Assembly (NCBI GenBank): GCA_009922615.1
Contig: RFVF01000008.1
Span: 1-64,000 of the forward strand
Reading direction: 5' to 3'
From: Pseudomonadota bacterium
Lineage (GTDB): Bacteria > Verrucomicrobiota > Verrucomicrobiia > Limisphaerales > SXTU01
DNA length: 64,000 nucleotides
Below, one piece after another: positions 1-64,000 of this stretch (within the stretch, counting starts at the first letter, position 1; the number at the start of each line of letters is the position of its first letter). Both the position numbers and the translations under genes were made by a program. The notes beneath the pieces are model-generated. The model saw only the letters and a list, made by a program, of their open reading frames with translations. It was not told where the DNA came from and made no database searches.

Positions 1-1176
1 GCCGCCCCGTCGCCGTCGTCGGGCAAGCCCGTGCCGACCGCGCCCAAGGTGCACCTGTTCCTCTGGGCCGTCGTGTTTCTCGCACTCTTTGGCCTCGCGT
101 TCGTCGCCGGCCTGCTGCCGCGCCAACAGCAACGCGCCGCGCTCGCGCTCGATACCAAGGAACTGGCCATCCCGACCGTCACGGTGGCTTCGGCCAAGCC
201 GGCGAACGCCCCGCCGACCCTCTCAATTCCCGCCGAAATTCGTCCACTGACGGAAGCACCGATTCACGCGCGAGCCAGCGGTTACTTGAAACGCTGGCTC
301 GTGGACCTCGGCGCAAAAGTCGAGGCCGGCCAGTTGCTCGCGGAAATTGACACGCCGGAATTGAACCAGGAAATCGCCCAGGCTCGCGCGCAACTGGCCC
401 AGACGCAGGCCTCGCTCGACCTTGCGAAGATCACCGCTGCGCGCTGGGCCGAGCTGCTCAAGACTGCCAGCGTGAGCGAGCAGGAGGCGGCGGAGAAAAA
501 AGCCGACCTCGCCTTGAAGCTAGCCACGGTCGAGGCGGCCCGCGCGAACGTGCGCCGGCTCGAGGAATTGCAGTCCTTCGATCGCGTGCTCGCGCCGTTT
601 GCCGGCGTCATCACCGCGCGGCGCGTGGATGTGGGCGATTTGATCAAGGCCGACACCGGCACCGAGCTCTTCCGCCTCGCGGAGACGCACAAGCTGCGCG
701 TGTTCGTCCGCGTGCCGCAGAGCGTCGCGCCGCGCATGGTGTCGGGCGTTGCGGCGGAGCTGCGCATCCAAGAGCTGCCCGGCCGCACGTTCACCGCGAA
801 GGTCGCGCGCACCGCCGGCCTGCTCGCCGCCGACTCGCGCACGCTGCTCACCGAGCTCGAAGTGGACAACGCGCGCGGCGAAATCCTCTCCGGCAGCTTC
901 GCGCAGGTCACCTTCCCGGATGATAAACCCGCCGCCGCGCTCACGCTCGCCGCGAACACGCTGATCTTCCACGCCGAGGGCACGCTCGTCGGCGTCGTGC
1001 GCGCGGACAACACGGTCGAGCTGCGGCGCGTGAAGCTCGGCCGCGACTTCGGGCCGGTGGTGGAAATCGCCGCCGGCATCACGGAGAGCGACCGCGTGAT
1101 TCTCAACCCCGCCGATTCGCTCGTCGCCGGCGCGACCGTGCGCGTGCTCGAACCCGTCGCTGTCGAGACGAAGTGA
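1..1176 (+). CDS. RND-type efflux periplasmic adaptor subunit (5' partial)
   Basis: Membrane-fusion adaptor that would bridge an inner-membrane pump and the outer-membrane channel encoded just downstream. The frame is open from base 1, so the start is probably upstream. The first possible in-window start is a GTG at 31. Counting from it, a transmembrane anchor spans about residues 9-30, followed by a lipoyl-type half-motif (GYLKRWLVDLGAKVEAGQLL). A long alpha-helical hairpin rich in Ala, Gln and Glu covers about 110-190, then the second lipoyl half (APFAGVITARRVDVGD) and beta-barrel domains. The stop codon overlaps the start of the outer-membrane factor, so the two are translationally coupled. 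The pump itself is not in the window and probably lies to the left. Substrate unknown. Confidence 0.88.
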   Translation, partial: AAPSPSSGKPVPTAPKVHLFLWAVVFLALFGLAFVAGLLPRQQQRAALALDTKELAIPTVTVASAKPANAPPTLSIPAEIRPLTEAPIHARASGYLKRWLVDLGAKVEAGQLLAEIDTPELNQEIAQARAQLAQTQASLDLAKITAARWAELLKTASVSEQEAAEKKADLALKLATVEAARANVRRLEELQSFDRVLAPFAGVITARRVDVGDLIKADTGTELFRLAETHKLRVFVRVPQSVAPRMVSGVAAELRIQELPGRTFTAKVARTAGLLAADSRTLLTELEVDNARGEILSGSFAQVTFPDDKPAAALTLAANTLIFHAEGTLVGVVRADNTVELRRVKLGRDFGPVVEIAAGITESDRVILNPADSLVAGATVRVLEPVAVETK

Positions 1177-2636
1177 CCCCTCACCGTTTCCATCTCGTTG
1201 TCCTCGTGGCCGCGCTCGGCGGCGCTGGCTGCGCCGTTACGTCGGATTACCAGCGTCCCGCTCCGCTCGGTCTGGCCGCGATGCCAGCAACCTTCGCCGA
1301 GACACGCACCGTGACCAACGCCGGCGCGTGGAAGCCCGCCGAGCCCGGCGCGCATCAGCCGCGCGATGCGTGGTGGACGAGGTTCAACGACGCCGAGCTG
1401 AACCGTCTGCAAGCCCTCGCGACGACGAACAATCAATCGCTGGCCGTCGCCTACGCGCGCTTCCGTCAGGCCCGTGCGGTGCTCGACGTGTCGCGCGCCG
1501 ACCTGTATCCGCACGTCACTGCCAACCCCTCGGCGAACCGCCAGCGCACGAGCGCCAACGCCTTCGAGCGCAACGGCGTGCCGGCGGCGTTCAACTACAG
1601 CACGTTCAACCTCACCCTCAATTCGAGCTGGGAACTCGATCTCTGGGGCCGCGTGCGCAAGCAGGTTGAGGGCGCGCAGGCGCGGCTCGCCGCCGCCGCC
1701 GATGACCTTGAGTCCGCGCGCCTCGCGGTGCTGGCCGAGATCGCGACGGATTACTTCACGCTGCGTTCGCTCGACGGGGAGCACGCGCTGCTGGAGCAGA
1801 CGCTCACGACGTATCGCCGCTCGCTCGAACTCACCGCGAACCGCCGCCAGGGCGGCATCGCCACCGACCTCGACGTCGCGCAGGCGCAGGCCCAGCTCAA
1901 GAGTGCCGAGGCCGAGTTGCCGGCCATCGAGTTGCAGCGCGCCAAGCTGCGCCACGCCCTCGCGACGCTCTGCGGCCTGCCCGCGACGGGTTTCAGCGTT
2001 TCCGCAGCGAAAGAACTTGCCTTCGCCCCGCGCCCCGTTCCGGCGGTCGTGCCGAGCGAACTGCTCGAACGCCGGCCCGACATCGCCGCCGCCGAGCGCC
2101 GCATGGCCGCGGCCAACGCTGACCTCGGCGTGGCGCAAACGGCGTTTTATCCGCGCGTTTCGCTGGTGGGCACGGCGGGATTGCAGTCGGTCAACCTGGG
2201 TTCGTTGTTCGACTGGCCGAGCCGCTTGTGGGCCATCGGGCCGAACGTGGAAGTGCCGCTGTTTCCGTTGAGCCGACTGCGCGGCGCGCGCGCCGCTGCG
2301 CTGGCGAACTACGACGCGACCGTCGCCGCCTACCGACAAACCGTGCTGACGGCGTTTCAGGAAGTGGAAGATCAACTCGCCGCGCAACGCCAGCTCGCCG
2401 CGCAACTGGGCTCCGTGCAAGCCGCGCTCACCGCCGCGCGTCGCACGCTCGAAATCGCGAACCACCGCTACCAAGCCGGCCTGGTGACGTATCTCGAAGT
2501 CGCCGCCGCGCAAAACGCCGCACTGGCGCTGGAGCGCACCGGGGTCCGCCTGAGCGCCGAAGCACTCCTCGCCAACGTCGCCCTGATCAAGGCCGCCGGT
2601 GGTGGCTGGGAAGCGCCCGGCCAACCGCGCAACTAA
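1173..2636 (+). CDS. NodT-family outer-membrane efflux lipoprotein
   Basis: TolC-like outer-membrane channel of the NodT/OprM lipoprotein type. The N-terminus is a lipoprotein signal with lipobox LGGAGC (Cys20), as expected for this family. Two OEP repeats follow at about residues 65-260 and 285-470, alternating long Ala/Gln/Arg-rich helices. Family signatures seen are SWELDLWGRVR and ERRPDIAAAERRMAAANADLGVA. At 487 aa it has normal family length. The GTG start at 1173 overlaps the TGA of the adaptor gene (GTGA), which decides the start and indicates an operon. With the adaptor and an unseen RND or ABC pump it would form a tripartite exporter. Substrate cannot be read from the sequence. Confidence 0.9.
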   Translation: MTPHRFHLVVLVAALGGAGCAVTSDYQRPAPLGLAAMPATFAETRTVTNAGAWKPAEPGAHQPRDAWWTRFNDAELNRLQALATTNNQSLAVAYARFRQARAVLDVSRADLYPHVTANPSANRQRTSANAFERNGVPAAFNYSTFNLTLNSSWELDLWGRVRKQVEGAQARLAAAADDLESARLAVLAEIATDYFTLRSLDGEHALLEQTLTTYRRSLELTANRRQGGIATDLDVAQAQAQLKSAEAELPAIELQRAKLRHALATLCGLPATGFSVSAAKELAFAPRPVPAVVPSELLERRPDIAAAERRMAAANADLGVAQTAFYPRVSLVGTAGLQSVNLGSLFDWPSRLWAIGPNVEVPLFPLSRLRGARAAALANYDATVAAYRQTVLTAFQEVEDQLAAQRQLAAQLGSVQAALTAARRTLEIANHRYQAGLVTYLEVAAAQNAALALERTGVRLSAEALLANVALIKAAGGGWEAPGQPRN

Positions 2637-2660
2637 CGGACGCGCCGCCGTCTTCGCTCC

Positions 2661-2848
2661 GGCCGGAGCAAGCCCGGTCCCGGTCGCACTCCGCCTTGGC
2701 CCGGTCGGTCCATCCGAGCCCCGGTCGGAGCGAGCCTTGGAGCGGTGGCCTCGAACCCCTTTCCGGTCGCATCAATCCTGTTCTTGGTCGGACCCATCCG
2801 AGCGCCGGTCGGGTTCGTTCTGACGTTGGAACCATAAATACTTATGTC
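2661..2848. repeat. Nine-unit degenerate 21-bp tandem array
   Basis: Units begin at 2661, 2682, 2703, 2723, 2744, 2765, 2786, 2807 and 2828, each opening with GGTCG or a close variant. Spacing is 21 bp except one 20-bp step. Best-conserved unit: GGTCGGACCCATCCGAGC. The units decay toward the right end, which becomes AT-rich. No spacers separate them, so this is not a CRISPR. The array lies between the efflux operon and the left end of the IS. A 21-bp period is close to two helical turns, so units would sit on one DNA face (inference). Function unknown. Confidence 0.75.
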
Positions 2849-2859
2849 GAATTCACGGT

Positions 2860-2879
2860 TTCTCGGCTGTTTTCAGTGG
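2860..2879 (+). repeat. IS left terminal inverted repeat
   Basis: TTCTCGGCTGTTTTCAGTGG. It matches the reverse complement of 4026-4045 (TTCTCCGCTGTTTTCGGTGG) except at two positions. The transposase stop codon (2873-2875) lies inside this repeat. Confidence 0.8.
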
Positions 2880-4004
2880 AAACAGAACTGAGGCAGACGA
2901 AGTTTGCCGGCGGTGAAGTAGAGCCTGGCAATGAGGTGGGTGGTGGGGCGGTAGCCACGAGCCTTGCATTTGGTGGCGTTGAAGACCGGTGTTCAGCCCC
3001 TCCATGAAGGCGTTGCTCAGGCCCCACTTCCAGTGCGCCACTATCCCCTCCAGATGCCGCTCCACCAAGGTCCGCCACCTTCAACCATGGCGCGCAGCAG
3101 GTGCTTAGGCACCTTGCGGGCCGCCAAACGCACCCACCGGCACCACACGCGGAAGCGGTGCCGCACTATGCCCGCTGTGGGGCTGCGGTAAATGTCCTGC
3201 AACACCAGCCGCATCTGATACGCCTTGGCGGTGCGCAGACTTTTCGCCTCCAGGCCTGCCATCCGGGCCGTCTCCTGCTCCGTCAGGTGCTCCGGGTTCT
3301 TGCGCCACAGCCACTGGCTCTGGTGGAGCACCGCCCGCCCCCGGCGCACCCAGGCACACCTCGACCCGCCGCACTTGGTCCACCGCCGGGTTGACGTTCA
3401 TCACGACGTGGAACTTGTCGAACACCAACTGCGCGTTGCGGCAGGTTTCCTTCACCCCCTTGTGATACGCCGGGCTCATGTCCATGTTCACCTGCCTTAC
3501 CGCATGCCGATGGCCATTGTGGGTTTCGAGGGCCCTAATGAACTTGAGCCACACGCCATGGTTCTTGCCCTCCGTGGCGAAGAGCATCCGCCATAGCCGG
3601 GTATCCGTCTCGCCCACCAGCCCGGCCACCTGGCTCATGGGCATCGCGTGCATGAGCAGGAGTGCGAAGGCTTCGAACTCCTTGGGGAAGTGCGTGCTCA
3701 ACCCTTCCCAGGGCGGCCGCACCCGAAAGGCATGGCCGCACTGCCGACACTTGCCGCGGGGCAGGCGGCAGGTGATCGCACAGCGATGTTGGAAGACGTT
3801 GAGATGCCGCCAGGTGGGCGACTCGGTGTGGTCATAGCAAAAGACCTGGCCGGTGTCGTGCAGGCAGCGGACCGACTCCCTCAGTCGTGCGGTCTCGCGG
3901 ATCTCCAGCGACACAATCCCACTCTCCCGCTCGAACCGGCTCGCCACCACCTCCCAGTTCAAACCCAACCCCAACCACTCTTGGAACAGTTTCTCAGCCG
4001 TCAT
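2873..4004 (-). pseudogene. ISL3-family transposase, frameshifted remnant
   Basis: The first part reads from ATG at 4004 with an N-terminal zinc-finger-like region (CRLPRGKCRQCGHAF). The DDE domain start follows (VNMDMSPAYHKGVKETC, then LVFDKFHVV), typical of ISL3 transposases. Translation leaves frame near 3350, resumes in another frame as SQWLWRKNPEHLTEQE, shifts again near 3080 to give HWKWGLSNAFMEGLNT, and shifts a third time near 2990. There the family C-terminus (FNATKCKARGYRP, then AGKLRLP) is recovered up to a stop at 2873-2875. The total span fits an intact family member of about 375-400 aa, so nothing large is missing. At least three frameshifts mean it is not functional as written. 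Confidence 0.85.
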
Positions 4005-4025
4005 GCCCGCCGACTACCGTGCCTG

Positions 4026-4045
4026 CCACCGAAAACAGCGGAGAA
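4026..4045 (-). repeat. IS right terminal inverted repeat
   Basis: Reverse complement of the left end with two mismatches. It sits 22 bp upstream of the transposase start and directly precedes the first sulfatase codons. Confidence 0.8.
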
Positions 4046-4046
4046 C

Positions 4047-5087
4047 GACTTCCTCGACGCGAAGGCTCCCTCGCTGCAGCGTGCCTTCCAGCAGGCCGGT
4101 TATGCGACTGCTCACATTGGAAAATGGCACCTCGGCGGTGGGCGCGGTGTGGCGGACGCACCGAAGTTTGCGGCCTACGGCTACGATGTTGGACTGGGCA
4201 CTTACGAAAGTCCCGAGCCCGCCGCGCCGCTCGGCCTCAAGAACACGCCGTGGGGCACCAACCGCGAACCGCAACAAGTCGCGCGGCACGATCGCACGCG
4301 CTGGATGGTGGACGAGACGCTGGCCTTCGCAAAAAAATGCGGCGCGCAGCCGTGGTTCGTGAACCTTTGGTTTGATGACATCCACACACCGTATCGCCCG
4401 AGGGAAGGCAAGGACGAGCGGGGCTTGCCGGACCGGTATCGCGACGTGTTGATGGAGACGGACCGGCAAGTCGGCCGGTTGCTTGATGGCCTGCGCAAGC
4501 TGGGTGCCGAGACCAACACGCTCGTGCTGCTCTCCGGTGACAACGGTCCGGAGCCCTCGCTCAACCGCACGCGCGCCGGCGGCTTGCGCGGCATGAAGTG
4601 GAACCTCTACGAAGGCGGCATACGCACACCACTGGTCGCGCGCTGGCCGGGCGTGGTCGCCGTTGACCAGGTGAACTCCACGACCGTTGTGAGCGCCGTG
4701 GATTTCTTCCCGACCCTCTGCGCGTTGACGGGAGTGCCCGCGCCCGCCGGGGTAAAGTTCGATGGCGAGGATTTGTCCGGCGTGTTCAAGGGCGCGAAGA
4801 ACGCACGCACGCGCCCGTTGTTCTGGGAATACGGCCGCAAGCCCGCGCCGGAAGGCAAGGCCGGGCTCCGCGCGTTTCCGTATCCAAACGAGCTCGACGC
4901 GAAATCCCCGAACGTCGCCGTGCGCGACGGCGATTGGAAACTCCTCGTGAACGCGGACGGCTCGGGCGCAGAATTATTCCACCTCACCACTGATCCCAAT
5001 GAGGCGAAGAACGTGGCCGCAGAAAATGCGGCCGTGGCGCACCGGCTGACGACCGCAGCGCTGGCTTGGCGAAAGTCGCTCCCGTGA
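4047..5087 (+). pseudogene. Sulfatase, 5'-truncated at the IS junction
   Basis: The C-terminal part of a secreted arylsulfatase-type enzyme. Homology-like sequence begins exactly at the IS right end (DFLDAKAPSLQRAFQQAGYA) and continues through HIGKWHLGGG, LVLLSGDNGPE and MKWNLYEGGIRTPLVARWPG, all standard sulfatase blocks, to a normal C-terminus. The N-terminal signal peptide, the metal-binding DD pair and the CxPSR formylglycine sequon are absent, so no catalysis is possible. The missing 5' part is not on the other side of the IS, where the 21-bp array lies instead. It would once have hydrolysed sulfate esters of polysaccharides, a common verrucomicrobial trait. The frame stays open back into the IS (to 3648), but that part is IS sequence. 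Confidence 0.85.
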
Positions 5088-5188
5088 GCAGCCGAAGCCG
5101 AATCCTTCGCACACAACCGGGAATGCGCTTTACTTGGTCCAGATCGGGACTTAGAAGGGCACGCGCTTGACCAAGTTGAAGCGCACGC

Positions 5189-6121
5189 ATGGCTGACCAA
5201 ACCATCTACATCGCCGGACACCGTGGCCTGGCCGGCAGCGCACTGCTGCGGTGCTACGCGCAGCGGCCCGGCTGGCGCATCCTCACCCGCACGCACGCGG
5301 AACTGGAGCTGCGCGATCCCGTGGCCGTGCGAGCCTTCTTCCAGCAGGAACGCCCCACGCACGTCATCCTGGCCGCCGCCCGCGTCGGCGGCATCAAGGC
5401 CAACGCTTCCTCACAGGTCGAGTTCCTCCTCGACAACCTGCGCATCCAAAACAACGTCATCGAAGCCGCCGCCGACTTCGGCGTGGCAAAACTGCTCTTC
5501 CTCGGCAGCTCCTGCGTGTATCCCAAGCACGCCCCGCAACCGCTGCGGGAGGACGCCCTGCTCACCAGCCCGCTCGAGCCGACCAACGAAGGCTACGCGC
5601 TGGCCAAGATTTGCGGCCTCAAGCTCTGCGCCTACTACCGCCGCCAACAGGGCCGCAACTTCATCAGCGCCATGCCCACGAACCTTTACGGGCCGCACGA
5701 CAATTTCGATCTGGAGAAATCCCACGTGCTGCCCGCGCTGCTGCGGAAATTCCACGAGGCCAAAGTGTCACGCGCCCCGGCGGTCAAGTTGTGGGGCACC
5801 GGCAACCCGCGGCGCGAGTTCCTGCATGTGGACGATTTTGCGGCGGCCTGCGCCACGCTGATGGAGCGTTACGAATCCGACCAGCTCATCAACGTGGGTG
5901 TGGGCGAGGATGTGACCATCCGTGAGCTGGCGGAGTTGATCCGCGGGATCGTGGGCTACGCCGGCGACATCATCTGGGACACGGCCTTGCCCGACGGGAC
6001 GCCGCGCAAGCTCCTCGACGTGTCCCGCATCCACGCGCTCGGCTGGCAGGCGCGCATCCCGTTGGCAGCCGGCATCCGCAGCACCTACGACTGGTTTCTG
6101 GCCCACTCCGCGAAGCCGTAG
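5189..6121 (+). CDS. fcl: GDP-L-fucose synthase
   Basis: NADPH-dependent epimerase/reductase that makes GDP-L-fucose from GDP-4-keto-6-deoxy-D-mannose, for fucose-containing surface polysaccharides. It is an extended SDR protein of 310 aa, normal for the family. The Rossmann motif GHRGLAG is at residues 10-16, GSSCVYP at 106-112, and the catalytic pair Tyr136/Lys140 lies in YALAK. Other family blocks are NLYGPHDNFD and GTGNPRREFLHVDD. The upstream 100 bp carry an 8-bp inverted repeat (5132-5139 with 5169-5176) of unknown meaning. The usual partner gmd is not in the window. Confidence 0.95.
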   Translation: MADQTIYIAGHRGLAGSALLRCYAQRPGWRILTRTHAELELRDPVAVRAFFQQERPTHVILAAARVGGIKANASSQVEFLLDNLRIQNNVIEAAADFGVAKLLFLGSSCVYPKHAPQPLREDALLTSPLEPTNEGYALAKICGLKLCAYYRRQQGRNFISAMPTNLYGPHDNFDLEKSHVLPALLRKFHEAKVSRAPAVKLWGTGNPRREFLHVDDFAAACATLMERYESDQLINVGVGEDVTIRELAELIRGIVGYAGDIIWDTALPDGTPRKLLDVSRIHALGWQARIPLAAGIRSTYDWFLAHSAKP

Positions 6122-6202
6122 CCGGCGGAAGGTCCGCCCGGCTTCGGAGTTCGGGTTAATGGGAATTGAGACGGAATCGCGGGAGTTGTAGGACCGTGGG
6201 TT

Positions 6203-6229
6203 CTCTCCCCTCATCCGATGAAGGGAGAG
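6203..6229. repeat. Short hairpin downstream of fcl
   Basis: CTCTCCC at 6203-6209 pairs with GGGAGAG at 6223-6229. A smaller nested pairing (TCAT/ATGA) fills the loop. There is no T-run, so it is either a weak transcript end for fcl or a REP-like element. Apart from this and the possible attC remnant at 6308-6393, I see nothing in 6122-6387. Confidence 0.45.
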
Positions 6230-6307
6230 CACCTCGCGTGCGCAGAAGCGGAAGCTTCAGGTTCCTGCCCGATTCAAAGCCTTTACAGCAATGCGCCAAG
6301 CCGCTTT

Positions 6308-6393
6308 CCTAACCCCATGCTAACTCCCGCCCTTGCACACGTCAGCCGTGCACGAGCCCATGCACGCGGTGTCGCTCAATAACAATTTTAGGC
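6308..6393 (+). other. Possible degenerate upstream attC / cassette left boundary
   Basis: The right half (GGTGTCGCTC, then 9 nt, then TTTAGGC at 6387-6393) resembles the right half of the clear attC downstream (GGCTGTGGCTC, then 10 nt, then GTTAGGT). CCTAAC at 6308-6313 could serve as the left R box, and CGTGCA/TGCACG (6347-6352 with 6361-6366) forms an inner stem. The base before TTAGGC is T, not the G needed for integrase cleavage, and the L-box pairing is poor. I read it as a worn attC or a secondary insertion site at the cassette's left edge. Confidence 0.35.
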
Positions 6394-6976
6394 CAATCGA
6401 CTATATGCGACTATTGATTCTGCTCGTCCATTTTCTGGCGGTCGTCGGCGCCATTGCACAGGCCAACAATGCACCGCTCCCGAAGATTCTAATTATCTGC
6501 GACACAAACCAGGTCGGACCTCTCACTGTTATCCAAACCACCGCAGATTCATTCAAAGTAGACCTTGTGAAGCAACAATCGGTCATCACAAATCTTACGC
6601 TGATCTGCATGACAGCAAATCGTTTGAGCACGAAGGAGGAGCAGCACTCTGTGACGCTTGTATTGCACGGTGTCACCGCATACAAGCCGACCGATTCACC
6701 GGCAAGATACAGCCGGGATCAGAGTCTGCAGACCGTGATGTTCGAGGAGTTGTCAATCAGTCTCCTTAAGACCGAGTTGATCCAGTTCAACGGAGAAATT
6801 CTGTCCGCTGACAGTTTTTTGCGTAAAGTCCGGAGCATCCCAAAGAAAAGATGACCGGCTAACACTTCGGTCGAGCCAACAGCCTACGCCGTTTCGATTC
6901 GTTGTGAGTCTGGTTCTTTGATCGCAATGACGCCATTTCAAAGATCGGCTCGCCGGCTGTGGCTCACCTCTATCCG
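6388..6976 (+). mobile_element. Putative integron gene cassette (one ORF plus attC)
   Basis: The unit runs from TTAGGC at 6388, 11 nt before the ATG of a single small gene, to the cleavage G of the attC at 6976. A short leader, one ORF in the direction of the attC, and an attC starting a few bases after the stop are the standard build of an integron cassette. Base composition is visibly lower in GC than the surroundings. No integrase gene or attI is in the window, so this would be a lone or integrase-less cassette. It is inferred from structure only. Confidence 0.6.
6405..6854 (+). CDS. Cassette-borne hypothetical exported protein
   Basis: Not recognised. From the ATG at 6405 it is 149 aa with a clear signal peptide (MRLLILLVHFLAVVGAIAQA; cleavage probably after AQA), followed by a mature part of about 129 residues rich in Thr, Ser and Leu with no obvious motif and a basic tail (RSIPKKR). 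An in-frame ATG at 6333 would place the signal peptide inside the protein, so 6405 is preferred. It also lies just after the cassette boundary at 6388. Codon and base composition are clearly less GC-rich than the neighbours, which fits transfer. The stop codon is followed within 3 bases by the attC. Probably acts in the periplasm or outside the cell; function unknown. Confidence 0.6.
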   Translation: MRLLILLVHFLAVVGAIAQANNAPLPKILIICDTNQVGPLTVIQTTADSFKVDLVKQQSVITNLTLICMTANRLSTKEEQHSVTLVLHGVTAYKPTDSPARYSRDQSLQTVMFEELSISLLKTELIQFNGEILSADSFLRKVRSIPKKR

Positions 6977-6982
6977 TTAGGT
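6857..6982 (+). other. Integron-type attC recombination site
   Basis: CTAAC at 6859-6863 pairs with GTTAG at 6976-6980; the right core is GTTAGGT, matching GTTRRRY. GAGCC (6873-6877) pairs with GGCTC (6961-6965), and ACAGCC (6879-6884) pairs with GGCTGT (6955-6960), leaving one unpaired A at 6878 as the extrahelical base typical of attC. Unpaired central spacers are 9 nt (6864-6872) and 10 nt (6966-6975). The 70-nt terminal part has its own 6-bp stem (6916-6921 with 6938-6943). Total length of 126 bp is within the known attC range. Confidence 0.72.
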
Positions 6983-7005
6983 CCCTTTCAAGTTAGAGCC
7001 GCTGC

Positions 7006-9306
7006 TCACCGCTTCGGCCAGTTGAGGTGCTTGTGAAGGAAGTCGAAGGTGCCCTGGCCGTGGATGGTGTGCGGGCCGTCGAAGTGCTCGATCTCCGTGC
7101 GGTCGCCGATGCCGAGCTTGGTGTAGAAGCGGCGAATCTTCGCGAACTCGAAGTTCACCCACTCGTCAATCCCCACGCCGTCGTCGTGCCCGCGCTCGAC
7201 CATGAAGGGACGCGGCGCGATGAGCGCGGCCATCTCGGCGTAGTTGAAGGTGTGGCCGAGGTTCCACTCGAAGATTTCGTATTCGGGCGTGTAGAGGTAG
7301 CTGCCGCGCCAGTCCACGGTCGCGTTCTTCCAGACCCATTCGTTGAAGTCCGCCGAGCAGATGCTCAGGCAGTAGCCGTCGAGCGCCGCCGGGATGCGCA
7401 TGGCGGACTTGCCGCCGTAGCTCAGGCCGTAGAAGCCGATGCGCCGGGCGTCCACGAAGGGCTGCGTGCCGAGCCATTCGAGGATGCGCTCGTGCTGGGC
7501 GAAGATGACGGAGAACAAATGTTTGCCGAGCGGGTTGGCGAGGCGCTGGATGTTCCTGAACTCGTCCTTGCCGCGATACGGGTTGTGTGGCGCGAAGACG
7601 ATGAAGCCGCGCTCGGCGAGCCGCGTGGCGAAGCCCTTGTAGCTCTGCCATGCGCGGGATTTGTCATCGGTGGTCACGGTGTCCATCGGCACGCCTTCGA
7701 GGCCGTGCTGGCAGACGACGACGGGCCGGCGCTCGCCGGGCTTGAGGTCCTTGGGCAGCAGCAGAATTCCCCACGCAAACACGTCGGGCCAGACATCGAG
7801 CGTCACGTCGTAGCCGGTGAGCTTGTCGGTGTTGATGATTTCCTTGGAGCGCGCGTTCGTTGGCAGGCTGGCGGCGGGGAGCTTGCCGTTGACCTCGTTC
7901 CAAAAGCTATTCTGCCACGGTTTGCGCGCGGTGTCCCACGCGGCGGCATTGGGCGCTTTGGCCTTGGCCCAGAAGGATTCGTCGCGGTCGTAGGTGGCGA
8001 CGCGGAGGAGATTTTGCGTGAAGTTTTCGAGCTGCTTGACGGTGCGGCGCTGGCGGTCGTCCACGGAGAAATCTTTGCGCGCGTCGCCGAGCAGTGAGTC
8101 CGGCGGCGAGTCCACGCGGACCTTTAAGCCGACGGCGGCGAGAAGCTCTTCGAGCGCGGTGAGGGAGCCGGGGCCGGTGGTGGAACCTTCCGCGCCGTGG
8201 AGGAAGAGCGGGGCCTTGCCGGTTAGTTTGCCGGCGCGCGCGACTTCCGCTTCGACCGAGGCGAAGTCAGGCGTGGTCCATTTGCCCGGAGCCGCGCCGC
8301 CGGAACGACCGGGGCGCGCGACGGGCGGGCCGCTGAGCGTCGGGATCGGGCTGTGCTCGACGATGAGCGGGCGCGGATGGATGAGGCTGGCTAGCTCAGC
8401 GTCGCCGAATTCACGGAGCAAGCCGAAGACGTTGCGGTAAATGGGCTCCTTCCACAGCGCCTGCCGTGAGTCGAAGTAGCCGCTGACGAGCGCGGCGGAG
8501 ATGCGGGTATCGAGCGCGGCAGCGTGGAGAGCGAGCAGGCCGCCTTCGCCGTGTCCGGCGATGAGCAAGGGCGAATTCTCGGTCGTGAGCGTGTCGGCGA
8601 GCGCGAGGATTTTCTGCACTTCGTAGCCGATGACGGTGCGGCCCATCATGAAGGCCTGGCGGTAAATCCATTCCCGATGCGGCTGGTTGGTAAAGCGGAT
8701 GCGCGGATTGCCGGACCATTCGTCACGCCGGTCAACGAGCGTGGGAATGATCACGCGGCAGCCCGCCGCCGCGAGCGCGCGCGCCCACTGTGCGTTCGCC
8801 GACGTGCCGGGCGCGACGCCCGCGAGCTGCTCGGGCGTCTGGTCCGCGTCGGGCAACGCAATGACTTGGGCGCGGGGCGAGGACTTGGGTTCGAGCAGCA
8901 AGCCTTCGCCGGTCACGCCATCAAGCACGGGCCAGCGCACGGCGAAGACCTTGAACTGCGGTGTCTCGGCGAGGATTGCCGAGTCGCGGGTGGTGGCGAT
9001 GAATTCGAGCGCCTTGAACGGAATCCGCGGGTCCACCACGCCGAGGATTTTGGCGAGGTGCTGGCGATTGGGCTCGACGGACTTGGCGTAGGCTTCGGGC
9101 GAGGAGCGGTCACGCGCCCAGAGTTGGGCGCGCGCGGCGATGGAGTTTTCGGTTTCGCGCAGGAGGAACTTCTGGATGCCGGCGACCATTTGTTCCGAGA
9201 AATCCCCCTCGCGCGTGAGCGGCTGGGTGCCAGGCAGGGGCGCAGCTAACACGAGTGCGGTCGAGGCGGTGAAAAGGCCAAACGCAAAAATGAAGCGGGA
9301 ACACAT
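7006..9306 (-). CDS. Tandem alpha/beta hydrolase (acetyl-xylan-esterase/dienelactone-hydrolase-like)
   Basis: Predicted exported esterase or peptidase of 766 aa with two alpha/beta-hydrolase domains. The start at 9306 puts a signal peptide first (SRFIFAFGLFTASTALVLAA). The C-terminal domain has a complete triad layout: nucleophile Ser629 in GLSYGGKS, an acid in ERGHDDGV near 708 and a His in GPHTIHGQG near 746. The N-terminal domain shows GHGEGG at 251-256 where GxSxG is expected, so its nucleophile is missing. This is consistent with an inactive structural duplicate. Family members usually act on acetylated carbohydrates; the exact substrate is not readable. It faces the cassette tail to tail. 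Confidence 0.82.
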   Translation of the reverse strand: MCSRFIFAFGLFTASTALVLAAPLPGTQPLTREGDFSEQMVAGIQKFLLRETENSIAARAQLWARDRSSPEAYAKSVEPNRQHLAKILGVVDPRIPFKALEFIATTRDSAILAETPQFKVFAVRWPVLDGVTGEGLLLEPKSSPRAQVIALPDADQTPEQLAGVAPGTSANAQWARALAAAGCRVIIPTLVDRRDEWSGNPRIRFTNQPHREWIYRQAFMMGRTVIGYEVQKILALADTLTTENSPLLIAGHGEGGLLALHAAALDTRISAALVSGYFDSRQALWKEPIYRNVFGLLREFGDAELASLIHPRPLIVEHSPIPTLSGPPVARPGRSGGAAPGKWTTPDFASVEAEVARAGKLTGKAPLFLHGAEGSTTGPGSLTALEELLAAVGLKVRVDSPPDSLLGDARKDFSVDDRQRRTVKQLENFTQNLLRVATYDRDESFWAKAKAPNAAAWDTARKPWQNSFWNEVNGKLPAASLPTNARSKEIINTDKLTGYDVTLDVWPDVFAWGILLLPKDLKPGERRPVVVCQHGLEGVPMDTVTTDDKSRAWQSYKGFATRLAERGFIVFAPHNPYRGKDEFRNIQRLANPLGKHLFSVIFAQHERILEWLGTQPFVDARRIGFYGLSYGGKSAMRIPAALDGYCLSICSADFNEWVWKNATVDWRGSYLYTPEYEIFEWNLGHTFNYAEMAALIAPRPFMVERGHDDGVGIDEWVNFEFAKIRRFYTKLGIGDRTEIEHFDGPHTIHGQGTFDFLHKHLNWPKR

Positions 9307-9437
9307 GGAGGCAAAGTAGCTGGCGGGCGACGCGGCTGGCAAGAGCCCTTGACAACCCCTCGGGGCGGCTCGCACGATGCGCTCCGTTTGGCCTGTGTTT
9401 GCGGGTTGGTTGAGCGCTGGCCAGCCGGATGTTTTAT

Positions 9438-11123
9438 ATGAGCAAGCCTTTCGCGTTGTCCTGGGCCCGACGTTTCCTCGTCTGGGCTGGCTGCGCGTGT
9501 TTGATGGTTGCGGTGCTGCACCATTCTCTGGTCGCTGCCGTGGCCCCGGCCGTGAGCACCAACCGGTCTTTCGCCGATCTGCGCGAGTCAGCGGCCAAAG
9601 GTGACGCGCTAGCTCAAAGGCTCGTGGCCAATGCGTATCTCAGCGGCGAGGGCGTGAAGAAGGACCTGGTCGAGGGAGTTCGCTGGTTGCGTCTCGCGGC
9701 TGACCAACGGGACCCAGTCGCGCAATATGTGTTGGGCACACTATACGATCAAGGCGAGGGCGTGCCGGCCGATCTACGTGAGGCCGTGAAGTGGTATGAG
9801 CTGGCCGCCGCGCAGGGATTGCCCGACGCGCAATATAATCTGGCGATCTGTTACTCGAAGGGCGAGGGCGTGGCCAAAAAGGACCTGAAGATCGCCTGTG
9901 AGTGGTTCCGACGCGCGGCGTTACAGGGGGACGCGCAATCGCAGTCCCGGCTAGGCCTGGCGTATATCAGCGGCAGTGGCGTGGAGCGCGATCGCGCCGA
10001 GGCGGCCAACTGGTTGCGCAAGGCTGCTTACCAAGATGTGGCCACGGCGCAGTTCTACCTCGGACGTTTGTGCCAGGAAGGCCAAGGCGTGCCGCAGGAG
10101 TTCGACGTGGCGGCGAAGTGGTATCGCAAGGCGGCCATCCAAGGCTTGGCGGAGGCGCAGTTTTACCTGGGCACGATGTTGCTGGAGGGAACCGGCATTG
10201 ACCGCAACCTCAGCGAAGGCCGCGAGTGGATTGAGAAGGCCGCCGCGCAAGGCCATCAGGCAGCCATGCAATACTTGGCCCAGTCGCGCACCAACGCCAG
10301 CGCCACCACGGCAACTTCAGAGAAGCCTGCCGTGCTTGCGCCACCGCCCGGCGGACGCGCTTTCACACCAAATGCAACCGCAAACCCGGTGGTCCCTTCG
10401 CTCCCCGCGCCCCGCGAAACCGCCGGTTTTAACACCCCTGCGGCCACCAAGCCGGACCTGAGCAATTTGCCTTTTACTCAGCCGACCGCCGCGCCCTCGA
10501 ACCTGTCCACTCCGGCCGCGGCGCGCGATCCGTTGCCGGGACTGCCGACGCTGCCCGCCGTGGGCGGTGAACCGGAGAAACATCCCGCGTCGGCTCCGCC
10601 GACAACGGCCAAGGCGGCCGACGTTGGCCTGCCGCCCTTCAGTGAAACGAATGCGACCAAGCCCGCACCGCCCACGCCGCCCACCCGCAGCATGTTCGAC
10701 CTGCCACCGACCACGAAGGAAGCCGACCCAGCCAGCCTGTTCACCGAACCACCGCGCACGCGGGAGCCCGGGGAGCCACCCACCCGGTCAGTCAATCCCG
10801 CCCCCGTGTCGGCGGCCAACGGCGACGGCGGCGACTTAAAGTGGATCGCCATCATCAGCGCGATCATATCGGCCGCGATCCTCTTTCTGGGCATCTTCAT
10901 GCTCTACGCCTTTCAAACCCGTTTGCGCAGCTTGGAGACCGAGTTGAAAAAAGCGCAATTCGAACTCTCCAAGGCCAACGTCAACCTCTCCGCCATGATG
11001 CACCAAGTGGAACAGCTTTCCCTGTCAGCCCCGGCGGCCACACCCAAAACCAGCCTGCCCGAATGGAATCCCGAGCCGGCCAAAGCGCACGCAAGCAGCT
11101 TCAAGATGCACCGCTCCAAGTAG
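9438..11123 (+). CDS. Sel1-repeat protein with C-terminal membrane anchor and coiled coil
   Basis: About 560 aa. A signal or membrane segment (FLVWAGCACLMVAVLHHSLV) is followed by seven Sel1-like repeats (about residues 45-280) of the AQYxLGxxYxxGEGVxxD form, a protein-binding solenoid. A Pro/Ala/Thr-rich disordered linker spans about 280-465. Near 475-495 is a hydrophobic helix (AIISAIISAAILFLGIFMLY), then a Leu/Glu/Lys coiled coil. Two in-frame ATGs exist (9429 and 9438); neither has a convincing ribosome site and I chose the shorter. Repeats probably lie on the outer side with the coiled coil on the other face. It likely scaffolds an envelope complex; partner unknown. Confidence 0.8.
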   Translation: MSKPFALSWARRFLVWAGCACLMVAVLHHSLVAAVAPAVSTNRSFADLRESAAKGDALAQRLVANAYLSGEGVKKDLVEGVRWLRLAADQRDPVAQYVLGTLYDQGEGVPADLREAVKWYELAAAQGLPDAQYNLAICYSKGEGVAKKDLKIACEWFRRAALQGDAQSQSRLGLAYISGSGVERDRAEAANWLRKAAYQDVATAQFYLGRLCQEGQGVPQEFDVAAKWYRKAAIQGLAEAQFYLGTMLLEGTGIDRNLSEGREWIEKAAAQGHQAAMQYLAQSRTNASATTATSEKPAVLAPPPGGRAFTPNATANPVVPSLPAPRETAGFNTPAATKPDLSNLPFTQPTAAPSNLSTPAAARDPLPGLPTLPAVGGEPEKHPASAPPTTAKAADVGLPPFSETNATKPAPPTPPTRSMFDLPPTTKEADPASLFTEPPRTREPGEPPTRSVNPAPVSAANGDGGDLKWIAIISAIISAAILFLGIFMLYAFQTRLRSLETELKKAQFELSKANVNLSAMMHQVEQLSLSAPAATPKTSLPEWNPEPAKAHASSFKMHRSK

Positions 11124-11209
11124 CGGACCCTTGGAGAGTGAAATCGTGCTTGCACCGGACCTGCGATGCTGGCTAACTACTCGCTCCTGTAACTGGAAAC
11201 TAGATTTTT

Positions 11210-11476
11210 ATGGCACGCATTTGTGAACTCACCGGCAAGCGCCCCATCAAGGGCAGCCACATCTGGCGCAGTGGTAAAGCGAAGCGCGAGGGCGGCATCG
11301 GCACGCACGTCACCGCGATCACCAAGCGGCGTTTCTTCCCCAATCTCCAACGCGTCAAGGCCGTGGTGAACGGCGAAGTGCGCTACATCCGGGTGACGGC
11401 CTCCGCGATCAAGCAGGGCCTCGTCGTCAAGCCGCTCAAGCGGACTTGGAAAAAGGTCGCCGCAAAGGCTGACTGA
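11210..11476 (+). CDS. rpmB: 50S ribosomal protein L28
   Basis: Large-subunit ribosomal protein of 88 aa with the family start MARICELTGKRP and the block RRFFPNLQRVK. There is no N-terminal CxxC zinc motif beyond the single Cys5, so it is the zinc-free form. GGAAA lies about 13 nt before the ATG. It is followed by a strong hairpin and is convergent with smpB. It stands alone rather than with rpmG as in many bacteria. Confidence 0.97.
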   Translation: MARICELTGKRPIKGSHIWRSGKAKREGGIGTHVTAITKRRFFPNLQRVKAVVNGEVRYIRVTASAIKQGLVVKPLKRTWKKVAAKAD

Positions 11477-11511
11477 GTTTCCGGCCGGAAGCCGGCCGTC
11501 GGTTTTCTGCG

Positions 11512-11545
11512 AATGGCGTCCCGAAGGACGCCATTTTGCTTTGTC
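11512..11545 (+). terminator. Rho-independent terminator after rpmB
   Basis: A perfect 10-bp stem (AATGGCGTCC at 11512-11521, GGACGCCATT at 11526-11535) with loop CGAA, followed by TTGCTTTG. A second GC-only hairpin (GGCCGG/CCGGCC) lies just before it at about 11483-11497. It sits between convergent rpmB and smpB and may serve both. Confidence 0.8.
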
Positions 11546-12000
11546 TAACGCCCCTTGAGCCGGAACGCCGCCTCCCGCTTCATTTCCCGGTCGGCTTCGC
11601 GGCGTTTGATGTCCTGCCGCTTGTCGTATTGGACTTTGCCCTTCCCCACGCCGAGCGCAACCTTCACGCGGTCGTTCTTCCAGTAAAACGAGAGCGGGAA
11701 GATCGAATTGCCTTTCACGACGCACAGCTCGTGCAGCTTGCGGATTTCCGACCGGTTGAGCAGCAGCTTGCGCGGTGCCTTGGGCGCGTGATTCTCGCGG
11801 TTGCCGTGTGTGTATTCGTCGATGTGCGCGTTGTGCAGCCAAACTTCGTCGCGTTCCACGCGCGCAAAGGCGTCGTTGATCTGCACGTGGCCGGCCCGGA
11901 TGGCCTTCACCTCGGTGCCACGCAGGACCAGCCCGGCCTCAAAGGTCTCCAGCACATGGTAATCCCGGCGTGCCTTGGAATTAGTGACGATGTCGGCCAT
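11545..12000 (-). CDS. smpB: SsrA-binding protein SmpB
   Basis: Binds tmRNA and delivers it to stalled ribosomes in trans-translation. It is 151 aa with family blocks RDYHVLETFEAGLVL, GTEVKAIRAGHVQINDAF and HNAHIDEY, plus the basic tail (KRREADREMKREAAFRLKGR) that enters the mRNA channel. The ATG at 12000 is preferred over an in-frame TTG at 12006. A terminator-like hairpin and T-run end directly at this start codon (12001-12034), which leaves no obvious ribosome site. The ssrA gene itself is not seen in the window. Confidence 0.96.
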   Translation of the reverse strand: MADIVTNSKARRDYHVLETFEAGLVLRGTEVKAIRAGHVQINDAFARVERDEVWLHNAHIDEYTHGNRENHAPKAPRKLLLNRSEIRKLHELCVVKGNSIFPLSFYWKNDRVKVALGVGKGKVQYDKRQDIKRREADREMKREAAFRLKGR

Positions 12001-12034
12001 AAACAAAACCAGCCAGAAGGCGGAACCTTCTGGC
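12001..12034 (-). terminator. Terminator-like hairpin between rpoZ and smpB
   Basis: On the minus strand GCCAGAAGG (12034-12026 side) and CCTTCTGGC form a perfect 9-bp stem with a 5-nt loop, followed by TGGTTTTGTTT, which runs straight into the smpB ATG. It would end rpoZ transcription. Because it touches the start codon it could also shape smpB translation (inference). Confidence 0.65.
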
Positions 12035-12060
12035 CGGGGCGAAAGAAAAACGAAGGCCGC

Positions 12061-12303
12061 TCAGTGCTTGCGCTTCTTCTTGGGGGCCGGTTCCGCCTCC
12101 TCGGGGGTGGCAGGAGAGGTCCAGTTCATCTTGCCCTCGACCAGCTCGGTCAACGCGACGTCTGCCGCTCCCATGGTGGGCGGCACGACGAGCAGCGGAC
12201 GATTGCCGGAGTTGAGCTGGCGAACCCGGCGCGACACGAGATTGGTCAACACGTTGGGGTTGCCTACTTTTTCAATGGCTTTGCGGACGAGGTCTGGATT
12301 CAT
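12061..12303 (-). CDS. rpoZ: RNA polymerase omega subunit
   Basis: Small accessory subunit that helps assemble the beta-prime subunit. From the ATG at 12303 it is 80 aa, normal for the family. The key block is NVLTNLVSRRVRQLNSG, then an acidic stretch and a basic Lys-rich tail (KKKRKH). The open frame runs upstream to 12390, but that extension is not omega-like. It is divergent from ubiE across a 213-bp gap with no other recognised element. A terminator follows. Confidence 0.85.
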   Translation of the reverse strand: MNPDLVRKAIEKVGNPNVLTNLVSRRVRQLNSGNRPLLVVPPTMGAADVALTELVEGKMNWTSPATPEEAEPAPKKKRKH

Positions 12304-12516
12304 GTCTTCGGTAGTAACGAACTGAGCCGCGCAGCATACTGGCCGAAGAAGGGCAGGCAATAGAAAACTTCCACCCCGTCGCAGAGTCAAGTGAAGGAAA
12401 CTTAGGAAAGCCGCGAATCAACTTCGCGATTTCGCTAGGCTCCTTCATCGAGCATGAATCGCTGAGTCAGAAGGTGAGTTGCGCTGGCCCCGAGCCGACC
12501 GTTACGCTTCCGGCGG

Positions 12517-13260
12517 ATGGGCAACCGGTTTTACGAAGCGGGCGAGCAACGCGCGGCACGGGTCAACGACCTCTTCGCCGCCATCGCGCCGCGTTACGAT
12601 CTCATCAACGACGTGCAGAGCCTCGGCCTGCATCGCTGGTGGAAACGGCGACTCCTTCAGCTCGCGGCGGTGAAGCCGGGCGACACCGCGCTGGACCTGT
12701 GCTGTGGCACGGGCGACGTGGCGTTTGCGCTCGCGGCGGCGGGCGCGCAGACGACGGGGATGGATTTCAGCTCGCCGATGCTGGCGGTGGCGGAGGCGAG
12801 GAAGTCCAAAATCCAAAATCCAAAATCCAAAGCCGGCGAGGCGATCGGACCGCGTTTTTTGCAGGGCGATGCGCTGCAGATGCCGTTTCCCGAGGCGCAC
12901 TTTGACCTCGTCACGATCAGCTACGGGCTGCGGAACCTGGCCAGTGTGGAGGACGGGTTGCGCGAGATCTGGCGCGTTCTCAAGCCCGGCGGCCGCGTGC
13001 TGGTGCTGGATTTTGGCAAGCCGAACAGCGCGGTCTGGCGCTGGTGCTACTTCACGTATCTGCGCTGCGCGGTGCCGGTGTTTGGCCTCGTGTTCAGCCG
13101 GAACGCGGAAGCTTACGCTTACATCCTCGAATCGTTACACCATTACCCGGCCCAGCGTGGCGTGGACGAAAAGCTGCGAGCCCTCGGCGCGACTGACGCC
13201 CACGTCGTCAATTTCCTCGGTGGCATGATGAGCATCAACGTGGCGACCAAACCCCGTTGA
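12517..13260 (+). CDS. ubiE: Menaquinone/ubiquinone biosynthesis C-methyltransferase
   Basis: SAM-dependent C-methylation of demethylmenaquinone (or the ubiquinone precursor) in respiratory quinone synthesis. Family blocks: RVNDLFAAIAPRYDLINDVQS, the SAM motif DLCCGTGDVAF at about 64-74, GMDFSSPML, and FDLVTISYGLRN. It is 247 aa, slightly long because a heptanucleotide repeat (12805-12832) is translated as SKIQNPKSKAG in the loop after the SAM-binding strand. The frame is kept and the rest is intact, so it is likely active. It probably works on menaquinone in this phylum (inference). Confidence 0.94.
   Translation: MGNRFYEAGEQRAARVNDLFAAIAPRYDLINDVQSLGLHRWWKRRLLQLAAVKPGDTALDLCCGTGDVAFALAAAGAQTTGMDFSSPMLAVAEARKSKIQNPKSKAGEAIGPRFLQGDALQMPFPEAHFDLVTISYGLRNLASVEDGLREIWRVLKPGGRVLVLDFGKPNSAVWRWCYFTYLRCAVPVFGLVFSRNAEAYAYILESLHHYPAQRGVDEKLRALGATDAHVVNFLGGMMSINVATKPR
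12805..12832. repeat. Heptanucleotide repeat (TCCAAAA x4) inside ubiE
   Basis: Four head-to-tail TCCAAAA units, the last ending in G. Lies within ubiE and is translated in frame. Resembles the short tandemly repeated repetitive (STRR) sequences known from filamentous cyanobacteria. Confidence 0.85.
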
Positions 13261-13338
13261 GTTTCGCCTACAAACGCCGCGGGCCCTTATAGCCGACCCG
13301 TCATTGCCAAAGCACCGACCGCTGTTAGAGTCGCGCCC

Positions 13339-13905
13339 ATGATTGCTGCGATTCTCATCTTCCTCGCCGTGGTGGTTGGCATCGTCATTCTTGCGGCCCT
13401 GTGGGGCGTGGGGATTTACAACGGCCTCGTCGGCCTGCGGCAGGGCGTGAAGAACGCCTGGGCGCAGATCGATGTCCAACTCAAGCGCCGCCACGACCTC
13501 ATCCCGAACCTTGTCAACACGGTCAAGGGCTACGCGAAACACGAGTCCGAGACGCTCGAACGAGTCATCGCCGCCCGCGCCCGCGCCACCAGTGCCACAA
13601 CACCTGCGGACCAAATCAAGGCTGAAGGCGAACTCAGTTCCTCGATCGCCCGCCTGCTCGTCGTCTCCGAGGCTTATCCCGACCTCAAGGCGAATACGAA
13701 CTTCGTCTCACTGCAAGGCGAGCTGACCGGCACCGAAGATCGCATCGCTTTCTCGCGCCAAGCCTACAACGACGCGGTGACGCGGCTCAACACGGGCATT
13801 CAGACGTTCCCCGCCGTGCTCATCGCTGGAATGCTGGGCTTCAAGGAAGAGCCGTTCTTCGAGACGCCCGCTGCCGAGAAGGACGCGCCGCAGGTGCAGT
13901 TTTGA
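13339..13905 (+). CDS. LemA family protein
   Basis: Membrane-anchored protein of 188 aa. An N-terminal membrane helix (IAAILIFLAVVVGIVILAALW) is followed by the four-helix LemA core with the signature YNGLVGLRQGVKNAWAQIDVQLKRR, then LIPNLVNTVKGYAKHE and ERVIAARARA. The C-terminal part has the usual AYNDAVTRLNT and FPAVLIAGMLGF. The normal extracellular-side TPM-domain partner is not beside it. Role in the family is poorly known. It sits between ubiE and metF, same strand. Confidence 0.93.
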   Translation: MIAAILIFLAVVVGIVILAALWGVGIYNGLVGLRQGVKNAWAQIDVQLKRRHDLIPNLVNTVKGYAKHESETLERVIAARARATSATTPADQIKAEGELSSSIARLLVVSEAYPDLKANTNFVSLQGELTGTEDRIAFSRQAYNDAVTRLNTGIQTFPAVLIAGMLGFKEEPFFETPAAEKDAPQVQF

Positions 13906-13986
13906 GCAGCCACCCGATGGAGAGGCAAGCCGTCGGACCGCACTGCAAACTTGCCGCGCCCGCCATTCCTCCGCACTCTCCCGCCC

Positions 13987-14871
13987 ATGCAATTCATCCG
14001 CGACATTCACGCGGCCAAAAAAGCGCAGGGCAAGCCGGTCATCTCGTTTGAGTTCTTCCCTCCGAAGACCGACGAGGGGGACAAGAACCTGCTGGAAAAA
14101 ACCATCCCCGAGCTGATGAAGCTCCGGCCCGACTTCTGTTCCGTCACCTATGGCGCCGGCGGCGGCACGCGCGACAAGACCATCGGCATCGTGGATCGCA
14201 TCCAACGGGATCACGGTCTCACCGCGATGATGCACCTGACCTGTGTCAACGCGACGAAGGGCGAGCTGACCAGTGTGATCAACGAGGCCCGGCAGCGCGG
14301 CATCAAAAACATCCTTGCCCTGCGCGGCGATCCGCCCGGCGGCGGCGAGTTCAAGGCCACACCCGGTGGTTTCGAGTATTCGTATCAGCTCGTCACGTAT
14401 CTGCGCGAACTCGGCGGTTTCAGCATCGGCACCGCCGGCTTTCCGGAGGGCCACATCGCCTGCAAGGAAGGCCGCCAAGTGGACTGGGACCGGCTCAAAG
14501 CCAAGATCGATTGCGGGGCAGATTTCGTGGTCACGCAGCTCTTCTTCGACAATGCGGACTTCTACGCCTTTCGCGATTACCTCGTGAAGAAGGGCATCAC
14601 GGTCCCGCTCGTTCCCGGCATCCTGCCCGCGTCGAGCGGCTCGCAGGTGAAGCGCTTCACCGCCCTCTGTGGCGCGCAGTTGCCCGCGCCCTTTCTCGCC
14701 GGCCTCGACAAGTGCGGCTCGGACGACGTGGCGGCCACAGCTTTTGGCATCGATTACGCAAGTGCGCAATGCGCCGACCTGTTCCGCAACGGCATCGAAG
14801 GCATTCATTACTACACGCTGAACAAGGCGCACTCCACCACGCGCATCCTCCAGAACCTCGGGCTCGCCTGA
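13987..14871 (+). CDS. metF: 5,10-methylenetetrahydrofolate reductase
   Basis: FAD-dependent reduction of methylene-THF to methyl-THF, supplying methionine synthesis. The 294-aa TIM barrel has the family start [17 protein letters not shown] (catalytic Glu in SFEFFPP), [25 protein letters not shown] and [11 protein letters not shown]. The ATG at 13987 gives the normal N-terminus; an upstream in-frame codon at 13951 would add an unlikely Pro/Arg leader. The downstream gene starts 50 bp later and is functionally unrelated. Confidence 0.96.
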
Positions 14872-14921
14872 GAAACGCCGGACCGCAACCAGTCCGCGCT
14901 GCATATCGCGCCACGGCCACA

Positions 14922-16889
14922 ATGAATCCCTCCCGCACCAAGGCGCAGAACTACGGGGGCATTGGCACCGGCTTCACGGCCCTGACTGTGCTTGGAGCGG
15001 CGTGGCTGCTTGCCTTGCCCAATCTGACAGTGGCCGCCGAAGCCGGAGATTTGGCCGCGCTTCAGGCTGAGGCCAAGGCGTCTTTTCGCGACGGCGTGGC
15101 CCCCTTCGTGAAGACCTATTGCACGGAGTGTCACGGGGACAAGAAACGGAAGGGCGGCATCAACTTCCTGTCGGCCTTGAAAAACCCCGGCGACTCGGCT
15201 GCCAGCAAGCGGTGGAAGCAAGCGCTCGTCAGCGTCCGGACCCACGACATGCCGCCGACCGACGCGGACAAGCAGCCGACGGAGGCGGAGCGGCAGAAGT
15301 TTCTGGACTGGCTCGCGCAGCTCAAGTTTCTCAGTCCGAAGGATCCGGGGCCGTTTGTGATCCGGCGTTTGACCAAGGTGGAATATGGCAACACGCTGCG
15401 CGACCTCTTCGGTGTGGACCCAGCGGTCGCACAGGAGCTGCCCGATGATGTGCCCGGCGAAGGCTACCTCAACACGCTGTCGCCGCTTCAGTCAGAGCAA
15501 TATCTCGCGATCGCAAACGTGGTGCTGGACCGGGTCCTGTCCCCCGAGGGCAAACCGCCAACCCCGGTGCAAAAGCGCTTGTTCGGTGACACTCCAAAGT
15601 CTGGGACGGATCTTCGCGCAGCGGCGCGAAAGGTCGCCAGTTCCTTGGCCCGCAGTGCCTATCGCCGGCCGCCTGCGGAAACGGAGCTACAGGTCCTGCT
15701 CGGGGTGTTCGATCTCGCACGCGAAAATCAACTCAGCTACCCGGCGGCGTTGCGCCTGATGCTCAAGGCGGTTTTGGTTTCGCCCCAATTCCTGTTCATC
15801 ACCCCCGCGAAGGAGCCCGAAGCGGGGCAGACGATCGTTCCGTTGGATGACCATCAACTCGCGGCGCGGCTGTCGTATCTGCTATGGGCAACAACGCCCG
15901 ATGCGCAACTGTCGGCGTTGGCCGACAGCGGCCGGCTGCACGAGCCAACGGCCCTCAAGGCGCAGACGAAACGCCTGCTCGCGGACCCGCGTTCGCGGGC
16001 GTTGTTTGACGGATTCGGCGCGCAATGGCTGGGCGTGGGAAGCTTGCAGGCCAAGACGTTCGACACCGCGAAGTTTCCCCAGATGACCAGTGCGATGCGC
16101 GCGGCGATGTATGACGAGGCCCGGCTTTTCTTCGACAGCATCGTGCGAGAAAACCGGAGCGTCGTCAGCTTCGTGGACAGCGATTACACCTTTCTCAACG
16201 GCACCCTCGCCGCTCTTTACGGTTTGGAGAAATCCGTCACCGGGCCGCAGATGCGCAAAGTCCAGCTCACGGACGCAAACCGCGGCGGCATCCTGGCCAT
16301 GCCCGGCATTTTGGCGACGACCTCCTTTCCCAACCGCACCAGCGCGGTCAAACGCGGTGCCTGGGTGCTCGAACAAGTGCTCGGCGAGCACGTGCCGCCC
16401 GCCCCGGCAAACGTTCCCGCCTTGGAAAAACAGGATCAGAAACAGGTCGCCAACCTGACGCTGCGGCAGCGCACGGAGCTGCATCGCACGAATCCCGTTT
16501 GTGCGAGCTGCCACAAGCTGCTCGACCCCATCGGCTTTGGTTTGGAGAACTTCGATGCCATCGGCCGCTGGCGGAATCAGGACGACTCGGGCGGGGCGAT
16601 CGATGCCGCCGGCGAGCTTCCGGGCGGAAAACACTTCACGTCCCCCAAGGAATTAAAAGCGATCATCGCCGCACGGAAGGCAGAGCTCACACGCAACCTC
16701 ACGGAAAAACTCCTCGCCTATGCCTTGTGCCGCCAGCTCGAAGGCTACGACGAAATCGTGGTGGATCAACTGATGGAAACCATCGCCCGGGACGGCCACC
16801 GCATGCAGACCCTCATCACGGAAATCGTGACTAGTTACCCCTTCACGCATCGTCACATTCAGCAGCCAGTCACCGCTTTGGTCCCATGA
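14922..16889 (+). CDS. Exported cytochrome-type protein, DUF1587/1592/1588/1585 family
   Basis: Large exported protein (655 aa) of the planctomycete/verrucomicrobial cytochrome families. The signal segment is at about 15-39. A PSCyt1-type heme site CTECH (Cys67, Cys70, His71) is followed by MPP. Then come the expected domains: DUF1587 ([18 protein letters not shown]), DUF1595 ([13 protein letters not shown]), DUF1592 ([21 protein letters not shown]), DUF1588 ([20 protein letters not shown]) with a second heme-type motif CASCH at 527-531, and DUF1585 at the end. The stop overlaps the DUF1552 gene start by 4 nt (ATGA), a pairing typical for this family. Biochemical role is unproven; electron transfer at the cell surface is a common guess. 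Confidence 0.9.
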
Positions 16890-18286
16890 GCAAATCATTC
16901 TTCATCGACCGCCGCACGTGCCTCAAAGGCATTGGTGCGTCACTCGCACTGCCGCTGTTCAATTCCATGGGCTGGGCCGCGCCCGGCCAGGGCAAATCCT
17001 TCAAGCCCCCCGTGCGCCTCGGCTTCATGTATATGCCCCACGGGGTCATCATGGATCAGTTCTGGCCCAAGACGCCGGAGAGTTTCCTGACCGCGCCGCC
17101 GCCGGCGTTGGAGTCGCTGCGCCCGGTGCTCGACCAATGCCTGTTGATGAAAGGCATCTCCGGCGTGCCGATCGCCCCTTTCAATGGCGCGCCGCACGCC
17201 TTGGAATTGTCCACTTGGCTCACGGCGAAACTGCCAGATGCCAACCGGCGGAACCAGATCAACATCGCGATTTCGGCGGACCAGATCGCGGCCAACTACG
17301 TCGGGCATTTGACGTCCCTGCCGTCACTCGAGCTGGCCACGATGCCGCAGACGCACAAGGAAAACCAGGAAGGCCTCAACGAAGGCTACTATTCGCATTG
17401 CAGCTTCCGCTCCGCGACCCAGGCCGTCCCCGCCGAGATCAATCCCCGCAGCGTGCTCAACCGGCTCTTCGGCCAATCCAGCCCGGCCAGCACCGGCCGC
17501 AAACCCGGAGAAATCTCACCCGCCCAGGCGCTTGATCGCAAGATGTTGGACCTCGTCCTCGGTGGCGCAAAGGACCTGCGCCGCAAACTGCCACAGGACG
17601 ATAAACACAAACTGGACGAATACCTCGACAGCGTGCGCTCCGTGGAACGCCGCATCGCCGCGATCGAACATCGGCAGAAGGAAGCAGCGTTGGAGAAAGC
17701 CGGTGTCAGCGTGAGCAAACGCAACGCCTCCGATTCTCCACCCATCGAAGTCAAAATTCCCGAGGGTGACAAACGCAGCGAATACATGCAGGTGATGTGC
17801 GACCTCAACGTGCTGGCGTTCCAGACTGACACGACGCGTGTCAGCACCTACATCGGCTCCACTCCGAACGGTGTTTCCTATCCCGAACTCGGGTTCAAGG
17901 ATGAGCATCATTCCCAGACGCATCACAACAACAAACCCGAGCAGCTCAACAAGGTCGCCGCGATCACCGCCTTCAACATCGCGCAATTCGCCTACATGGT
18001 GAAGAAAATGGCCAGCCTCCGCGAAGGCGACGGCACCTTGCTCGACAACTGCATCATGATGTGGGGCTCCGGTCTGGAGGACGGCAACAAGCACACCCGC
18101 GAAAACCTTCCCTTCATCATCGCTGGCAAGGGCGGCGGCTCCATCCGCACGGGCCGCTTTCTCGATCACACCAAAGGCAACCAAGGCGACCTGCTCACCA
18201 CACTCCTCGCGTGTGTCGGCATTCCGCTGGACCGCCCCATCGGCATCGCGACCAAACAGATCAAAGAGATGACCGCGCATCTCTGA
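16886..18286 (+). CDS. DUF1552 family exported protein
   Basis: 466 aa with a twin-arginine signal ([18 protein letters not shown]). It shows the DUF1552 blocks [19 protein letters not shown] and LMKGISGVP, a central long helix with [17 protein letters not shown], and a C-terminal block with [17 protein letters not shown]. The ATG overlaps the end of the preceding cytochrome gene, so the two are coupled and probably act together in the periplasm. The Tat signal suggests it folds, perhaps with a metal, before export. Function in this family is unknown. Confidence 0.9.
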
Positions 18287-18516
18287 TCCCGAAACGCGGC
18301 CGTAGCTCCTGAGTTTTACACGAAGCGCGTTCGAGACGCACCGCACCCCTTGGCCCTGCCGAGCGTTTCCGGCCCCCTGAATCAAGGCAACCGACAAACT
18401 TCGTCGCTAAAAACGACGCGTTCCGGTCCAGATTGCGCTTGAACCGAGGAGTGAACCCAGCGATAAAGGCCCGCGATTCAGCTCCCTTGTTCGGGGCCAC
18501 CTTTGAAGTGACAACC

Positions 18517-20070
18517 ATGCCAATTTATGTGCGGACCGCTTGTGCTTCAGCACCCGAGGCCGCCGAGGTGTTTGATTCCCCCCTCCTCTTTCCAACCCGT
18601 TGGCAGCACTGGTTGAGCCGTGGTTTGCTGGCCCTGCTGGCGGTTGTGCTATTGGGTTTTTCCGTCCGCGCGGAAATGCCCTCGTTCCGCTGGGCCTCGC
18701 GCGCCGGCGGCACAGGGCATGACTATGGCACCGGCATCGCGGTGGACAGCGAGGGCTGCACCTACATCTGCGGGTATTTCCGGGGGCAGGAGGCCCGCTT
18801 CGAGGATTACGCGCTGGCCGGCAAAGGCGAGGCGGACATCTTCCTCGCCAAGTATGATCGCATGGGCAAGCTGGTGTGGATTCGCCAGGCTGGCGGCAGC
18901 GCGGATGACTTCGCCCGGGCCGTGGCCATTGATGCAGAAGGCAATTCGTATATCACCGGCTCATTCCAGTCGCCGACCGTCGATTTTGGCGGGGAGACGG
19001 CGAAGCGTAATTCCGATTCGGAGATTTTTGTCGCCAAGTTCGACCCCAACGGCAAACCCCTGTGGGTTCGGCAGGCGGGTGGGGGCTCCGGCGGCGGCGG
19101 CTCGGGCAACGGCATTGCCGTCGGGGCCGATGGCTTCGTTTACGTCTGCGGCTACTTCAACGGCGACATCGAGTTTGGGGATCTGGCGCTGAAGAATTCC
19201 GGGTTCAATGACATCTTCGTCGCCCGCTACGATGCCAATGGCGAGCTGGATTGGGTCCGGCAAATCGGCGGTCCGGGCGATGATGCGGCCAGCGCGATCG
19301 CCGTGGACACGCAGGGCAACAGCTACGTCGTGGGCGGATTCGAGGATCGGGTGCGCTTCTCCCGCAACATCACCCTCGGCAGTGCCGGGTTGATGGATAG
19401 CTTCATCGTCAAGCTCGACAACACCGGCCGCACCGTGTGGGCGCAGCGTTCCGGCGGCCCCAACACCGACATCGCCTACGCCGTGGGTGTGGACCCCCAG
19501 GGCAACGTCCTGGTTTCCGGCGGCTTCAACGGCAGCGAATCCTTCGCCACGGACATGCGGTTGCATGCCGCCTTCCGTTCACGCAGCGGCACCAAGACTG
19601 GCGTGTTCAACGGCAAGGGACTCAAGAGCGTCGGCGGCTCGGATGTGTTCATCGCCAAATACGACCCGCGCGGCAAACTCACCTGGGTCCGCAGCTTCGG
19701 CGGCAACAAGCTCGGCTGTCCGGAGGCCGGCTACGGCATGGCGGTGGACGCCAGTGGCCACGCGCACGTCACGGGCACGTTTGCGGGCAAGGTCGAGTTC
19801 GGCAACAACACCCTTTACAGCATGGGCATCGGCGATGTCTTCGTCACGGAACTCGACCGCGAAGGCCGGGTGATTTGGGCGCGACAGGCCGGGGCGACCT
19901 TCTCCGAACCCATCGCCGGTCACGGCCTCGCGGTGGATCGCGGCGGCAACACCTACATCATCGGTTACTTCCGCGGCAACGTGGCCTTTGGCGACACAGT
20001 GCTCAAGAGTCAGGGCGAGACGGACATCTTCCTAGCAAAGATTACCGCGCAGTTCTCGCCGCGCCGTTGA
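18517..20070 (+). CDS. SBBP-repeat beta-propeller exported protein
   Basis: 517 aa. A membrane/signal segment at about 30-52 (LSRGLLALLAVVLLGFSVRA) is followed by seven or so repeats of about 55-65 residues built on xDIFxAKYDxxGxLxWVRQxGG and GNxYxxGxF (SBBP repeats). Together they probably fold as one beta-propeller. A Gly-rich loop (GGGSGGGGSGNG) sits at about 193-204. The ATG at 18517 is chosen because the open frame upstream to 18433 has no signal-like sequence. Likely cell-surface or periplasmic, with a binding role; ligand unknown. The 230 bp upstream hold only a weak 5-bp hairpin (CGTCG/CGACG). Confidence 0.8.
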   Translation: MPIYVRTACASAPEAAEVFDSPLLFPTRWQHWLSRGLLALLAVVLLGFSVRAEMPSFRWASRAGGTGHDYGTGIAVDSEGCTYICGYFRGQEARFEDYALAGKGEADIFLAKYDRMGKLVWIRQAGGSADDFARAVAIDAEGNSYITGSFQSPTVDFGGETAKRNSDSEIFVAKFDPNGKPLWVRQAGGGSGGGGSGNGIAVGADGFVYVCGYFNGDIEFGDLALKNSGFNDIFVARYDANGELDWVRQIGGPGDDAASAIAVDTQGNSYVVGGFEDRVRFSRNITLGSAGLMDSFIVKLDNTGRTVWAQRSGGPNTDIAYAVGVDPQGNVLVSGGFNGSESFATDMRLHAAFRSRSGTKTGVFNGKGLKSVGGSDVFIAKYDPRGKLTWVRSFGGNKLGCPEAGYGMAVDASGHAHVTGTFAGKVEFGNNTLYSMGIGDVFVTELDREGRVIWARQAGATFSEPIAGHGLAVDRGGNTYIIGYFRGNVAFGDTVLKSQGETDIFLAKITAQFSPRR

Positions 20071-20098
20071 ACTTTGCGGACTCATCGGCGTTCCTCCA

Positions 20099-20950
20099 AT
20101 GATCGTTTACCTCAACGGCCAGTTTCTGCCGAAGACCGAGGCCCGTATTTCCCCCGACGACCGGGCGTTCCTGTTTGCGGACGGGGCTTACGAAGTGGTC
20201 CGCGCCTACCGCGGCCATCTTTTTCGGGCCAAGGAACATTGGGACCGCTTCGACTACAGCCTCAAAGCCCTGCGCATCGCACCTCCGGCGAACACGGACT
20301 TCTCCGCCATCGCCACCGAATTGCTCAAGCGCAACCAACTCTTGGAGGCCGAGGCTACGGCCTATCTTCAGGTCACTCGCGGAGCCGCGCCGCGCAAACA
20401 CGCCTTCCCCGCTGACACGACACCCACCGTTTACGCCTTCGCCGCTCCGTTTGCCAACCCGGTCGAAAAGTGGACCAACGGGGTGAAAGTCATCACTTTG
20501 CCGGATCAGCGCTGGGCCCGGTGCGACATCAAGTCGATCTCGCTACTGCCCAATGTGCTGGCCAACCAGCAGGCCCAAGAAGCCGGCGCGCACGAGGCTA
20601 TCCTAGTCCGGGATGGGTTCGCACTGGAGGGCTCGCTGTCCAACTTCGCGGCCGTGCTGGATGGCGTGCTGCATACCGCGCCACGCACCAATTACATTCT
20701 GCCCGGCATTTCGCGATTGGTCGCGTTGGGTCTGTGCTCGGCGCTGCGGATTCCAGTGCGCGAATTCCCGGTCGCCGAAGCCGAGTTGAAATGCGCCACC
20801 GAGGCCATGCTCTTCGGCACGACCAATGAGGTGATGCCCGTCGTGCAAATTAACGACCGCAAGCTGGGGGATGGCCGGCCCGGCCCGGTCACGCGTCAAT
20901 TGCAGCAAGCCTTCCGCGACTACGTAGAGGAATGCCGCAGCCGCGGTTAA
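20099..20950 (+). CDS. dat: D-amino acid transaminase (class IV PLP)
   Basis: PLP enzyme interconverting D-alanine/2-oxoglutarate and pyruvate/D-glutamate, feeding peptidoglycan. It is 283 aa. The PLP lysine is Lys145 in RCDIKSISLLPNVLA, the cofactor-binding Glu is 177 in LEGSLSN, and Tyr31 is in FADGAYEVV. These fall at the same numbers as in the Bacillus D-amino acid transaminase (established knowledge), which favours it over branched-chain aminotransferase. It starts 28 bp after the propeller gene. A branched-chain or 4-amino-4-deoxychorismate role is less likely but not excluded. Confidence 0.85.
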   Translation: MIVYLNGQFLPKTEARISPDDRAFLFADGAYEVVRAYRGHLFRAKEHWDRFDYSLKALRIAPPANTDFSAIATELLKRNQLLEAEATAYLQVTRGAAPRKHAFPADTTPTVYAFAAPFANPVEKWTNGVKVITLPDQRWARCDIKSISLLPNVLANQQAQEAGAHEAILVRDGFALEGSLSNFAAVLDGVLHTAPRTNYILPGISRLVALGLCSALRIPVREFPVAEAELKCATEAMLFGTTNEVMPVVQINDRKLGDGRPGPVTRQLQQAFRDYVEECRSRG

Positions 20951-21018
20951 GACTCCTTCCGATCGGTCCACAATCGTCAGAAGATGACGCAACGGCCGAC
21001 CGCGGATGAAAAGTTGCT

Positions 21019-21044
21019 TGTAACGCCCCCGGCAACGTGGCGTC
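21019..21044 (+). promoter_or_regulatory. Candidate ECF-sigma promoter
   Basis: TGTAAC at 21019-21024, a 16-bp gap, then CGTC at 21041-21044. This is the usual ECF pattern (AAC at -35, CGTC at -10). It lies 33 bp before the Spy-like gene, which is two genes upstream of an ECF sigma factor. Autoregulation of the cluster is an inference. Confidence 0.45.
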
Positions 21045-21077
21045 TTACTGTGCAACGCCGACGCTACCAAAAACCTT

Positions 21078-22040
21078 ATGAGCCTCCCCACCCTCCCCAG
21101 CCCGTTATTCGCTGCCGCGTGTGGTCTCACGCTCTTGCTGCAACCAGCCATCAGCCCAGCCCAGGAACGCTCCCGTGAAGATCGTCCCGCGCCCGCCGAC
21201 AGCCCGCGCCCGCCGCGCGGTGAGTTCCGCCCCGACGAGAAACCCCGTGGCGATGGCCGGCAAGGCGACGCCCGCCGCGAAGACCCGCGCCGAGAGGAAG
21301 TCCGGGGTGACAACGCCCCGCGCGGTGAGCGCGGCGGCCCCCGCCCGGAATTCCAAGGCCGTGACAATGCCCGGCCCGGCGAAGCCCAACGCGGCCCAAT
21401 GAACCCACAGTTCAACCCGCAGGAACTTTTTCGCGACCTGAACGAGGACCAGCGCGCCGCCCTGCGCGGCTTCTTCGAGTCGAACCAAAGCGTCATGCGG
21501 GAGATGGGCGAGAAGTCGATGCGCCTGCGCCGCGAAATCACCGAATCCGCAATGGCCGACAAGGTCAACGAAGACCTCATCCGCGGGAAAATCATGGAAG
21601 CCGCAAAGCTTGAAGCGGAATCCACCATCGCCCGCGCCCGCGCCTTCGCTCAAGTCCGCGAAAAGCTCCCCAAAGAAACCGTCGAACGACTGCGCGCCAT
21701 GATTGCCGGCATGGGACCGCGCCCGGGCTTTCAGCCACCCATGCAGGGTGGCCGGGGCGAGGGCGACCTGCGCCGGCCGACGGGTGACCAGCCCGGTCGC
21801 GGCACACCGGAGGGCCAGTTCCGTCGTCCCGAAGGCCGCGAGGGCGAACAATTCCGCAAGCCCGCTGGCGAAGGCGATCGCCGCCCGGAAGCCACCGAGC
21901 GCAAGCCGCGTTTCGACGGTGACCGAGGCCCGAGGCTCGATGGGGATCGTGGACCGCGCCCTGACGGCGACCGTGGTCGCAACCCCGAGGGCGGCGACAA
22001 GCGGCCCGAACTGCCCCGCCGCCCGCCGACGGACCAGTAA
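21078..22040 (+). CDS. Exported Spy/CpxP-like protein with disordered Arg/Pro/Gly arms
   Basis: 320 aa. The signal peptide (LFAAACGLTLLLQPAISPAQ) is followed by a highly charged low-complexity arm (about 30-110). A helical core of about 115-215 resembles Spy/CpxP heavy-metal or stress sensors (LNEDQRAALRGFFESNQ). A second low-complexity arm carries short repeats of DGDRGPR (about 275-300). Probably periplasmic. Its place ahead of an ECF sigma gene, a small membrane gene and a second CpxP-like gene suggests a stress-sensing role. A terminator follows. Confidence 0.7.
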   Translation: MSLPTLPSPLFAAACGLTLLLQPAISPAQERSREDRPAPADSPRPPRGEFRPDEKPRGDGRQGDARREDPRREEVRGDNAPRGERGGPRPEFQGRDNARPGEAQRGPMNPQFNPQELFRDLNEDQRAALRGFFESNQSVMREMGEKSMRLRREITESAMADKVNEDLIRGKIMEAAKLEAESTIARARAFAQVREKLPKETVERLRAMIAGMGPRPGFQPPMQGGRGEGDLRRPTGDQPGRGTPEGQFRRPEGREGEQFRKPAGEGDRRPEATERKPRFDGDRGPRLDGDRGPRPDGDRGRNPEGGDKRPELPRRPPTDQ

Positions 22041-22068
22041 CCTATTGACTCCATTCCCGTCTTCCACC

Positions 22069-22106
22069 AAAGCCACTGCCCGCAGGCGGTGGCTTTGTGT
22101 TTTTGC
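22069..22106 (+). terminator. Rho-independent terminator
   Basis: AAAGCCACTGCC (22069-22080) pairs with GGCGGTGGCTTT (22085-22096) with one G-T wobble and loop CGCA, then GTGTTTTTGC. It ends the Spy-like transcript before the sigma gene. Confidence 0.8.
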
Positions 22107-22140
22107 TTTTGACTGACTGATTTTGCATAGTCCGGACCCG

Positions 22141-22716
22141 ATGGAACCTAGCGATACCGAGCTGATCGCCGCCGTCCGCAAAGGCGACGTGTCACAGTTC
22201 GAGCCGCTCATCGCGCGCTATCAGCCGCGTGTCTTCGCCACGGCGCGCCGATACGCGCGGCGGGAAGACGAGGTGCAGGACATTGTGCAGGAGGTTTTCA
22301 TCAAAGCCTTTCAAAAGCTCGATAGCTTCCGTGCCGAGGCCCCGTTCGAGCACTGGCTCATGCGCATGACGGTGCGCACCTGCTACGATTTCCTTCGCTC
22401 CCACCAGCGCAACCGCGAAACCACCCTGACGGACTTGTCCGATCCCGAGGTGGACTGGCTGGAGCGTTTCGCCGCCAGCCCGGAGGACAACGCCAACAAC
22501 ACCGACGCCACGAAAGCCTTGATCGACCGCGTGATGGCGCAGCTCTCCCCGGAGGCCCGGCTGGTGATCACGCTTCTGGAAATCGAAGACCGTTCGGTCA
22601 AAGAAATCGCCCAACTCACCGGCTGGTCCGTCCCGCTGGTGAAGGTCCGCGCCTTCCGCGCGCGCGCGCAGATGAAAAAAATCTTGGAAACCCTCACGCG
22701 CGAGAAGTATTTGTAA
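22141..22716 (+). CDS. RNA polymerase ECF sigma factor
   Basis: 191 aa. Region 2 is at about 20-90 (QDIVQEVFIKAFQKLDSFRAE and the -10-binding block FEHWLMRMTVRTCYDFLR). An acidic linker follows, then region 4 at about 130-180 with a helix-turn-helix (SVKEIAQLTGWSVPLVKVRAFRAR). The ATG at 22141 is preferred over an in-frame TTG at 22123. The next gene encodes a small one-helix membrane protein, a likely anti-sigma factor, so control by envelope signals is plausible. A weak TTGCTT/CATAGT pair (22103-22131) would give an almost leaderless mRNA. Confidence 0.92.
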   Translation: MEPSDTELIAAVRKGDVSQFEPLIARYQPRVFATARRYARREDEVQDIVQEVFIKAFQKLDSFRAEAPFEHWLMRMTVRTCYDFLRSHQRNRETTLTDLSDPEVDWLERFAASPEDNANNTDATKALIDRVMAQLSPEARLVITLLEIEDRSVKEIAQLTGWSVPLVKVRAFRARAQMKKILETLTREKYL

Positions 22717-22750
22717 CCCGATAAATTGCGGGCTCGTCTACCCTCTTGTT

Positions 22751-23050
22751 ATGGACTTGGAAAAGCTCCAACAGCAACTGATGGCTGCCGCGAAAGCGGC
22801 AGTGCCGAATGATCACGTGCCCTACGCGTTTGAGAAACGCATCATGGAGAGGCTGACTGCGCCGCTGACCGTGGACGTGTGGGCGCTGTGGGGGAACTGG
22901 CTCTGGCGGGCCGTCACCCCGTGCGCCTCCGTGATGGCCGTGCTCGGCATCTGGGTCGTCGTCACCATGCACAATGAGCCGGAACCTCAGAACCTTGAGC
23001 AGGCCATCGAAAACACCATCATGTCCGGCGACGACGTCGCGGGCGAATAA
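22751..23050 (+). CDS. Small one-helix membrane protein, probable anti-sigma factor
   Basis: 99 aa. The cytoplasmic N-terminal half (about 1-48) has an FEKRIMERL-type helix. A transmembrane helix (RAVTPCASVMAVLGIWVVVTM) spans about 53-74, and a short acidic tail ends EQAIENTIMSGDD. There is no zinc HxxxCxxC signature, so it is not a ZAS-type anti-sigma factor. The call rests on position, 34 bp behind an ECF sigma gene and 3 bp ahead of a CpxP-like gene. Confidence 0.6.
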   Translation: MDLEKLQQQLMAAAKAAVPNDHVPYAFEKRIMERLTAPLTVDVWALWGNWLWRAVTPCASVMAVLGIWVVVTMHNEPEPQNLEQAIENTIMSGDDVAGE

Positions 23051-23053
23051 CCG

Positions 23054-23593
23054 GTGAACCCGTGGAAGTTCATTCTCGCCACGGTTTTGATTTACGGCAC
23101 GGGCGTGGTCACCGGAGCTCTGGTCATCAAGCTCGTTGACCGGCCGCAACCAGCCCACGTCAAAGCCTCCCCGCAACTCACCTTCAACCAGATCCAGCGC
23201 GCGGAATTCCTCAGCCGCCTTCAGAAACAGCTGAACCTCACCCCCGAGCAGAACGAACACATCGGACAGATCTTGCGCGACAGCAACCAGCGCACAAAAC
23301 CCTACTGGGACCCGGTTGCGGCGAAGATGAAGGACGAAGTCCGCACCGTGACCGACAAGATCCGCGCTGAACTTTCACCGGAGCAAATCGCCAAGTTCGA
23401 AATCGAAATCAAGTCCGGTCGCACGCCCAAAAAAGATCCTGAACGCAAGGAGAAGAAGGTCGGCGGCACCAACGCCCCAGCCGGCAAGCCGCACCCAAAA
23501 ATGCCCGCGGCAACCAACAGCATCCCGATCACCAACGCCGTGCCTGCCACCAACGTCCCGGCCGCACCCGCCACCGCGCTCAACAAGCCGTAG
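23054..23593 (+). CDS. Membrane-anchored CpxP/Spy-like protein
   Basis: 179 aa from a GTG start. An N-terminal membrane helix (FILATVLIYGTGVVTGALVIKLV) precedes a periplasmic helical domain with two LTxEQ-like motifs (LNLTPEQNEHIGQILRDSN and AELSPEQIAKFEIEI), the hallmark of the Spy/CpxP fold. The tail is Pro/Ala/Asn-rich and disordered, with a repeated TNxxP pattern. It is 3 bp from the preceding gene and so in the same operon. Possibly the periplasmic sensor or modulator of the sigma/anti-sigma pair. Confidence 0.7.
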   Translation: MNPWKFILATVLIYGTGVVTGALVIKLVDRPQPAHVKASPQLTFNQIQRAEFLSRLQKQLNLTPEQNEHIGQILRDSNQRTKPYWDPVAAKMKDEVRTVTDKIRAELSPEQIAKFEIEIKSGRTPKKDPERKEKKVGGTNAPAGKPHPKMPAATNSIPITNAVPATNVPAAPATALNKP

Positions 23594-23709
23594 CCACGCG
23601 CCGATGCTTGACGGGTGATTGCCCCCTCCCTAGTCTGCTCCGCTCTTTGCCCCGCCCACCGGGCGCTCGTGTCCGCAGCCCGGCAAAGATTGAAACCAGA
23701 AAGATTGTC

Positions 23710-25035
23710 GTGAACGTAACCGTCGAAAATCTCGGCCCCTGCAAGAAATTGCTTCGCGTGGAACTGGACGTCGCCGCCGTGGACGCCGCCTTTGACTCCG
23801 TCACCAAGGAATACCAGCGGCATGCCCAGCTTCCTGGCTTCCGCCCCGGCAAGGCCCCCCGCGACCTCGTCGTCAAAAGCTTTGGCCCCCGCATTGAGGA
23901 GGAAGTCAAAAAGAAGCTGATCCCCGATTCTTACCAGAAGGCTCTCGAACAGGAGAAAATCCGCGCCGCCGTCTATCCCGACATCGAGGAAATCCAATTC
24001 GGTCGCGGCCAGACCCTCCAGTTCGCCGCCACCGTCGAAACTCAGCCTGAATTCGAACTGCCCGAATACAAGGGCCTCCATGTGAAGCGCGAAACCGTGG
24101 TCGTGACCGACGCCGACGTCGACAAGGCGCTCAACGTCCTCCGCGATCAGCGCACCGATTACAAGGATGTCACCCGGCCCGTGGCCGCCGGCGACATCGC
24201 CGTCGTGAACTACACCGGCACCTGCGATGGCAAGCCCATCACCGACACCGCCCCCACCGCCCGGGGCCTCACCGAACAAAAGGCCTTCTGGCTCCGCTGC
24301 GAAGCGGGCCAGTTCATCCCCGGCTTCACCGAGCAACTCCACGGCATGAGCGCCGGCGAGAAACGCACCGTGAACGTGGATTTCCCGCAGGATTTCGTCG
24401 CCGCCCAACTCGTCGGCAAGAAGGGTGTTTACGAAGTTGAACTCGTCCAGGTGAAGGAACGCGTGCTGCCCGAGCTGAACGATGAGTTTGCCAAGAGCTT
24501 CGGCGCTGAAAGTTTGGAAAAACTTCGCGCTGGTATCCAGCAGGACCTCGCGGCCGACCGCAATGAGAAGGCTTCCCGCGCCGTCCGCGACCAGCTCATC
24601 CAGACCCTGACGAGCAAGGTGAACTTCGAACTCCCCGAATCCATCGTGCTGCAAACCACACGCAACGTCGTTTACAGTATCGTGCAGGAAAACCAGCAGC
24701 GCGGCATCCCCAAGGAAGCCATCGAGCAGCAGAAGGACGCCATCTTCGCCAACGCCAACGCCAGCGCCAAGGACCGTGTCAAAGCCATGTTCCTCCTCAA
24801 CCGCATCGCCGAAAAAGAAGGCGTCAAAGTCGAGCAGCAGGAAATCTTGGAACGCGTGCAGGCGATGGCACAGCAATACCAGATGCCCATCCAGAAGCTC
24901 ATCAAGCAACTTGAGGAGCGCAATGGCTTTGGCGAAATCCATGAACAAATCCTCGTTGGCAAGGTGCTGGATTTCCTCCAGCTCCAGGCCAACATCGAAG
25001 ACGTTCCCGCCACCGCCTCAGCCCCGGCGGCCTGA
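23710..25035 (+). CDS. tig: Trigger factor, ribosome-associated chaperone/PPIase
   Basis: Binds the ribosome exit tunnel and holds nascent chains. 441 aa from GTG at 23710 (N-terminus NVTVENLGPCKK); the open frame starts earlier, but upstream residues are not family-like. The ribosome-binding domain has the signature GFRPGKAPRDLV (about 48-59, normally GFRxGKxP). The PPIase domain spans about 150-240 (DIAVVNYTGTCDGKPI). The C-terminal SurA-like helical arms run to the end. The usual neighbours clpP/clpX do not follow; a terminator does. Confidence 0.95.
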   Translation: MNVTVENLGPCKKLLRVELDVAAVDAAFDSVTKEYQRHAQLPGFRPGKAPRDLVVKSFGPRIEEEVKKKLIPDSYQKALEQEKIRAAVYPDIEEIQFGRGQTLQFAATVETQPEFELPEYKGLHVKRETVVVTDADVDKALNVLRDQRTDYKDVTRPVAAGDIAVVNYTGTCDGKPITDTAPTARGLTEQKAFWLRCEAGQFIPGFTEQLHGMSAGEKRTVNVDFPQDFVAAQLVGKKGVYEVELVQVKERVLPELNDEFAKSFGAESLEKLRAGIQQDLAADRNEKASRAVRDQLIQTLTSKVNFELPESIVLQTTRNVVYSIVQENQQRGIPKEAIEQQKDAIFANANASAKDRVKAMFLLNRIAEKEGVKVEQQEILERVQAMAQQYQMPIQKLIKQLEERNGFGEIHEQILVGKVLDFLQLQANIEDVPATASAPAA

Positions 25036-25063
25036 AGCGCTGAAGCTCCATTCCGAATCATCC

Positions 25064-25097
25064 GGCGGCGGTCTTCGTGACCGCCGCCTTCGTTTTT
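25064..25097 (+). terminator. Rho-independent terminator after tig
   Basis: Perfect 10-bp stem GGCGGCGGTC (25064-25073) with GACCGCCGCC (25079-25088), loop TTCGT, then TTCGTTTTTGG. The rest of the 314-bp gap to the next gene holds only the candidate promoter at 25219. Confidence 0.85.
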
Positions 25098-25218
25098 GGC
25101 AGGCCGCCTGAATCGATCCGCAATCGCCGGCCGCTCCTCCCCGCCCGACTGGTGCCGAATGAGGATGTTCCTCGTCCGCGTCTCACGTTGGCACAGCGAC
25201 GGTGGACCGCCCTTTGGC

Positions 25219-25247
25219 TTGCTCCAGCCTGAAGAAGCGAATATAGC
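25219..25247 (+). promoter_or_regulatory. Candidate sigma-70 promoter
   Basis: TTGCTC (25219-25224), 17-bp spacer, TATAGC (25242-25247), about 100 bp upstream of the aminotransferase start. Reasonable boxes and spacing; unproven. Confidence 0.45.
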
Positions 25248-25349
25248 TGCAAGCATGACGTTTTACGACCATTTCCACGTTGAGCGCGCCAATAACGTTT
25301 TGCGTGACTCGCGCATTCAATAGTGCCCCTCTGTGGCTATTCTCCCCGC

Positions 25350-26453
25350 ATGAAAGTCCCGTTCTCCTACCTCGACCGCCAGTTCGCCAATCTCGAGGAC
25401 TACCTCGCCGACCTCCGTGCGTTCGTGCCGACCGGCGACTTCACTCTCGGCGAGCCGCTGGAGCAGTTCGAGGCCAGCTTCGCGAAACTGATGGAAGCCC
25501 CGCACGCCATCGGCGTCGGCACCGGCACGGACGCCATCGCGTTGTCACTGAAGAATCTCGGCGTCGGCCCGGGCGACGAAGTCATCACCACGCCGAACAC
25601 CTTCGTCGCCACTGTCGGCGCCATCGTGCAGACCGGCGCGCGGCCCGTCTTCGTGGACAGCACGGACGGCTACGTGATTGACGTGAAGAAGATTGAGGCC
25701 GCCCTCACGCCGCGCACCAAGGCCATCGTCCCCGTCCACTACACCGGCAACGTCGCCGACATGCCGGCCATCATGGCCATCGCAAAGGCGCGCGGCCTCC
25801 ACGTCGTCGAGGACGCCTGCCAGGCCATTATGGGCTCGATTGATGGCAAGCTCGTCGGATCGTGGGGTGCGACGGCGGCGTTCAGCCTGCACCCGCTCAA
25901 GAACCTCAACGTCTGGTCCGACGGCGGCGTCATCATCACGCACGACGACGCGCTCGCCGCCAAGCTCCGCAAGTATCGCAACCACGGCCTGCGCAACCGC
26001 GATGAAGTCGAGTTCTACGGCGTGAACTGCCGTCTCGACACCATCCAGGCCGTCATCGGCAACCGGCTCATCCCGACGACGCCCGAGATCACCCGCAAGC
26101 GCATCGCCAACGCCGCGCGCTACGACGCCGCATTCGCCGACCTCGGCGAGTTCATCAAGATTCCCGTGCGCCGCCCCGGCGTCCGCCACGTCTATCACCT
26201 CTATTCGCTCCATGTGCAGCGCCGCGACGAACTCCTCGCCTTCCTCGTGAAGAATGGCGTGCAGGCGAAGATTCATTATCCCATACCCATGCACCTCCAA
26301 CCCGCGTCAGCCTGCCTCGGCTACAAGCTGGGCGACTTCCCCGACGCGGAAAACCACAGCCGCGTGTGTATCACGCTCCCCGGCCACTCGTATCTCACCG
26401 AGGACGAAGTGAGCTACACCATCGAGCAGGTGCGGAAGTTTTACCTGCGTTGA
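25350..26453 (+). CDS. DegT/DnrJ/EryC1/StrS sugar aminotransferase
   Basis: PLP-dependent aminotransferase of the type that aminates keto-sugar nucleotides for surface glycans. 367 aa. Blocks: [42 protein letters not shown], and the PLP lysine Lys184 in [16 protein letters not shown], where a few family members have other residues. An end block [20 protein letters not shown] follows. Four bp separate it from the HAD-kinase fusion gene, so the two form an operon, which suggests a joint role in an unusual sugar or glycan modification. Confidence 0.92.
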
Positions 26454-26457
26454 GTCC

Positions 26458-28107
26458 ATGCGCCTCGGCCTCGACTTCGACGGCACGGTGGTGGTGTATG
26501 ACGAGGTCTTCCACCGCTACGCAACCGAGCGCTTCGGATTGCCGGCGGGCGTGCCGCTGAACAAGACCGTCGTGCGCGACTGGCTGCGGAGCCAAACCGA
26601 CGGCGAGCAGAAGTGGATTGAACTCCAAGGCCTGGTTTACGGGCTGAAGATGACCGAAGCGAAAATGGCTCCCGGCCTTGCGGAATTCCTTCGTGCCATC
26701 CGCGCCGTTCAAATTCCCGTCTGCATCATCAGCCACAAGACCGAGTTCTCCGTCGCCGAGCCGCACGTGAACTTGCGCGCAGCGGCGCTCGCGTGGCTGG
26801 AGGCGAACGGCTTCTTCGCCGCCGAGGGCTTTTGCCTCCGCCGCGAAGATGTCTTCTTCGAGTCCACGCGCGCCGCGAAGCTCCAGCGCATCGCCGCTCA
26901 AGGCTGCACGGTGTTCGTGGATGATTTGGAGGAAGTGCTGACCGAGCCGGAATTTCCGCAAGGCGTCGAACGCTGGCATTATCTCCCCGGCCAGACCGAA
27001 CGACGAGAAGGCGACATTCAGGCTTTCTCCGATTGGACACGACTGTTGGCGCGGCTTTGCCCAAACGAGCCCATCTTCGCCACCGTCGCCGCCACGCTCG
27101 GCCAACGCCCGGATTCCGTCACACGCCTCGCCGGCGGCGCGAACAACGTCGTCGCCCGCGTGGACGTGGGCGGCAAGCCGCTGCTCGCCAAGCTCTACTT
27201 CACCCACGCCCGCGACCCGCGCGACCGGCTGGGCACGGAGTTTGGCATGCTGGACTTCCTCTGGCGCAACGGTGTGCGCTGCGTGCCCGAGCCCCTGCAG
27301 ATGAGCCGCGAGCAGAATCTTGGGCTCTACGAATTCGTCGCGGGCTTGCGCGTCGCGTCGGGGCAGGTGACGCAGGCCGACGTCGGGCAACTCGTGGATT
27401 TGCTCGCGGCGATGTGGCGGCTGCGCACGCAGCCGGGCGCAGAGAAATTACCGCCGGCATCCGAAGCCGCATTCACGCTTGATGGCTATTGGGCAAATGT
27501 GGAACGGCGCTTGCAACGCGTCCGCACGGCGCTCGCGAACCGCGCCGAAGTCGCCACCGTCAGTGAGTTCGTCGAACGCGAACTCGTGCCCGTCACGGCG
27601 GAAGTGCGTGCATTCGTTGAGTGCGAAGCAACGTCGCTCAGCCTCGCGTTGGATGCCGAACTGCCACACGACCAACGCACGTTGTCGCCCGCCGATCACG
27701 GCTTTCACAATGTCCTTCGGCGTGCGGATGGGCGGCTGACATTCCTCGACTTCGAGTATGCCGGTTGGGATGACCCGGCGCAGACCATCGCCAACGCAAT
27801 GTTGTTGCCGGAAGTTCCGTTGCCCATCGAGCACCGGGCCGACTTCATCCGGGACATGCTGGCGCGGCTCAATGACGCAACCGGGGTCGCCGCGCGGTTG
27901 CGCCTCACGTATCCGATGCTCGCGCTCAAGTGGAGCCTCATCATGCTGAACGAGTTTTTGCCCGTGGCCGGAGCGCGCCGCATGTTTGCGGGGGCGAACG
28001 AAGTAGCGCGGCGCGCGGCGCAGTTGGAGAAGTCGCGGCGGCAACTCGGCGTGGTCCGAGAGTCACTGCGGGCGGACTGCTGGCTCGCTGCTTGGACGGG
28101 AAATTAG
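26458..28107 (+). CDS. HAD phosphatase-like / small-molecule kinase fusion
   Basis: 549 aa with two enzyme-like halves. Residues about 1-190 are a HAD domain: motif I GLDFDGTVV (nucleophile and acid Asp), motif II in CIISHKTE, motif IV VFVDDLEEVL. Residues about 215-530 are an aminoglycoside/choline-kinase-like domain: an N-lobe start LAGGANNVVARVDVG, the catalytic loop PADHGFHN in place of the usual HGDxxxxN, and the metal-binding DFEYAGWDDP. Such kinases act on small alcohols or sugars. Fusion plus linkage to a sugar aminotransferase suggests phosphorylation and dephosphorylation in glycan decoration. Its stop overlaps the convergent response-regulator gene by 4 nt. Confidence 0.78.
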   Translation: MRLGLDFDGTVVVYDEVFHRYATERFGLPAGVPLNKTVVRDWLRSQTDGEQKWIELQGLVYGLKMTEAKMAPGLAEFLRAIRAVQIPVCIISHKTEFSVAEPHVNLRAAALAWLEANGFFAAEGFCLRREDVFFESTRAAKLQRIAAQGCTVFVDDLEEVLTEPEFPQGVERWHYLPGQTERREGDIQAFSDWTRLLARLCPNEPIFATVAATLGQRPDSVTRLAGGANNVVARVDVGGKPLLAKLYFTHARDPRDRLGTEFGMLDFLWRNGVRCVPEPLQMSREQNLGLYEFVAGLRVASGQVTQADVGQLVDLLAAMWRLRTQPGAEKLPPASEAAFTLDGYWANVERRLQRVRTALANRAEVATVSEFVERELVPVTAEVRAFVECEATSLSLALDAELPHDQRTLSPADHGFHNVLRRADGRLTFLDFEYAGWDDPAQTIANAMLLPEVPLPIEHRADFIRDMLARLNDATGVAARLRLTYPMLALKWSLIMLNEFLPVAGARRMFAGANEVARRAAQLEKSRRQLGVVRESLRADCWLAAWTGN

Positions 28108-28643
28108 GCCTTCGCCGCGCACGCCGGGCAATCTCCCAGCAAAGCCTTCAGCTCTGGATGAGCGGCCAAATGATCCTGAAGCCGTTGCCGATGGATGGGA
28201 TTATCTTGGAGACAGCCGCAAGTGCCGCACACCGGCAGGGCCGCAGCGAGTGCATGGAGTTCCTGCTGCATGGTCAGCGTGCGCTCGGCAACGCGGAGGC
28301 GGCAGCGCAGCAGCTCCGGCTCGAATGGCTTGACGATGAAATCATCCGCTCCGGCGGCCAGGCCGGCGACGAAATGCTTCATGTCGCCGAGCCCGGTCAC
28401 GAGCATGATGTAAGGTTGCACCGCGCGCTCGGCCGTGGCGGTCCGCACGCGCTTGCACAGTTCCAAGCCGTCCATCGCCGGCATCTCCCAGTCTGAAATG
28501 AGGACGGGGGTCCGCTCGCGTTCGTAGGTCTGCCATGCCTCGAGTCCGTTCTCGGCAGTGATCACCTCGTGGTCGAGGTCTTCCAAAATGGAACGGAGCA
28601 GGTTGCGGGTTACGCGGGAATCGTCGGCGAGGAGAATCTTCAT
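28104..28643 (-). CDS. Response regulator receiver protein with Cys-rich tail
   Basis: 179 aa. The receiver domain (about 1-120) has the acidic pair Asp7/Asp8, phosphoacceptor Asp51 in LISDWEMP, Thr in LVTGLGD, and Lys105 in IVKPFEP. No DNA-binding or enzymatic domain follows. The tail (about 135-179) has CGTCGC and DCPAC, a four-cysteine arrangement like the LPxCxxCKKxR...CPxC tails of some receiver proteins, possibly metal-binding. No histidine kinase is nearby. Confidence 0.85.
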   Translation of the reverse strand: MKILLADDSRVTRNLLRSILEDLDHEVITAENGLEAWQTYERERTPVLISDWEMPAMDGLELCKRVRTATAERAVQPYIMLVTGLGDMKHFVAGLAAGADDFIVKPFEPELLRCRLRVAERTLTMQQELHALAAALPVCGTCGCLQDNPIHRQRLQDHLAAHPELKALLGDCPACAAKA

Positions 28644-28673
28644 AGCGATGCGTCTCGCCGCGAGGATACCCGG

Positions 28674-30848
28674 TCAGTGGTTGAAAACAAACTCAACCGC
28701 GTTCAACAGGCTCCAGGCGAAATCCTCCGCCGCCTGCTGGCGGTTCGGGCTTGCTGCGAGGTGCTTCACGGCCAGTTGTCGTTCAGCCTCCGTCGGCAGC
28801 CGGCTGAAGAAAGTCAGGTAAAGTGCTTCTGCCAGTTTCGCGTTGTCCGCGTGCGCTGCGACCAGCCGCGCGATCTGGCCGTCGGCGTGTGACAGCTTGG
28901 ACTGGAGATTCGGTGAGTTCAGCAGATGCAGCACCTGCGCGATGCTGGCTTCCGCGTTGCGTTCGCACTCGCAGGCAGTCACGCGCACCGGCCGGCCGAA
29001 AAGCTTGAGGAAATAATGTTGCGCCTGGCTGTCCCAGAGCTGCACGGCGCGCGTCCCGGCGGGCACGCCGTCGAACTTCTCGGGCACGCCCGTCACATCG
29101 CAAACCGCATCGAGCAGCACCTCGGCGGGCAGGCGCTTGAACAGCGCGCGGGAAAAATTTTGCTCATCCTGCGCGTTGGTGTCGTTCGGTGTGGCGCTCA
29201 ACTGGTAGGTGCGCGATGCGGTGAGCGTGCGGATGAACTGCTGGAGGTCGAAGCGCGCGTCCACGAGCGACTTGGCCACCGCGTCGAGCAGCGCCGGGTT
29301 GCCAGCGGGGTTCGTGGCCCGCACGTCATCCACGGGTTCCACGATGCCGCGCCCGAAGAAGTGCGCGACAAGCCGGTTCGCCAGGTTGCGTGCGAACCAC
29401 GGGTTCTCCGGCGCGGTGAACCACTCGGCCAGCGCGCGGCGGCGATCACCGGTATCCATCACGGGGGCGGCATCCAGCGCGTGCGGCGGGACATTTTCAC
29501 CCGTGCGCGGATGCTTCGTGGTCGGGTTGCCCTCGGCCAGCAACGTCTCGCCGAGCGCGCCCTTGCGAATACTCACCTGTGCGAAGAGCCCGGACATCCC
29601 GTAGTAATCCGTCTGGCTCCAACGATCGAAGGGATGATGATGGCATTCCGCGCACGCGATGCGCACGCCGAGGAAGACCTGCGACACCGCGTTCGCCATC
29701 TCGCCGGGCTTGCTCACCACCTTGTAGAAATGGCCGGCCGGCGCGTCATCCAGCGGCCCCTCGGCGGTGAGCAGCGCGCGGGCAAACTGATCGAGCGGCC
29801 GGTTCGCAGCGAACTGCTCGCGAATCCACCGGTAGTAGGCGTAGGCATCGCGCTGGCCGAGCTTCTGCCGGTCCACGCGCAGCAGGTCCGACCACTTCAG
29901 CGCCCAGAAATCTGCAAACTCCGGGCGCACCAGCAGTGCATTCACAAGCCGCGCGCGCTTGTCTTTCGCCGGGTCAGCCAGGAAGCGCCTTGCCTCGTCC
30001 GCCGTGGGCAGCGTGCCGATGATGTCCAAGTGCGCGCGACGCAGGAACGTCGCGTCATCGCAGACATCGCTCGGGCGCAAGTTGAGCTTCTTCAAGTGCG
30101 CGTTGACGTGCCGGTCAATGAAGTTGAACTCCGCGAAGCCCGCTTCGCCCACCGGCTTGCCCGGACGCGGCACGATGGCCATGAACGACGTCACCTCGCC
30201 GAGATAGCGCGCCATCACCGAGGTCTGCCCGGGCAGCGAGCCGATGACCACCGCGCCGTGCTCATCCACCTTCGCGAGCGAATCGTTGTTCGACTGGAAG
30301 ACACAGAAGCGCGTCACGTCGCCCTTGCGACCATCGGAGTAAGTCGCGTTGACGCGGAGCTGGAGCTTGGCACCGGGCGTAAGAATTTTCTCGCGTGGCT
30401 CCAGCTCGACCTTCACCACGCGCGCGTCGTTGGTCGAACCAAACGGCGCGCCCGCCGCCAGCCACGCACGGATGGTCTCGTAGTCCGGCGAACCCACCGG
30501 GATGCGCGCGCCTCCTTGATGCGGCAACGTGCCACTGGCCTTGGCGAGGAAAAGACTCTGCTCCGGCAGTGCCGAGGAACTGCGCCGCCCCTTGCTCTCC
30601 GTGACGAACGCCCGCCAGTCCGCCAGCGCATCGTAGCCGAAGACCGACAGCTTGAAGCCGTTCTGGCCCTCCGCCTTGCCGTGGCAAGGCGAGGCGTTGC
30701 AGGAGTAGCGCGTGAGCAACGGGCTGATGTCGTTCTCGAAGTTGAACGTGCGCGGGGCGGCGACCTTGGATGTGGCCGCTTCAACCGATGGCAGCAGCCG
30801 GAGGCTAGCGACCAAAAGCAAGAGCGGATGAAGCAGGTGAAAGCGCAT
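28674..30848 (-). CDS. Exported DUF1549/DUF1553 protein with Ig-like domain
   Basis: 724 aa. The signal peptide (LLHPLLLLVASLRLLPSVEA) is followed by a heme-type motif CNASPCH, with four residues between the cysteines instead of two. A Big_2-like Ig domain lies at about 140-235 (VKVELEPREKILTPGAKLQL). DUF1549 is at about 245-430 (ARLVNALLVRPEFADFWALKWSDLL and the end block CAECHHHPFDRWSQTDYYG). DUF1553 follows at about 470-715 (RNLANRLVAHFFGRGIVEPVDD). The usual DUF1501 partner is not adjacent. Probably an envelope protein; biochemical role unknown. Confidence 0.9.
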   Translation of the reverse strand: MRFHLLHPLLLLVASLRLLPSVEAATSKVAAPRTFNFENDISPLLTRYSCNASPCHGKAEGQNGFKLSVFGYDALADWRAFVTESKGRRSSSALPEQSLFLAKASGTLPHQGGARIPVGSPDYETIRAWLAAGAPFGSTNDARVVKVELEPREKILTPGAKLQLRVNATYSDGRKGDVTRFCVFQSNNDSLAKVDEHGAVVIGSLPGQTSVMARYLGEVTSFMAIVPRPGKPVGEAGFAEFNFIDRHVNAHLKKLNLRPSDVCDDATFLRRAHLDIIGTLPTADEARRFLADPAKDKRARLVNALLVRPEFADFWALKWSDLLRVDRQKLGQRDAYAYYRWIREQFAANRPLDQFARALLTAEGPLDDAPAGHFYKVVSKPGEMANAVSQVFLGVRIACAECHHHPFDRWSQTDYYGMSGLFAQVSIRKGALGETLLAEGNPTTKHPRTGENVPPHALDAAPVMDTGDRRRALAEWFTAPENPWFARNLANRLVAHFFGRGIVEPVDDVRATNPAGNPALLDAVAKSLVDARFDLQQFIRTLTASRTYQLSATPNDTNAQDEQNFSRALFKRLPAEVLLDAVCDVTGVPEKFDGVPAGTRAVQLWDSQAQHYFLKLFGRPVRVTACECERNAEASIAQVLHLLNSPNLQSKLSHADGQIARLVAAHADNAKLAEALYLTFFSRLPTEAERQLAVKHLAASPNRQQAAEDFAWSLLNAVEFVFNH

Positions 30849-30897
30849 CAGTGAAGTAACGGCGTTCAGACGGGGTCGGTGAAAGCCCTGTTCACTA

Positions 30898-31863
30898 TCA
30901 GTAGGACTGCACCCCGAAGTGGAGCAGCTTTCGGGGCAGCACGTCGTCGAGGTTGGCGACGTCGGCGTCGTTCAGTTCGATCAGCTTGAAGCCGTATTTC
31001 TTGTAGATGTCGATTTTCCGAGTCTTGCGTTCGCGATAATGCGGGTCGTTCTCCATGCCCCAATACTCAATGTAGACCTTGCCGGTCGGAATGTAGAAAT
31101 CGCAGTAGAGGTCTTCTTCCACTGGCAGCTTGCGCTCGTAGGCGTGCACTAATTCGGCCATGTAAAGCCAGTTGTCGATGAGCATCTCGGCCTTCGATCG
31201 GACGTAGTGGCCGTCCGTCGTGCGGTGGCGGGCCTCGAACTTCTCGCGGAAGCCGACCGCCTCCGTCGGAGTCGCGGGCTTGCTCTCACTTGGCGGCGCG
31301 GCCGCGCCCTTGGACTCGTTGATGGTGTCCACCAAGCGCGGGTTGAGCGCAATGCCCGCAGGCCAGGTGACGTAGGGCACGCCGGTCTTGTAGTTCTCCA
31401 ACTGTTTAGCCCCGATGGCCAGACCCTGGTCGGTCGTCACCCAGCCTTTGATGCCGCGCTTGATCCAGCCCAACTCGGAGAGAATCGAGTTGATGCGCGT
31501 GGACGGCAGGCCGAATCGCTCGCCCAAATCCGTCGCCGTGAGGAATTGAACCTGTGCCGCCGACGCTGGCACGGGCGGCTTCACAGCGGGCTCAGGCGCG
31601 GGGGTAGAAGCGGGCGTGGAACCCAGACTCACCAGCGCCGAAGCGGTTTTGAACTCCTGCGGCCACGCGATATAGCGGCCGAACCGCTGGCTGTTGATGT
31701 AGATCCCGCCATGCTTCGTGCCGGCATCCGTCAACTCCAGCACCTGGTCTTTCTCATTCCAGGTCGTCCAGCCCAAGTCACGAAATCGGCGCGTCAAATC
31801 CTTGGCATCACAGTTCAGCGCCTTCGCCAGAGCTGTGGTGGAGAGGTGTTGGGACTCGTTCAT
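30898..31863 (-). CDS. Putative PD-(D/E)xK-like nuclease with two N-terminal helical domains
   Basis: 321 aa from ATG at 31863. The N-terminal half has two related domains of about 60 residues (about 6-68 and 106-168). Each starts LSTTALAK / LTATDLGE, has a G-W core and ends in a Y-x-x-WP motif (RYIAWP, PYVTWP), as in small winged-helix modules. The C-terminal part (about 205-321) reads YVRSKAEMLIDNWL, DLYCDFYIP, VYIEYWGM and ERKTRKIDIYKKYGFKLIEL. This fits a restriction-endonuclease-like fold with Glu, Asp and Glu, but the usual ExK lysine is replaced. It is 24 bp behind fdhD. Role unknown; DNA processing or defence is possible. Confidence 0.6.
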   Translation of the reverse strand: MNESQHLSTTALAKALNCDAKDLTRRFRDLGWTTWNEKDQVLELTDAGTKHGGIYINSQRFGRYIAWPQEFKTASALVSLGSTPASTPAPEPAVKPPVPASAAQVQFLTATDLGERFGLPSTRINSILSELGWIKRGIKGWVTTDQGLAIGAKQLENYKTGVPYVTWPAGIALNPRLVDTINESKGAAAPPSESKPATPTEAVGFREKFEARHRTTDGHYVRSKAEMLIDNWLYMAELVHAYERKLPVEEDLYCDFYIPTGKVYIEYWGMENDPHYRERKTRKIDIYKKYGFKLIELNDADVANLDDVLPRKLLHFGVQSY

Positions 31864-31887
31864 GACAATCGGGATCCTGCCCAAGCA

Positions 31888-32718
31888 TCAACCACCTGCC
31901 AAGCCCACACGCTCCTCGCCCGCATAGATGTTCATCCCCGCACCGCGCAAAAAGCCAACCAGTGTTTGCCCGCTGCGCTGCGCGAACTCTACGGCGAGGC
32001 TCGACGGCGCGGAAACCGCCGCCACCACTGGCACCCGCGCCGCCAACGCCTTCTGCATGATCTCGAATGACGCCCGCCCGCTGACGAGCAGGATATGGTC
32101 GGCCGGCGGATACGATCCGTTGAGAAACGCCCAGCCCAGCACCTTGTCCACCGCGTTGTGCCGGCCCACGTCCTCGCGGAGCACGAGCAGTTCGCCGGTC
32201 GCGGTAAAGAGCGCGGCGGCGTGCAGGCCGCCGGTTTGGTCGAATGTGGCTTGCCGCGCGGCTAGCCTCGCCGGGAGTTGGAGCAAGATTTCGGGCGCAA
32301 TGCGAACCGACGAAGTGACCGGTGGAAATTGCTGGTGAACGGATTCAATCGTCGCCTTCCCACACAGTCCGCAGCTCGACGATGCGAAGACGTGCCGCGT
32401 GAGTTGCTCAAAGTCCACGACAACCGAGGGCGCGAGGAAGACGTTGAGCGTGTTGCCGAGTTGCGCCGCCTCGCCCTGCTGGCAATGGGCGATCTCGACG
32501 ATGTCCCCCCGACACGTAACCAACCCCTCCGTCAGCAAGAAACCAGCGGCCAGCTCCGCGTCGCGCCCCGGTGTGCGCATCGTCACCGCCACACTCTGCC
32601 CGCGCACGCGAATCTCCAGCGGCTCCTCCCGCGCCAGCGCGTCCTGCTCTCGACGCGGCTCCTCGCCCCGCCGCCAGCGGAGGATTTCAGCGCACACGAT
32701 TTCCGGCGAGGAGGGCAT
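31888..32718 (-). CDS. fdhD: Formate dehydrogenase sulfurtransferase FdhD
   Basis: Carries sulfur from a cysteine desulfurase to the molybdenum cofactor of formate dehydrogenase. 276 aa. The sulfur-relay cysteines are C116 and C119 in SSSCGLCGK. Other family blocks are DAELAAGFLLTEGLV, FDQTGGLHAAALF, REDVGRHNAVDKVLGW and VSGRASFEI. No formate dehydrogenase or cofactor gene lies in the window, so the client is elsewhere. The nuclease-like gene follows closely on the same strand. Confidence 0.95.
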   Translation of the reverse strand: MPSSPEIVCAEILRWRRGEEPRREQDALAREEPLEIRVRGQSVAVTMRTPGRDAELAAGFLLTEGLVTCRGDIVEIAHCQQGEAAQLGNTLNVFLAPSVVVDFEQLTRHVFASSSCGLCGKATIESVHQQFPPVTSSVRIAPEILLQLPARLAARQATFDQTGGLHAAALFTATGELLVLREDVGRHNAVDKVLGWAFLNGSYPPADHILLVSGRASFEIMQKALAARVPVVAAVSAPSSLAVEFAQRSGQTLVGFLRGAGMNIYAGEERVGLAGG

Positions 32719-32727
32719 GCAGGTTTT

Positions 32728-32816
32728 CTACAAGGAAGGCAGGAGGGCAGGAATGGAAACAAGAGAACTGTGGCGATCAAAGCAGTCCTCTCCTGCCTTC
32801 CTGCTTTCCTTATAAA
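32728..32816. repeat. Inverted heptamer-type repeat upstream of fdhD
   Basis: The left arm (32728-32752, core AAGGAAGGCAGGAGGGCAGG) and right arm (32783-32816, core CCTGCCTTCCTGCTTTCCTT) are inverted copies with a few differences. Each is built on a 7-bp CAGGAAG-like unit. It fills most of the gap between fdhD and the oxygenase gene. Confidence 0.7.
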
Positions 32817-32838
32817 TTCCCTCTCCTCGTCTCATTGC

Positions 32839-33456
32839 CTAAAACCAGTTGTAGTTGAAACTCACGCTCACGCGCTCGGCCGCGACCGGGTTGGCCGGAA
32901 CTTCATGCCGCAGCCAGCTCTCGAAGAGGATGACGTTGCCTGCCTCGGCCGGGTAGTGGACGAAGGCTTGGTTCTCGCGACTCGCCCCGGACTTGCGCGG
33001 CGGTGCGGCCATGAAGCGGTCCAGCCGCGGGTCCTCGAACTTGATTGCCGCGCAGCCCTTGGGCGTTTTCACATAGAACGTGCCGCTAATGGTCGAGGTC
33101 GGGTGCAGGTGCAGGCCGTGCGCGGTCTGGCGCGGCATGATGTTCACCCAACAGTCGGTCATCTCGAGCCGGCGGTTTGTGAGGTCGAAATCCAGCTTGC
33201 GCGCGAACGCCTTCACGTGCCGGTCAATGCGCCGCTGCAAATCGGTGAACGTGGACGAGAACTGGTGCAGCTTGTCCATCGAGCCATAGCTCGTGAAGCC
33301 GCCCGGGTAATTCTTCTTCGACCACTTCTGCCCGTCGCGGTCGAAGTCGCGGAGCTGGTAAGCCTCCTTGAGCAACTCCGCGTTGAAGCGCGCCGCGCCC
33401 GTGCGGAGCAGCGGCGCGCAATAGATAAACGTCGGGAACCAAGCTTTAATGCGCAC
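32839..33456 (-). CDS. Putative 2-oxoglutarate/Fe(II) oxygenase (TIGR02466-like)
   Basis: 205 aa. The double-stranded beta-helix core has HLHPTSTISGTFYVKTP (first iron His region), FVHYPAEAGNVILFESWLRHEVPAN (second His) and ERVSVSFNYNW with the arginine that binds 2-oxoglutarate. This matches the small uncharacterised family often labelled putative 2OG-Fe(II) oxygenase. A GTG start at 33456 is used; no better ATG exists. Substrate unknown. A long inverted repeat lies just upstream. Confidence 0.82.
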   Translation of the reverse strand: MRIKAWFPTFIYCAPLLRTGAARFNAELLKEAYQLRDFDRDGQKWSKKNYPGGFTSYGSMDKLHQFSSTFTDLQRRIDRHVKAFARKLDFDLTNRRLEMTDCWVNIMPRQTAHGLHLHPTSTISGTFYVKTPKGCAAIKFEDPRLDRFMAAPPRKSGASRENQAFVHYPAEAGNVILFESWLRHEVPANPVAAERVSVSFNYNWF

Positions 33457-33470
33457 GCCGCGACGCTACC

Positions 33471-33663
33471 AGCGAAGTAGGTCAGGCTTCCAGCCTGACA
33501 TCCATATGGCACCGCGATGGAAGTTCGCAGAAGGCGACGCGGCTTCACCGAGCCATCAAACTCCGCCACAAGGCGCTTCTGGTTTCAGCAAGCAGGGATG
33601 CCTCTCGCCAGTTCAAGCTGAGGAGAAGTTAGATGTCAGGCTGGAAGCCTGACCTACTTCGCT
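33471..33663. repeat. REP/BIME-like cassette with perfect 31-bp inverted ends
   Basis: 33471-33501 and 33633-33663 are exact inverted copies; each contains its own palindrome AGGCTTCCAGCCT. The 131 bp between them show no gene. It occupies the divergent gap between the oxygenase and ymdB-like genes. It resembles a bacterial interspersed mosaic element or a small MITE. Confidence 0.8.
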
Positions 33664-33677
33664 GCTAGTCTCGCCGC

Positions 33678-34460
33678 GTGAAAATCCTGTTCATCGGCGA
33701 TGTGGTCGGCGCGCCCGGACGCAAGGCCGTGGCCGAACTGGTGCCGGTGCTTCGCGCGCGCCATTGCCTCGACGTGGTCATCGCCAATGGCGAGAACTCC
33801 GCTGGCGGTTCCGGCATCACGCCCGAGACGGCGGCGGACCTCTTCGCCGCCGGGGTGGACATCATCACCAGCGGTGACCATCTCTGGGACCAGAAGGAAG
33901 TTTCCGTGCTGCTCACCAACGAGCCGCGCTTTGTGCGCCCGCTGAATTACCCGCCCGGCTCGCCCGGCCAGGGCAGCACCACGCATCGCCTGCCAGACGG
34001 GCGTTTGCTCGCGGTCATCAACCTACAAGGCCGCACCTTCATGCCGCCGCTGGACAACCCGTTCATCCGCGTGCGCCCTGAGGTCGAGCAACTCCGCCAG
34101 CACACGCCCTTCATCTTCGTGGACATGCACGCCGAGGCGACCTCGGAGAAAATCGCCATCGCCCGGATGCTCGACGGCCAGGTCAGCGCCGTGGTGGGCA
34201 CGCACACGCATGTGCAGACGGCGGACGAGCAAATCTTCCCCGGCGGCACAGCCTTCCTGTGCGACGCGGGCTTCACCGGCCCGCACGAAAGCTGCCTGGG
34301 CCGCGACATCCAGCCCATCATCGAACGCTTCATCACCAGCCAGCCCCGCCGCTTCTCCGTCGCCCGCGACCGCGTGCTCCTGCAAGGCGTGGTCATCGAA
34401 CTGGACGACAAGACCGGCAAGGCGACGGCGATTCAGCGGGTGTCGGAGGCGCTTGCATGA
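33678..34460 (+). CDS. ymdB: YmdB-family metallophosphoesterase
   Basis: 260 aa. Metal-dependent phosphodiesterase family (TIGR00282) whose Bacillus member hydrolyses 2',3'-cyclic nucleotides and affects biofilm and motility gene expression (established). Metal ligands are visible in order: FIGDVVGAPGR, IANGENSAGGSG, TSGDHLWDQ, VDMHAEATSEK, VGTHTHVQTADE. The GTG start at 33678 gives the exact family N-terminus. The next gene begins 10 bp after the stop. Confidence 0.93.
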   Translation: MKILFIGDVVGAPGRKAVAELVPVLRARHCLDVVIANGENSAGGSGITPETAADLFAAGVDIITSGDHLWDQKEVSVLLTNEPRFVRPLNYPPGSPGQGSTTHRLPDGRLLAVINLQGRTFMPPLDNPFIRVRPEVEQLRQHTPFIFVDMHAEATSEKIAIARMLDGQVSAVVGTHTHVQTADEQIFPGGTAFLCDAGFTGPHESCLGRDIQPIIERFITSQPRRFSVARDRVLLQGVVIELDDKTGKATAIQRVSEALA

Positions 34461-34470
34461 CCTAGAAGCG

Positions 34471-35184
34471 ATGAACGCACAGCTCTCAAACTCTGTGAAC
34501 CGCGCCGACCGGGACGGGCTGATTCAATTGGTTCAGCGTTATCTGGCCGAAGAAATCACTGCGTTCGAGTTTGATGAGCAACTAGCCGAGATAGGCGGCC
34601 GGACGACTGATGCGACGGTAAAGTGGAGCGTGGATTTTCTTTGGGGGTTCTACGACGACTGCGAAGACCACAAGGTAGTGGCAACCAAGCAGGAATGGGA
34701 TGCCATCCAACGGTTGCTTCTGTTGCTGCACTCAAACGGAATGGTCAAATCAAGCCCGCGTCGCGAGTGGACGCCGCGACAATTTGTAGCTTCCCTTGGC
34801 CTCCTTGCCTTCCTGTGTGTCGTCTGGCGAACCGGCTTTGACAACCATTTGATTCTTGCCTCTCTTCCACTCGGCATCGTTTCCATGCTCCTGCACCGGT
34901 GGCAGGAGAACTGCGACATATCAGCTTCAACCGAGAAACAAGGGCGGCTGGTGCCGTTCGCTTCCGTTTCCGAGATGCTAGGATTTCGCAGGCGTGCCCA
35001 TGCCTTTTGGAAGGCCAAGTATCCCGCGCGGCTTAAGGGTAGGCTGATACGCAGCCGCTCGGCTGAGGCGGTGCTGCGCTTCCAAGCGCACGTCATGTGG
35101 CTGATCTTCTCACCAATCGTCTTGCTGATTCAGAGTCTGCCGGAAAGCCACTCAGAATGGTCCGTGACCACAACGCAAACCTGA
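34471..35184 (+). CDS. Orphan membrane protein between ymdB and xseA
   Basis: Not recognised. 237 aa with a soluble acidic N-terminal region of about 100 residues and three hydrophobic segments (about 111-129, 133-148 and 209-225). A basic loop lies between the second and third (RLKGRLIRSRSAEAVLRF). GC content is visibly lower than in the flanking genes, hinting at insertion or transfer. Its TGA overlaps the xseA ATG (TGATG), so xseA translation is coupled to it. Function unknown. Confidence 0.6.
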   Translation: MNAQLSNSVNRADRDGLIQLVQRYLAEEITAFEFDEQLAEIGGRTTDATVKWSVDFLWGFYDDCEDHKVVATKQEWDAIQRLLLLLHSNGMVKSSPRREWTPRQFVASLGLLAFLCVVWRTGFDNHLILASLPLGIVSMLLHRWQENCDISASTEKQGRLVPFASVSEMLGFRRRAHAFWKAKYPARLKGRLIRSRSAEAVLRFQAHVMWLIFSPIVLLIQSLPESHSEWSVTTTQT

Positions 35185-36530
35185 TGTCTCGCACATCGAA
35201 AAACCAATGGGACTTCGGTGGTGAACTCTTCCCAACCGAGGCTGTGCGCAAGGTGTTGTCCGTCTCGGAGCTGACCGGGAACATCAAGCGGCTGCTGGAG
35301 AAGCAGGTCGGGCAGGTGGCGGTCTCGGGCGAAATCACCAACCTCCGCGCGCAGGCGTCGGGGCACGTTTACTTCACGCTCAAGGACGTGGGCGCGCAGC
35401 TCGCGTGCGTGCTCTTCCGCAACACGTCCGTCCCGCACCGCGCGCTGCTCGCAGACGGCCAGAAGGTGCTGCTCACCGGCGACGTGACGGTCTATGAGGC
35501 GCGCGGGCAGTATCAGCTCATCGTCAGCAGCGCGGAGTTGCAGGGCGTGGGCGCGTTGCAGGCAGCCTTCGAGCGGCTCAAGGAAAAGCTCGCGGCGGAA
35601 GGCCTGTTCAAGTTCGAGCGTAAGCGCAAGCTCCCGCGTTACCCCCAACGCATCGGTCTCGTCACCTCACCCACCGGCGCAGCCATCCGCGACGTGCTGC
35701 ACGTCATCGCGCGCCGCCAGCCGGGCTTGGAAATCATCTTCGTCCCGTGCCGGGTGCAGGGGGATGGAGCGGCGGCGGAAATTGCGTCGGCCATCCGGCT
35801 GCTCAACGCGTTTCAATCGGCAATCGGCAATCGGCAATCGACAATTGACCTCATCCTCGTCACCCGTGGCGGCGGCTCGCTCGAAGACCTCTGGGCCTTC
35901 AACGAGGAAGCCGTCGCCCGCGCCATCTTCGAGTCGGCGGTGCCGGTCGTGTCGGCGGTCGGACACGAGATTGATTTCACCATCGCAGACTTCGTCGCGG
36001 ACCTGCGCGCGGCCACGCCCAGCGCGGCGGCGGAGTTGATCACGGAAGGCGCGTTCGCCAGCCGGGAGTTCGTGGCGGATGCGACAGTGCGGCTGCGCTT
36101 ACTCGCACGGCAGCACTTGGAGGCGGCAGAAGAACGTTTCGCGCAGGTCCGCCACCGTCTTTCACTCGCGCATCCGCAGCGGCGTTTGGAAGGATTCGCC
36201 CAGCGGCTCGATGATGCCACCGTCGGGCTTGGCCGCGAGATGAAGTCGCAGTTGCGTGAACGGCAGCACCGTGTCCAGCAGGCGGTGGCGCGCCTCCGGC
36301 AGCTCAAGCCCGCCGCCCGGATCGCCTTGCGTCAAGCTCACCTCGCATCGCTCACCAGCCGCCTGCGCCTGCTCTCGCCCGAGAACGTCCTCGCGCGCGG
36401 CTACTCAATCACCACGGATGCCGCCACCGGCAAAGTAATCCGCCGCGCCGGGCAGGCCAAGCCCGGCCAGACCCTTCGCACGCGCGTGCAAGACGGTGCG
36501 GTGGAGAGCGTGGTGCGCAAGCTCCAGTAG
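35184..36530 (+). CDS. xseA: Exodeoxyribonuclease VII large subunit
   Basis: Single-strand exonuclease subunit. 448 aa. The N-terminal OB fold (about 20-110: LLEKQVGQVAVSGEITNLRAQASGHVYFTLKD) precedes the catalytic core with YPQRIGLVTSPTGAAIRD, LVTRGGGSLEDLWAFNEE and VVSAVGHEIDFTIADFVAD, then a helical tail. The start is fixed by the TGATG overlap with the preceding gene. A heptanucleotide repeat (35814-35848) is translated inside the core as FQSAIGNRQSTID, lengthening a loop before LILVTRGGGS. The small subunit xseB is not seen nearby. Confidence 0.95.
   Translation: MSRTSKNQWDFGGELFPTEAVRKVLSVSELTGNIKRLLEKQVGQVAVSGEITNLRAQASGHVYFTLKDVGAQLACVLFRNTSVPHRALLADGQKVLLTGDVTVYEARGQYQLIVSSAELQGVGALQAAFERLKEKLAAEGLFKFERKRKLPRYPQRIGLVTSPTGAAIRDVLHVIARRQPGLEIIFVPCRVQGDGAAAEIASAIRLLNAFQSAIGNRQSTIDLILVTRGGGSLEDLWAFNEEAVARAIFESAVPVVSAVGHEIDFTIADFVADLRAATPSAAAELITEGAFASREFVADATVRLRLLARQHLEAAEERFAQVRHRLSLAHPQRRLEGFAQRLDDATVGLGREMKSQLRERQHRVQQAVARLRQLKPAARIALRQAHLASLTSRLRLLSPENVLARGYSITTDAATGKVIRRAGQAKPGQTLRTRVQDGAVESVVRKLQ
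35814..35848. repeat. Heptanucleotide repeat (CAATCGG x5) inside xseA
   Basis: Five head-to-tail units starting at 35814, 35821, 35828, 35835 and 35842. The last two have changed (CAATCGA, CAATTGA). Translated in frame within the catalytic domain of xseA. Confidence 0.85.
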
Positions 36531-36582
36531 CGGACGCAATTCATCGTTGCAATTCCCACGCTGGCTCCGTTCCCATTCCGCC

Positions 36583-37587
36583 ATGCGTTCCACCTGCTTT
36601 GCCGCCGCTTTGCTCGCTCTCCAACTCGCCGCTTCCGCCGCCGCGCTGCCCGAGGGTGTGCGCCGCGTGAAGGTGCTCAACTACCCGGACTGCTTCGAAC
36701 TCTCCAACGCCGACACGCGCGTGACGCTTTGCCACCAAGTCGGCGGGCGGGTGCTGGAATACGCTCACCAAGGCAAGAACGCTCTCTACCTCGACCCGCG
36801 CGAGGAGAAGTGGGGCACGCCCGGCGGACCGAAAGCCCCGTCCAGCGCGGGTCGCTTCGACATCGGGCCGGAGTATCTCATTCCGAAGCGCGACACGCTC
36901 TGGGCTGGCGAGTGGCAGGCGGAAGCCACCGGCCCGCGCGCCGTCCGCCTCACCAGCCAACCCGACGAAGCAACCGGTGTGCAGCTCATCCGCAACTTCC
37001 GCCTCGCCGCCACCGGCACGCATCTCGCCTGCGAGCAGGTCATCAAGAATGTTTCCAAGGAGCCGAAGTTCTGGACGCACTGGAGCCGCACCTTCGCGGT
37101 GCATGGTGGCATCGGCGTCATCCCGCAGACACCGGACACGCGGCGCTTTCCCAGCGGCTTCGTGATGTATAACCAAGGCGCGGAACACAACATCATCCTC
37201 AAGCCCACGGACCCAAACGTGCGGATGCGCGGCGACTTCCTCGAAGTCCTCGGGCCGACCAAGCAGCCCAAGCTCGGCTTTGACTCCAACGCCGGCTGGT
37301 TCGCCTACGTGATGCCGCACGACCAGGCGTTCGTGAAACGCTACCCCTCGCCGAAGGACGGCGTGTATCCCGAAATCGCCGGGCTGACGCTGTGCTTCTG
37401 GTATCCACAGGCGAGTTTCGTGCCCGCGTGCGAACTGGAGCCGCACGGCCCGCGCCGGACCATCGCGCCGGGCGCGAGCGTCAGCTTCACGGAAGACTGG
37501 TATCTGCTCCCGCACAAGTTCCCCGCTGCGGGCGAGCAGATCGACTTGGCGAAGCTGTCGACCCAAGTGGAAGCAGCATTCAAGTGA
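36583..37587 (+). CDS. Exported DUF4380-like protein
   Basis: 334 aa. The signal peptide (RSTCFAAALLALQLAASAAA) is followed by a domain that reads like the DUF4380/aldose-epimerase-type beta-sandwich (CFELSNADTRVTLCHQVGGRVLEY, then HWSRTFAVHGGIGVIPQTP). Such proteins are linked to carbohydrate handling in this phylum, but no catalytic residues can be named. The ATG at 36583 gives a clean signal peptide. It is 32 bp ahead of an oxidoreductase gene on the same strand. Confidence 0.7.
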   Translation: MRSTCFAAALLALQLAASAAALPEGVRRVKVLNYPDCFELSNADTRVTLCHQVGGRVLEYAHQGKNALYLDPREEKWGTPGGPKAPSSAGRFDIGPEYLIPKRDTLWAGEWQAEATGPRAVRLTSQPDEATGVQLIRNFRLAATGTHLACEQVIKNVSKEPKFWTHWSRTFAVHGGIGVIPQTPDTRRFPSGFVMYNQGAEHNIILKPTDPNVRMRGDFLEVLGPTKQPKLGFDSNAGWFAYVMPHDQAFVKRYPSPKDGVYPEIAGLTLCFWYPQASFVPACELEPHGPRRTIAPGASVSFTEDWYLLPHKFPAAGEQIDLAKLSTQVEAAFK

Positions 37588-37619
37588 TCGGTGAGCAGCA
37601 ATGCATAAAACATAATCCA

Positions 37620-38657
37620 ATGCCCACCACCGCCATCGTTCTCACCCACGCCGGAGGACCGCACCTCGACGCCTATCTCGCCGGTCTTGCCGTCAGCACT
37701 GAAGTTGCCGAGGTCTGCGTCGCCGACGCAGGCGGCAGCACCTTGGCCGCCGCGCAAAAGGCACTCGGGCCGAAGCTCAAGGCAACCGGCAAGGACGCCG
37801 CCGCGTTGATGCGCGAGCATAAACCGAAGTTGGCGCTCGTCACGATGGAAGCCGTGCTCGCGCCGCCGGCGATTGATGCTGCGTTGGAACACGGCTGCCA
37901 CGTGATGGCCGAGAAGCCCGCGTGCGTGCGCGCTTCTGACTTCGAGCCGCTCGTGCTCAAGGCCGAGGGCAAGCATCTGCATCTCATGCTCGCATTCGCC
38001 AACCGTATCCGGCCCGAGGCCCGCGAAGCGCAGCGCCTCGTGCGCGAGGGACGGCTGGGAAAACTCTACGGCATGGAGATTCACCTCGTCGCGGACCAAA
38101 CGCGGCTCAAGAGCGAGGGCTATCGCAAAAGTTGGTCCGGCCAGAAAGCCCGCGCAGGTGGCGGGCATCTCACGTGGCTGGGCATTCACTGGCTGGACTT
38201 AGCGCTGTTCATCACGGGTGCGGAGATCGAGGCCGTCGCGGGCTTTTCCGGCATTGTCGGCGGGCAGCAGATGGACGTGGAGGATTCCAACGCTGCGGCG
38301 CTGAAATTCGCCGGCGGATTCTTCGGCACGCTCACCAGCGGCTATTACCTCGACCGCGGTTATCACCAGCACATCAAGGTTTGGGGCGAGAAAGGCTGGC
38401 TGGAGTTGAACCACCAGCCCGAAGTCAGCTTGAAATGGTATTCCACCGCCGAGCCGAAGGTCGCGGGCATCCAAACCTACACGCCGCCGAACGAGCCGAC
38501 TGGCTACACGCCGTGGGTCCACGCTTGCGCCCGTGCCGCCGCCGGCCTGCAAGATCCGCCCGTGACCGGCCGCGAAGGGCTGCGCGTGCTGGATGCCATT
38601 TACGCCTTCTACGAGGCCGCGAAAGTGGGGCAGACCAAATCCGTCGCGCGCAAGTAA
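37620..38657 (+). CDS. Gfo/Idh/MocA family oxidoreductase
   Basis: 345 aa. NAD(P)-dependent dehydrogenase family acting on sugars or inositols. The N-terminal Rossmann part is atypical (TAIVLTHAGGPHLDAYLAGL rather than GxGxxG), but EHGCHVMAEKPACVRASDFEPL has the family EKP motif. The C-terminal domain has GGGHLTWLGIHWLDLALFITG with the usual catalytic-region His. No Tat signal is seen, so it is cytoplasmic. It probably works on a carbohydrate together with the preceding gene; substrate unknown. Confidence 0.88.
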   Translation: MPTTAIVLTHAGGPHLDAYLAGLAVSTEVAEVCVADAGGSTLAAAQKALGPKLKATGKDAAALMREHKPKLALVTMEAVLAPPAIDAALEHGCHVMAEKPACVRASDFEPLVLKAEGKHLHLMLAFANRIRPEAREAQRLVREGRLGKLYGMEIHLVADQTRLKSEGYRKSWSGQKARAGGGHLTWLGIHWLDLALFITGAEIEAVAGFSGIVGGQQMDVEDSNAAALKFAGGFFGTLTSGYYLDRGYHQHIKVWGEKGWLELNHQPEVSLKWYSTAEPKVAGIQTYTPPNEPTGYTPWVHACARAAAGLQDPPVTGREGLRVLDAIYAFYEAAKVGQTKSVARK

Positions 38658-38704
38658 GCCGCGCTCCCGCGCAATAAAGCCGCGCCGCCCAGCGTCGGTT
38701 CCTC

Positions 38705-41700
38705 GTGTTCCGCACCACGATTGCCCTACTGCTCTGTCCGGTCCTCATCACAGAGGCCGCCGAGCGCGTGGATTACCTCAAGGCGGTGAAGCCGGTCCTC
38801 GCCGCGCGCTGCTATTCCTGTCACGGCGCGCTCAAGCAAAACAGCGGGCTCCGACTCGACACAGCGGAACTCCTTCGCAAGGGCGGCAAGCACGGGCCCG
38901 CCATTGTCGCCGGCAAACCCGACGCCAGCCTCCTCATCAAGAAAGTTTCCGCGCACAGCCTCGACGAGCGGATGCCGCCCGAGGGCGAACCGCTCAAGCC
39001 CGAGCAGATCGCCGTGCTGCGCGAGTGGGTTGCCGCCGGCGCACCGGCGCCGAAGGATGAGCAGCCTGAGCGCGACCCGCGTGAGCACTGGGCCTTCAAG
39101 GCTCCGGCGAAATCCGCCATTCCCACAACCGGCTATCGGCCATCGGCCATCGGCAATCCGGTTGACGCCTTCCTCGAAGCCCAGCGCCGTCAGCAAGGCC
39201 TCACCGCCCAGCCGCCCGCTGAGAAGTCCATTTGGCTGCGGCGCGTTACGCTCGACCTCACCGGCCTGCCGCCGACGCAGGAAGAGTTGCACGCCTTCGA
39301 CGCGGACAAATCACCGCAGGCCCACGAGCGCGTCGTCGAGCGCCTCCTCGCCAGCCCGCACTACGGCGAGCGCTGGGGCCGACATTTCATGGACATCTGG
39401 CGCTACAGCGACTGGTGGGGGCTCGGCGCGCAGCTTCGTTACAGCCAGAAGCACATCTGGCACTGGCGCGACTGGCTGGTCGAAGCCCTCAACGCCGACA
39501 AAGGTTACGACCGGATGATTGTCGAGCAAATCGCCGGCGATGAACTCGCGCCCACCGATCCCGCCACGCTCCGTGCCACCGGCTTCATGGCGCGCAACTA
39601 CTACCTCTTCAACCGCACGACCTGGATGGACGACGTCGTCGAGCACACCAGCAAGGCCTTCCTCGGCCTCACGATGAACTGCGTTAAGTGTCACGACCAC
39701 AAATACGACCCACTCACGACGACCGATTACTACGCCATGCGCGCCATCTTCGAGCCGTATCACGCGCGACTCGACGAGTTGCCCGGCACGACCGACTTGG
39801 AGAAAGACGGCCTGCCGCGTGCCTACGACCTGCATCTCGACCGCCCGACATTCATCCATCTTAAAGGCGACGAGAAGAAACCCGACACCAACCAAGTCAT
39901 CCGCGCCGCCATCCCGGCCGCGCTGGCCTTCAAGCAGCTCGACATCAAGCCGGTCCAACTCCCCGCAGCCGCGCACAATCCCGCGCTCCAGCCGTGGGTG
40001 CTCACGAACCACCTCGCTGCCGCCGAGGAGCAAGTCACCGTCGCCCGGCAAGCCGTCGAGGCCGCGAAAAAGAAACTCGCCGAAGTGGAGCGCGCTTCCG
40101 CCGGAGCGCCGAGTATCGCTCGGCAGGAGGTTGCGAAAGCTCCAGCGGCTCATTCCAGTCCGTTGCCTGAGCCGACCAATGCTCGGCGCGCCGATGGCAA
40201 GCCGCTCTTCACCGACAATTTCTCCGCCGCCAATCCGCAGCTCTGGGAACTGTGCGACGGTCAGTGGAGCTACACCGACGGCGTGCTCCGCCAATCCGAA
40301 GTGAAGCCCTCGCGCAGCGCTGCCCGCAGCCGAGCGGACCATCCCGCCGACTTCATCGCCACCTTCAAATTCCGCCCGACCGGCGGTGCGACTTACAAAT
40401 CCGTCGGCTTCACCTTCGACACGACCGACGCGCGCGAGTCACTCGTTTACCTCAGCGCGCACGCCTCTGGTCCGAAGCTCCAAATCGCCTACGGCAAGGC
40501 GAACCAATACAACTACCCGCCCGCTGGCATGCAGTCGCGTGCTGTCAAGCTCGGCGAAACCTACGAAGTGACCATCCGCGTGCGCGGCTCGCTCCTCAAC
40601 GTCGCCGTCAACGGCGAGCACGCTCTGGCCTTCGAGCTGCCCGATCGCTCACCCGGGAAGTTCCAGCTTATCACCTACGACGCCACGGCGGACTTCCTCG
40701 CCTTCGAGTTGAGCGCGTTGTCCGCAGACACGCAGCTCGTGAAATCCAGCGCACCCGCACCTGCGCCGACGGCCAAAGCCGCCGTGCCCGCCGCGATCAC
40801 CTCGCCCGAGCAAGCGCGCCTCGCGCTCAAGGCCGCTGAACTCGCGCTCACCGCCGCCGAGCTGCGCTCCGCAATGGTCCGCGCCGTGTGGGACGCCGAT
40901 TCAAAGCGCGACCAAACGAACCTGCTCGCCGCCGCCGCGTTGGCCGAAGCGAAGCTCAAGCTCGCCCAGGCCGAGGCTGACGTGGCGAAGGCGGAGTTGG
41001 AACTGGTTGCGCCCGGTTCTGAACCGAAGAAGAAGAAAGAGCCGGACGCCGAGAAGAAGCTGAAGACTGCGCAAGAGTCGTTGGCCAAGGCACAAAAGGC
41101 CGTCGCCTCGCCCGGCACGAACTACACCTCGCTCCGCGCCACGCTGAAGGCCTTCGAGGGCCCCGACGAAAGCGAAGCGCACCGCCAGCTCCCGTATCCG
41201 ACCACCAGCACTGGCCGCCGGCTCGCCTTCGCCAACTGGCTTGCCGACCGCCAGAACCCACTCACCGCCCGCGTGCTCGTGAACCACGTTTGGACCCGCC
41301 ACTTCGGCCAGCCGCTGGTCGCCAACGTCACCGACTTCGGCCGCCGTGCTGCGCGCCCCGTCCACGCCGAGTTACTCGACTGGCTCGCGGTGGAGTTCAT
41401 GGAGCACGGGTGGAGCATCAAGCACCTGCATCGGCAGATGGTGTTGTCCGAGGCGTATCGGATGAGCAGCAGCAATGCAGTCGAGAGTCGAGGAGGGACG
41501 AAAGTCGAGGGCGGCAAAGTCCCGGCTCTCGACCCTCGACCCTGGACCCTCGACCCAGAAAACCGCTTCTACTGGCGCATGAACCCGCAGCGCATGGACG
41601 CGAACGTCCTCCGCGACAGCCTGCTCCACCTTGCCGGCACGCTCGATCCCAAGCTCGGCGGGCCGACGATTGACCCGAAGCGCGAGGATTCGCTGCGCCG

Positions 41701-42100
41701 CAGCTTCTACTTCACGCAGTCGCCCGAGGACTTGAACAAGTTCCTGGAGATGTTCGACAACGCGAACACGAAGGAATGCTACCGTCGCGACGAAAGCATC
41801 CTCCCGCAGCAGGCGCTTGCGATGTCGAACAGTCGACTCGTCTCCACCGCCGCCGCGAAGGTCGCCGAGCGCTTGGTAAAGGACGCGGAAAGCGCCTCCG
41901 ACGAAGTCTTCATCCGCACCACCTTCACCACGCTCCTCGCCACCGCCCCGACGGCCGCCGAACAAAAACTTTGCGGCGAAAGCCTCGCGCAATTTCTGGC
42001 CACCGCGAAGGAAGCCAAGGCCGCCCAGCCCGAGACCAAGGCCCGCGCTGCCCTCGTCCACGCGCTCTTGAATCACAACGACTTCATCACTATTCGTTAA
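38705..42100 (+). CDS. Giant PSCyt1-DUF1549-DUF1553 protein with lectin-like insert
   Basis: 1131 aa from a GTG that begins a short signal peptide. Cytochrome-type motif CYSCH (Cys36, Cys39, His40) with MPP at about 92. DUF1549 spans about 150-365 ([34 protein letters not shown], end block [15 protein letters not shown]). A central region holds an Ala/Lys-rich coiled coil, a concanavalin-like domain at about 505-675 ([14 protein letters not shown]), and a second long Ala/Glu/Lys coiled coil. DUF1553 then follows ([24 protein letters not shown]). Two heptamer repeats are translated in frame (39133-39160, 41479-41562). It is 8 bp from its DUF1501 partner. Likely an envelope redox or polysaccharide-binding complex; unproven. 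Confidence 0.9.
39133..39160. repeat. Heptanucleotide repeat (CCATCGG-type x4) in the PSCyt1 gene
   Basis: Units CTATCGG, CCATCGG, CCATCGG, CAATCCG at 39133, 39140, 39147 and 39154. Translated in frame as [10 protein letters not shown] between PSCyt1 and DUF1549. Related to the unit in xseA. Confidence 0.8.
41479..41562. repeat. Inverted heptamer repeat inside the DUF1553 domain
   Basis: The left part has AGTCGAG units at 41479 and 41486. The right part has CTCTCGA, CCCTCGA, CCCTGGA and CCCTCGA from 41526 to 41553. The two parts are inverted relative to each other, so the RNA can fold back. Translated in frame as an insertion after [12 protein letters not shown]. Confidence 0.8.
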
Positions 42101-42108
42101 GCCAGTCC

Positions 42109-43575
42109 ATGAGCAGCCAGCGCACATACTTTCAGAGCGAGTCGCCCGCTTGGACCCGCCGTTCCTTCCTCACCCGCTCCGGCTTGGGCTTCGGCGGTCT
42201 CGCGCTGGGCACGATGCTCGCGCGCGATGGCTTCGGGCTGGAGAGCAGTTGGCGGCCGCCCACGGGGCTGCCGCACTTCCCGGCGCGAGCGAAGTCGGTC
42301 ATCTGGATTTTCCTGCGCGGCGGGTTGAGCCACATGGAGAGCTTCGACCCCAAGCCCGCGCTCACCCAATACTCCGGCAAGACCTTCGATGAGACGCCGT
42401 TCAAGGGCGTGAACGACCCGGAGAAGCGCAAGCGCGTGCGCGTCGTCGTGGTGAACGACGCCAACGGCCAGCAGCGCAACAAAATTTACCCGCTGCAAAT
42501 CGGATCCGCGCCGGGCGGCCGCAGCGGCATCGAAGTGAGCGACTGGTTCCCCCATCTCCGCAACTGCGTGGACGACCTCGCCATCGTGCGCTCGATGTGG
42601 ACCACCGACGACAATCACGGGGCACAGGTCCAGTTCCATTCCGGCCGCCACATGCTCGACGTGCAGGAGCCGACCATCGGTGCGTGGGTGAACTACGGCC
42701 TCGGCTCGCTCAACGACAACCTCCCGCAGTTCATCAACATGGGCCCGCGCTTCTTCGACAAGCGCGACGGCCGCTACCTCGGCCCCGCCTACGACGCCGT
42801 GCCGCTCGTCATTGACCCGCGCGAGCCGCTCGCCTACGCGCGGCCCGAAGGCGACACGAGCTCGGCAGAGCAGCAGATCCAGTTCGACCTCGTCAACAAA
42901 TTGAATCGCCTCAAGGCCACGCAGTATCCCGGCGACCAGGCACTCGACGCGCGCATCAAAAGCTACGAGCTCGCCTACCGCATGCAGATGGCTGTGCCCG
43001 AGGCCGTCAACACCGAGCGCGAAACCGAGGAGACGAAGAAGCTATACGGTCTGGACCAGAGCGAGACGAAAGCCTTCGGCGCGCAACTGCTCGCGGCTCG
43101 GCGCTTTGTCGAGCGCGGCGTGCGCTTCATCCAAATCCAGCACGGCGACGGCGCGGCCGGCGCGTGGGACGCACACAGCGGGCTGAAGGCGAACCATTCC
43201 AAGCTCTCCGCGCAGGTGGACAAGCCCACGGCTGGCCTGCTGCAAGATTTGAAGCGTCGCGGCCTGCTGGACGAGACCATCGTCGTCTTCGCCACGGAAT
43301 TCGGCCGCACGCCCGGCTCGCAGGGCGCGGACGGCCGCGATCATCACCCTTACGGCTTCAGCGTGTGGCTCGCGGGCGGTGGCATCAAAGGCGGCGTGGT
43401 CCACGGTGCGACGGACGAGCTGGGCTTCCACGCGGTCGAGGATGCGCACTACGTCACCGACATCCACGCAACAATTCTCCACCAGCTCGGCCTCGAAGGC
43501 CGCAAACTGGAAGTCCCCGACCGCAAGCGCCTTGATCTGGACTACGGCGAGGTCATCAAGCCGATTCTCGCCTGA
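42109..43575 (+). CDS. DUF1501 family exported protein (Tat substrate)
   Basis: 488 aa. Twin-arginine signal [19 protein letters not shown]. It belongs to the DUF1501 family, distantly sulfatase/phosphatase-like, with [59 protein letters not shown] and a C-terminal THGxxDE-like block ([10 protein letters not shown]). It is 8 bp behind the giant cytochrome gene, the standard pair in this phylum. Probably located in the periplasm with its partner. Function unknown. Confidence 0.92.
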
Positions 43576-43587
43576 GCGCGGGCCGGG

Positions 43588-44580
43588 TCACTTCGCCGTT
43601 CCGTCGGCCTTCAATTCGAGCCGGATGGCTTTGCCATTCGCCCGCAGCAGCGCATCGAAGGTGCCTTCTCCCACACCAAAATTTTGTTCGAGCCTCACGA
43701 GAAAGGCGTTTTGGTCGCGCAGGGCCTTCTGCACCGGAGCGGGCGCCTCGCCGGGCGGAATCTGCGCGGTGACGAGTTCACCGTCGGCGCGAACGGTGAC
43801 GGAGTATTTCAGGTTGCCGCGCACGAAGATCGCTTCACAAAACGTCACGCCGTCCTCCTCGGACCTGAAGATGTGGATGAGCCGGTTGTTGCGCAGGCGC
43901 TCCTTGATGGTTTTGAGTGCCGCCGAAGGCACTTCTGCATAACTGACATCACCGGCCGTCAGCGTGCCGTCGTCGTCGAAAATCCCGAGGCGCGTGCGAC
44001 CACCGGCTTCCACAGTCACTTCGAAGGTGACCTCCTCACCATCATCCGCCCGTTCAATGCGGATAGCCGCAGCACCGTTGAGCCACTTCTGGACGCCGAC
44101 ACGCACGGCGGCGGGCAGTTCGGCCAGCAGCAATTGCCGCCCGATCAGCCAGCCATCCGGGGCGATGGTGAGCGAACTTTTCACGCCGCCCCGCGTGATT
44201 TCGGCGAAATAGGCCGGGTCGCCGTCGTCGTTCATCCAGTAAAGCTCGCCGAGTTGTGCGTCGGCGAGTTGCGTGCGCAGCGTCTGGTCCACGGGGGTGG
44301 GCAGCTCCTTCTCGAACACTTGCTTGGAAATCAACATTCCATCGGCGGCGAGCGTGAAGTTGCGCACCACGCCGTCGCGGCGGAACTCACCTTCAAACAC
44401 CGGCTGACCGTGCTCGGTGGCACGTTCGATGTCGTTGAGCCGACCGTCGCCGACGAGAGCGAGCACGGCCTGGCGCACCGCGGGCGGAAGCTGGGCGAGT
44501 CGTTTCCCCTTTCCGTCGGCGGCGTTTACCGTAACGGTGAACAGGCAAAGCAGCCCGAAGCGAAGCAAGTTTGCTTTCAT
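43588..44580 (-). CDS. Exported protein with four PepSY-like repeats
   Basis: 330 aa. The signal peptide (LLRFGLLCLFTVTVNAADG) is followed by four repeats of about 75 residues. Each starts LPxxVRxxVxxxL (LPPAVRQAVLALV, LPTPVDQTLRTQL, LPAAVRVGVQKWL, VPSAALKTIKERL), continues with a beta-meander containing an AxDGxLI turn, and is followed by a final half. The pattern resembles PepSY-like (BLIP-fold) domains. Probably periplasmic; ligand unknown. It ends 12 bp from the convergent DUF1501 gene and lies 15 bp behind the synthetase stop on the same strand. Confidence 0.7.
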   Translation of the reverse strand: MKANLLRFGLLCLFTVTVNAADGKGKRLAQLPPAVRQAVLALVGDGRLNDIERATEHGQPVFEGEFRRDGVVRNFTLAADGMLISKQVFEKELPTPVDQTLRTQLADAQLGELYWMNDDGDPAYFAEITRGGVKSSLTIAPDGWLIGRQLLLAELPAAVRVGVQKWLNGAAAIRIERADDGEEVTFEVTVEAGGRTRLGIFDDDGTLTAGDVSYAEVPSAALKTIKERLRNNRLIHIFRSEEDGVTFCEAIFVRGNLKYSVTVRADGELVTAQIPPGEAPAPVQKALRDQNAFLVRLEQNFGVGEGTFDALLRANGKAIRLELKADGTAK

Positions 44581-44595
44581 GGCACTGGCTGGAGG

Positions 44596-47500
44596 CTACC
44601 CCATCGGCGGACGCGCGGGAATACCTTCCCAACGCGTGCCTGCGGGCAAGGTCTCGCCCTTCATCAGGAGCGAGAGGCTGTTAAGCTTTGCGTCGGGCTC
44701 GATACGCGTGTCGTAGAGCACCAGCGAGAGAGCGCCGATGGTGCAGCGGTCGCCCACGTCCACCGTGGACATCTTCATCACGCGGTCCTCGAACAGATGC
44801 GTCTGAAGCGTGGCATCGGCGTTCACGCAGACGTCATCCCCGAGGCGAACGAGGTCGTGCTCGGTGATGTCCGTGGTCTCCAGATAGACGCGGCGGCCGA
44901 TGCGCGCGCCGAGAGCGCGGAAAACCCAGCAGATTAACGGCGTGCCCTGCAAGATGCCGACGAGCCAGTCGTTACTCAGGTGCTCGTGGACGGCGTTCAC
45001 CAGCTCGTTGCGCCAGACAAATGTGCTCCAGAGCGGACGCTCGCCGGGCCGGTAGCGGCCCACGACGGCCCACTTCAAGACGATGAGAAACGCGACCGCC
45101 AGCAGGCCGCACGCGCCGTAGAGCAGCGGGAAGGTCAGCAGTTGCTCCCACGGTTCCAGATAGTCTTGGAGCAACACCACGCCGGAGAAGAGCAGGCTGG
45201 TCAACACGACGAAGCCCGTCGCCGGCAAGAGCACGCGGATGAACTCGATAACCGCGCGCTGCGTGCGGAGGCGCTTGGTCGGCGTAAACGTGTTCTCGGC
45301 CGAGAACGCCGTGCTTTGCTGGCGGCTGGGCAGGAAAAGCACGGGGGAACCCAGCCAGGTCGCACCGGGGCGCGCGGCGTCCTCGGGCTTCGCCGGGGGC
45401 AACGAGAGGCAGCCGATGAGCGCGTTATCAGCGACGCCGCTGCCGGGCGGGAGCATCGCGCTGTTGCCCACAAAGGCGCGCTTGCCCACGCGGCAGTAGT
45501 CGAGCGTGATGAAGCCGCACTCCACCCGCGCCGCGCCGAGCGTGACGCTGTCGGCGAGGAAGCTTTCGTCGCCGATGTCGAGCAGGTCGGGCGAAACCGC
45601 GCCGGCGGTGGAGATTTCCGCCTGCTTGCCGAGCTTCGCGCCGAGCAGCTTGAACCACGGTTCCAAATACACCGACGCGTAGAGCGGCCCGAGAAAATCG
45701 AGACTCAGGTCCATGAGGTGGTCCACAAACCATTTTCGGACATAGAAGAAGCTGTGGATGGGGTAGCGGCCGGGCTGCACGCGGCCGAGCAACAGCCACT
45801 TGAACGCGGCGATTTCGAGACCGAGCAACACGACGTAGCTGAACGCCACGAGCGGCGCGAGGAACAGATAAGAATAGTAATCGTCCTCGTAGTTGAGATG
45901 GTTCATCAGCACGACGCCGGGCAGAATCGCCGCCAGAATGCAGGCGGGGAACAAGGCGACACCGACAGCGTGCAGGCAGGTAAAGCCAAAGCGACGGAGC
46001 GGAGAAGTTAGTGGGGCAGGCGTCCCGCCTGCCGTAGTCAACCGGGCGTCTCGCCCGGTTGAGCCAACTGCGGGCGGGACGCCCGCATGACCAGAGGCAG
46101 GCGGGACGCCTGCCCCACTAGGGCTGTCTCTCGCCACGCATTTCGCAGGCGAGCCGAGCCAGCGTTCGCCCGCCGGGATGGTTTGCCCCGCCGGCAGCAG
46201 CGAGAGGTCTTCGAGCGCCGCGCCATCGGCAAGCGCAGAGTTTTCCCGCATCACCGCGCGCGTGCCGAGGAAGCAGCCCTTGCCAATGCGAACCGTCCCG
46301 ATGATGAGCTGGCCGTCCTCGACGTGATAGCCGGCTGCCGTTGCATCCACACCGACGCTCGTGTCGTCACCAATGTCGAGCAGGTCGTAGCAGGCGAAGT
46401 TCGGGCTCGCGAGGTGAACATTCTGCCCAACGCGCGCACCCATCAGGCGAAAGTATAAATTCAGCAACGATGTGCCGGCGAGGTAATGCACCGGGATGGC
46501 CGACTGGATCGTGTTCACGAACCAGAAGCGCAGGTAGTAGCTGCCCCACAACGGATACGTGCCCGCGCGATAGCGCCCGATGACGAGCCATTTGATGAGG
46601 ATGGATGCCGTGAGCATTGCCGGGTAGAGCGCCACGAGGATGCCGAACGCGCCGACGATGGCTTCCCAGCGCTCGAACTCTTCCTCGAACATCCACGTGT
46701 AAGTGAGGTAGGGCGCGAGCCATTGCAGTGAGAAGAAGCCGAGGACGAAGTAGAGCCCGCCGAGCTGCCACAGGCCGCAGAGGAAGTGGCGGAGGTTTGG
46801 CGTTAGCGCGGGCGTCTCTGCGGCCGGAGCACCGGTTTCCAAACCGGCATCAGGCGCGACCCTCTTGCCTGTGGCCTCGTGCCGATTTGGCAATCGGCGC
46901 TCCAGCTTCGCGGCGAGCTTCTCCACCGTCGGTTGCTCATAAACGTCGAGCATCGAAACGCCGCGCAGGTCGGGGTCCTGCCGCAACTCGCTTACGAGCC
47001 GCGCCGCCAGCAGCGAATGCCCGCCCAGCTCGCGGAAGAAATCATCCGTCACCGACACGCGCTGCGGCGCGAAGAGCTGTTCCCACACGGCGGCCAGCTT
47101 GCGCTCCATTGGTGTGCGTGGGGGAACGTGGCTGGCGTCGGCCGCCTCGGCGGCACGCGGCTGCGGCGCGGGCAAGGCGCGACGGTCCACCTTGCCACTG
47201 GGCAGTATGGGCAAGGCCGCGATGTTTTCGATGAGCGCGGGCACCATGTAGCCGGGCAGGCGTTCGCGGAGCATTTCCTTGAGCGCTGACTCCGTGGCGG
47301 CTTGGCCCGCCCGCGACACGACGTAGGCGACGAGTTGCTGCACGCCGGGAACGTCTTCGCGCACCGCCACCACTGCGGCGGCAACGCCGGGGCAAGCGAG
47401 CAAGACCGATTCAATCTCCGCCAGCTCGACGCGGTAACCGCGCAGTTTGACCTGCGAATCCACACGACCGAGAAACTCGATCTCGCCGGCGGCGTTGAAC

Positions 47501-48756
47501 CGCGCCAGGTCGCCGGTGCGGTAGAGGCGCGGTGGTTCGGAGCCCAGCGGGTTGGCGATGAACTTTTCCTGCGTCAGCTCGGGCCGGCCCACGTAGCCGC
47601 GCGCCAGGCCGATGCCGCCGATGCACAACTCGCCTTCCTGACCGGTTGCCACCGCGCGTTGCTGTTCGTCAAGGATGGCGATCGCATAGTTCGGCACGGG
47701 TTTGCCGATGGTCACCGGCTGGCCGGGCGTGAGGTCGCCAAACGTCGCGATGACCGTGGCCTCGGTCGGGCCGTAAGTGTTCACCATGCGCCGGCCTGCG
47801 CGCGCCCAGCGATTGACGAGGTCGGCGGGGCAAGCCTCGCCGCCGACGATCAGCAGGCGCACCCCGGGCACATCGTCGGTCATCATGGCGAGCTGCGTCG
47901 GCACCGTGCTGAAGACCGTGACGCCAGCCTCGGTGAGCAGCCGCGAGAGCATCGGTCCCGCGTGAACCATTTCACGCGTGCCGGCCACGAGCGTCGCTCC
48001 CGCAAAGAACGCCAGCCACACTTCCTCGACCGACGCATCGAACGCGATGGAGAAGCCCTGATACACGCGGTCTTCGGGCCGGACGTTGAAGATGGCTCCC
48101 TCCGCACGCACCAGATGGCATGCGCTGCGGTGCTCGATCTGCACGCCCTTGGGCCGGCCCGTGGTGCCGGAAGTGTAGATGATGTAGGCCACGTCCTGAG
48201 GGGTCGCCCCGGTGTCGGAGCGGGCGAGTGGCGCGGTGGATTGGCGAGAAATGGCGGCGGCCTCGCGGTCGAGCTGAATCAACTTACAGGAACCAATGTG
48301 CGAAAGCTGCCCTCCCGGGCTCGATCCAACCGCTTCCCCGCGCTGGCTCCCACTCAATTTTTCAGCGAGCGCGGAGACCGTGATGAGCGCCGTCGCGCCC
48401 ACGTCGGCGAGGATGAATTGCACGCGGTCGGCGGGATAGTCTGGATCCAGCGGGACGTATGCCGCGCCCGCTTTCAACGCGGCGAGCAACGCAACGTAAA
48501 CGTCCATCGAACGGGGCAGAAACATCGCCACCGGACTCCCCCGTTGAACGCCGAGCGACCGCAACTGTCGCGCCAACTGGTTCGCTCGCTGCTCGACCTC
48601 GCCGTAAGTCATCCGCTCGTCCCCGCAAGCGAGCGCGATCCGGCCTTCCGCCGCCGCCGCGTTGCGCTCGAACAATTCGTGCAACAGCTCATGGCGGCAT
48701 AGCTCCGGGACTTTCGGATACTGTAGCGCAGGAGCCTGAATGGGCGGTGGCGGCAT
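44596..48756 (-). CDS. Pls/PosA-type non-ribosomal peptide synthetase
   Basis: About 1386 aa from ATG 48756; an in-frame GTG at 48834 is possible. The adenylation domain spans about 25-510: YIIYTSGTTGRPKGV, FDASVEEVW, NTYGPTEATVI, LYRTGDLARF, LPSGKVDRRAL. The carrier domain has Ser581 in LGGHSLLAARLV. The rest (about 620-1386) has six hydrophobic segments and three tandem soluble domains with hexapeptide-like turns (HLASPNFACYDLLDIGDDTSV; ISTAGAVSPDLLDIGDESFL; LETTDITEHDLVRLGDDVCV). This is the layout of epsilon-poly-L-lysine synthetase (Pls), which joins one amino acid repeatedly without a condensation or thioesterase domain. A REP element is translated in frame at about 879-916. Substrate not predictable here. 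Confidence 0.88.
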   Translation of the reverse strand: MPPPPIQAPALQYPKVPELCRHELLHELFERNAAAAEGRIALACGDERMTYGEVEQRANQLARQLRSLGVQRGSPVAMFLPRSMDVYVALLAALKAGAAYVPLDPDYPADRVQFILADVGATALITVSALAEKLSGSQRGEAVGSSPGGQLSHIGSCKLIQLDREAAAISRQSTAPLARSDTGATPQDVAYIIYTSGTTGRPKGVQIEHRSACHLVRAEGAIFNVRPEDRVYQGFSIAFDASVEEVWLAFFAGATLVAGTREMVHAGPMLSRLLTEAGVTVFSTVPTQLAMMTDDVPGVRLLIVGGEACPADLVNRWARAGRRMVNTYGPTEATVIATFGDLTPGQPVTIGKPVPNYAIAILDEQQRAVATGQEGELCIGGIGLARGYVGRPELTQEKFIANPLGSEPPRLYRTGDLARFNAAGEIEFLGRVDSQVKLRGYRVELAEIESVLLACPGVAAAVVAVREDVPGVQQLVAYVVSRAGQAATESALKEMLRERLPGYMVPALIENIAALPILPSGKVDRRALPAPQPRAAEAADASHVPPRTPMERKLAAVWEQLFAPQRVSVTDDFFRELGGHSLLAARLVSELRQDPDLRGVSMLDVYEQPTVEKLAAKLERRLPNRHEATGKRVAPDAGLETGAPAAETPALTPNLRHFLCGLWQLGGLYFVLGFFSLQWLAPYLTYTWMFEEEFERWEAIVGAFGILVALYPAMLTASILIKWLVIGRYRAGTYPLWGSYYLRFWFVNTIQSAIPVHYLAGTSLLNLYFRLMGARVGQNVHLASPNFACYDLLDIGDDTSVGVDATAAGYHVEDGQLIIGTVRIGKGCFLGTRAVMRENSALADGAALEDLSLLPAGQTIPAGERWLGSPAKCVARDSPSGAGVPPASGHAGVPPAVGSTGRDARLTTAGGTPAPLTSPLRRFGFTCLHAVGVALFPACILAAILPGVVLMNHLNYEDDYYSYLFLAPLVAFSYVVLLGLEIAAFKWLLLGRVQPGRYPIHSFFYVRKWFVDHLMDLSLDFLGPLYASVYLEPWFKLLGAKLGKQAEISTAGAVSPDLLDIGDESFLADSVTLGAARVECGFITLDYCRVGKRAFVGNSAMLPPGSGVADNALIGCLSLPPAKPEDAARPGATWLGSPVLFLPSRQQSTAFSAENTFTPTKRLRTQRAVIEFIRVLLPATGFVVLTSLLFSGVVLLQDYLEPWEQLLTFPLLYGACGLLAVAFLIVLKWAVVGRYRPGERPLWSTFVWRNELVNAVHEHLSNDWLVGILQGTPLICWVFRALGARIGRRVYLETTDITEHDLVRLGDDVCVNADATLQTHLFEDRVMKMSTVDVGDRCTIGALSLVLYDTRIEPDAKLNSLSLLMKGETLPAGTRWEGIPARPPMG
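46009..46120. repeat. REP-like nested palindromes inside the synthetase gene
   Basis: 25-bp perfect inverted ends (46009-46033 and 46096-46120, core GGGGCAGGCGTCCCGCCTGC). Between them are two further palindromes (around 46040-46062 CCGGGCGTCTCGCCCGG and 46069-46087 TGCGGGCGGGACGCCCGCA). Translated on the minus strand as a Gly/Ala/Pro-rich insert including GAGVPPA and TGRDARLTTAGGTPAP. Confidence 0.88.
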
Positions 48757-48874
48757 CGTGGTCTGACTGGCGTGATTCTCCCCGCACGAGACGCGCCGTG
48801 TCACGCCTTGGTTTCGCACCAGCAGTTTTCTCACCGCCAGTGCTCAACGCCGCAGCCCGAAGGGCACGACCACC

Positions 48875-49927
48875 TCACCCCAGCTTCTGTCGCAGCGCCT
48901 CGGCGATCTGGATGAAGGGCTTGCCCTGCGGGTCCGCCGGGTGCGAGACGGACACGGGCGTGCCCTTGTCGCCGCCTTCGCGAATTTCCACGAAGATCGG
49001 GACTTCGCCGAGGAAAGGAATTTCCTGCCGCTCCGCTTCCGTGCGGCCGCCACCGTGGCCAAAGATTTCGACCCGCTGCCCCCCGGGTGCCATGAAATAA
49101 CTCATGTTCTCGATGATGCCTAGGAGCGGCACGTTCACTTTCTCGAACATCGCGATGCCCTTGCGCACGACGCCGAGCGAGGCTTCCTGCGGCGTGGTGA
49201 CGATGACCCCGCCATCCAGCGGCACAGTCTGGCAAAGCGAAAGCTGGGCATCGCCGGTGCCGGGCGGGAGGTCCACGAGCAAGTAATCGAGCTGGCCCCA
49301 CTCGACCTGTGTGATGAACTGCTGGATGGTCTTTTGGATCATCGGGCCGCGCCAGATGACGGGCTGGTCGTCGGTGAGCAGGAAACCCATGCTCATCAAT
49401 TTCACCCCGTGGTTGCTGGGCGGAATAAGCTTCTCGTCATCGCTGACGACGGGGCGTTGGTGAATGCCCATCATCAGCGGAATGCTCGGGCCGTAGATGT
49501 CGCAATCGAGCAGGCCCACGCGTGCACCGAGGTGCGTGAGCGCGCAGGCGAGGTTCACCGAGCAGGTGGACTTGCCCACGCCGCCCTTGCCGCTGGCGAT
49601 CGCGACGATGCGTTTGATGCCGGGAACTTTGTTCTGGTTTTGGAACGCGCCACCGGCGGCCGGAGCCGCGCCTGGCGCGGGACCGGCGGGCTGCTTCATC
49701 TCGACGAAGACGTGGGTGACGCCGGGCTGGCCGCGCAGCACGTTCTCGCACTCGGCCTTGATGATTTTAGCGGCGTCGGGATTGGGCGAGGTGAGTTCGA
49801 GGCGGACGTTGACGGCACCGTTGTTCACGGCGACGTGCTTGACGAGGCCGAATGAGATGATGTCGCGCGAGTAGCCGGGATATTTCACGGCCTTCAGCGC
49901 GTCGAGGATGGCTTCTTGAGTCAGCAT
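48875..49927 (-). CDS. apbC: Mrp/NBP35-family ATP-binding protein (ApbC-like)
   Basis: 350 aa. Iron-sulfur cluster carrier ATPase family. An N-terminal DUF59/MIP18-like domain (about 1-80: EAILDALKAVKYPGYSRDII) is followed by the deviant Walker A SGKGGVGKST at about 112-121, the switch GLLDCDIYGPSIP and the Mrp signature VDLPPGTGDAQLSL. The region after ENMSYF reads MAPGGQRVEIFG, so the CxxC pair that holds the cluster in classic ApbC is missing. The ATG at 49927 gives the normal N-terminus. It is transcribed toward the synthetase gene. Confidence 0.92.
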   Translation of the reverse strand: MLTQEAILDALKAVKYPGYSRDIISFGLVKHVAVNNGAVNVRLELTSPNPDAAKIIKAECENVLRGQPGVTHVFVEMKQPAGPAPGAAPAAGGAFQNQNKVPGIKRIVAIASGKGGVGKSTCSVNLACALTHLGARVGLLDCDIYGPSIPLMMGIHQRPVVSDDEKLIPPSNHGVKLMSMGFLLTDDQPVIWRGPMIQKTIQQFITQVEWGQLDYLLVDLPPGTGDAQLSLCQTVPLDGGVIVTTPQEASLGVVRKGIAMFEKVNVPLLGIIENMSYFMAPGGQRVEIFGHGGGRTEAERQEIPFLGEVPIFVEIREGGDKGTPVSVSHPADPQGKPFIQIAEALRQKLG

Positions 49928-50058
49928 GATTTTTGCAGTTTCCGAAATCGGTGCGGGAATGTCGGCGGAACCGGCGGGTTTGGCAAATGCGCAGTTTGCC
50001 GCCGGTGAAGCGAGCGGCGCTTGAAGCGCTTGCCTCCCGGTGTAAGCTCGTGAATGCA

Positions 50059-51442
50059 ATGAACTCCGCCTGCACACCGCAGCTCAATCTCGGCCTCACG
50101 CGCCGTCGCCTGTTGCAAGTTGGTGGCCTGGGCATGTTCGGCCTGTCGCTGCCCAAGCTGTTCGCCGCCGAGGCGAAGGCCGCGAAGAACCCGCCCGCCC
50201 GCGCGAAATCCGTCGTCTTCCTCTTCCAATGGGGCGGGCCGAGCCATCTCGAAACCTTCGACATGAAGCCCGATGCGCCCGAGGGCATCCGCGGGTTGCA
50301 CAAGCCGATGGCGTCGAGCGCCGATGGCATCCAAGTCAACTCACTCCTCCCGCGCACGGCGAAGGTCATGGACAAGGTCGTCCATGCACCACACGATGAA
50401 GAACCACAACTCGGCGGGCTACTACGCGCTCTCTGGACACGCGCCAGCCACGGACGACCAGCGGCTGAAGGATTCCATCGACCTTTTCCCCGCCTACGGT
50501 TCCGTCGTGGATCGGCTGGCTCCGCTCAAGGGCGGCGATCTGCCGACCTTCGCCGCGTTTCCTTACGCGATCTCGGATGGCTCGCTGGTGCCTGCACAGC
50601 ACGCAAGTTTTCTCGGCAAGGTCCACGATCCGCTGCTGGTCACCCGCGATCCGAGCGAGCCGGGCTTTGGCCTGCCGGAACTCAGCCTGCCGGCGAATTT
50701 GTCGTTCGACCGCATCGCGGCACGGCGCGAATTGCAGAAGGTGGTCGATGCGCAAACCCGTTTGCTGGATCACTCGGCCGCCGCGCGCGGGCTGGACGCT
50801 TATTACGAGAAAGCCCTCGCGATGCTGCATTCCACGAAGCTGCGCGAGGCGTTCAACCTCGAGGCCGAGCCAGCGCCGCTGCGCGACGCCTATGGCCGCA
50901 CGCCCTACGGCCAGAGCTGCCTGCTGGCGCGCCGGCTCGTCGAGTCCGGCGTGAAATTTGTGCAGGTGTATTTCTCCGACAACATCGGCGGGCAAAGCAC
51001 CGAATCCGGCGGCTGGGACACGCACGGTTTCAACAATACGCGGATGTTCCCCATCATCGAGAAGCGCCACCTGCCCATCACCGACCAGACGCTGCCAACC
51101 TTCCTCAATGACCTCGACTCGCGCGGTCTGCTGGAGACCACGCTCGTCGTGTGGGTCGGCGAGTTCGGTCGCACGCCGCGCATCAACGCGAACATCAGCC
51201 GCGACCACTGGCCGCAGTGTTACACGGCGTTGCTCGCCGGGGCGGGCGTGAAGAAAGGGTTTGTTTACGGATCTTCCGACAAGCACGGCGAATATCCCGC
51301 CGACAAGCTCGTGAAGCCCGACGACCTCGCCGCGACGATTTACCACCTGCTGGGGATTGATCCGCACACCGAGGTCCGCGACACGCTCAACCGCCCGGTG
51401 CCCATCAGCTACGGGAAGGCGATCACGGATGTGATGGTGTGA
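50059..51442 (+). pseudogene. DUF1501 gene with an internal frameshift
   Basis: The 5' part (from ATG 50059) has a twin-arginine-like signal (TRRRLLQVGGLGMFGLSLP) and SVVFLFQWGGPSHLETFDMKP, and reads to LPRTAKVMDKV. It then leaves frame near 50380. The next frame picks up at SMHHTMKNHNSAGYYALSG and runs to a normal C-terminus (VWVGEFGRTPRINANISRDHWP, VYGSSDKHGEYP). Family members have a few residues (like CIVR) at the junction, so about 8-11 bp appear lost. Everything else is intact, which suggests a recent mutation or a sequencing error. Its gap to apbC (about 130 bp, divergent) has a weak palindrome near 49981-50000. Confidence 0.8.
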
Positions 51443-51446
51443 GCAG

Positions 51447-51911
51447 CTACTGCAACCGGACGCTGACCGTGGCTTTGTCGTAAACCAAGGTCCGGCCGGA
51501 AGGCGGCTGCGGGGGCTTAGGTGTGCCAAACGAAGCCATGATCTCGTGCAAGGTGGAAGGGGTCCAACTCGCGTTGATGGTCCATTTCTTCAGCACGCGA
51601 TTGTAGAGGTCGAGTTGCGCTTGGTAATCGCCCGGGGTCGCAGGGGCGTAGGCGTTCACCGGTTGAACTGGGATGAACCGCCGCTCAACAGCAACCGTGA
51701 GTTCCGCGCCAGGGGGTGGTAGGGGCGCAGCGGCTGCCGATGGATCTGCGAGCGCCGATGCCACCGGTGCGTCCGCCACCTCTTGGCCCTCCGGGCCGCC
51801 TGCCCCGCTAGAGGAGGTGGCGCGCGACTTGCGCTTGCACCCCGGTGCCACGAGCAGGACACCGGCGATAACCATCCACCCCAAACGCTGCCAACACCGG
51901 AATCGCTTCAT
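51447..51911 (-). CDS. Hypothetical lipoprotein downstream of a pseudopilin
   Basis: 154 aa. Lipoprotein signal with lipobox VAPGC (Cys25), then a Ser/Ala/Gly/Pro-rich linker (about 28-70) and a short domain (about 71-154) with [20 protein letters not shown] and [18 protein letters not shown]. Not recognised. The ATG overlaps the pseudopilin stop (ATGA), so both are translated together. It may anchor or assist the pilin-like protein (inference). Confidence 0.7.
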
Positions 51912-52786
51912 GGTGCCAGAGCTTGGATGATGTTGGGGTTGAGGATGTCCGTATAGAGGGTGGCCTCTGAGTGGAAATCACCGTAAATCACCGTCGCCTT
52001 CTTACCATGCCGCAGTGAGAGAACGTTGCCCGTATTGGCGAAGCGCCCGTCATCAATGAAGGAAGGGGTGCTGGCGGTCCAGACCGCTGGCGCATATTCT
52101 TTGGCTCCATCAGCCGGGCCGCCGCGCTCTTCGATCCAAGCCCACTTGTCCGACGGACGCATGACCATGGCAGTCCTAAATTTTTGCACCGTGGTCCGGC
52201 CTGAATTGATGTCGGTTGCCATGCCTTGGTTCGGGTTTCCTCCGACCCCGTTGAAAGTGTAGGAGAAAGGGTAATTCGGTAGCCCCGCGCTAGGTGAACC
52301 TCTGTAGATGTTGCCTGCGTTGGGGTCGGTCAATCCGCTGCCCTTCCATCTGTCGTTCCAATTCTTGTCCACGGCACAACGCAGCATGGTTTTGCCGTCA
52401 GTGTAGAGCGTGTTATCCAAGGCCTGAAGGTATTTGGCAATGGCACTGCCCGCTAGGTTTCCCGGCGTAGCACCAATACTGTTTCCAGCACCAGGGCGTG
52501 GCCCAAACTGATACCAAATAGCATCCTCGGGATGAGTGCCATTGGCTCCCTGAGAAGGCGCGGAAAAAAACACATCGTCGAAGTCCTGCGTGTAGAGTGA
52601 TGTCGCGAGGCCCAGTTGCTTGGTGTTACTCAGGCAGGTGGCCTGTCCCGCCTTCGCCTTGGCCTTCGCCAGCGCGGGCAGCAGCATCCCCGCCAGAATC
52701 GCGATGATGGCGATAACGACGAGCAGTTCGATAAGGGTGAAGCCCGCTCCGTCGGCGCGGGGCGGCATGCTGGTCTGCTTCTTCAC
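51908..52786 (-). CDS. Type II secretion/type IV pilin-like protein (pseudopilin)
   Basis: 292 aa. Prepilin leader ending in Gly, then [28 protein letters not shown] split as the class III signal helix, with cleavage after DGAG and Glu5 retained. The C-terminal domain has the common verrucomicrobial signatures [18 protein letters not shown] and FHGDxH-like [19 protein letters not shown]. Such proteins are very abundant in this phylum. A GTG at 52786 and an ATG at 52768 are both possible starts. No assembly ATPase or prepilin peptidase is in the window. Confidence 0.9.
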
Positions 52787-52910
52787 GGCTGGTGTTTGGG
52801 TTGATCTTTAGCCGCACGCGCGGCTCGGTTAAGGGCTGCTGGCTATTTACAATACGAAGCCGAGTCAGTAAAGAGTTTCTTCCGACACCGCTCTACTTCG
52901 GCCTGCCCGG

Positions 52911-53843
52911 CTACCGCCGCACCCACCGGTAGGCCGTCCGGGCATTCCCGGCGAAAAACTTCTCCAACGCCGCTCGTCCCTTTGCCCCGAAGTAGTCGTG
53001 CACGATGCCCTGCACGGTTGCGAGCTTCGCGAACCGCTCGCTCACCGGCCAGTTGCTGCCGTAGATGAGCCGGTCAGGGCCGAACGCGTTCCACGCGATG
53101 TCCAGCCAGGGCCGGTAAAACTCCACGTCGCGCGGCGCGGAGCCATCGTTCTTGCCGGTGCCTTCCACCAGCGCGGAGACTTTCAGGAACACCTGCGGAA
53201 ACTTCGCGGCCGCCTCCAGGTCTGCCCGCCACGTGGGCAAGACGTTCTTCCCGTCGATGCGTGTGTTCGAAAGATGATTGATGACGATCCGCAGCCCGGG
53301 CAGCTCCTTCGCGAGCCGCGCTACCTCAGGCAGCAGCGTCGGCCCGCCGTTCACGTCGAGCTCAAGGTCCGCGTCGGCCAGGCGCTTGATGTCGACGATG
53401 AAAGCCGCGTTTCCCAAGCCCGTGCGCAGTGCGCCCTCGCTGATGCGGATGCCACGGTAGAGCGGGTTCGCGGCGAAGCGTTTTAAGTGCCCGGCGAACG
53501 CATCTTCGCCGGGCTTCAAGTTGCCCACGAAGCCGACGATGAATTTGTCCTTCGCCGCGAGATCGAGAATCCACTGGTTGTCTTCCACGAGCGGGCTGGC
53601 CTCCACCACGACTGTGCCCGTAACCGGCTGCGGCACCGGCTGCGCGCGGTAATCCGTGGGCAGCATGGTGCGGTAGAGCACGTTGTCGCCCTTGCCCGGC
53701 CACGGCACACCCTCGGGCCGCTTCGGGTCGTAGAAGTGCGTGTGACAGTCGATGATGGTGAGCGGACCGGGGGCAGCGGCGTAGGCTGGCGCGGTGGCCA
53801 AGGCGGCGGTGGCAGTGAGGAATTCACGGCGGGTCGTGGACAT
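52911..53843 (-). CDS. Tat-exported amidohydrolase family 2 protein
   Basis: 310 aa. Twin-arginine signal TTRREFLTATAALATAPA. The TIM-barrel amidohydrolase starts with IIDCHTHFYD (metal HxH) and has VVVEASP, RIVINHLSNTRIDGK (metal His) and LIYGSNWPVSE (catalytic Asp position is Asn here). Related to lactonases that open sugar lactones. The Asn in place of Asp in the last motif may change activity. The ATG at 53843 is chosen; the extension upstream is encoded by a heptamer repeat. Confidence 0.85.
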   Translation of the reverse strand: MSTTRREFLTATAALATAPAYAAAPGPLTIIDCHTHFYDPKRPEGVPWPGKGDNVLYRTMLPTDYRAQPVPQPVTGTVVVEASPLVEDNQWILDLAAKDKFIVGFVGNLKPGEDAFAGHLKRFAANPLYRGIRISEGALRTGLGNAAFIVDIKRLADADLELDVNGGPTLLPEVARLAKELPGLRIVINHLSNTRIDGKNVLPTWRADLEAAAKFPQVFLKVSALVEGTGKNDGSAPRDVEFYRPWLDIAWNAFGPDRLIYGSNWPVSERFAKLATVQGIVHDYFGAKGRAALEKFFAGNARTAYRWVRR

Positions 53844-53851
53844 GCGGGAAA

Positions 53852-53917
53852 CGTTCAACGTCCAACGCTCAACTTTCAACGTTCAAATCACAGCCCCGTC
53901 AATCCTCGACCCTCGAC
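53852..53917. repeat. Heptanucleotide repeats (CGTTCAA x5, CCTCGAC x2)
   Basis: CGTTCAA, CGTCCAA, CGCTCAA, CTTTCAA, CGTTCAA at 53852-53886, then two CCTCGAC units at 53904-53917. It lies in the gap between tyrA and the amidohydrolase gene, directly before its start. The CCTCGAC unit is the same as in the DUF1553 repeat at 41526-41553. Confidence 0.85.
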
Positions 53918-53928
53918 CTGATCCCAAG

Positions 53929-54807
53929 TCACTCCGGCGAACCACCATTCCCAACCCACTGGTCACGCCGGTGCTTCGCAGTCTCGAAAAATTCATCCAT
54001 CGCCTTCGCGTCGCCGGACTCGACCGCGCGTTGAAACTCCTGCAAGTCCTCGATGAACACGCCCAGCGAGCGGGCGAGGTGCTTGCGGTTCGCCAGCGCG
54101 ATGTCCCGCCACATCTCTGGCGAGCCCGCCGCGATGCGCGTGGTGTCGCGGAAGCCCGTGGCGCACAGCGCCGGCTGCTCCTTCGGATGCGCGGGGCTCA
54201 GGACATAATTGGCCAGCTCCGCCGCGACGACGTGCGGCAAGTGGCTCGACCGCGCGACCAAGCTATCGTGTTGGTCGGGCGTGAGGCGCAACGTGCGCCC
54301 GCCCACCGCCGCCCAGAATTCCTCGATCAATTTCACGAGCTTCACCGGCGTTTTGGCCCCCGGCGTCACCACACAAACCGCCCGCTCGAACAAATCCGGC
54401 CGCGCTGCCGCCGGCCCAGTCTTCTCGGCGCCCGCCATCGGGTGGCTGCCGATGAACAGCGCGCCAGCCTTGCTGAAAATGGGTTCCAGCTCCGCCACCA
54501 CACTACCCTTCACGCTGCCCACATCCGTCACCAGCGCGCCGGCCTTGAGCGCGGGCACACACTGCTCCGCCAGTGACCGCATCTGCGCGATGGGCGTGCA
54601 AAACACCACGAGATCCGCCTCGCGCACCGCCGCGAGCAGATCCGTCGTGGCGCGATCCACCACGCCCAACCGCTCGCACTCGGCGATGCTCGCCTCGCGC
54701 CGCACATAGCCCTCGACGCGGCCGGCGAGCCGGCGCTGTTTTAGTGCCAGCCCAAGCGAACCGCCCAGCAGGCCGACGCCGACGAGCGTGACTTTCGGGA
54801 AATGCAT
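53929..54807 (-). CDS. tyrA: Prephenate dehydrogenase
   Basis: NAD(P)-dependent oxidative decarboxylation of prephenate (or arogenate) in tyrosine synthesis. 292 aa. Rossmann motif VGVGLLGGSLGLALK, then VFCTPIAQM, TDVGSVKG, GSHPMAGAEKTG and LTPDQHDSLVARSSHLPHVVA, which carries the catalytic His. A helical C-terminal domain has GFRDTTRIAAGSPEMWRDI. No chorismate mutase or ACT domain is fused. Confidence 0.94.
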   Translation of the reverse strand: MHFPKVTLVGVGLLGGSLGLALKQRRLAGRVEGYVRREASIAECERLGVVDRATTDLLAAVREADLVVFCTPIAQMRSLAEQCVPALKAGALVTDVGSVKGSVVAELEPIFSKAGALFIGSHPMAGAEKTGPAAARPDLFERAVCVVTPGAKTPVKLVKLIEEFWAAVGGRTLRLTPDQHDSLVARSSHLPHVVAAELANYVLSPAHPKEQPALCATGFRDTTRIAAGSPEMWRDIALANRKHLARSLGVFIEDLQEFQRAVESGDAKAMDEFFETAKHRRDQWVGNGGSPE

Positions 54808-54891
54808 GGGCCAAAGATGCCGCGCAACCGCGGAAGTTCAAACGGAAATTCGTCCTCTGTAGAAGCGCACGTGCCTACGAGCCAGTTCAAC

Positions 54892-55581
54892 TCACGTGCT
54901 GTGCGTGGACAAGCCCTTCAGCCCGTGGGCCAGCAGGAGCGCGAGCTTGTAGCCCAGCGCGAGCGCGGCGACGAGCAGCATGGCCCCGGCTCCGCGCGAC
55001 ATGTTGAGCATCGCCTTGTCGGACAAGTGGCGCTTGCCCAGCGAGACCGCGTAGCTCAGGAGCGTGAACCACGCGAGACCGCCGGCCGCCACACCGCTGA
55101 TACACAGGGATTTGCTCGTCCAGTTCGGGTCCACCCATTCATGTGAGAGAAACGTGGCCGAGAGAGCGACCCAGAGCAGCAGCACACCGGGATTGCCCAG
55201 CACGCGCACGAATCCGGTCCAAAACGCCGTGTGCGGGTGAAGCTTCTGCTCGATGCGTTCGGCGCTGCGCGAGGTCACAGCCATTTGTTTCGCGAAGAGA
55301 TATTTGCAGCCGAGGTAGCTCATGAGCGCGAAGCTGGCGAGCTGGATGATCGCCGTGGCGATGTTCGAGGTGAATAGACTCGAGAACCCCGCGAAGCCGA
55401 GGGCGCAATACACCGACTCCATCAACACCGAACCAGCCCCGATGAGAAACCCCCACAGGAAGCCACGCTCGCCGCCTTCGTGGATGATCGTGACATTGAT
55501 CGGGCCGACCGGGATGGAGACAAGGAAGCCGCTGATGAGGCCGGTCAGGAATGCTTCGAGCAGCGGGTAGTCAGGCAACAT
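54892..55581 (-). CDS. LysE-family translocator
   Basis: Six-helix inner-membrane exporter of the LysE/RhtB superfamily, usually for amino acids. 229 aa with hydrophobic segments at about 10-28, 40-62, 67-88, 120-140, 150-172 and 190-215. The family start is LISGFLVSIPVGPINVTII (normally GxxPGP). It starts 2 bp after pssA ends, so the two are cotranscribed. Substrate unknown. Confidence 0.88.
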   Translation of the reverse strand: MLPDYPLLEAFLTGLISGFLVSIPVGPINVTIIHEGGERGFLWGFLIGAGSVLMESVYCALGFAGFSSLFTSNIATAIIQLASFALMSYLGCKYLFAKQMAVTSRSAERIEQKLHPHTAFWTGFVRVLGNPGVLLLWVALSATFLSHEWVDPNWTSKSLCISGVAAGGLAWFTLLSYAVSLGKRHLSDKAMLNMSRGAGAMLLVAALALGYKLALLLAHGLKGLSTHST

Positions 55582-55583
55582 GG

Positions 55584-56453
55584 TCAGGCGTGATGCTTGC
55601 GTGGCGGCTCTTCTTCGTCTTCTTCGTCGTCTTCCTCGATATCATGGCGCATTTGCCGGGAGATGCGCGGGCGGATGAAGCCGTAAATCAAATAGAGGGT
55701 GAAGACGAGCGGCGCGACCACGGGCAGAATTTTCTCCCACAAGACGAAGAAGGTGGCCAGGATGACCAGGATCGTCAGCATCTTGTGGAACGGCTTCGCC
55801 GCCCGCCAGTTGAGCTTCTTGAACGAGGGATATTTCACCTCGCTCACCATCAGGTAGGAAAGGAACAACAGCAGCACGGGCAGCACGTAGCGCCAGTTGC
55901 CCACGGCGAACTCCTTCTCGTCCCACCACATCAGGAAGAGTGTCAACGACGCCACCATGCCCGCGGCCGCCGGAATCGGCACGCCCGTGAATTCACCACT
56001 GTTATTGCTCGGGGACTGCGGCATCACGGCCATACAGTTGAACCGCGCGAGCCGAAATGCCCCGCAGATGAGGTAAATCGCCGCAATCAGCCAACCCAAT
56101 TCCGGCGAACCAAAGACATCCCGCAGCACGATCCGATGCACCAGGAACGCCGGCGCAACGCCAAACGATACGACATCCGCCAGTGAATCAAACTCCCGCC
56201 CAAACGGACTTTCCTTGCCCACCATCCGCGCCACCCGCCCATCCAGCAGATCAAAAATGCACGCGAGCAGAATGTAGAGCAACGCCGCGCGGATGTTGGG
56301 ATACGGGGCCTCGAGCTTGGACTCGACGATCTTGGTGATGGCCAGAAACCCGCAGAACAGGTTGCCCGCCGTCATCAGGTTCGGCAGGAAATAAATCCGC
56401 AACTTGGCGTCCTCGGAGCCGTTGGAGCTGGGTGCTGGGCGTGGTGTCTCCAT
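55584..56453 (-). CDS. pssA: CDP-diacylglycerol-serine O-phosphatidyltransferase
   Basis: Makes phosphatidylserine from CDP-diacylglycerol and serine at the inner membrane. 289 aa with about eight membrane helices. The CDP-alcohol phosphotransferase motif DLLDGRVARMVGKESPFGRE, continuing to FDSLADVVSFG, has all catalytic Asp residues. The start LPNLMTAGNLFCGFLAI is typical of the long PssA type. The acidic tail (IEEDDEEDEEEPP) is an odd but common extra. LysE follows at 2 bp. Confidence 0.95.
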   Translation of the reverse strand: METPRPAPSSNGSEDAKLRIYFLPNLMTAGNLFCGFLAITKIVESKLEAPYPNIRAALLYILLACIFDLLDGRVARMVGKESPFGREFDSLADVVSFGVAPAFLVHRIVLRDVFGSPELGWLIAAIYLICGAFRLARFNCMAVMPQSPSNNSGEFTGVPIPAAAGMVASLTLFLMWWDEKEFAVGNWRYVLPVLLLFLSYLMVSEVKYPSFKKLNWRAAKPFHKMLTILVILATFFVLWEKILPVVAPLVFTLYLIYGFIRPRISRQMRHDIEEDDEEDEEEPPRKHHA

Positions 56454-56541
56454 GGATAGCCCGTGACTCAGATTTCAGCGTGTTGCACGGCGCGGATGCT
56501 AGTCAGTTCGCCGCGCTTGAAAAGCGAAACCTTGCGCGCCC

Positions 56542-57774
56542 CTATTTCTCCACGTTGATGACCGTCGGCTGCACGCGCTGGCCGTCGCGCAGCCGGTCAC
56601 CGGGGTAAAGGATCACTTCGTCGCCATCCTTCAGGCCCGCCAGGATTTGCGTTTCCGAACCGCTGCTGCGCCCGGTCTTGACCAGCCGCAGTTGCACCTG
56701 GTTGGTGGCGAGCAAAAACGCCGCCCAGTCTGCCCCGCGCCGGAACAGCGCGCCGGAGGGCACCTTCAATGCCCGCGCCTCCTCCCACATGATCACCCGA
56801 CCCTCGACACGAAAATTGTCGCCCAGACTCAGGCGCTCCTCCACCGGCGTGAGCAAGTCCACCACCACGTTCACGCGTTGCTCCTCCACGCCGAGCGCGG
56901 AAACTTTCGTGAAAGCCGCTGGTTCCACCAAGCGCACCTGTGCGCGCAACGGCTGCGGGCCACCCCAATGCTCCAATTCCACCTTCGTCCCCGGAGCGAT
57001 GGCCGCCCCGTCGCGCGAGAGCACTTCGATCACCGCCTCCAGGTCCGCCGGATTACCTACCTCGACCAACGGGGTGCCCGCGTTCACCACCCGCGCGCTC
57101 TCCTCGAACACCCGCAGCACACGGCCCGTGGCCGGAGCCTTCACCTCGACCGGCGCACGGGTGGCATTCGTCACCCCGGGCGCAATGACGAACTCCAGCA
57201 ACTCAGCCTCGGCCTGCCTCAACGTGCTTTCCGCGACGGCCAACTCACGCGCCGCCGCCGACTCGCGCGACTGCACGGCCTCCAGTTCCTGCGGTGAAAT
57301 CACCTTGTCCTTGCTCAACTGCTCGATGCGCTTCAACTCCGTGGCGGCGAACCGGTGCGCTTCTTTCGCCTTGGCCACGCTCGCGCTGGCCACGTCCCGC
57401 CGCGCCTCGGCCAGCGTGCGTGCCCGCGCGTCGAGCAAGGCTGGCGGCAGCGGCTCGATCACCGCCAGCAACGTTTCGCCCGCCACCATTTCCGCCCCGG
57501 CCTTCCACGCGATGCGCCGCAAGTAACCAGCGACCGGTGCGGCGGCTATGTAGCGTTGCTTGATGCGCGTCTTGCCCTCCTCGTTGACGGTTACGCGCAA
57601 CGGCCCGGTCGTGACGCGCGTCGTTTCGACGATCACCGGCTTGGGCCACATCCCCGCGACGATCAGACCGATCAGCGCGAGCGCCCCCAGCCACGGCACG
57701 AGGCGACGGAAGAAGTTCCGCTGCCCGTTACGGCGGGCAGCCGTGGCGACCGGTGGGTTGGCAGAGACGCTCAT
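56542..57774 (-). CDS. HlyD/DevB-type ABC exporter adaptor
   Basis: 410 aa. Cytoplasmic tail, membrane helix (LVPWLGALALIGLIVAGMW at about 25-43), first lipoyl half (VAGYLRRIAWKAGAEMVAG), coiled-coil hairpin (about 110-190) and second half (VKAPATGRVLRVFEESARVV). The C-terminal barrel ends with VILYPGDRLRDGQRVQP. Last gene of an ATPase-permease-adaptor set on the minus strand, as in DevBCA/MacA-like exporters. The outer-membrane partner is not adjacent; the NodT-like factor at 1173 belongs to another operon. Confidence 0.9.
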   Translation of the reverse strand: MSVSANPPVATAARRNGQRNFFRRLVPWLGALALIGLIVAGMWPKPVIVETTRVTTGPLRVTVNEEGKTRIKQRYIAAAPVAGYLRRIAWKAGAEMVAGETLLAVIEPLPPALLDARARTLAEARRDVASASVAKAKEAHRFAATELKRIEQLSKDKVISPQELEAVQSRESAAARELAVAESTLRQAEAELLEFVIAPGVTNATRAPVEVKAPATGRVLRVFEESARVVNAGTPLVEVGNPADLEAVIEVLSRDGAAIAPGTKVELEHWGGPQPLRAQVRLVEPAAFTKVSALGVEEQRVNVVVDLLTPVEERLSLGDNFRVEGRVIMWEEARALKVPSGALFRRGADWAAFLLATNQVQLRLVKTGRSSGSETQILAGLKDGDEVILYPGDRLRDGQRVQPTVINVEK

Positions 57775-57831
57775 GAACAGAAAACGATGCGTGCCATCCG
57801 AGCCAGTTCCGGGCTCACGACTTCATCCGTG

Positions 57832-57866
57832 ATTCGCCATTCACCATTCATCATTTGCCATTCAGC
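57832..57866. repeat. Heptanucleotide repeat (ATTCGCC-type x5)
   Basis: Units ATTCGCC, ATTCACC, ATTCATC, ATTTGCC, ATTCAGC at 57832, 57839, 57846, 57853 and 57860. It fills the gap between the permease stop and the adaptor start, so it is probably in the mRNA of this operon. Confidence 0.85.
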
Positions 57867-60233
57867 TCATTCCGGCGCGCGCAGAGCCCCGACGAGATTC
57901 AACTGGTTCAGCCGGCGCAGCACCAGCAGGCCGGACAACGTCGAGGCGATGGTCACCACCATCACGGCGAACGCGAAATTATGCGTCGTGAAGACCAGCG
58001 GCAAGCGCACGGTTTCCGTGTTCACCTGCGTCACGATGGCCGTCGCGAAGCCCGTGCCCAGCAGCAAGCCCAGCGGCACCGCGCACAACGCGAGCAGCAC
58101 CAGCTCCGTCACCAGCACCGCGCCGACTTCGCCCTGCGAGAAACCGATCACCCGCAGCGTGGCCAGCTCGCGGGAACGCTCCGCCAGCGAAATGCGGGCG
58201 TTGTTGTAAACCACACCGAACGCCACCACCGTCGCGAACACGAGGTAGATCATCTGGATCAGGTTGATGCTCGCCGCCGTGGTCTTCGCAAAATTCTCGC
58301 GCAACGACTCCTTGATCGCAACCCAGCCGATGCGTGGCACGGTCTTGAGCGCGCGGAGAAAATCCGCTTTGTGCGCCGCGTCGATGGTGAAGCTCGCACC
58401 CGTCACCACGTCGCCCTCGCCCATCAGGCGGTTGAGGCCGTCCAGCTCCATATAAGCGGAGATGCCCGCGAGGTCTTCCGCCAAGCCAAGCAGCGTCACG
58501 TCGCGCACGAGTCGTTTGCCTTCCAGGAATTCCACGTGCAGTTCGTCGCCGATTTTCGCGCCGAGCACCTCGGCAAGCTTCGAGGAAACCACGATGCCGT
58601 CACTGGGCAACGCGATTTGCGTGTTGCCCTTGGCGACGACGCGGCTGTGCTGCGCGGCCCGCGGCTGGCCTTGAATGCCGATCTGCCGGTGCCGGTGCTG
58701 AAAGCTGATGCGCGCGAACGCGCTGCGCAGCGGCTCGACCGCGAGCACACCCGGCAGGTGTGCAAAGGCGTGCTGCGCCCGGCGGTTGCCCGGCTCGATG
58801 AGGCCGACCGTGATGTCCTGCCGCTGCACCACGTCCCACTGAAATCCCAGCACATGCGTCACGCTGTCGCGAAAACAGTTGGGCACGATCATGATGCCCG
58901 TGGCCAGCGCCAGACCCGCGACGGTGAAGAACGCCTGCACAGGCCGCCGCTCCAAATTGCGCACCGCGATGCGGAACGAGTGCGAGAGCAGGTGCGAGAT
59001 GCCGGTGCGTTCGAGTAACGCCGGGCGGTAATTCGCCGGTGGCTCGGGCCGCATCGCATCAGCCGGCGGCAGCTTCGCCGCGCGGCGCACCGCACCAAAC
59101 ACGCCGACCACCGCCGCGAACGCACTGACAAACAACGCGACGACAAACGCGCTGCGGTCGAGCCGGAACGCCAGCTCGGGAAAACGGAAGAACAGGTGAT
59201 ACATCTTCACGAGCTGCTGGCCTTGGAAATAGCCGCCGATGCTGCCGAGCACCGTTCCGCCCGCAACCATCACGAAGGCGAACTTCAAGTAGTGCAGCAC
59301 GATCTGTCGGTTCCCGAAACCGAAGGCCTTGAGGATCGCGATTTGTTCACGCTGCAAGTTCAGCAGGCGCGAGAGCACCGCGTTGGTCATGAACGCCGCG
59401 ACGCTGAGAAACACAATCGGGAACGCGATGGAAAGCGTGCGCAGCACGCCGATCTCATCCAGCACGCGGATGTGCGACGGATGGTCCGCCCGCCCGAACG
59501 CGCCGCGCCCGCCGAAAGGTTCGAGCAGCGGGTCCAACGCCGCGATGACCGCTCGTTCGCTGGCGCCGGGCTCCAGCTTGAGCGTGAGTGAGTTGAACGC
59601 GCCGTAGAGATCGAACGCGTAAGCCAGCTCCTCGTAGGGCATCCAGAACACGCCGTAAGTGCGGTTGTCTGGCAGCGCCGCGCCGGGCCGGGACTCGAAG
59701 ATGAACTCCGGCGAAAGCACGATGCCGGCGACGCGGAAATCTTGTCGCCGGCCGTTGAGCAACAGCGCGATCTGGTGGCCGGGCTGAAGCTTGTTCGCGT
59801 CAGCGAAGGCTTCGCTGACGAGGACTTCGCGGCGTTTCCCCGGCTGCAGCCACTGGCCGCGCCGGAGGAAGAGGCGGTTCAACTCCGGTTCGCCAAAGTC
59901 CGGCAGCGAACGGACGTTGCCGCTCGCCGGCTCATCAAGGCCGGGAATGTCCAGCGTGACCTGCACGGAGATGCCGGGCTGCGCGGCGGAGATGCCGGGA
60001 ATCGCGCGCACACGCTCGACGAGCGAGAGCGGCGCGCGCTTGAGGTAGGCGAAAACCTCGGCGAAACGGTGGGCGCGATAGTATTCGTCGCGCGTGGATT
60101 CGAGCGAGTAGATCAGACTCCGCGCCATGATGAGCATGGTCAGCCCGCACGCCATCACGAGTGCGACCGCGACGGCCTGCCCCTTCATGTGGCCCAGGTC
60201 GCGCCAGAGTTTGCGGTCGAGGTGAGGGAGCAT
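57867..60233 (-). CDS. ABC transporter permease, double FtsX domain
   Basis: 788 aa. An N-terminal helix (about 18-40) and a large periplasmic MacB-type core domain (about 40-245) precede three membrane helices with the FtsX signature (FLSVAAFMTNAVLSRLLNLQREQI). A second copy follows: helix near 435, second periplasmic region (about 455-650), then helices with VAFGVVYNNARISLAERSRELATLRVIGF. Partner of the ATPase 122 bp upstream and the adaptor 92 bp downstream. Substrate is unknown; lipids or glycolipids are exported by the related DevBCA system. Confidence 0.9.
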   Translation of the reverse strand: MLPHLDRKLWRDLGHMKGQAVAVALVMACGLTMLIMARSLIYSLESTRDEYYRAHRFAEVFAYLKRAPLSLVERVRAIPGISAAQPGISVQVTLDIPGLDEPASGNVRSLPDFGEPELNRLFLRRGQWLQPGKRREVLVSEAFADANKLQPGHQIALLLNGRRQDFRVAGIVLSPEFIFESRPGAALPDNRTYGVFWMPYEELAYAFDLYGAFNSLTLKLEPGASERAVIAALDPLLEPFGGRGAFGRADHPSHIRVLDEIGVLRTLSIAFPIVFLSVAAFMTNAVLSRLLNLQREQIAILKAFGFGNRQIVLHYLKFAFVMVAGGTVLGSIGGYFQGQQLVKMYHLFFRFPELAFRLDRSAFVVALFVSAFAAVVGVFGAVRRAAKLPPADAMRPEPPANYRPALLERTGISHLLSHSFRIAVRNLERRPVQAFFTVAGLALATGIMIVPNCFRDSVTHVLGFQWDVVQRQDITVGLIEPGNRRAQHAFAHLPGVLAVEPLRSAFARISFQHRHRQIGIQGQPRAAQHSRVVAKGNTQIALPSDGIVVSSKLAEVLGAKIGDELHVEFLEGKRLVRDVTLLGLAEDLAGISAYMELDGLNRLMGEGDVVTGASFTIDAAHKADFLRALKTVPRIGWVAIKESLRENFAKTTAASINLIQMIYLVFATVVAFGVVYNNARISLAERSRELATLRVIGFSQGEVGAVLVTELVLLALCAVPLGLLLGTGFATAIVTQVNTETVRLPLVFTTHNFAFAVMVVTIASTLSGLLVLRRLNQLNLVGALRAPE

Positions 60234-60355
60234 GGATTAGCTGCGAAAGAGCGCAGAGAACACAGGAAAAGGACAACACTCAACTTCGGACTCCCAACGC
60301 TGAAGGTTCTCCGCGTTGCGCTCCGTGTGCCCTTTTGCGGCCATGAGGTTTGCTT

Positions 60356-61096
60356 TCACCACTTGAGACTGTCGGGCCGCGCGCGGCTCGCGTTCTCGTG
60401 GATGTGATGCACACGGCCGTCCGAGAAGTGGATGACGCGGTCGGCCATGTCGGCCATGACCGCGTTGTGTGTGATGATGACGGTGAGCGTGCCCAGCTCG
60501 CGATTCACGCGCTCGATAGCTTCAAGCACGACGATGCCGGTGCGCACATCGAGTGCGCCGGTCGGCTCGTCGCAGAGCAGGACCTCCGGCCGCTTGGCAA
60601 TGGCGCGCGCGATGGCGACGCGTTGCTGCTCGCCGCCCGAAAGCTGCGCGGGGAAATGATCGAGTCGCGGGCTGAGGCCGACCATTTCCAACGCGGCTTC
60701 GGGAGCCATCGGATCGCGCGCGATCTCCGTGATGAGGCCGACGTTTTCGCGGGCGGTGAGGCTGGGGATGAGGTTGTAGAACTGGAAGATGAAGCCCACC
60801 GAGTCGCGGCGATAGCGCGTGAGCTGCGGGTCGGTTGCGTGGGTGAGATCGAGGTCACGATAGGCCAGCTCACCGTCGGTCGGCACGTCGAGGCCGCCGA
60901 GCATGTTGAGCAACGTGGTTTTGCCGCTGCCCGAGGGGCCAAGCAGCACTACGAGTTCGCCCGCCCGCAAATCCAGATCCACGCCAGCCAGCGCGCGGAC
61001 CTCGGCATCGCCGCTGCCGTAAACCTTCGTCAGGCCACGCGCGCGGAAGACCTGCGAGCGGGCGGTGGCGGGCGGATTGTCGGAACTGGAATTCAT
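60356..61096 (-). CDS. ABC transporter ATP-binding protein (LolD/DevA-type)
   Basis: 246 aa. Walker [21 protein letters not shown]-loop [17 protein letters not shown], signature [16 protein letters not shown], Walker [14 protein letters not shown], switch His in VIITHN. The D-loop and FQFYNLIP block are typical for MacB/LolD/DevA ATPases. The ATG at 61096 gives a normal N-terminus ([17 protein letters not shown]). First gene of the exporter set. The 122-bp gap to the permease has a GCAGAGAAC-type short repeat and no gene. Confidence 0.94.
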
Positions 61097-61148
61097 CCTG
61101 CGACCGAGCGGCGGCAGCTTCGCCGAGCGCGCGCCGAGAGTCGAGTTT

Positions 61149-62126
61149 TCACCGGCCCGCGTGGAATCTGAACGCGCCGGACTGCCATTCCTTCTCCACG
61201 TCCGTCGCGACCAACCGCCACCCAGCCCGGCGATACGCGCGTTCGACCTTGGCGAACTGCGTCTGCAAAATCCCTGCAAGCACGAGCACCCCGTCGGACC
61301 GCACGCGGTTCAGGATGCGGTCGCGCTCGGCAATGAGCAGGTCGTAGATCAGGTTCGCGCAGACGACGTGATAGCGCGTCGCGCTGGCCAGCGGGAGTCG
61401 GGTGAGGTCGTGGCGGACGGGCTTGACGAGGTGCGCGACGCCATTCTGGGCTGCGTTCGCTTTGGCCACACGGACAGATTCAGGGTCGAAATCGAAGCAG
61501 CGCACCGGCGAATAACCCAGCTTCGCGGCGGCGATGGCGAGGATTCCCGAGCCGGTGCCGATGTCGAGGAGGGAGAGGGGGAGATCAAGGTTACGAGGAA
61601 GATAACGATTATGAGCCGGCCGCGACGCGGCGGCTGCCTTTTCTCCTAATCCTACGCCTGCCCTCACCGCGACCAACTGCCGCAGACAGAATCCCGTCGT
61701 CGCGTGATGCCCGGTGCCGAAGCTCAACCCCGGATCCAGGATGACGACGGCCTGGCCCTTGCGCGCCTTGCGTTTTACCCAACTCGGTTTGAGCAGCAAC
61801 GCGTCGCCGATTTCCACAGGCTTGAAGTGGCGCTTCCACGACTCGGCCCAATCCTCGCGCCGCACCTTGCTCGCGGAAACTTCGCCGGGTCCGATGTCCA
61901 ACCCGCAGCCGTCGATGTTGCGCAAGCCCGCCTGCAGCTCTGCCCGCGCCGCCGCGCTCCACTGCGCGGACTTTTCGAGATACGTGGACACAGTCGTCTC
62001 TCCGGTCTCGGCGTCGAAGTAGGTCGATGGCGTCTGGCCGAAGAGCGAGAGCAACAACTCCGCGACCGCCTCCTCGGCCTCGCGTGAGGTGGCGATGGAA
62101 ATCTTGGTGAGCGAGGCAGATTTCAT
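61149..62126 (-). CDS. prmA: Ribosomal protein L11 methyltransferase
   Basis: SAM-dependent methylation of ribosomal protein L11. 325 aa. N-terminal substrate-recognition domain (about 1-80), then [43 protein letters not shown], the SAM motif [19 protein letters not shown] and [10 protein letters not shown] (the NPPY-like NANI position). A segment of about 31 residues (about 155-185, [17 protein letters not shown] onward) is inserted between the FGTGHH block and the SAM motif, where family members have a short loop. The insert is in frame and looks repeat-derived. Confidence 0.92.
61572..61664. repeat. In-frame repeat-derived insertion in prmA
   Basis: Low-complexity DNA with runs such as GATCAAGGTTACGAGG and AAGATAACGATTATGAG beside a GC palindrome (CCGGCCGCGACGCGGCGG). 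It corresponds to the extra loop in PrmA. Similar GATTACGA-type strings occur as dispersed repeats in this phylum (from memory; not checked). Confidence 0.55.
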
Positions 62127-62204
62127 TTTGGATTGGCCGCAGAAGGGTGCAGAGGTCGCGAGGAGGTTTCTGTTTGGGTTCTCTGCGTTCTTTCGGGCAA
62201 AGAA

Positions 62205-62846
62205 TCATTCCGGCAAATCCCGCCAGGGTGTGAAGTTCAGCAGGCGCACCTCGGGCACGTGGCCTTTCTCCGGCACCAGCTCGACCTGCGTCACGCTCGC
62301 GTAATCAATCTCGAACGCACCCATCTTGGTCAGCGGAATTTCCAGCAGGAGGGACAGCAGCAATCGCACAATGCCGCCGTGGCAATACACCGCGACATTG
62401 CGACCCGCGTAAGTCCGGAGGATTTCCTGGACGCACGGCCCGACCCGCGCGCGCATGTCGGCGGCGGATTCGCCATTGGGAATCGTGCCGGCTTCCATGT
62501 GCTTGAGCCAGTCGTAGGCGCTCACGCCAAATTTGTCTTTCAGCTCGCTCCAGCCGAAGCCCGTCCATTCGCCGAAATCCACCTCGCGCAAGTCATGCAT
62601 CACGTGCAGCGGCGCGGCGCAATGGCCATCAAGCGGCGCGAGCGTCTGGCGCACGCGCTTCATCGGGCTGCAGACGACGGCGTCCACGGGATGTCGGCGT
62701 AACCAGCCGGCCAACGCGCGCGCCTGTTCGTGACCGCGCGGCGAGAGGTCCATGTCAACGCGGCCGCCGGCGAAGACGCGATGGTAACGTGTCTCCACTT
62801 CGCCGTGGCGGAGCAGAAACAAGCGAGTCGGAGTCGGAGCGCTCAT
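62205..62846 (-). CDS. Histidine phosphatase family protein
   Basis: 213 aa. Phosphoglycerate-mutase-like fold with the phospho-His motif FLLRHGEVE, Arg in VVCSPMKRVRQTL, Glu in HDLREVDFGEWTGF and second His in VAVYCHGGIVRLLL. The layout fits CobC/alpha-ribazole or broad phosphatases, but the substrate cannot be told. It lies between rph and prmA on the same strand. The 78-bp gap to prmA holds only short GCAGAG-type repeats. Confidence 0.9.
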   Translation of the reverse strand: MSAPTPTRLFLLRHGEVETRYHRVFAGGRVDMDLSPRGHEQARALAGWLRRHPVDAVVCSPMKRVRQTLAPLDGHCAAPLHVMHDLREVDFGEWTGFGWSELKDKFGVSAYDWLKHMEAGTIPNGESAADMRARVGPCVQEILRTYAGRNVAVYCHGGIVRLLLSLLLEIPLTKMGAFEIDYASVTQVELVPEKGHVPEVRLLNFTPWRDLPE

Positions 62847-62857
62847 GTTAGAAACAG

Positions 62858-62920
62858 GGGATGGGTGATTCGGAATGGGTATGCGAAGGAAACCCTATCA
62901 CCTATTCGCCATTCCCAATT
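62858..62920. repeat. Inverted heptamer repeat between rph and phosphatase gene
   Basis: The left part is GGGATGG, GTGATTC, GGAATGG, GTATGCG (from 62858). The right part is CCCTATC, ACCTATT, CGCCATT, CCCAATT (62893-62920), roughly the inverse of the left. Period 7 throughout. Confidence 0.75.
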
Positions 62921-62932
62921 ATCTCGGCCGCG

Positions 62933-63679
62933 TTACTTCACCGCCGCTTCCTGCAACGCCAGCAGTTCCCGAATCCCCAGACGGCCCAGCGTCAGCATCG
63001 CGGCGAGTTGGTCGTCGGAGAACGTGCTTTCCTCGCCGGTGCCTTGCAGCTCGATGAACTCGCCAGAGCCGGTCATCACGAGGTTCATGTCCACCTGCGC
63101 GGCGGCGTCTTCGGTGTAGCAGAGATCCAACAGCGGGATACCGTTGACGACGCCCACGCTCACGGCGGCGACGGTATTCGCGATGGGATCAGCGGTAAGC
63201 TTGCCTTCGGAAACAAGTTTCTTCAGCGCCAGCCGCAGCGCGACGAACGCGCCGGTGATGGCCGCCGTGCGCGTGCCGCCATCGGCCTGTAACACGTCGC
63301 AATCCACGCAAATGGTGCGCGCTCCGAGCTTTTCGAGGTCGAGCGCGGAACGCATCGCGCGGCCGATGAGCCGCTGAATTTCCACGGAGCGTCCGTCCAC
63401 CTTGCCCTTGCTGCTATCGCGCGGTTTCCGCGTGAGCGTCGAGTAAGGCAGCATGGAATACTCCGCCGTGATCCAGCCGCCGGTGACGCCCTGTTCCTTC
63501 ATCCAGCGCGGCACGGTTTCCTCGATGGTCACGCCGCAGATGACGCGGGTGTTGCCCCACTCGATGAGCGTGGAGCCGGCCGCGTGCGGCGCGATGTGGT
63601 TTTGGAAGCGGACGGGGCGGAGCTGGTCGGCCCGGCGCCCAGCCGCGCGGAGAAATGTAATGGAAGCAGATTCGGCCAT
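62933..63679 (-). CDS. rph: Ribonuclease PH
   Basis: Phosphorolytic 3'-to-5' exoribonuclease that trims tRNA 3' ends. 248 aa from ATG 63679. Family blocks: RRADQLRPVRF, GNTRVICGVTIEETVPRW, TAEYSMLPYSTLTRKPRD, GRSVEIQRLIGRAMRSALDL, TICVDCDVLQADGGTRTAAITGAFVAL and DLCYTEDAAAQVDMNLVMTGSG. Divergent from polX across a gap filled by a heptamer repeat. Confidence 0.96.
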   Translation of the reverse strand: MAESASITFLRAAGRRADQLRPVRFQNHIAPHAAGSTLIEWGNTRVICGVTIEETVPRWMKEQGVTGGWITAEYSMLPYSTLTRKPRDSSKGKVDGRSVEIQRLIGRAMRSALDLEKLGARTICVDCDVLQADGGTRTAAITGAFVALRLALKKLVSEGKLTADPIANTVAAVSVGVVNGIPLLDLCYTEDAAAQVDMNLVMTGSGEFIELQGTGEESTFSDDQLAAMLTLGRLGIRELLALQEAAVK

Positions 63680-63736
63680 AAGGGCGTCGATGTTAGGAAC
63701 CGCCCGCAGCCGGGGCAATGGTGAAGTCCGTTGCCT

Positions 63737-63778
63737 GACTTTGGACTTTGGACTTTTGGACCTTGGACTTTAGACTTC
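63737..63778. repeat. Heptanucleotide repeat (GACTTTG-type x6)
   Basis: Units GACTTTG, GACTTTG, GACTTTT, GGACCTT, GGACTTT, AGACTTC at 63737, 63744, 63751, 63758, 63765 and 63772. It lies directly upstream of the polX start and in the divergent rph-polX gap. Confidence 0.88.
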
Positions 63779-63783
63779 CCCGC

Positions 63784-64000
63784 ATGGACAAAGAGCAAGT
63801 CGCCGCCGTACTCACCGAGATTGGCACGCTGCTGGAACTCAAGGGCGAGAACCCCTTCAAGACCCGCGCCTATCACAACGCCGCGCGCACGCTCGAGGGC
63901 CTCTCCGAGCCGCTGGACGAAATCGTCGCCGAGGGCCGCCTCGGCGAGATCAAGGGCTTCGGCGACGCGCTCGTGGACAAGATCACCAAGCTCGTCACCA
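63784..64000 (+). CDS. polX: DNA polymerase X family protein (3' partial)
   Basis: The N-terminal 72 residues of a bacterial family X DNA polymerase (usually about 570 aa with a PHP exonuclease domain). The visible part is the 8-kDa-like helical domain: KEQVAAVLTEIGTLLELKG, NPFKTRAYHNAARTLEGL and the helix-hairpin-helix-like GEIKGFGDALVDKI. It runs off the end of the window, so the polymerase and PHP domains are not seen. The role in the family is base-excision or gap repair. Confidence 0.9.
   Translation, partial: MDKEQVAAVLTEIGTLLELKGENPFKTRAYHNAARTLEGLSEPLDEIVAEGRLGEIKGFGDALVDKITKLVT

Follow-up and report, generated by a model that had tools for sequence, protein, structure and literature searches.

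How does a single gene cassette come to lie in a chromosome with no integrase beside it? The question is raised by a 589-bp segment (6388-6976, plus strand) of a Limisphaerales genome, which runs from TTAGGC to the G of GTTAGGT and lies within the 64-kb stretch of DNA that we analysed, hereafter the window. The ends of the segment correspond to the attI and attC crossover points. A sequence-only reading of the window had called it a probable integron cassette with no integrase nearby, and had considered the attC site and the single gene, but neither the attI-type left boundary nor the recurrent small gene described below.

The attC site spans 126 bp (6857-6982, plus strand), exactly the length given by the sequence-only reading. 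A check with a covariance model had been proposed there, and we built such a model (R1) from 18 aligned attCs of the same order, taken from intI-adjacent arrays and from other sites of the same genome; the window site was excluded from the training set, and the model is small and order-specific. Covariation supports the structure underlying R1, in which 96.8% of cells are paired and 51 cells changed on both sides compared with 17.2 in shuffles, figures that are descriptive as the structure was named from the same sequences. R1 scored the site at 34.0 bits (E 4.4e-6) and found no second attC in the window, where the next match reached 12.3 bits. On 136 kb of loci from the same genome R1 gave attC candidates 23 to 85 bits, and nothing in the background exceeded 13.2 bits. 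We consider this match strong evidence for an attC. Simple exact attC patterns gave no information, and there was no Rfam match at 6000-7200.

The geometry of the site points the same way. The R boxes pair CTAAC (inside GGCTAAC, 6857-6863) with the GTTAG of GTTAGGT (6976-6982) over five contiguous pairs, and the L boxes pair GAGCCA+CAGCC with GGCTG+TGGCTC, leaving one extra A on the 5' arm. The order is thus spacer 9, stem 6, bulge A, stem 5 and spacer 10, so that the paired boxes, the GTTAGGT end, the single unpaired A and the 9/10-nt spacers claimed earlier all stand; the split GAGCC+A+ACAGCC given there describes an identical structure in which the bulge is placed at the adjacent A. The attCs beside intI in the same genome and in its relatives share this frame, with the bulge on the same arm. 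A structural scan for paired R boxes, an inner stem and a one-base bulge on the 5' arm picked out no other site in the window, and this geometry occurred in none of 40 dinucleotide-shuffled 64-kb windows. Folding energy on its own is weak evidence for an attC: both strands folded better than shuffles, the bottom strand, whose fold had also been put forward for checking, with a z of -2.07 and the top strand with -2.26. These modest values and the lack of relatives of the ORF would suit a chance palindrome behind an orphan ORF with no integron involved, a view that is scarcely credible against the covariance score, the exact attC geometry, the IntI resident in the genome and the attI at the other end.

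The cassette carries one ORF of 149 aa (6405-6854, plus strand). As had been noticed, it starts 11 nt past the TTAGGC boundary (6388-6393) and is directed toward the attC, and its GC content is indeed low (49.6% compared with 64.1% for the window). The product was thought to be a signal-peptide protein of no assignable function. The first part remains a prediction, favoured by the look of the hydrophobic N-terminus (MRLLILLVHFLAVVGAIAQA, judged by eye) and by a helix at residues 2-21 in a single-sequence structure model whose overall fold is unusable (pLDDT 44). The second part is borne out, as the protein had no significant match in Pfam, NCBIfam or PHROG and no relatives in the genome contig collection, in 320 genomes of the order (its own excepted), in viral contigs or in plasmids. 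None of the genus's 10 other genomes carries the ORF either; the same ORF in relatives without the palindrome, which would have spoken against a cassette, was thus found neither in congeners nor in the 320 genomes of the order. No sigma-70-type promoter match was found in 6100-7050. Together with the covariance score and the IntI of this genome, the absence of the ORF from relatives supports the original cassette reading, and we regard the segment as a solid case of an integron gene cassette whose attC is real.

Where, then, is the integrase? The genome comprises 5.5 Mb on 331 contigs (assembly 92.6% complete), and no IntI match was found on the contig of the window (C299), which thus does not have the intI beside attI of a complete integron. 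The statement that no integrase is nearby therefore holds locally, but a search of the rest of the genome, also suggested at the outset, revealed an IntI gene on a different contig (C89:3229-4173). It is the only one above the family cut-off (TIGR02249, 438 bits against 265). Two attCs directly adjoin it and others lie on C322, C282, C288, C274, C276, C308, C10 and C111; besides the window site, at least 12 attCs are scattered over the genome. These genome-wide counts are lower bounds, as the prefilter of the search missed the window's own site. IntI above the cut-off was present in 65 of 196 sampled genomes of the order, and R1 found attCs in 10 of the 11 genomes of the genus. Integrons have already been reported for Verrucomicrobiota (PMC8618304).

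To the left of the cassette lies a GDP-fucose synthase-like NAD-dependent epimerase (5189-6121, plus strand; PF01370, 203 bits), with orthologues of 77-85% DNA identity in nine congeners, and to the right an alpha/beta-hydrolase-type protein (7006-9375, minus strand), with orthologues of 79-86% identity in nine congeners, where the cassette ORF is lacking. The neighbours of the hydrolase gene vary among the congener genomes. Both flanks thus have orthologues but no congener was seen joining them, and because the flanking genes are not adjacent there, a clean empty site is not demonstrable in the genus. Farther to the left, an interrupted ORF (3105-4004, minus strand) resembles by eye a remnant of an ISL3-type transposase beside or inside a sulfatase-like frame (3648-5087, plus strand).

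At the left boundary, spanning the start of the cassette, lies a 25-bp attI core, GTGTCGCTCAATAACAATT^TTAGGC (6369-6393, plus strand; GTGTCGCTCAATAACAATTTTAGGC), which differs at one position from a site in a related genome (G161:C223). The similarity is not confined to the core: window positions 6236-6394 are 78% identical to G161:C223:3109-3270, and 6237-6354 are also similar to G186:C461. In both of these heads attC-ended cassettes follow directly. In one integron of the genus (G105:C17) a near-identical core separates intI from the first cassette, and in another (G077:C237) such a core precedes intI, so that the window core has homology to sites in the position of an attI. In eight intI loci (L067, L070, L065, L068, L087, L088, L071 and L081) a weight matrix built from intI-less cores only gave its highest score in the locus, at least 11 bits, to the site upstream of intI; other intI loci have attI sites that it missed. 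The attI adjacent to the IntI gene on C89 has no match to the core and is of another type. We also compared the core by eye with attI1 of class 1 integrons, a 42-mer that occurs in at least 5000 plasmid records, and 18 of 25 core positions agree, GTCGC and TTAGGC included. The flanks are unrelated, however, and unlike attI1 the window has no G at the crossover. Indeed, the sole core difference to G161 is a T instead of G at the crossover base 6387, where the attI pattern reads G^TTRRRY. Judged from these letters, the site in the window represents an attI that has decayed, not one shown to function.

This bears on where the cassette was inserted. IntI might have used a secondary chromosomal site, the core match then being only a short preferred consensus, and off-target insertion is one of three proposed origins of CALINs, alongside intI loss and rearrangement (PMC8618304, citing Cury et al.). 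Yet a 25-bp match with one mismatch, set within 159 bp of 78% identity to cassette-bearing sites, far exceeds a short consensus, and we regard off-target insertion as very improbable. As the core is shared with intI-adjacent sites, the cassette lies in an attI-type site and not in a random target. The reading thus shifts from a cassette at some chromosomal position to a cassette on an integrase-less attI platform.

What takes the place of intI on this platform is a small gene. In G161:C223 a 42-aa ORF (MKADLRISVKDSKRGKNLKILLARTPFTPRQYFVTMNGAAWS) lies upstream of the core on the minus strand, opposite to the core; longer relatives in this family, which we call MKADLR, have about 65-73 aa. The window retains the 5' part of such a gene (6236-6310, minus strand), in which the start codon (6308-6310) is AGG and not ATG and one nucleotide is deleted; on account of these two lesions it is a remnant. 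Between it and the attI core lies an inverted repeat, GTGCAC-N7-TGCAC (6348-6365, read from the sequence), and most upstream regions of MKADLR genes likewise contain an inverted repeat of the TGCA type. Adjoining the platform, at 6203-6229, is a 27-bp sequence that is a dispersed short repeat, with about 20-30 matches listed each in G161 and G145.

We used the MKADLR protein profile alone in an independent scan of 84,980 species genomes, which returned 12 loci, all in Verrucomicrobia; the relatives that bear names come from MAGs of Limisphaerales and of other Verrucomicrobia. All six testable loci, that is those with a long gene and enough contig upstream, have attCs on the core side (L199, L200, L202, L203, L205 and L206, distinct loci from one scan). 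Each carries one to four attCs of at least 30 bits, 13 in total, which share the same side and the same strand and point away from the gene. At L201 and L204 contig ends cut near the core, and the four short copies of the scan have no attCs; for several further core-bearing MKADLR copies R1 recognised no attC within 1.5 kb. None of the 12 scanned loci has an intI in its flanks, and 29 intI loci yielded no MKADLR gene. Within the order the gene occurs in 23 of 320 genomes, and its distance to the core is near-constant in several families. Most or all of these genomes are draft MAGs in which contigs end near cassette repeats, so that at any single locus the lack of intI may be an assembly artefact, though several heads lie inside contigs, beside differing chromosomal genes. 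Loci named twice in our lists can be one contig (for example L199/L178/L212, L206/L159 and L203/L179/L213).

MKADLR genes differ at codon positions 1, 2 and 3 by 0.32, 0.20 and 0.55, a pattern of substitutions that shows constraint at the level of the protein. Some heads are themselves decaying, given the in-frame stops in L203 and L205 and the short gene in L206, and the genome of the window holds a second degenerate head with cassettes on C308 (L061:1388-1487). In many copies (L172, L173, L181, L182, L208 and L210) homology breaks off once about 17-24 codons have passed, which looks like truncation near a single point. The protein has no significant match in Pfam, NCBIfam, PHROG or PDB sequences and no relatives in viral contigs. 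It is basic and is modelled with four strands and a C-terminal helix (pLDDT 81), a model for which no significant structural match was found (best E 2.0). That it binds DNA at the GTGCAC inverted repeat is our guess. By eye, TTGACT-like and TATCAT-like boxes are seen in MKADLR upstream regions (for example L160, L174 and L204), ending about 6 nt before the start codon, which suggests a leaderless transcript beside the inverted repeat. Tyrosine recombinases other than IntI were noted near two heads: one at L160:729-1604, with 30% identity to IntI, and a 449-aa ORF at L204 (by eye), 573-1922 nt downstream of the MKADLR start.

Might the locus simply be an ordinary degraded integron, in which intI was deleted, one cassette was left and the same deletion brought an unrelated gene, the small one, next to the attI? 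Loss of intI does occur in the genus and the order. Seven sites (L136, L138, L187, L188, L196, L198 and L137) keep 86-245 bp of an intI-type attI, after which homology ends with no intI; L137 retains the first codons of intI, and at L136, L138 and L137 attCs follow within the examined stretch. These sites look like integrons that have lost intI. The window is different, as its upstream region resembles the MKADLR type and not the intI type. Moreover, the near-constant distance to the core, the protein-level constraint and the absence of the gene from the 29 intI loci argue against a neighbour acquired by chance. We therefore think a degraded ordinary integron unlikely.

Instead, we consider it highly probable that attI x attC recombination placed the cassette in a chromosomal attI without a neighbouring integrase, a platform of the MKADLR type; capture would have taken place in trans and been followed by decay. 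A cassette circle would have been integrated at the MKADLR-type attI by an IntI acting from another locus, which would have bound the attC as a folded bottom strand and the attI as double-stranded DNA, and joined the two at G^TT. The catalyst was most likely an IntI encoded elsewhere in the genome, either the C89 enzyme or a lost relative. Since the attI of C89 is of another type, the cognate enzyme may be a lost relative or may be missing from the assembly. Afterwards the MKADLR start codon and frame would have been lost, the crossover G of the attI changed to T, and one cassette left. With the small gene decayed and the crossover base changed, the cassette is probably frozen on its attI side.

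How does such a platform relate to known systems? It resembles a CALIN in that an attC-ended cassette stands without a nearby intI while an IntI is encoded elsewhere in the genome, but differs in its recognisable attI and in the conserved small gene that heads it, and its one attC falls short of the default of two in IntegronFinder 2 (PMC9024848). It has the attI core, attC type and cassette orientation of the sedentary chromosomal integrons of the same genus (G105:C17 and G077:C237), but lacks intI and carries an MKADLR-type gene in its position. In the IntegronFinder 2.0 survey CALINs and complete integrons are about equally common, and the tool has no attI detection outside class 1 (PMC9024848); platforms of this kind would therefore be reported only as CALINs. 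In the open-access literature we found no titles or abstracts on integrase-less attI platforms or on Limisphaerales integrons, and this recurrent kind of integron head, with a small gene in the usual position of intI, is apparently undescribed.

More tentatively, Limisphaerales may possess a second kind of integron head, composed of an MKADLR gene, an inverted repeat, an attI and cassettes and loaded in trans by an IntI encoded elsewhere, in which the MKADLR protein would be a dedicated partner controlling cassette capture or expression at such remote attI sites; we hold this extended view to be possible rather than probable. Over these chromosomes attI sites are dispersed; many have cassettes and no intI, and one class is headed by a conserved gene of its own. 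Such sites offer a concrete route for making CALINs and a candidate for a new integron-associated protein. If true, MKADLR heads loaded in trans would represent a fourth origin of CALINs beside the three already proposed.
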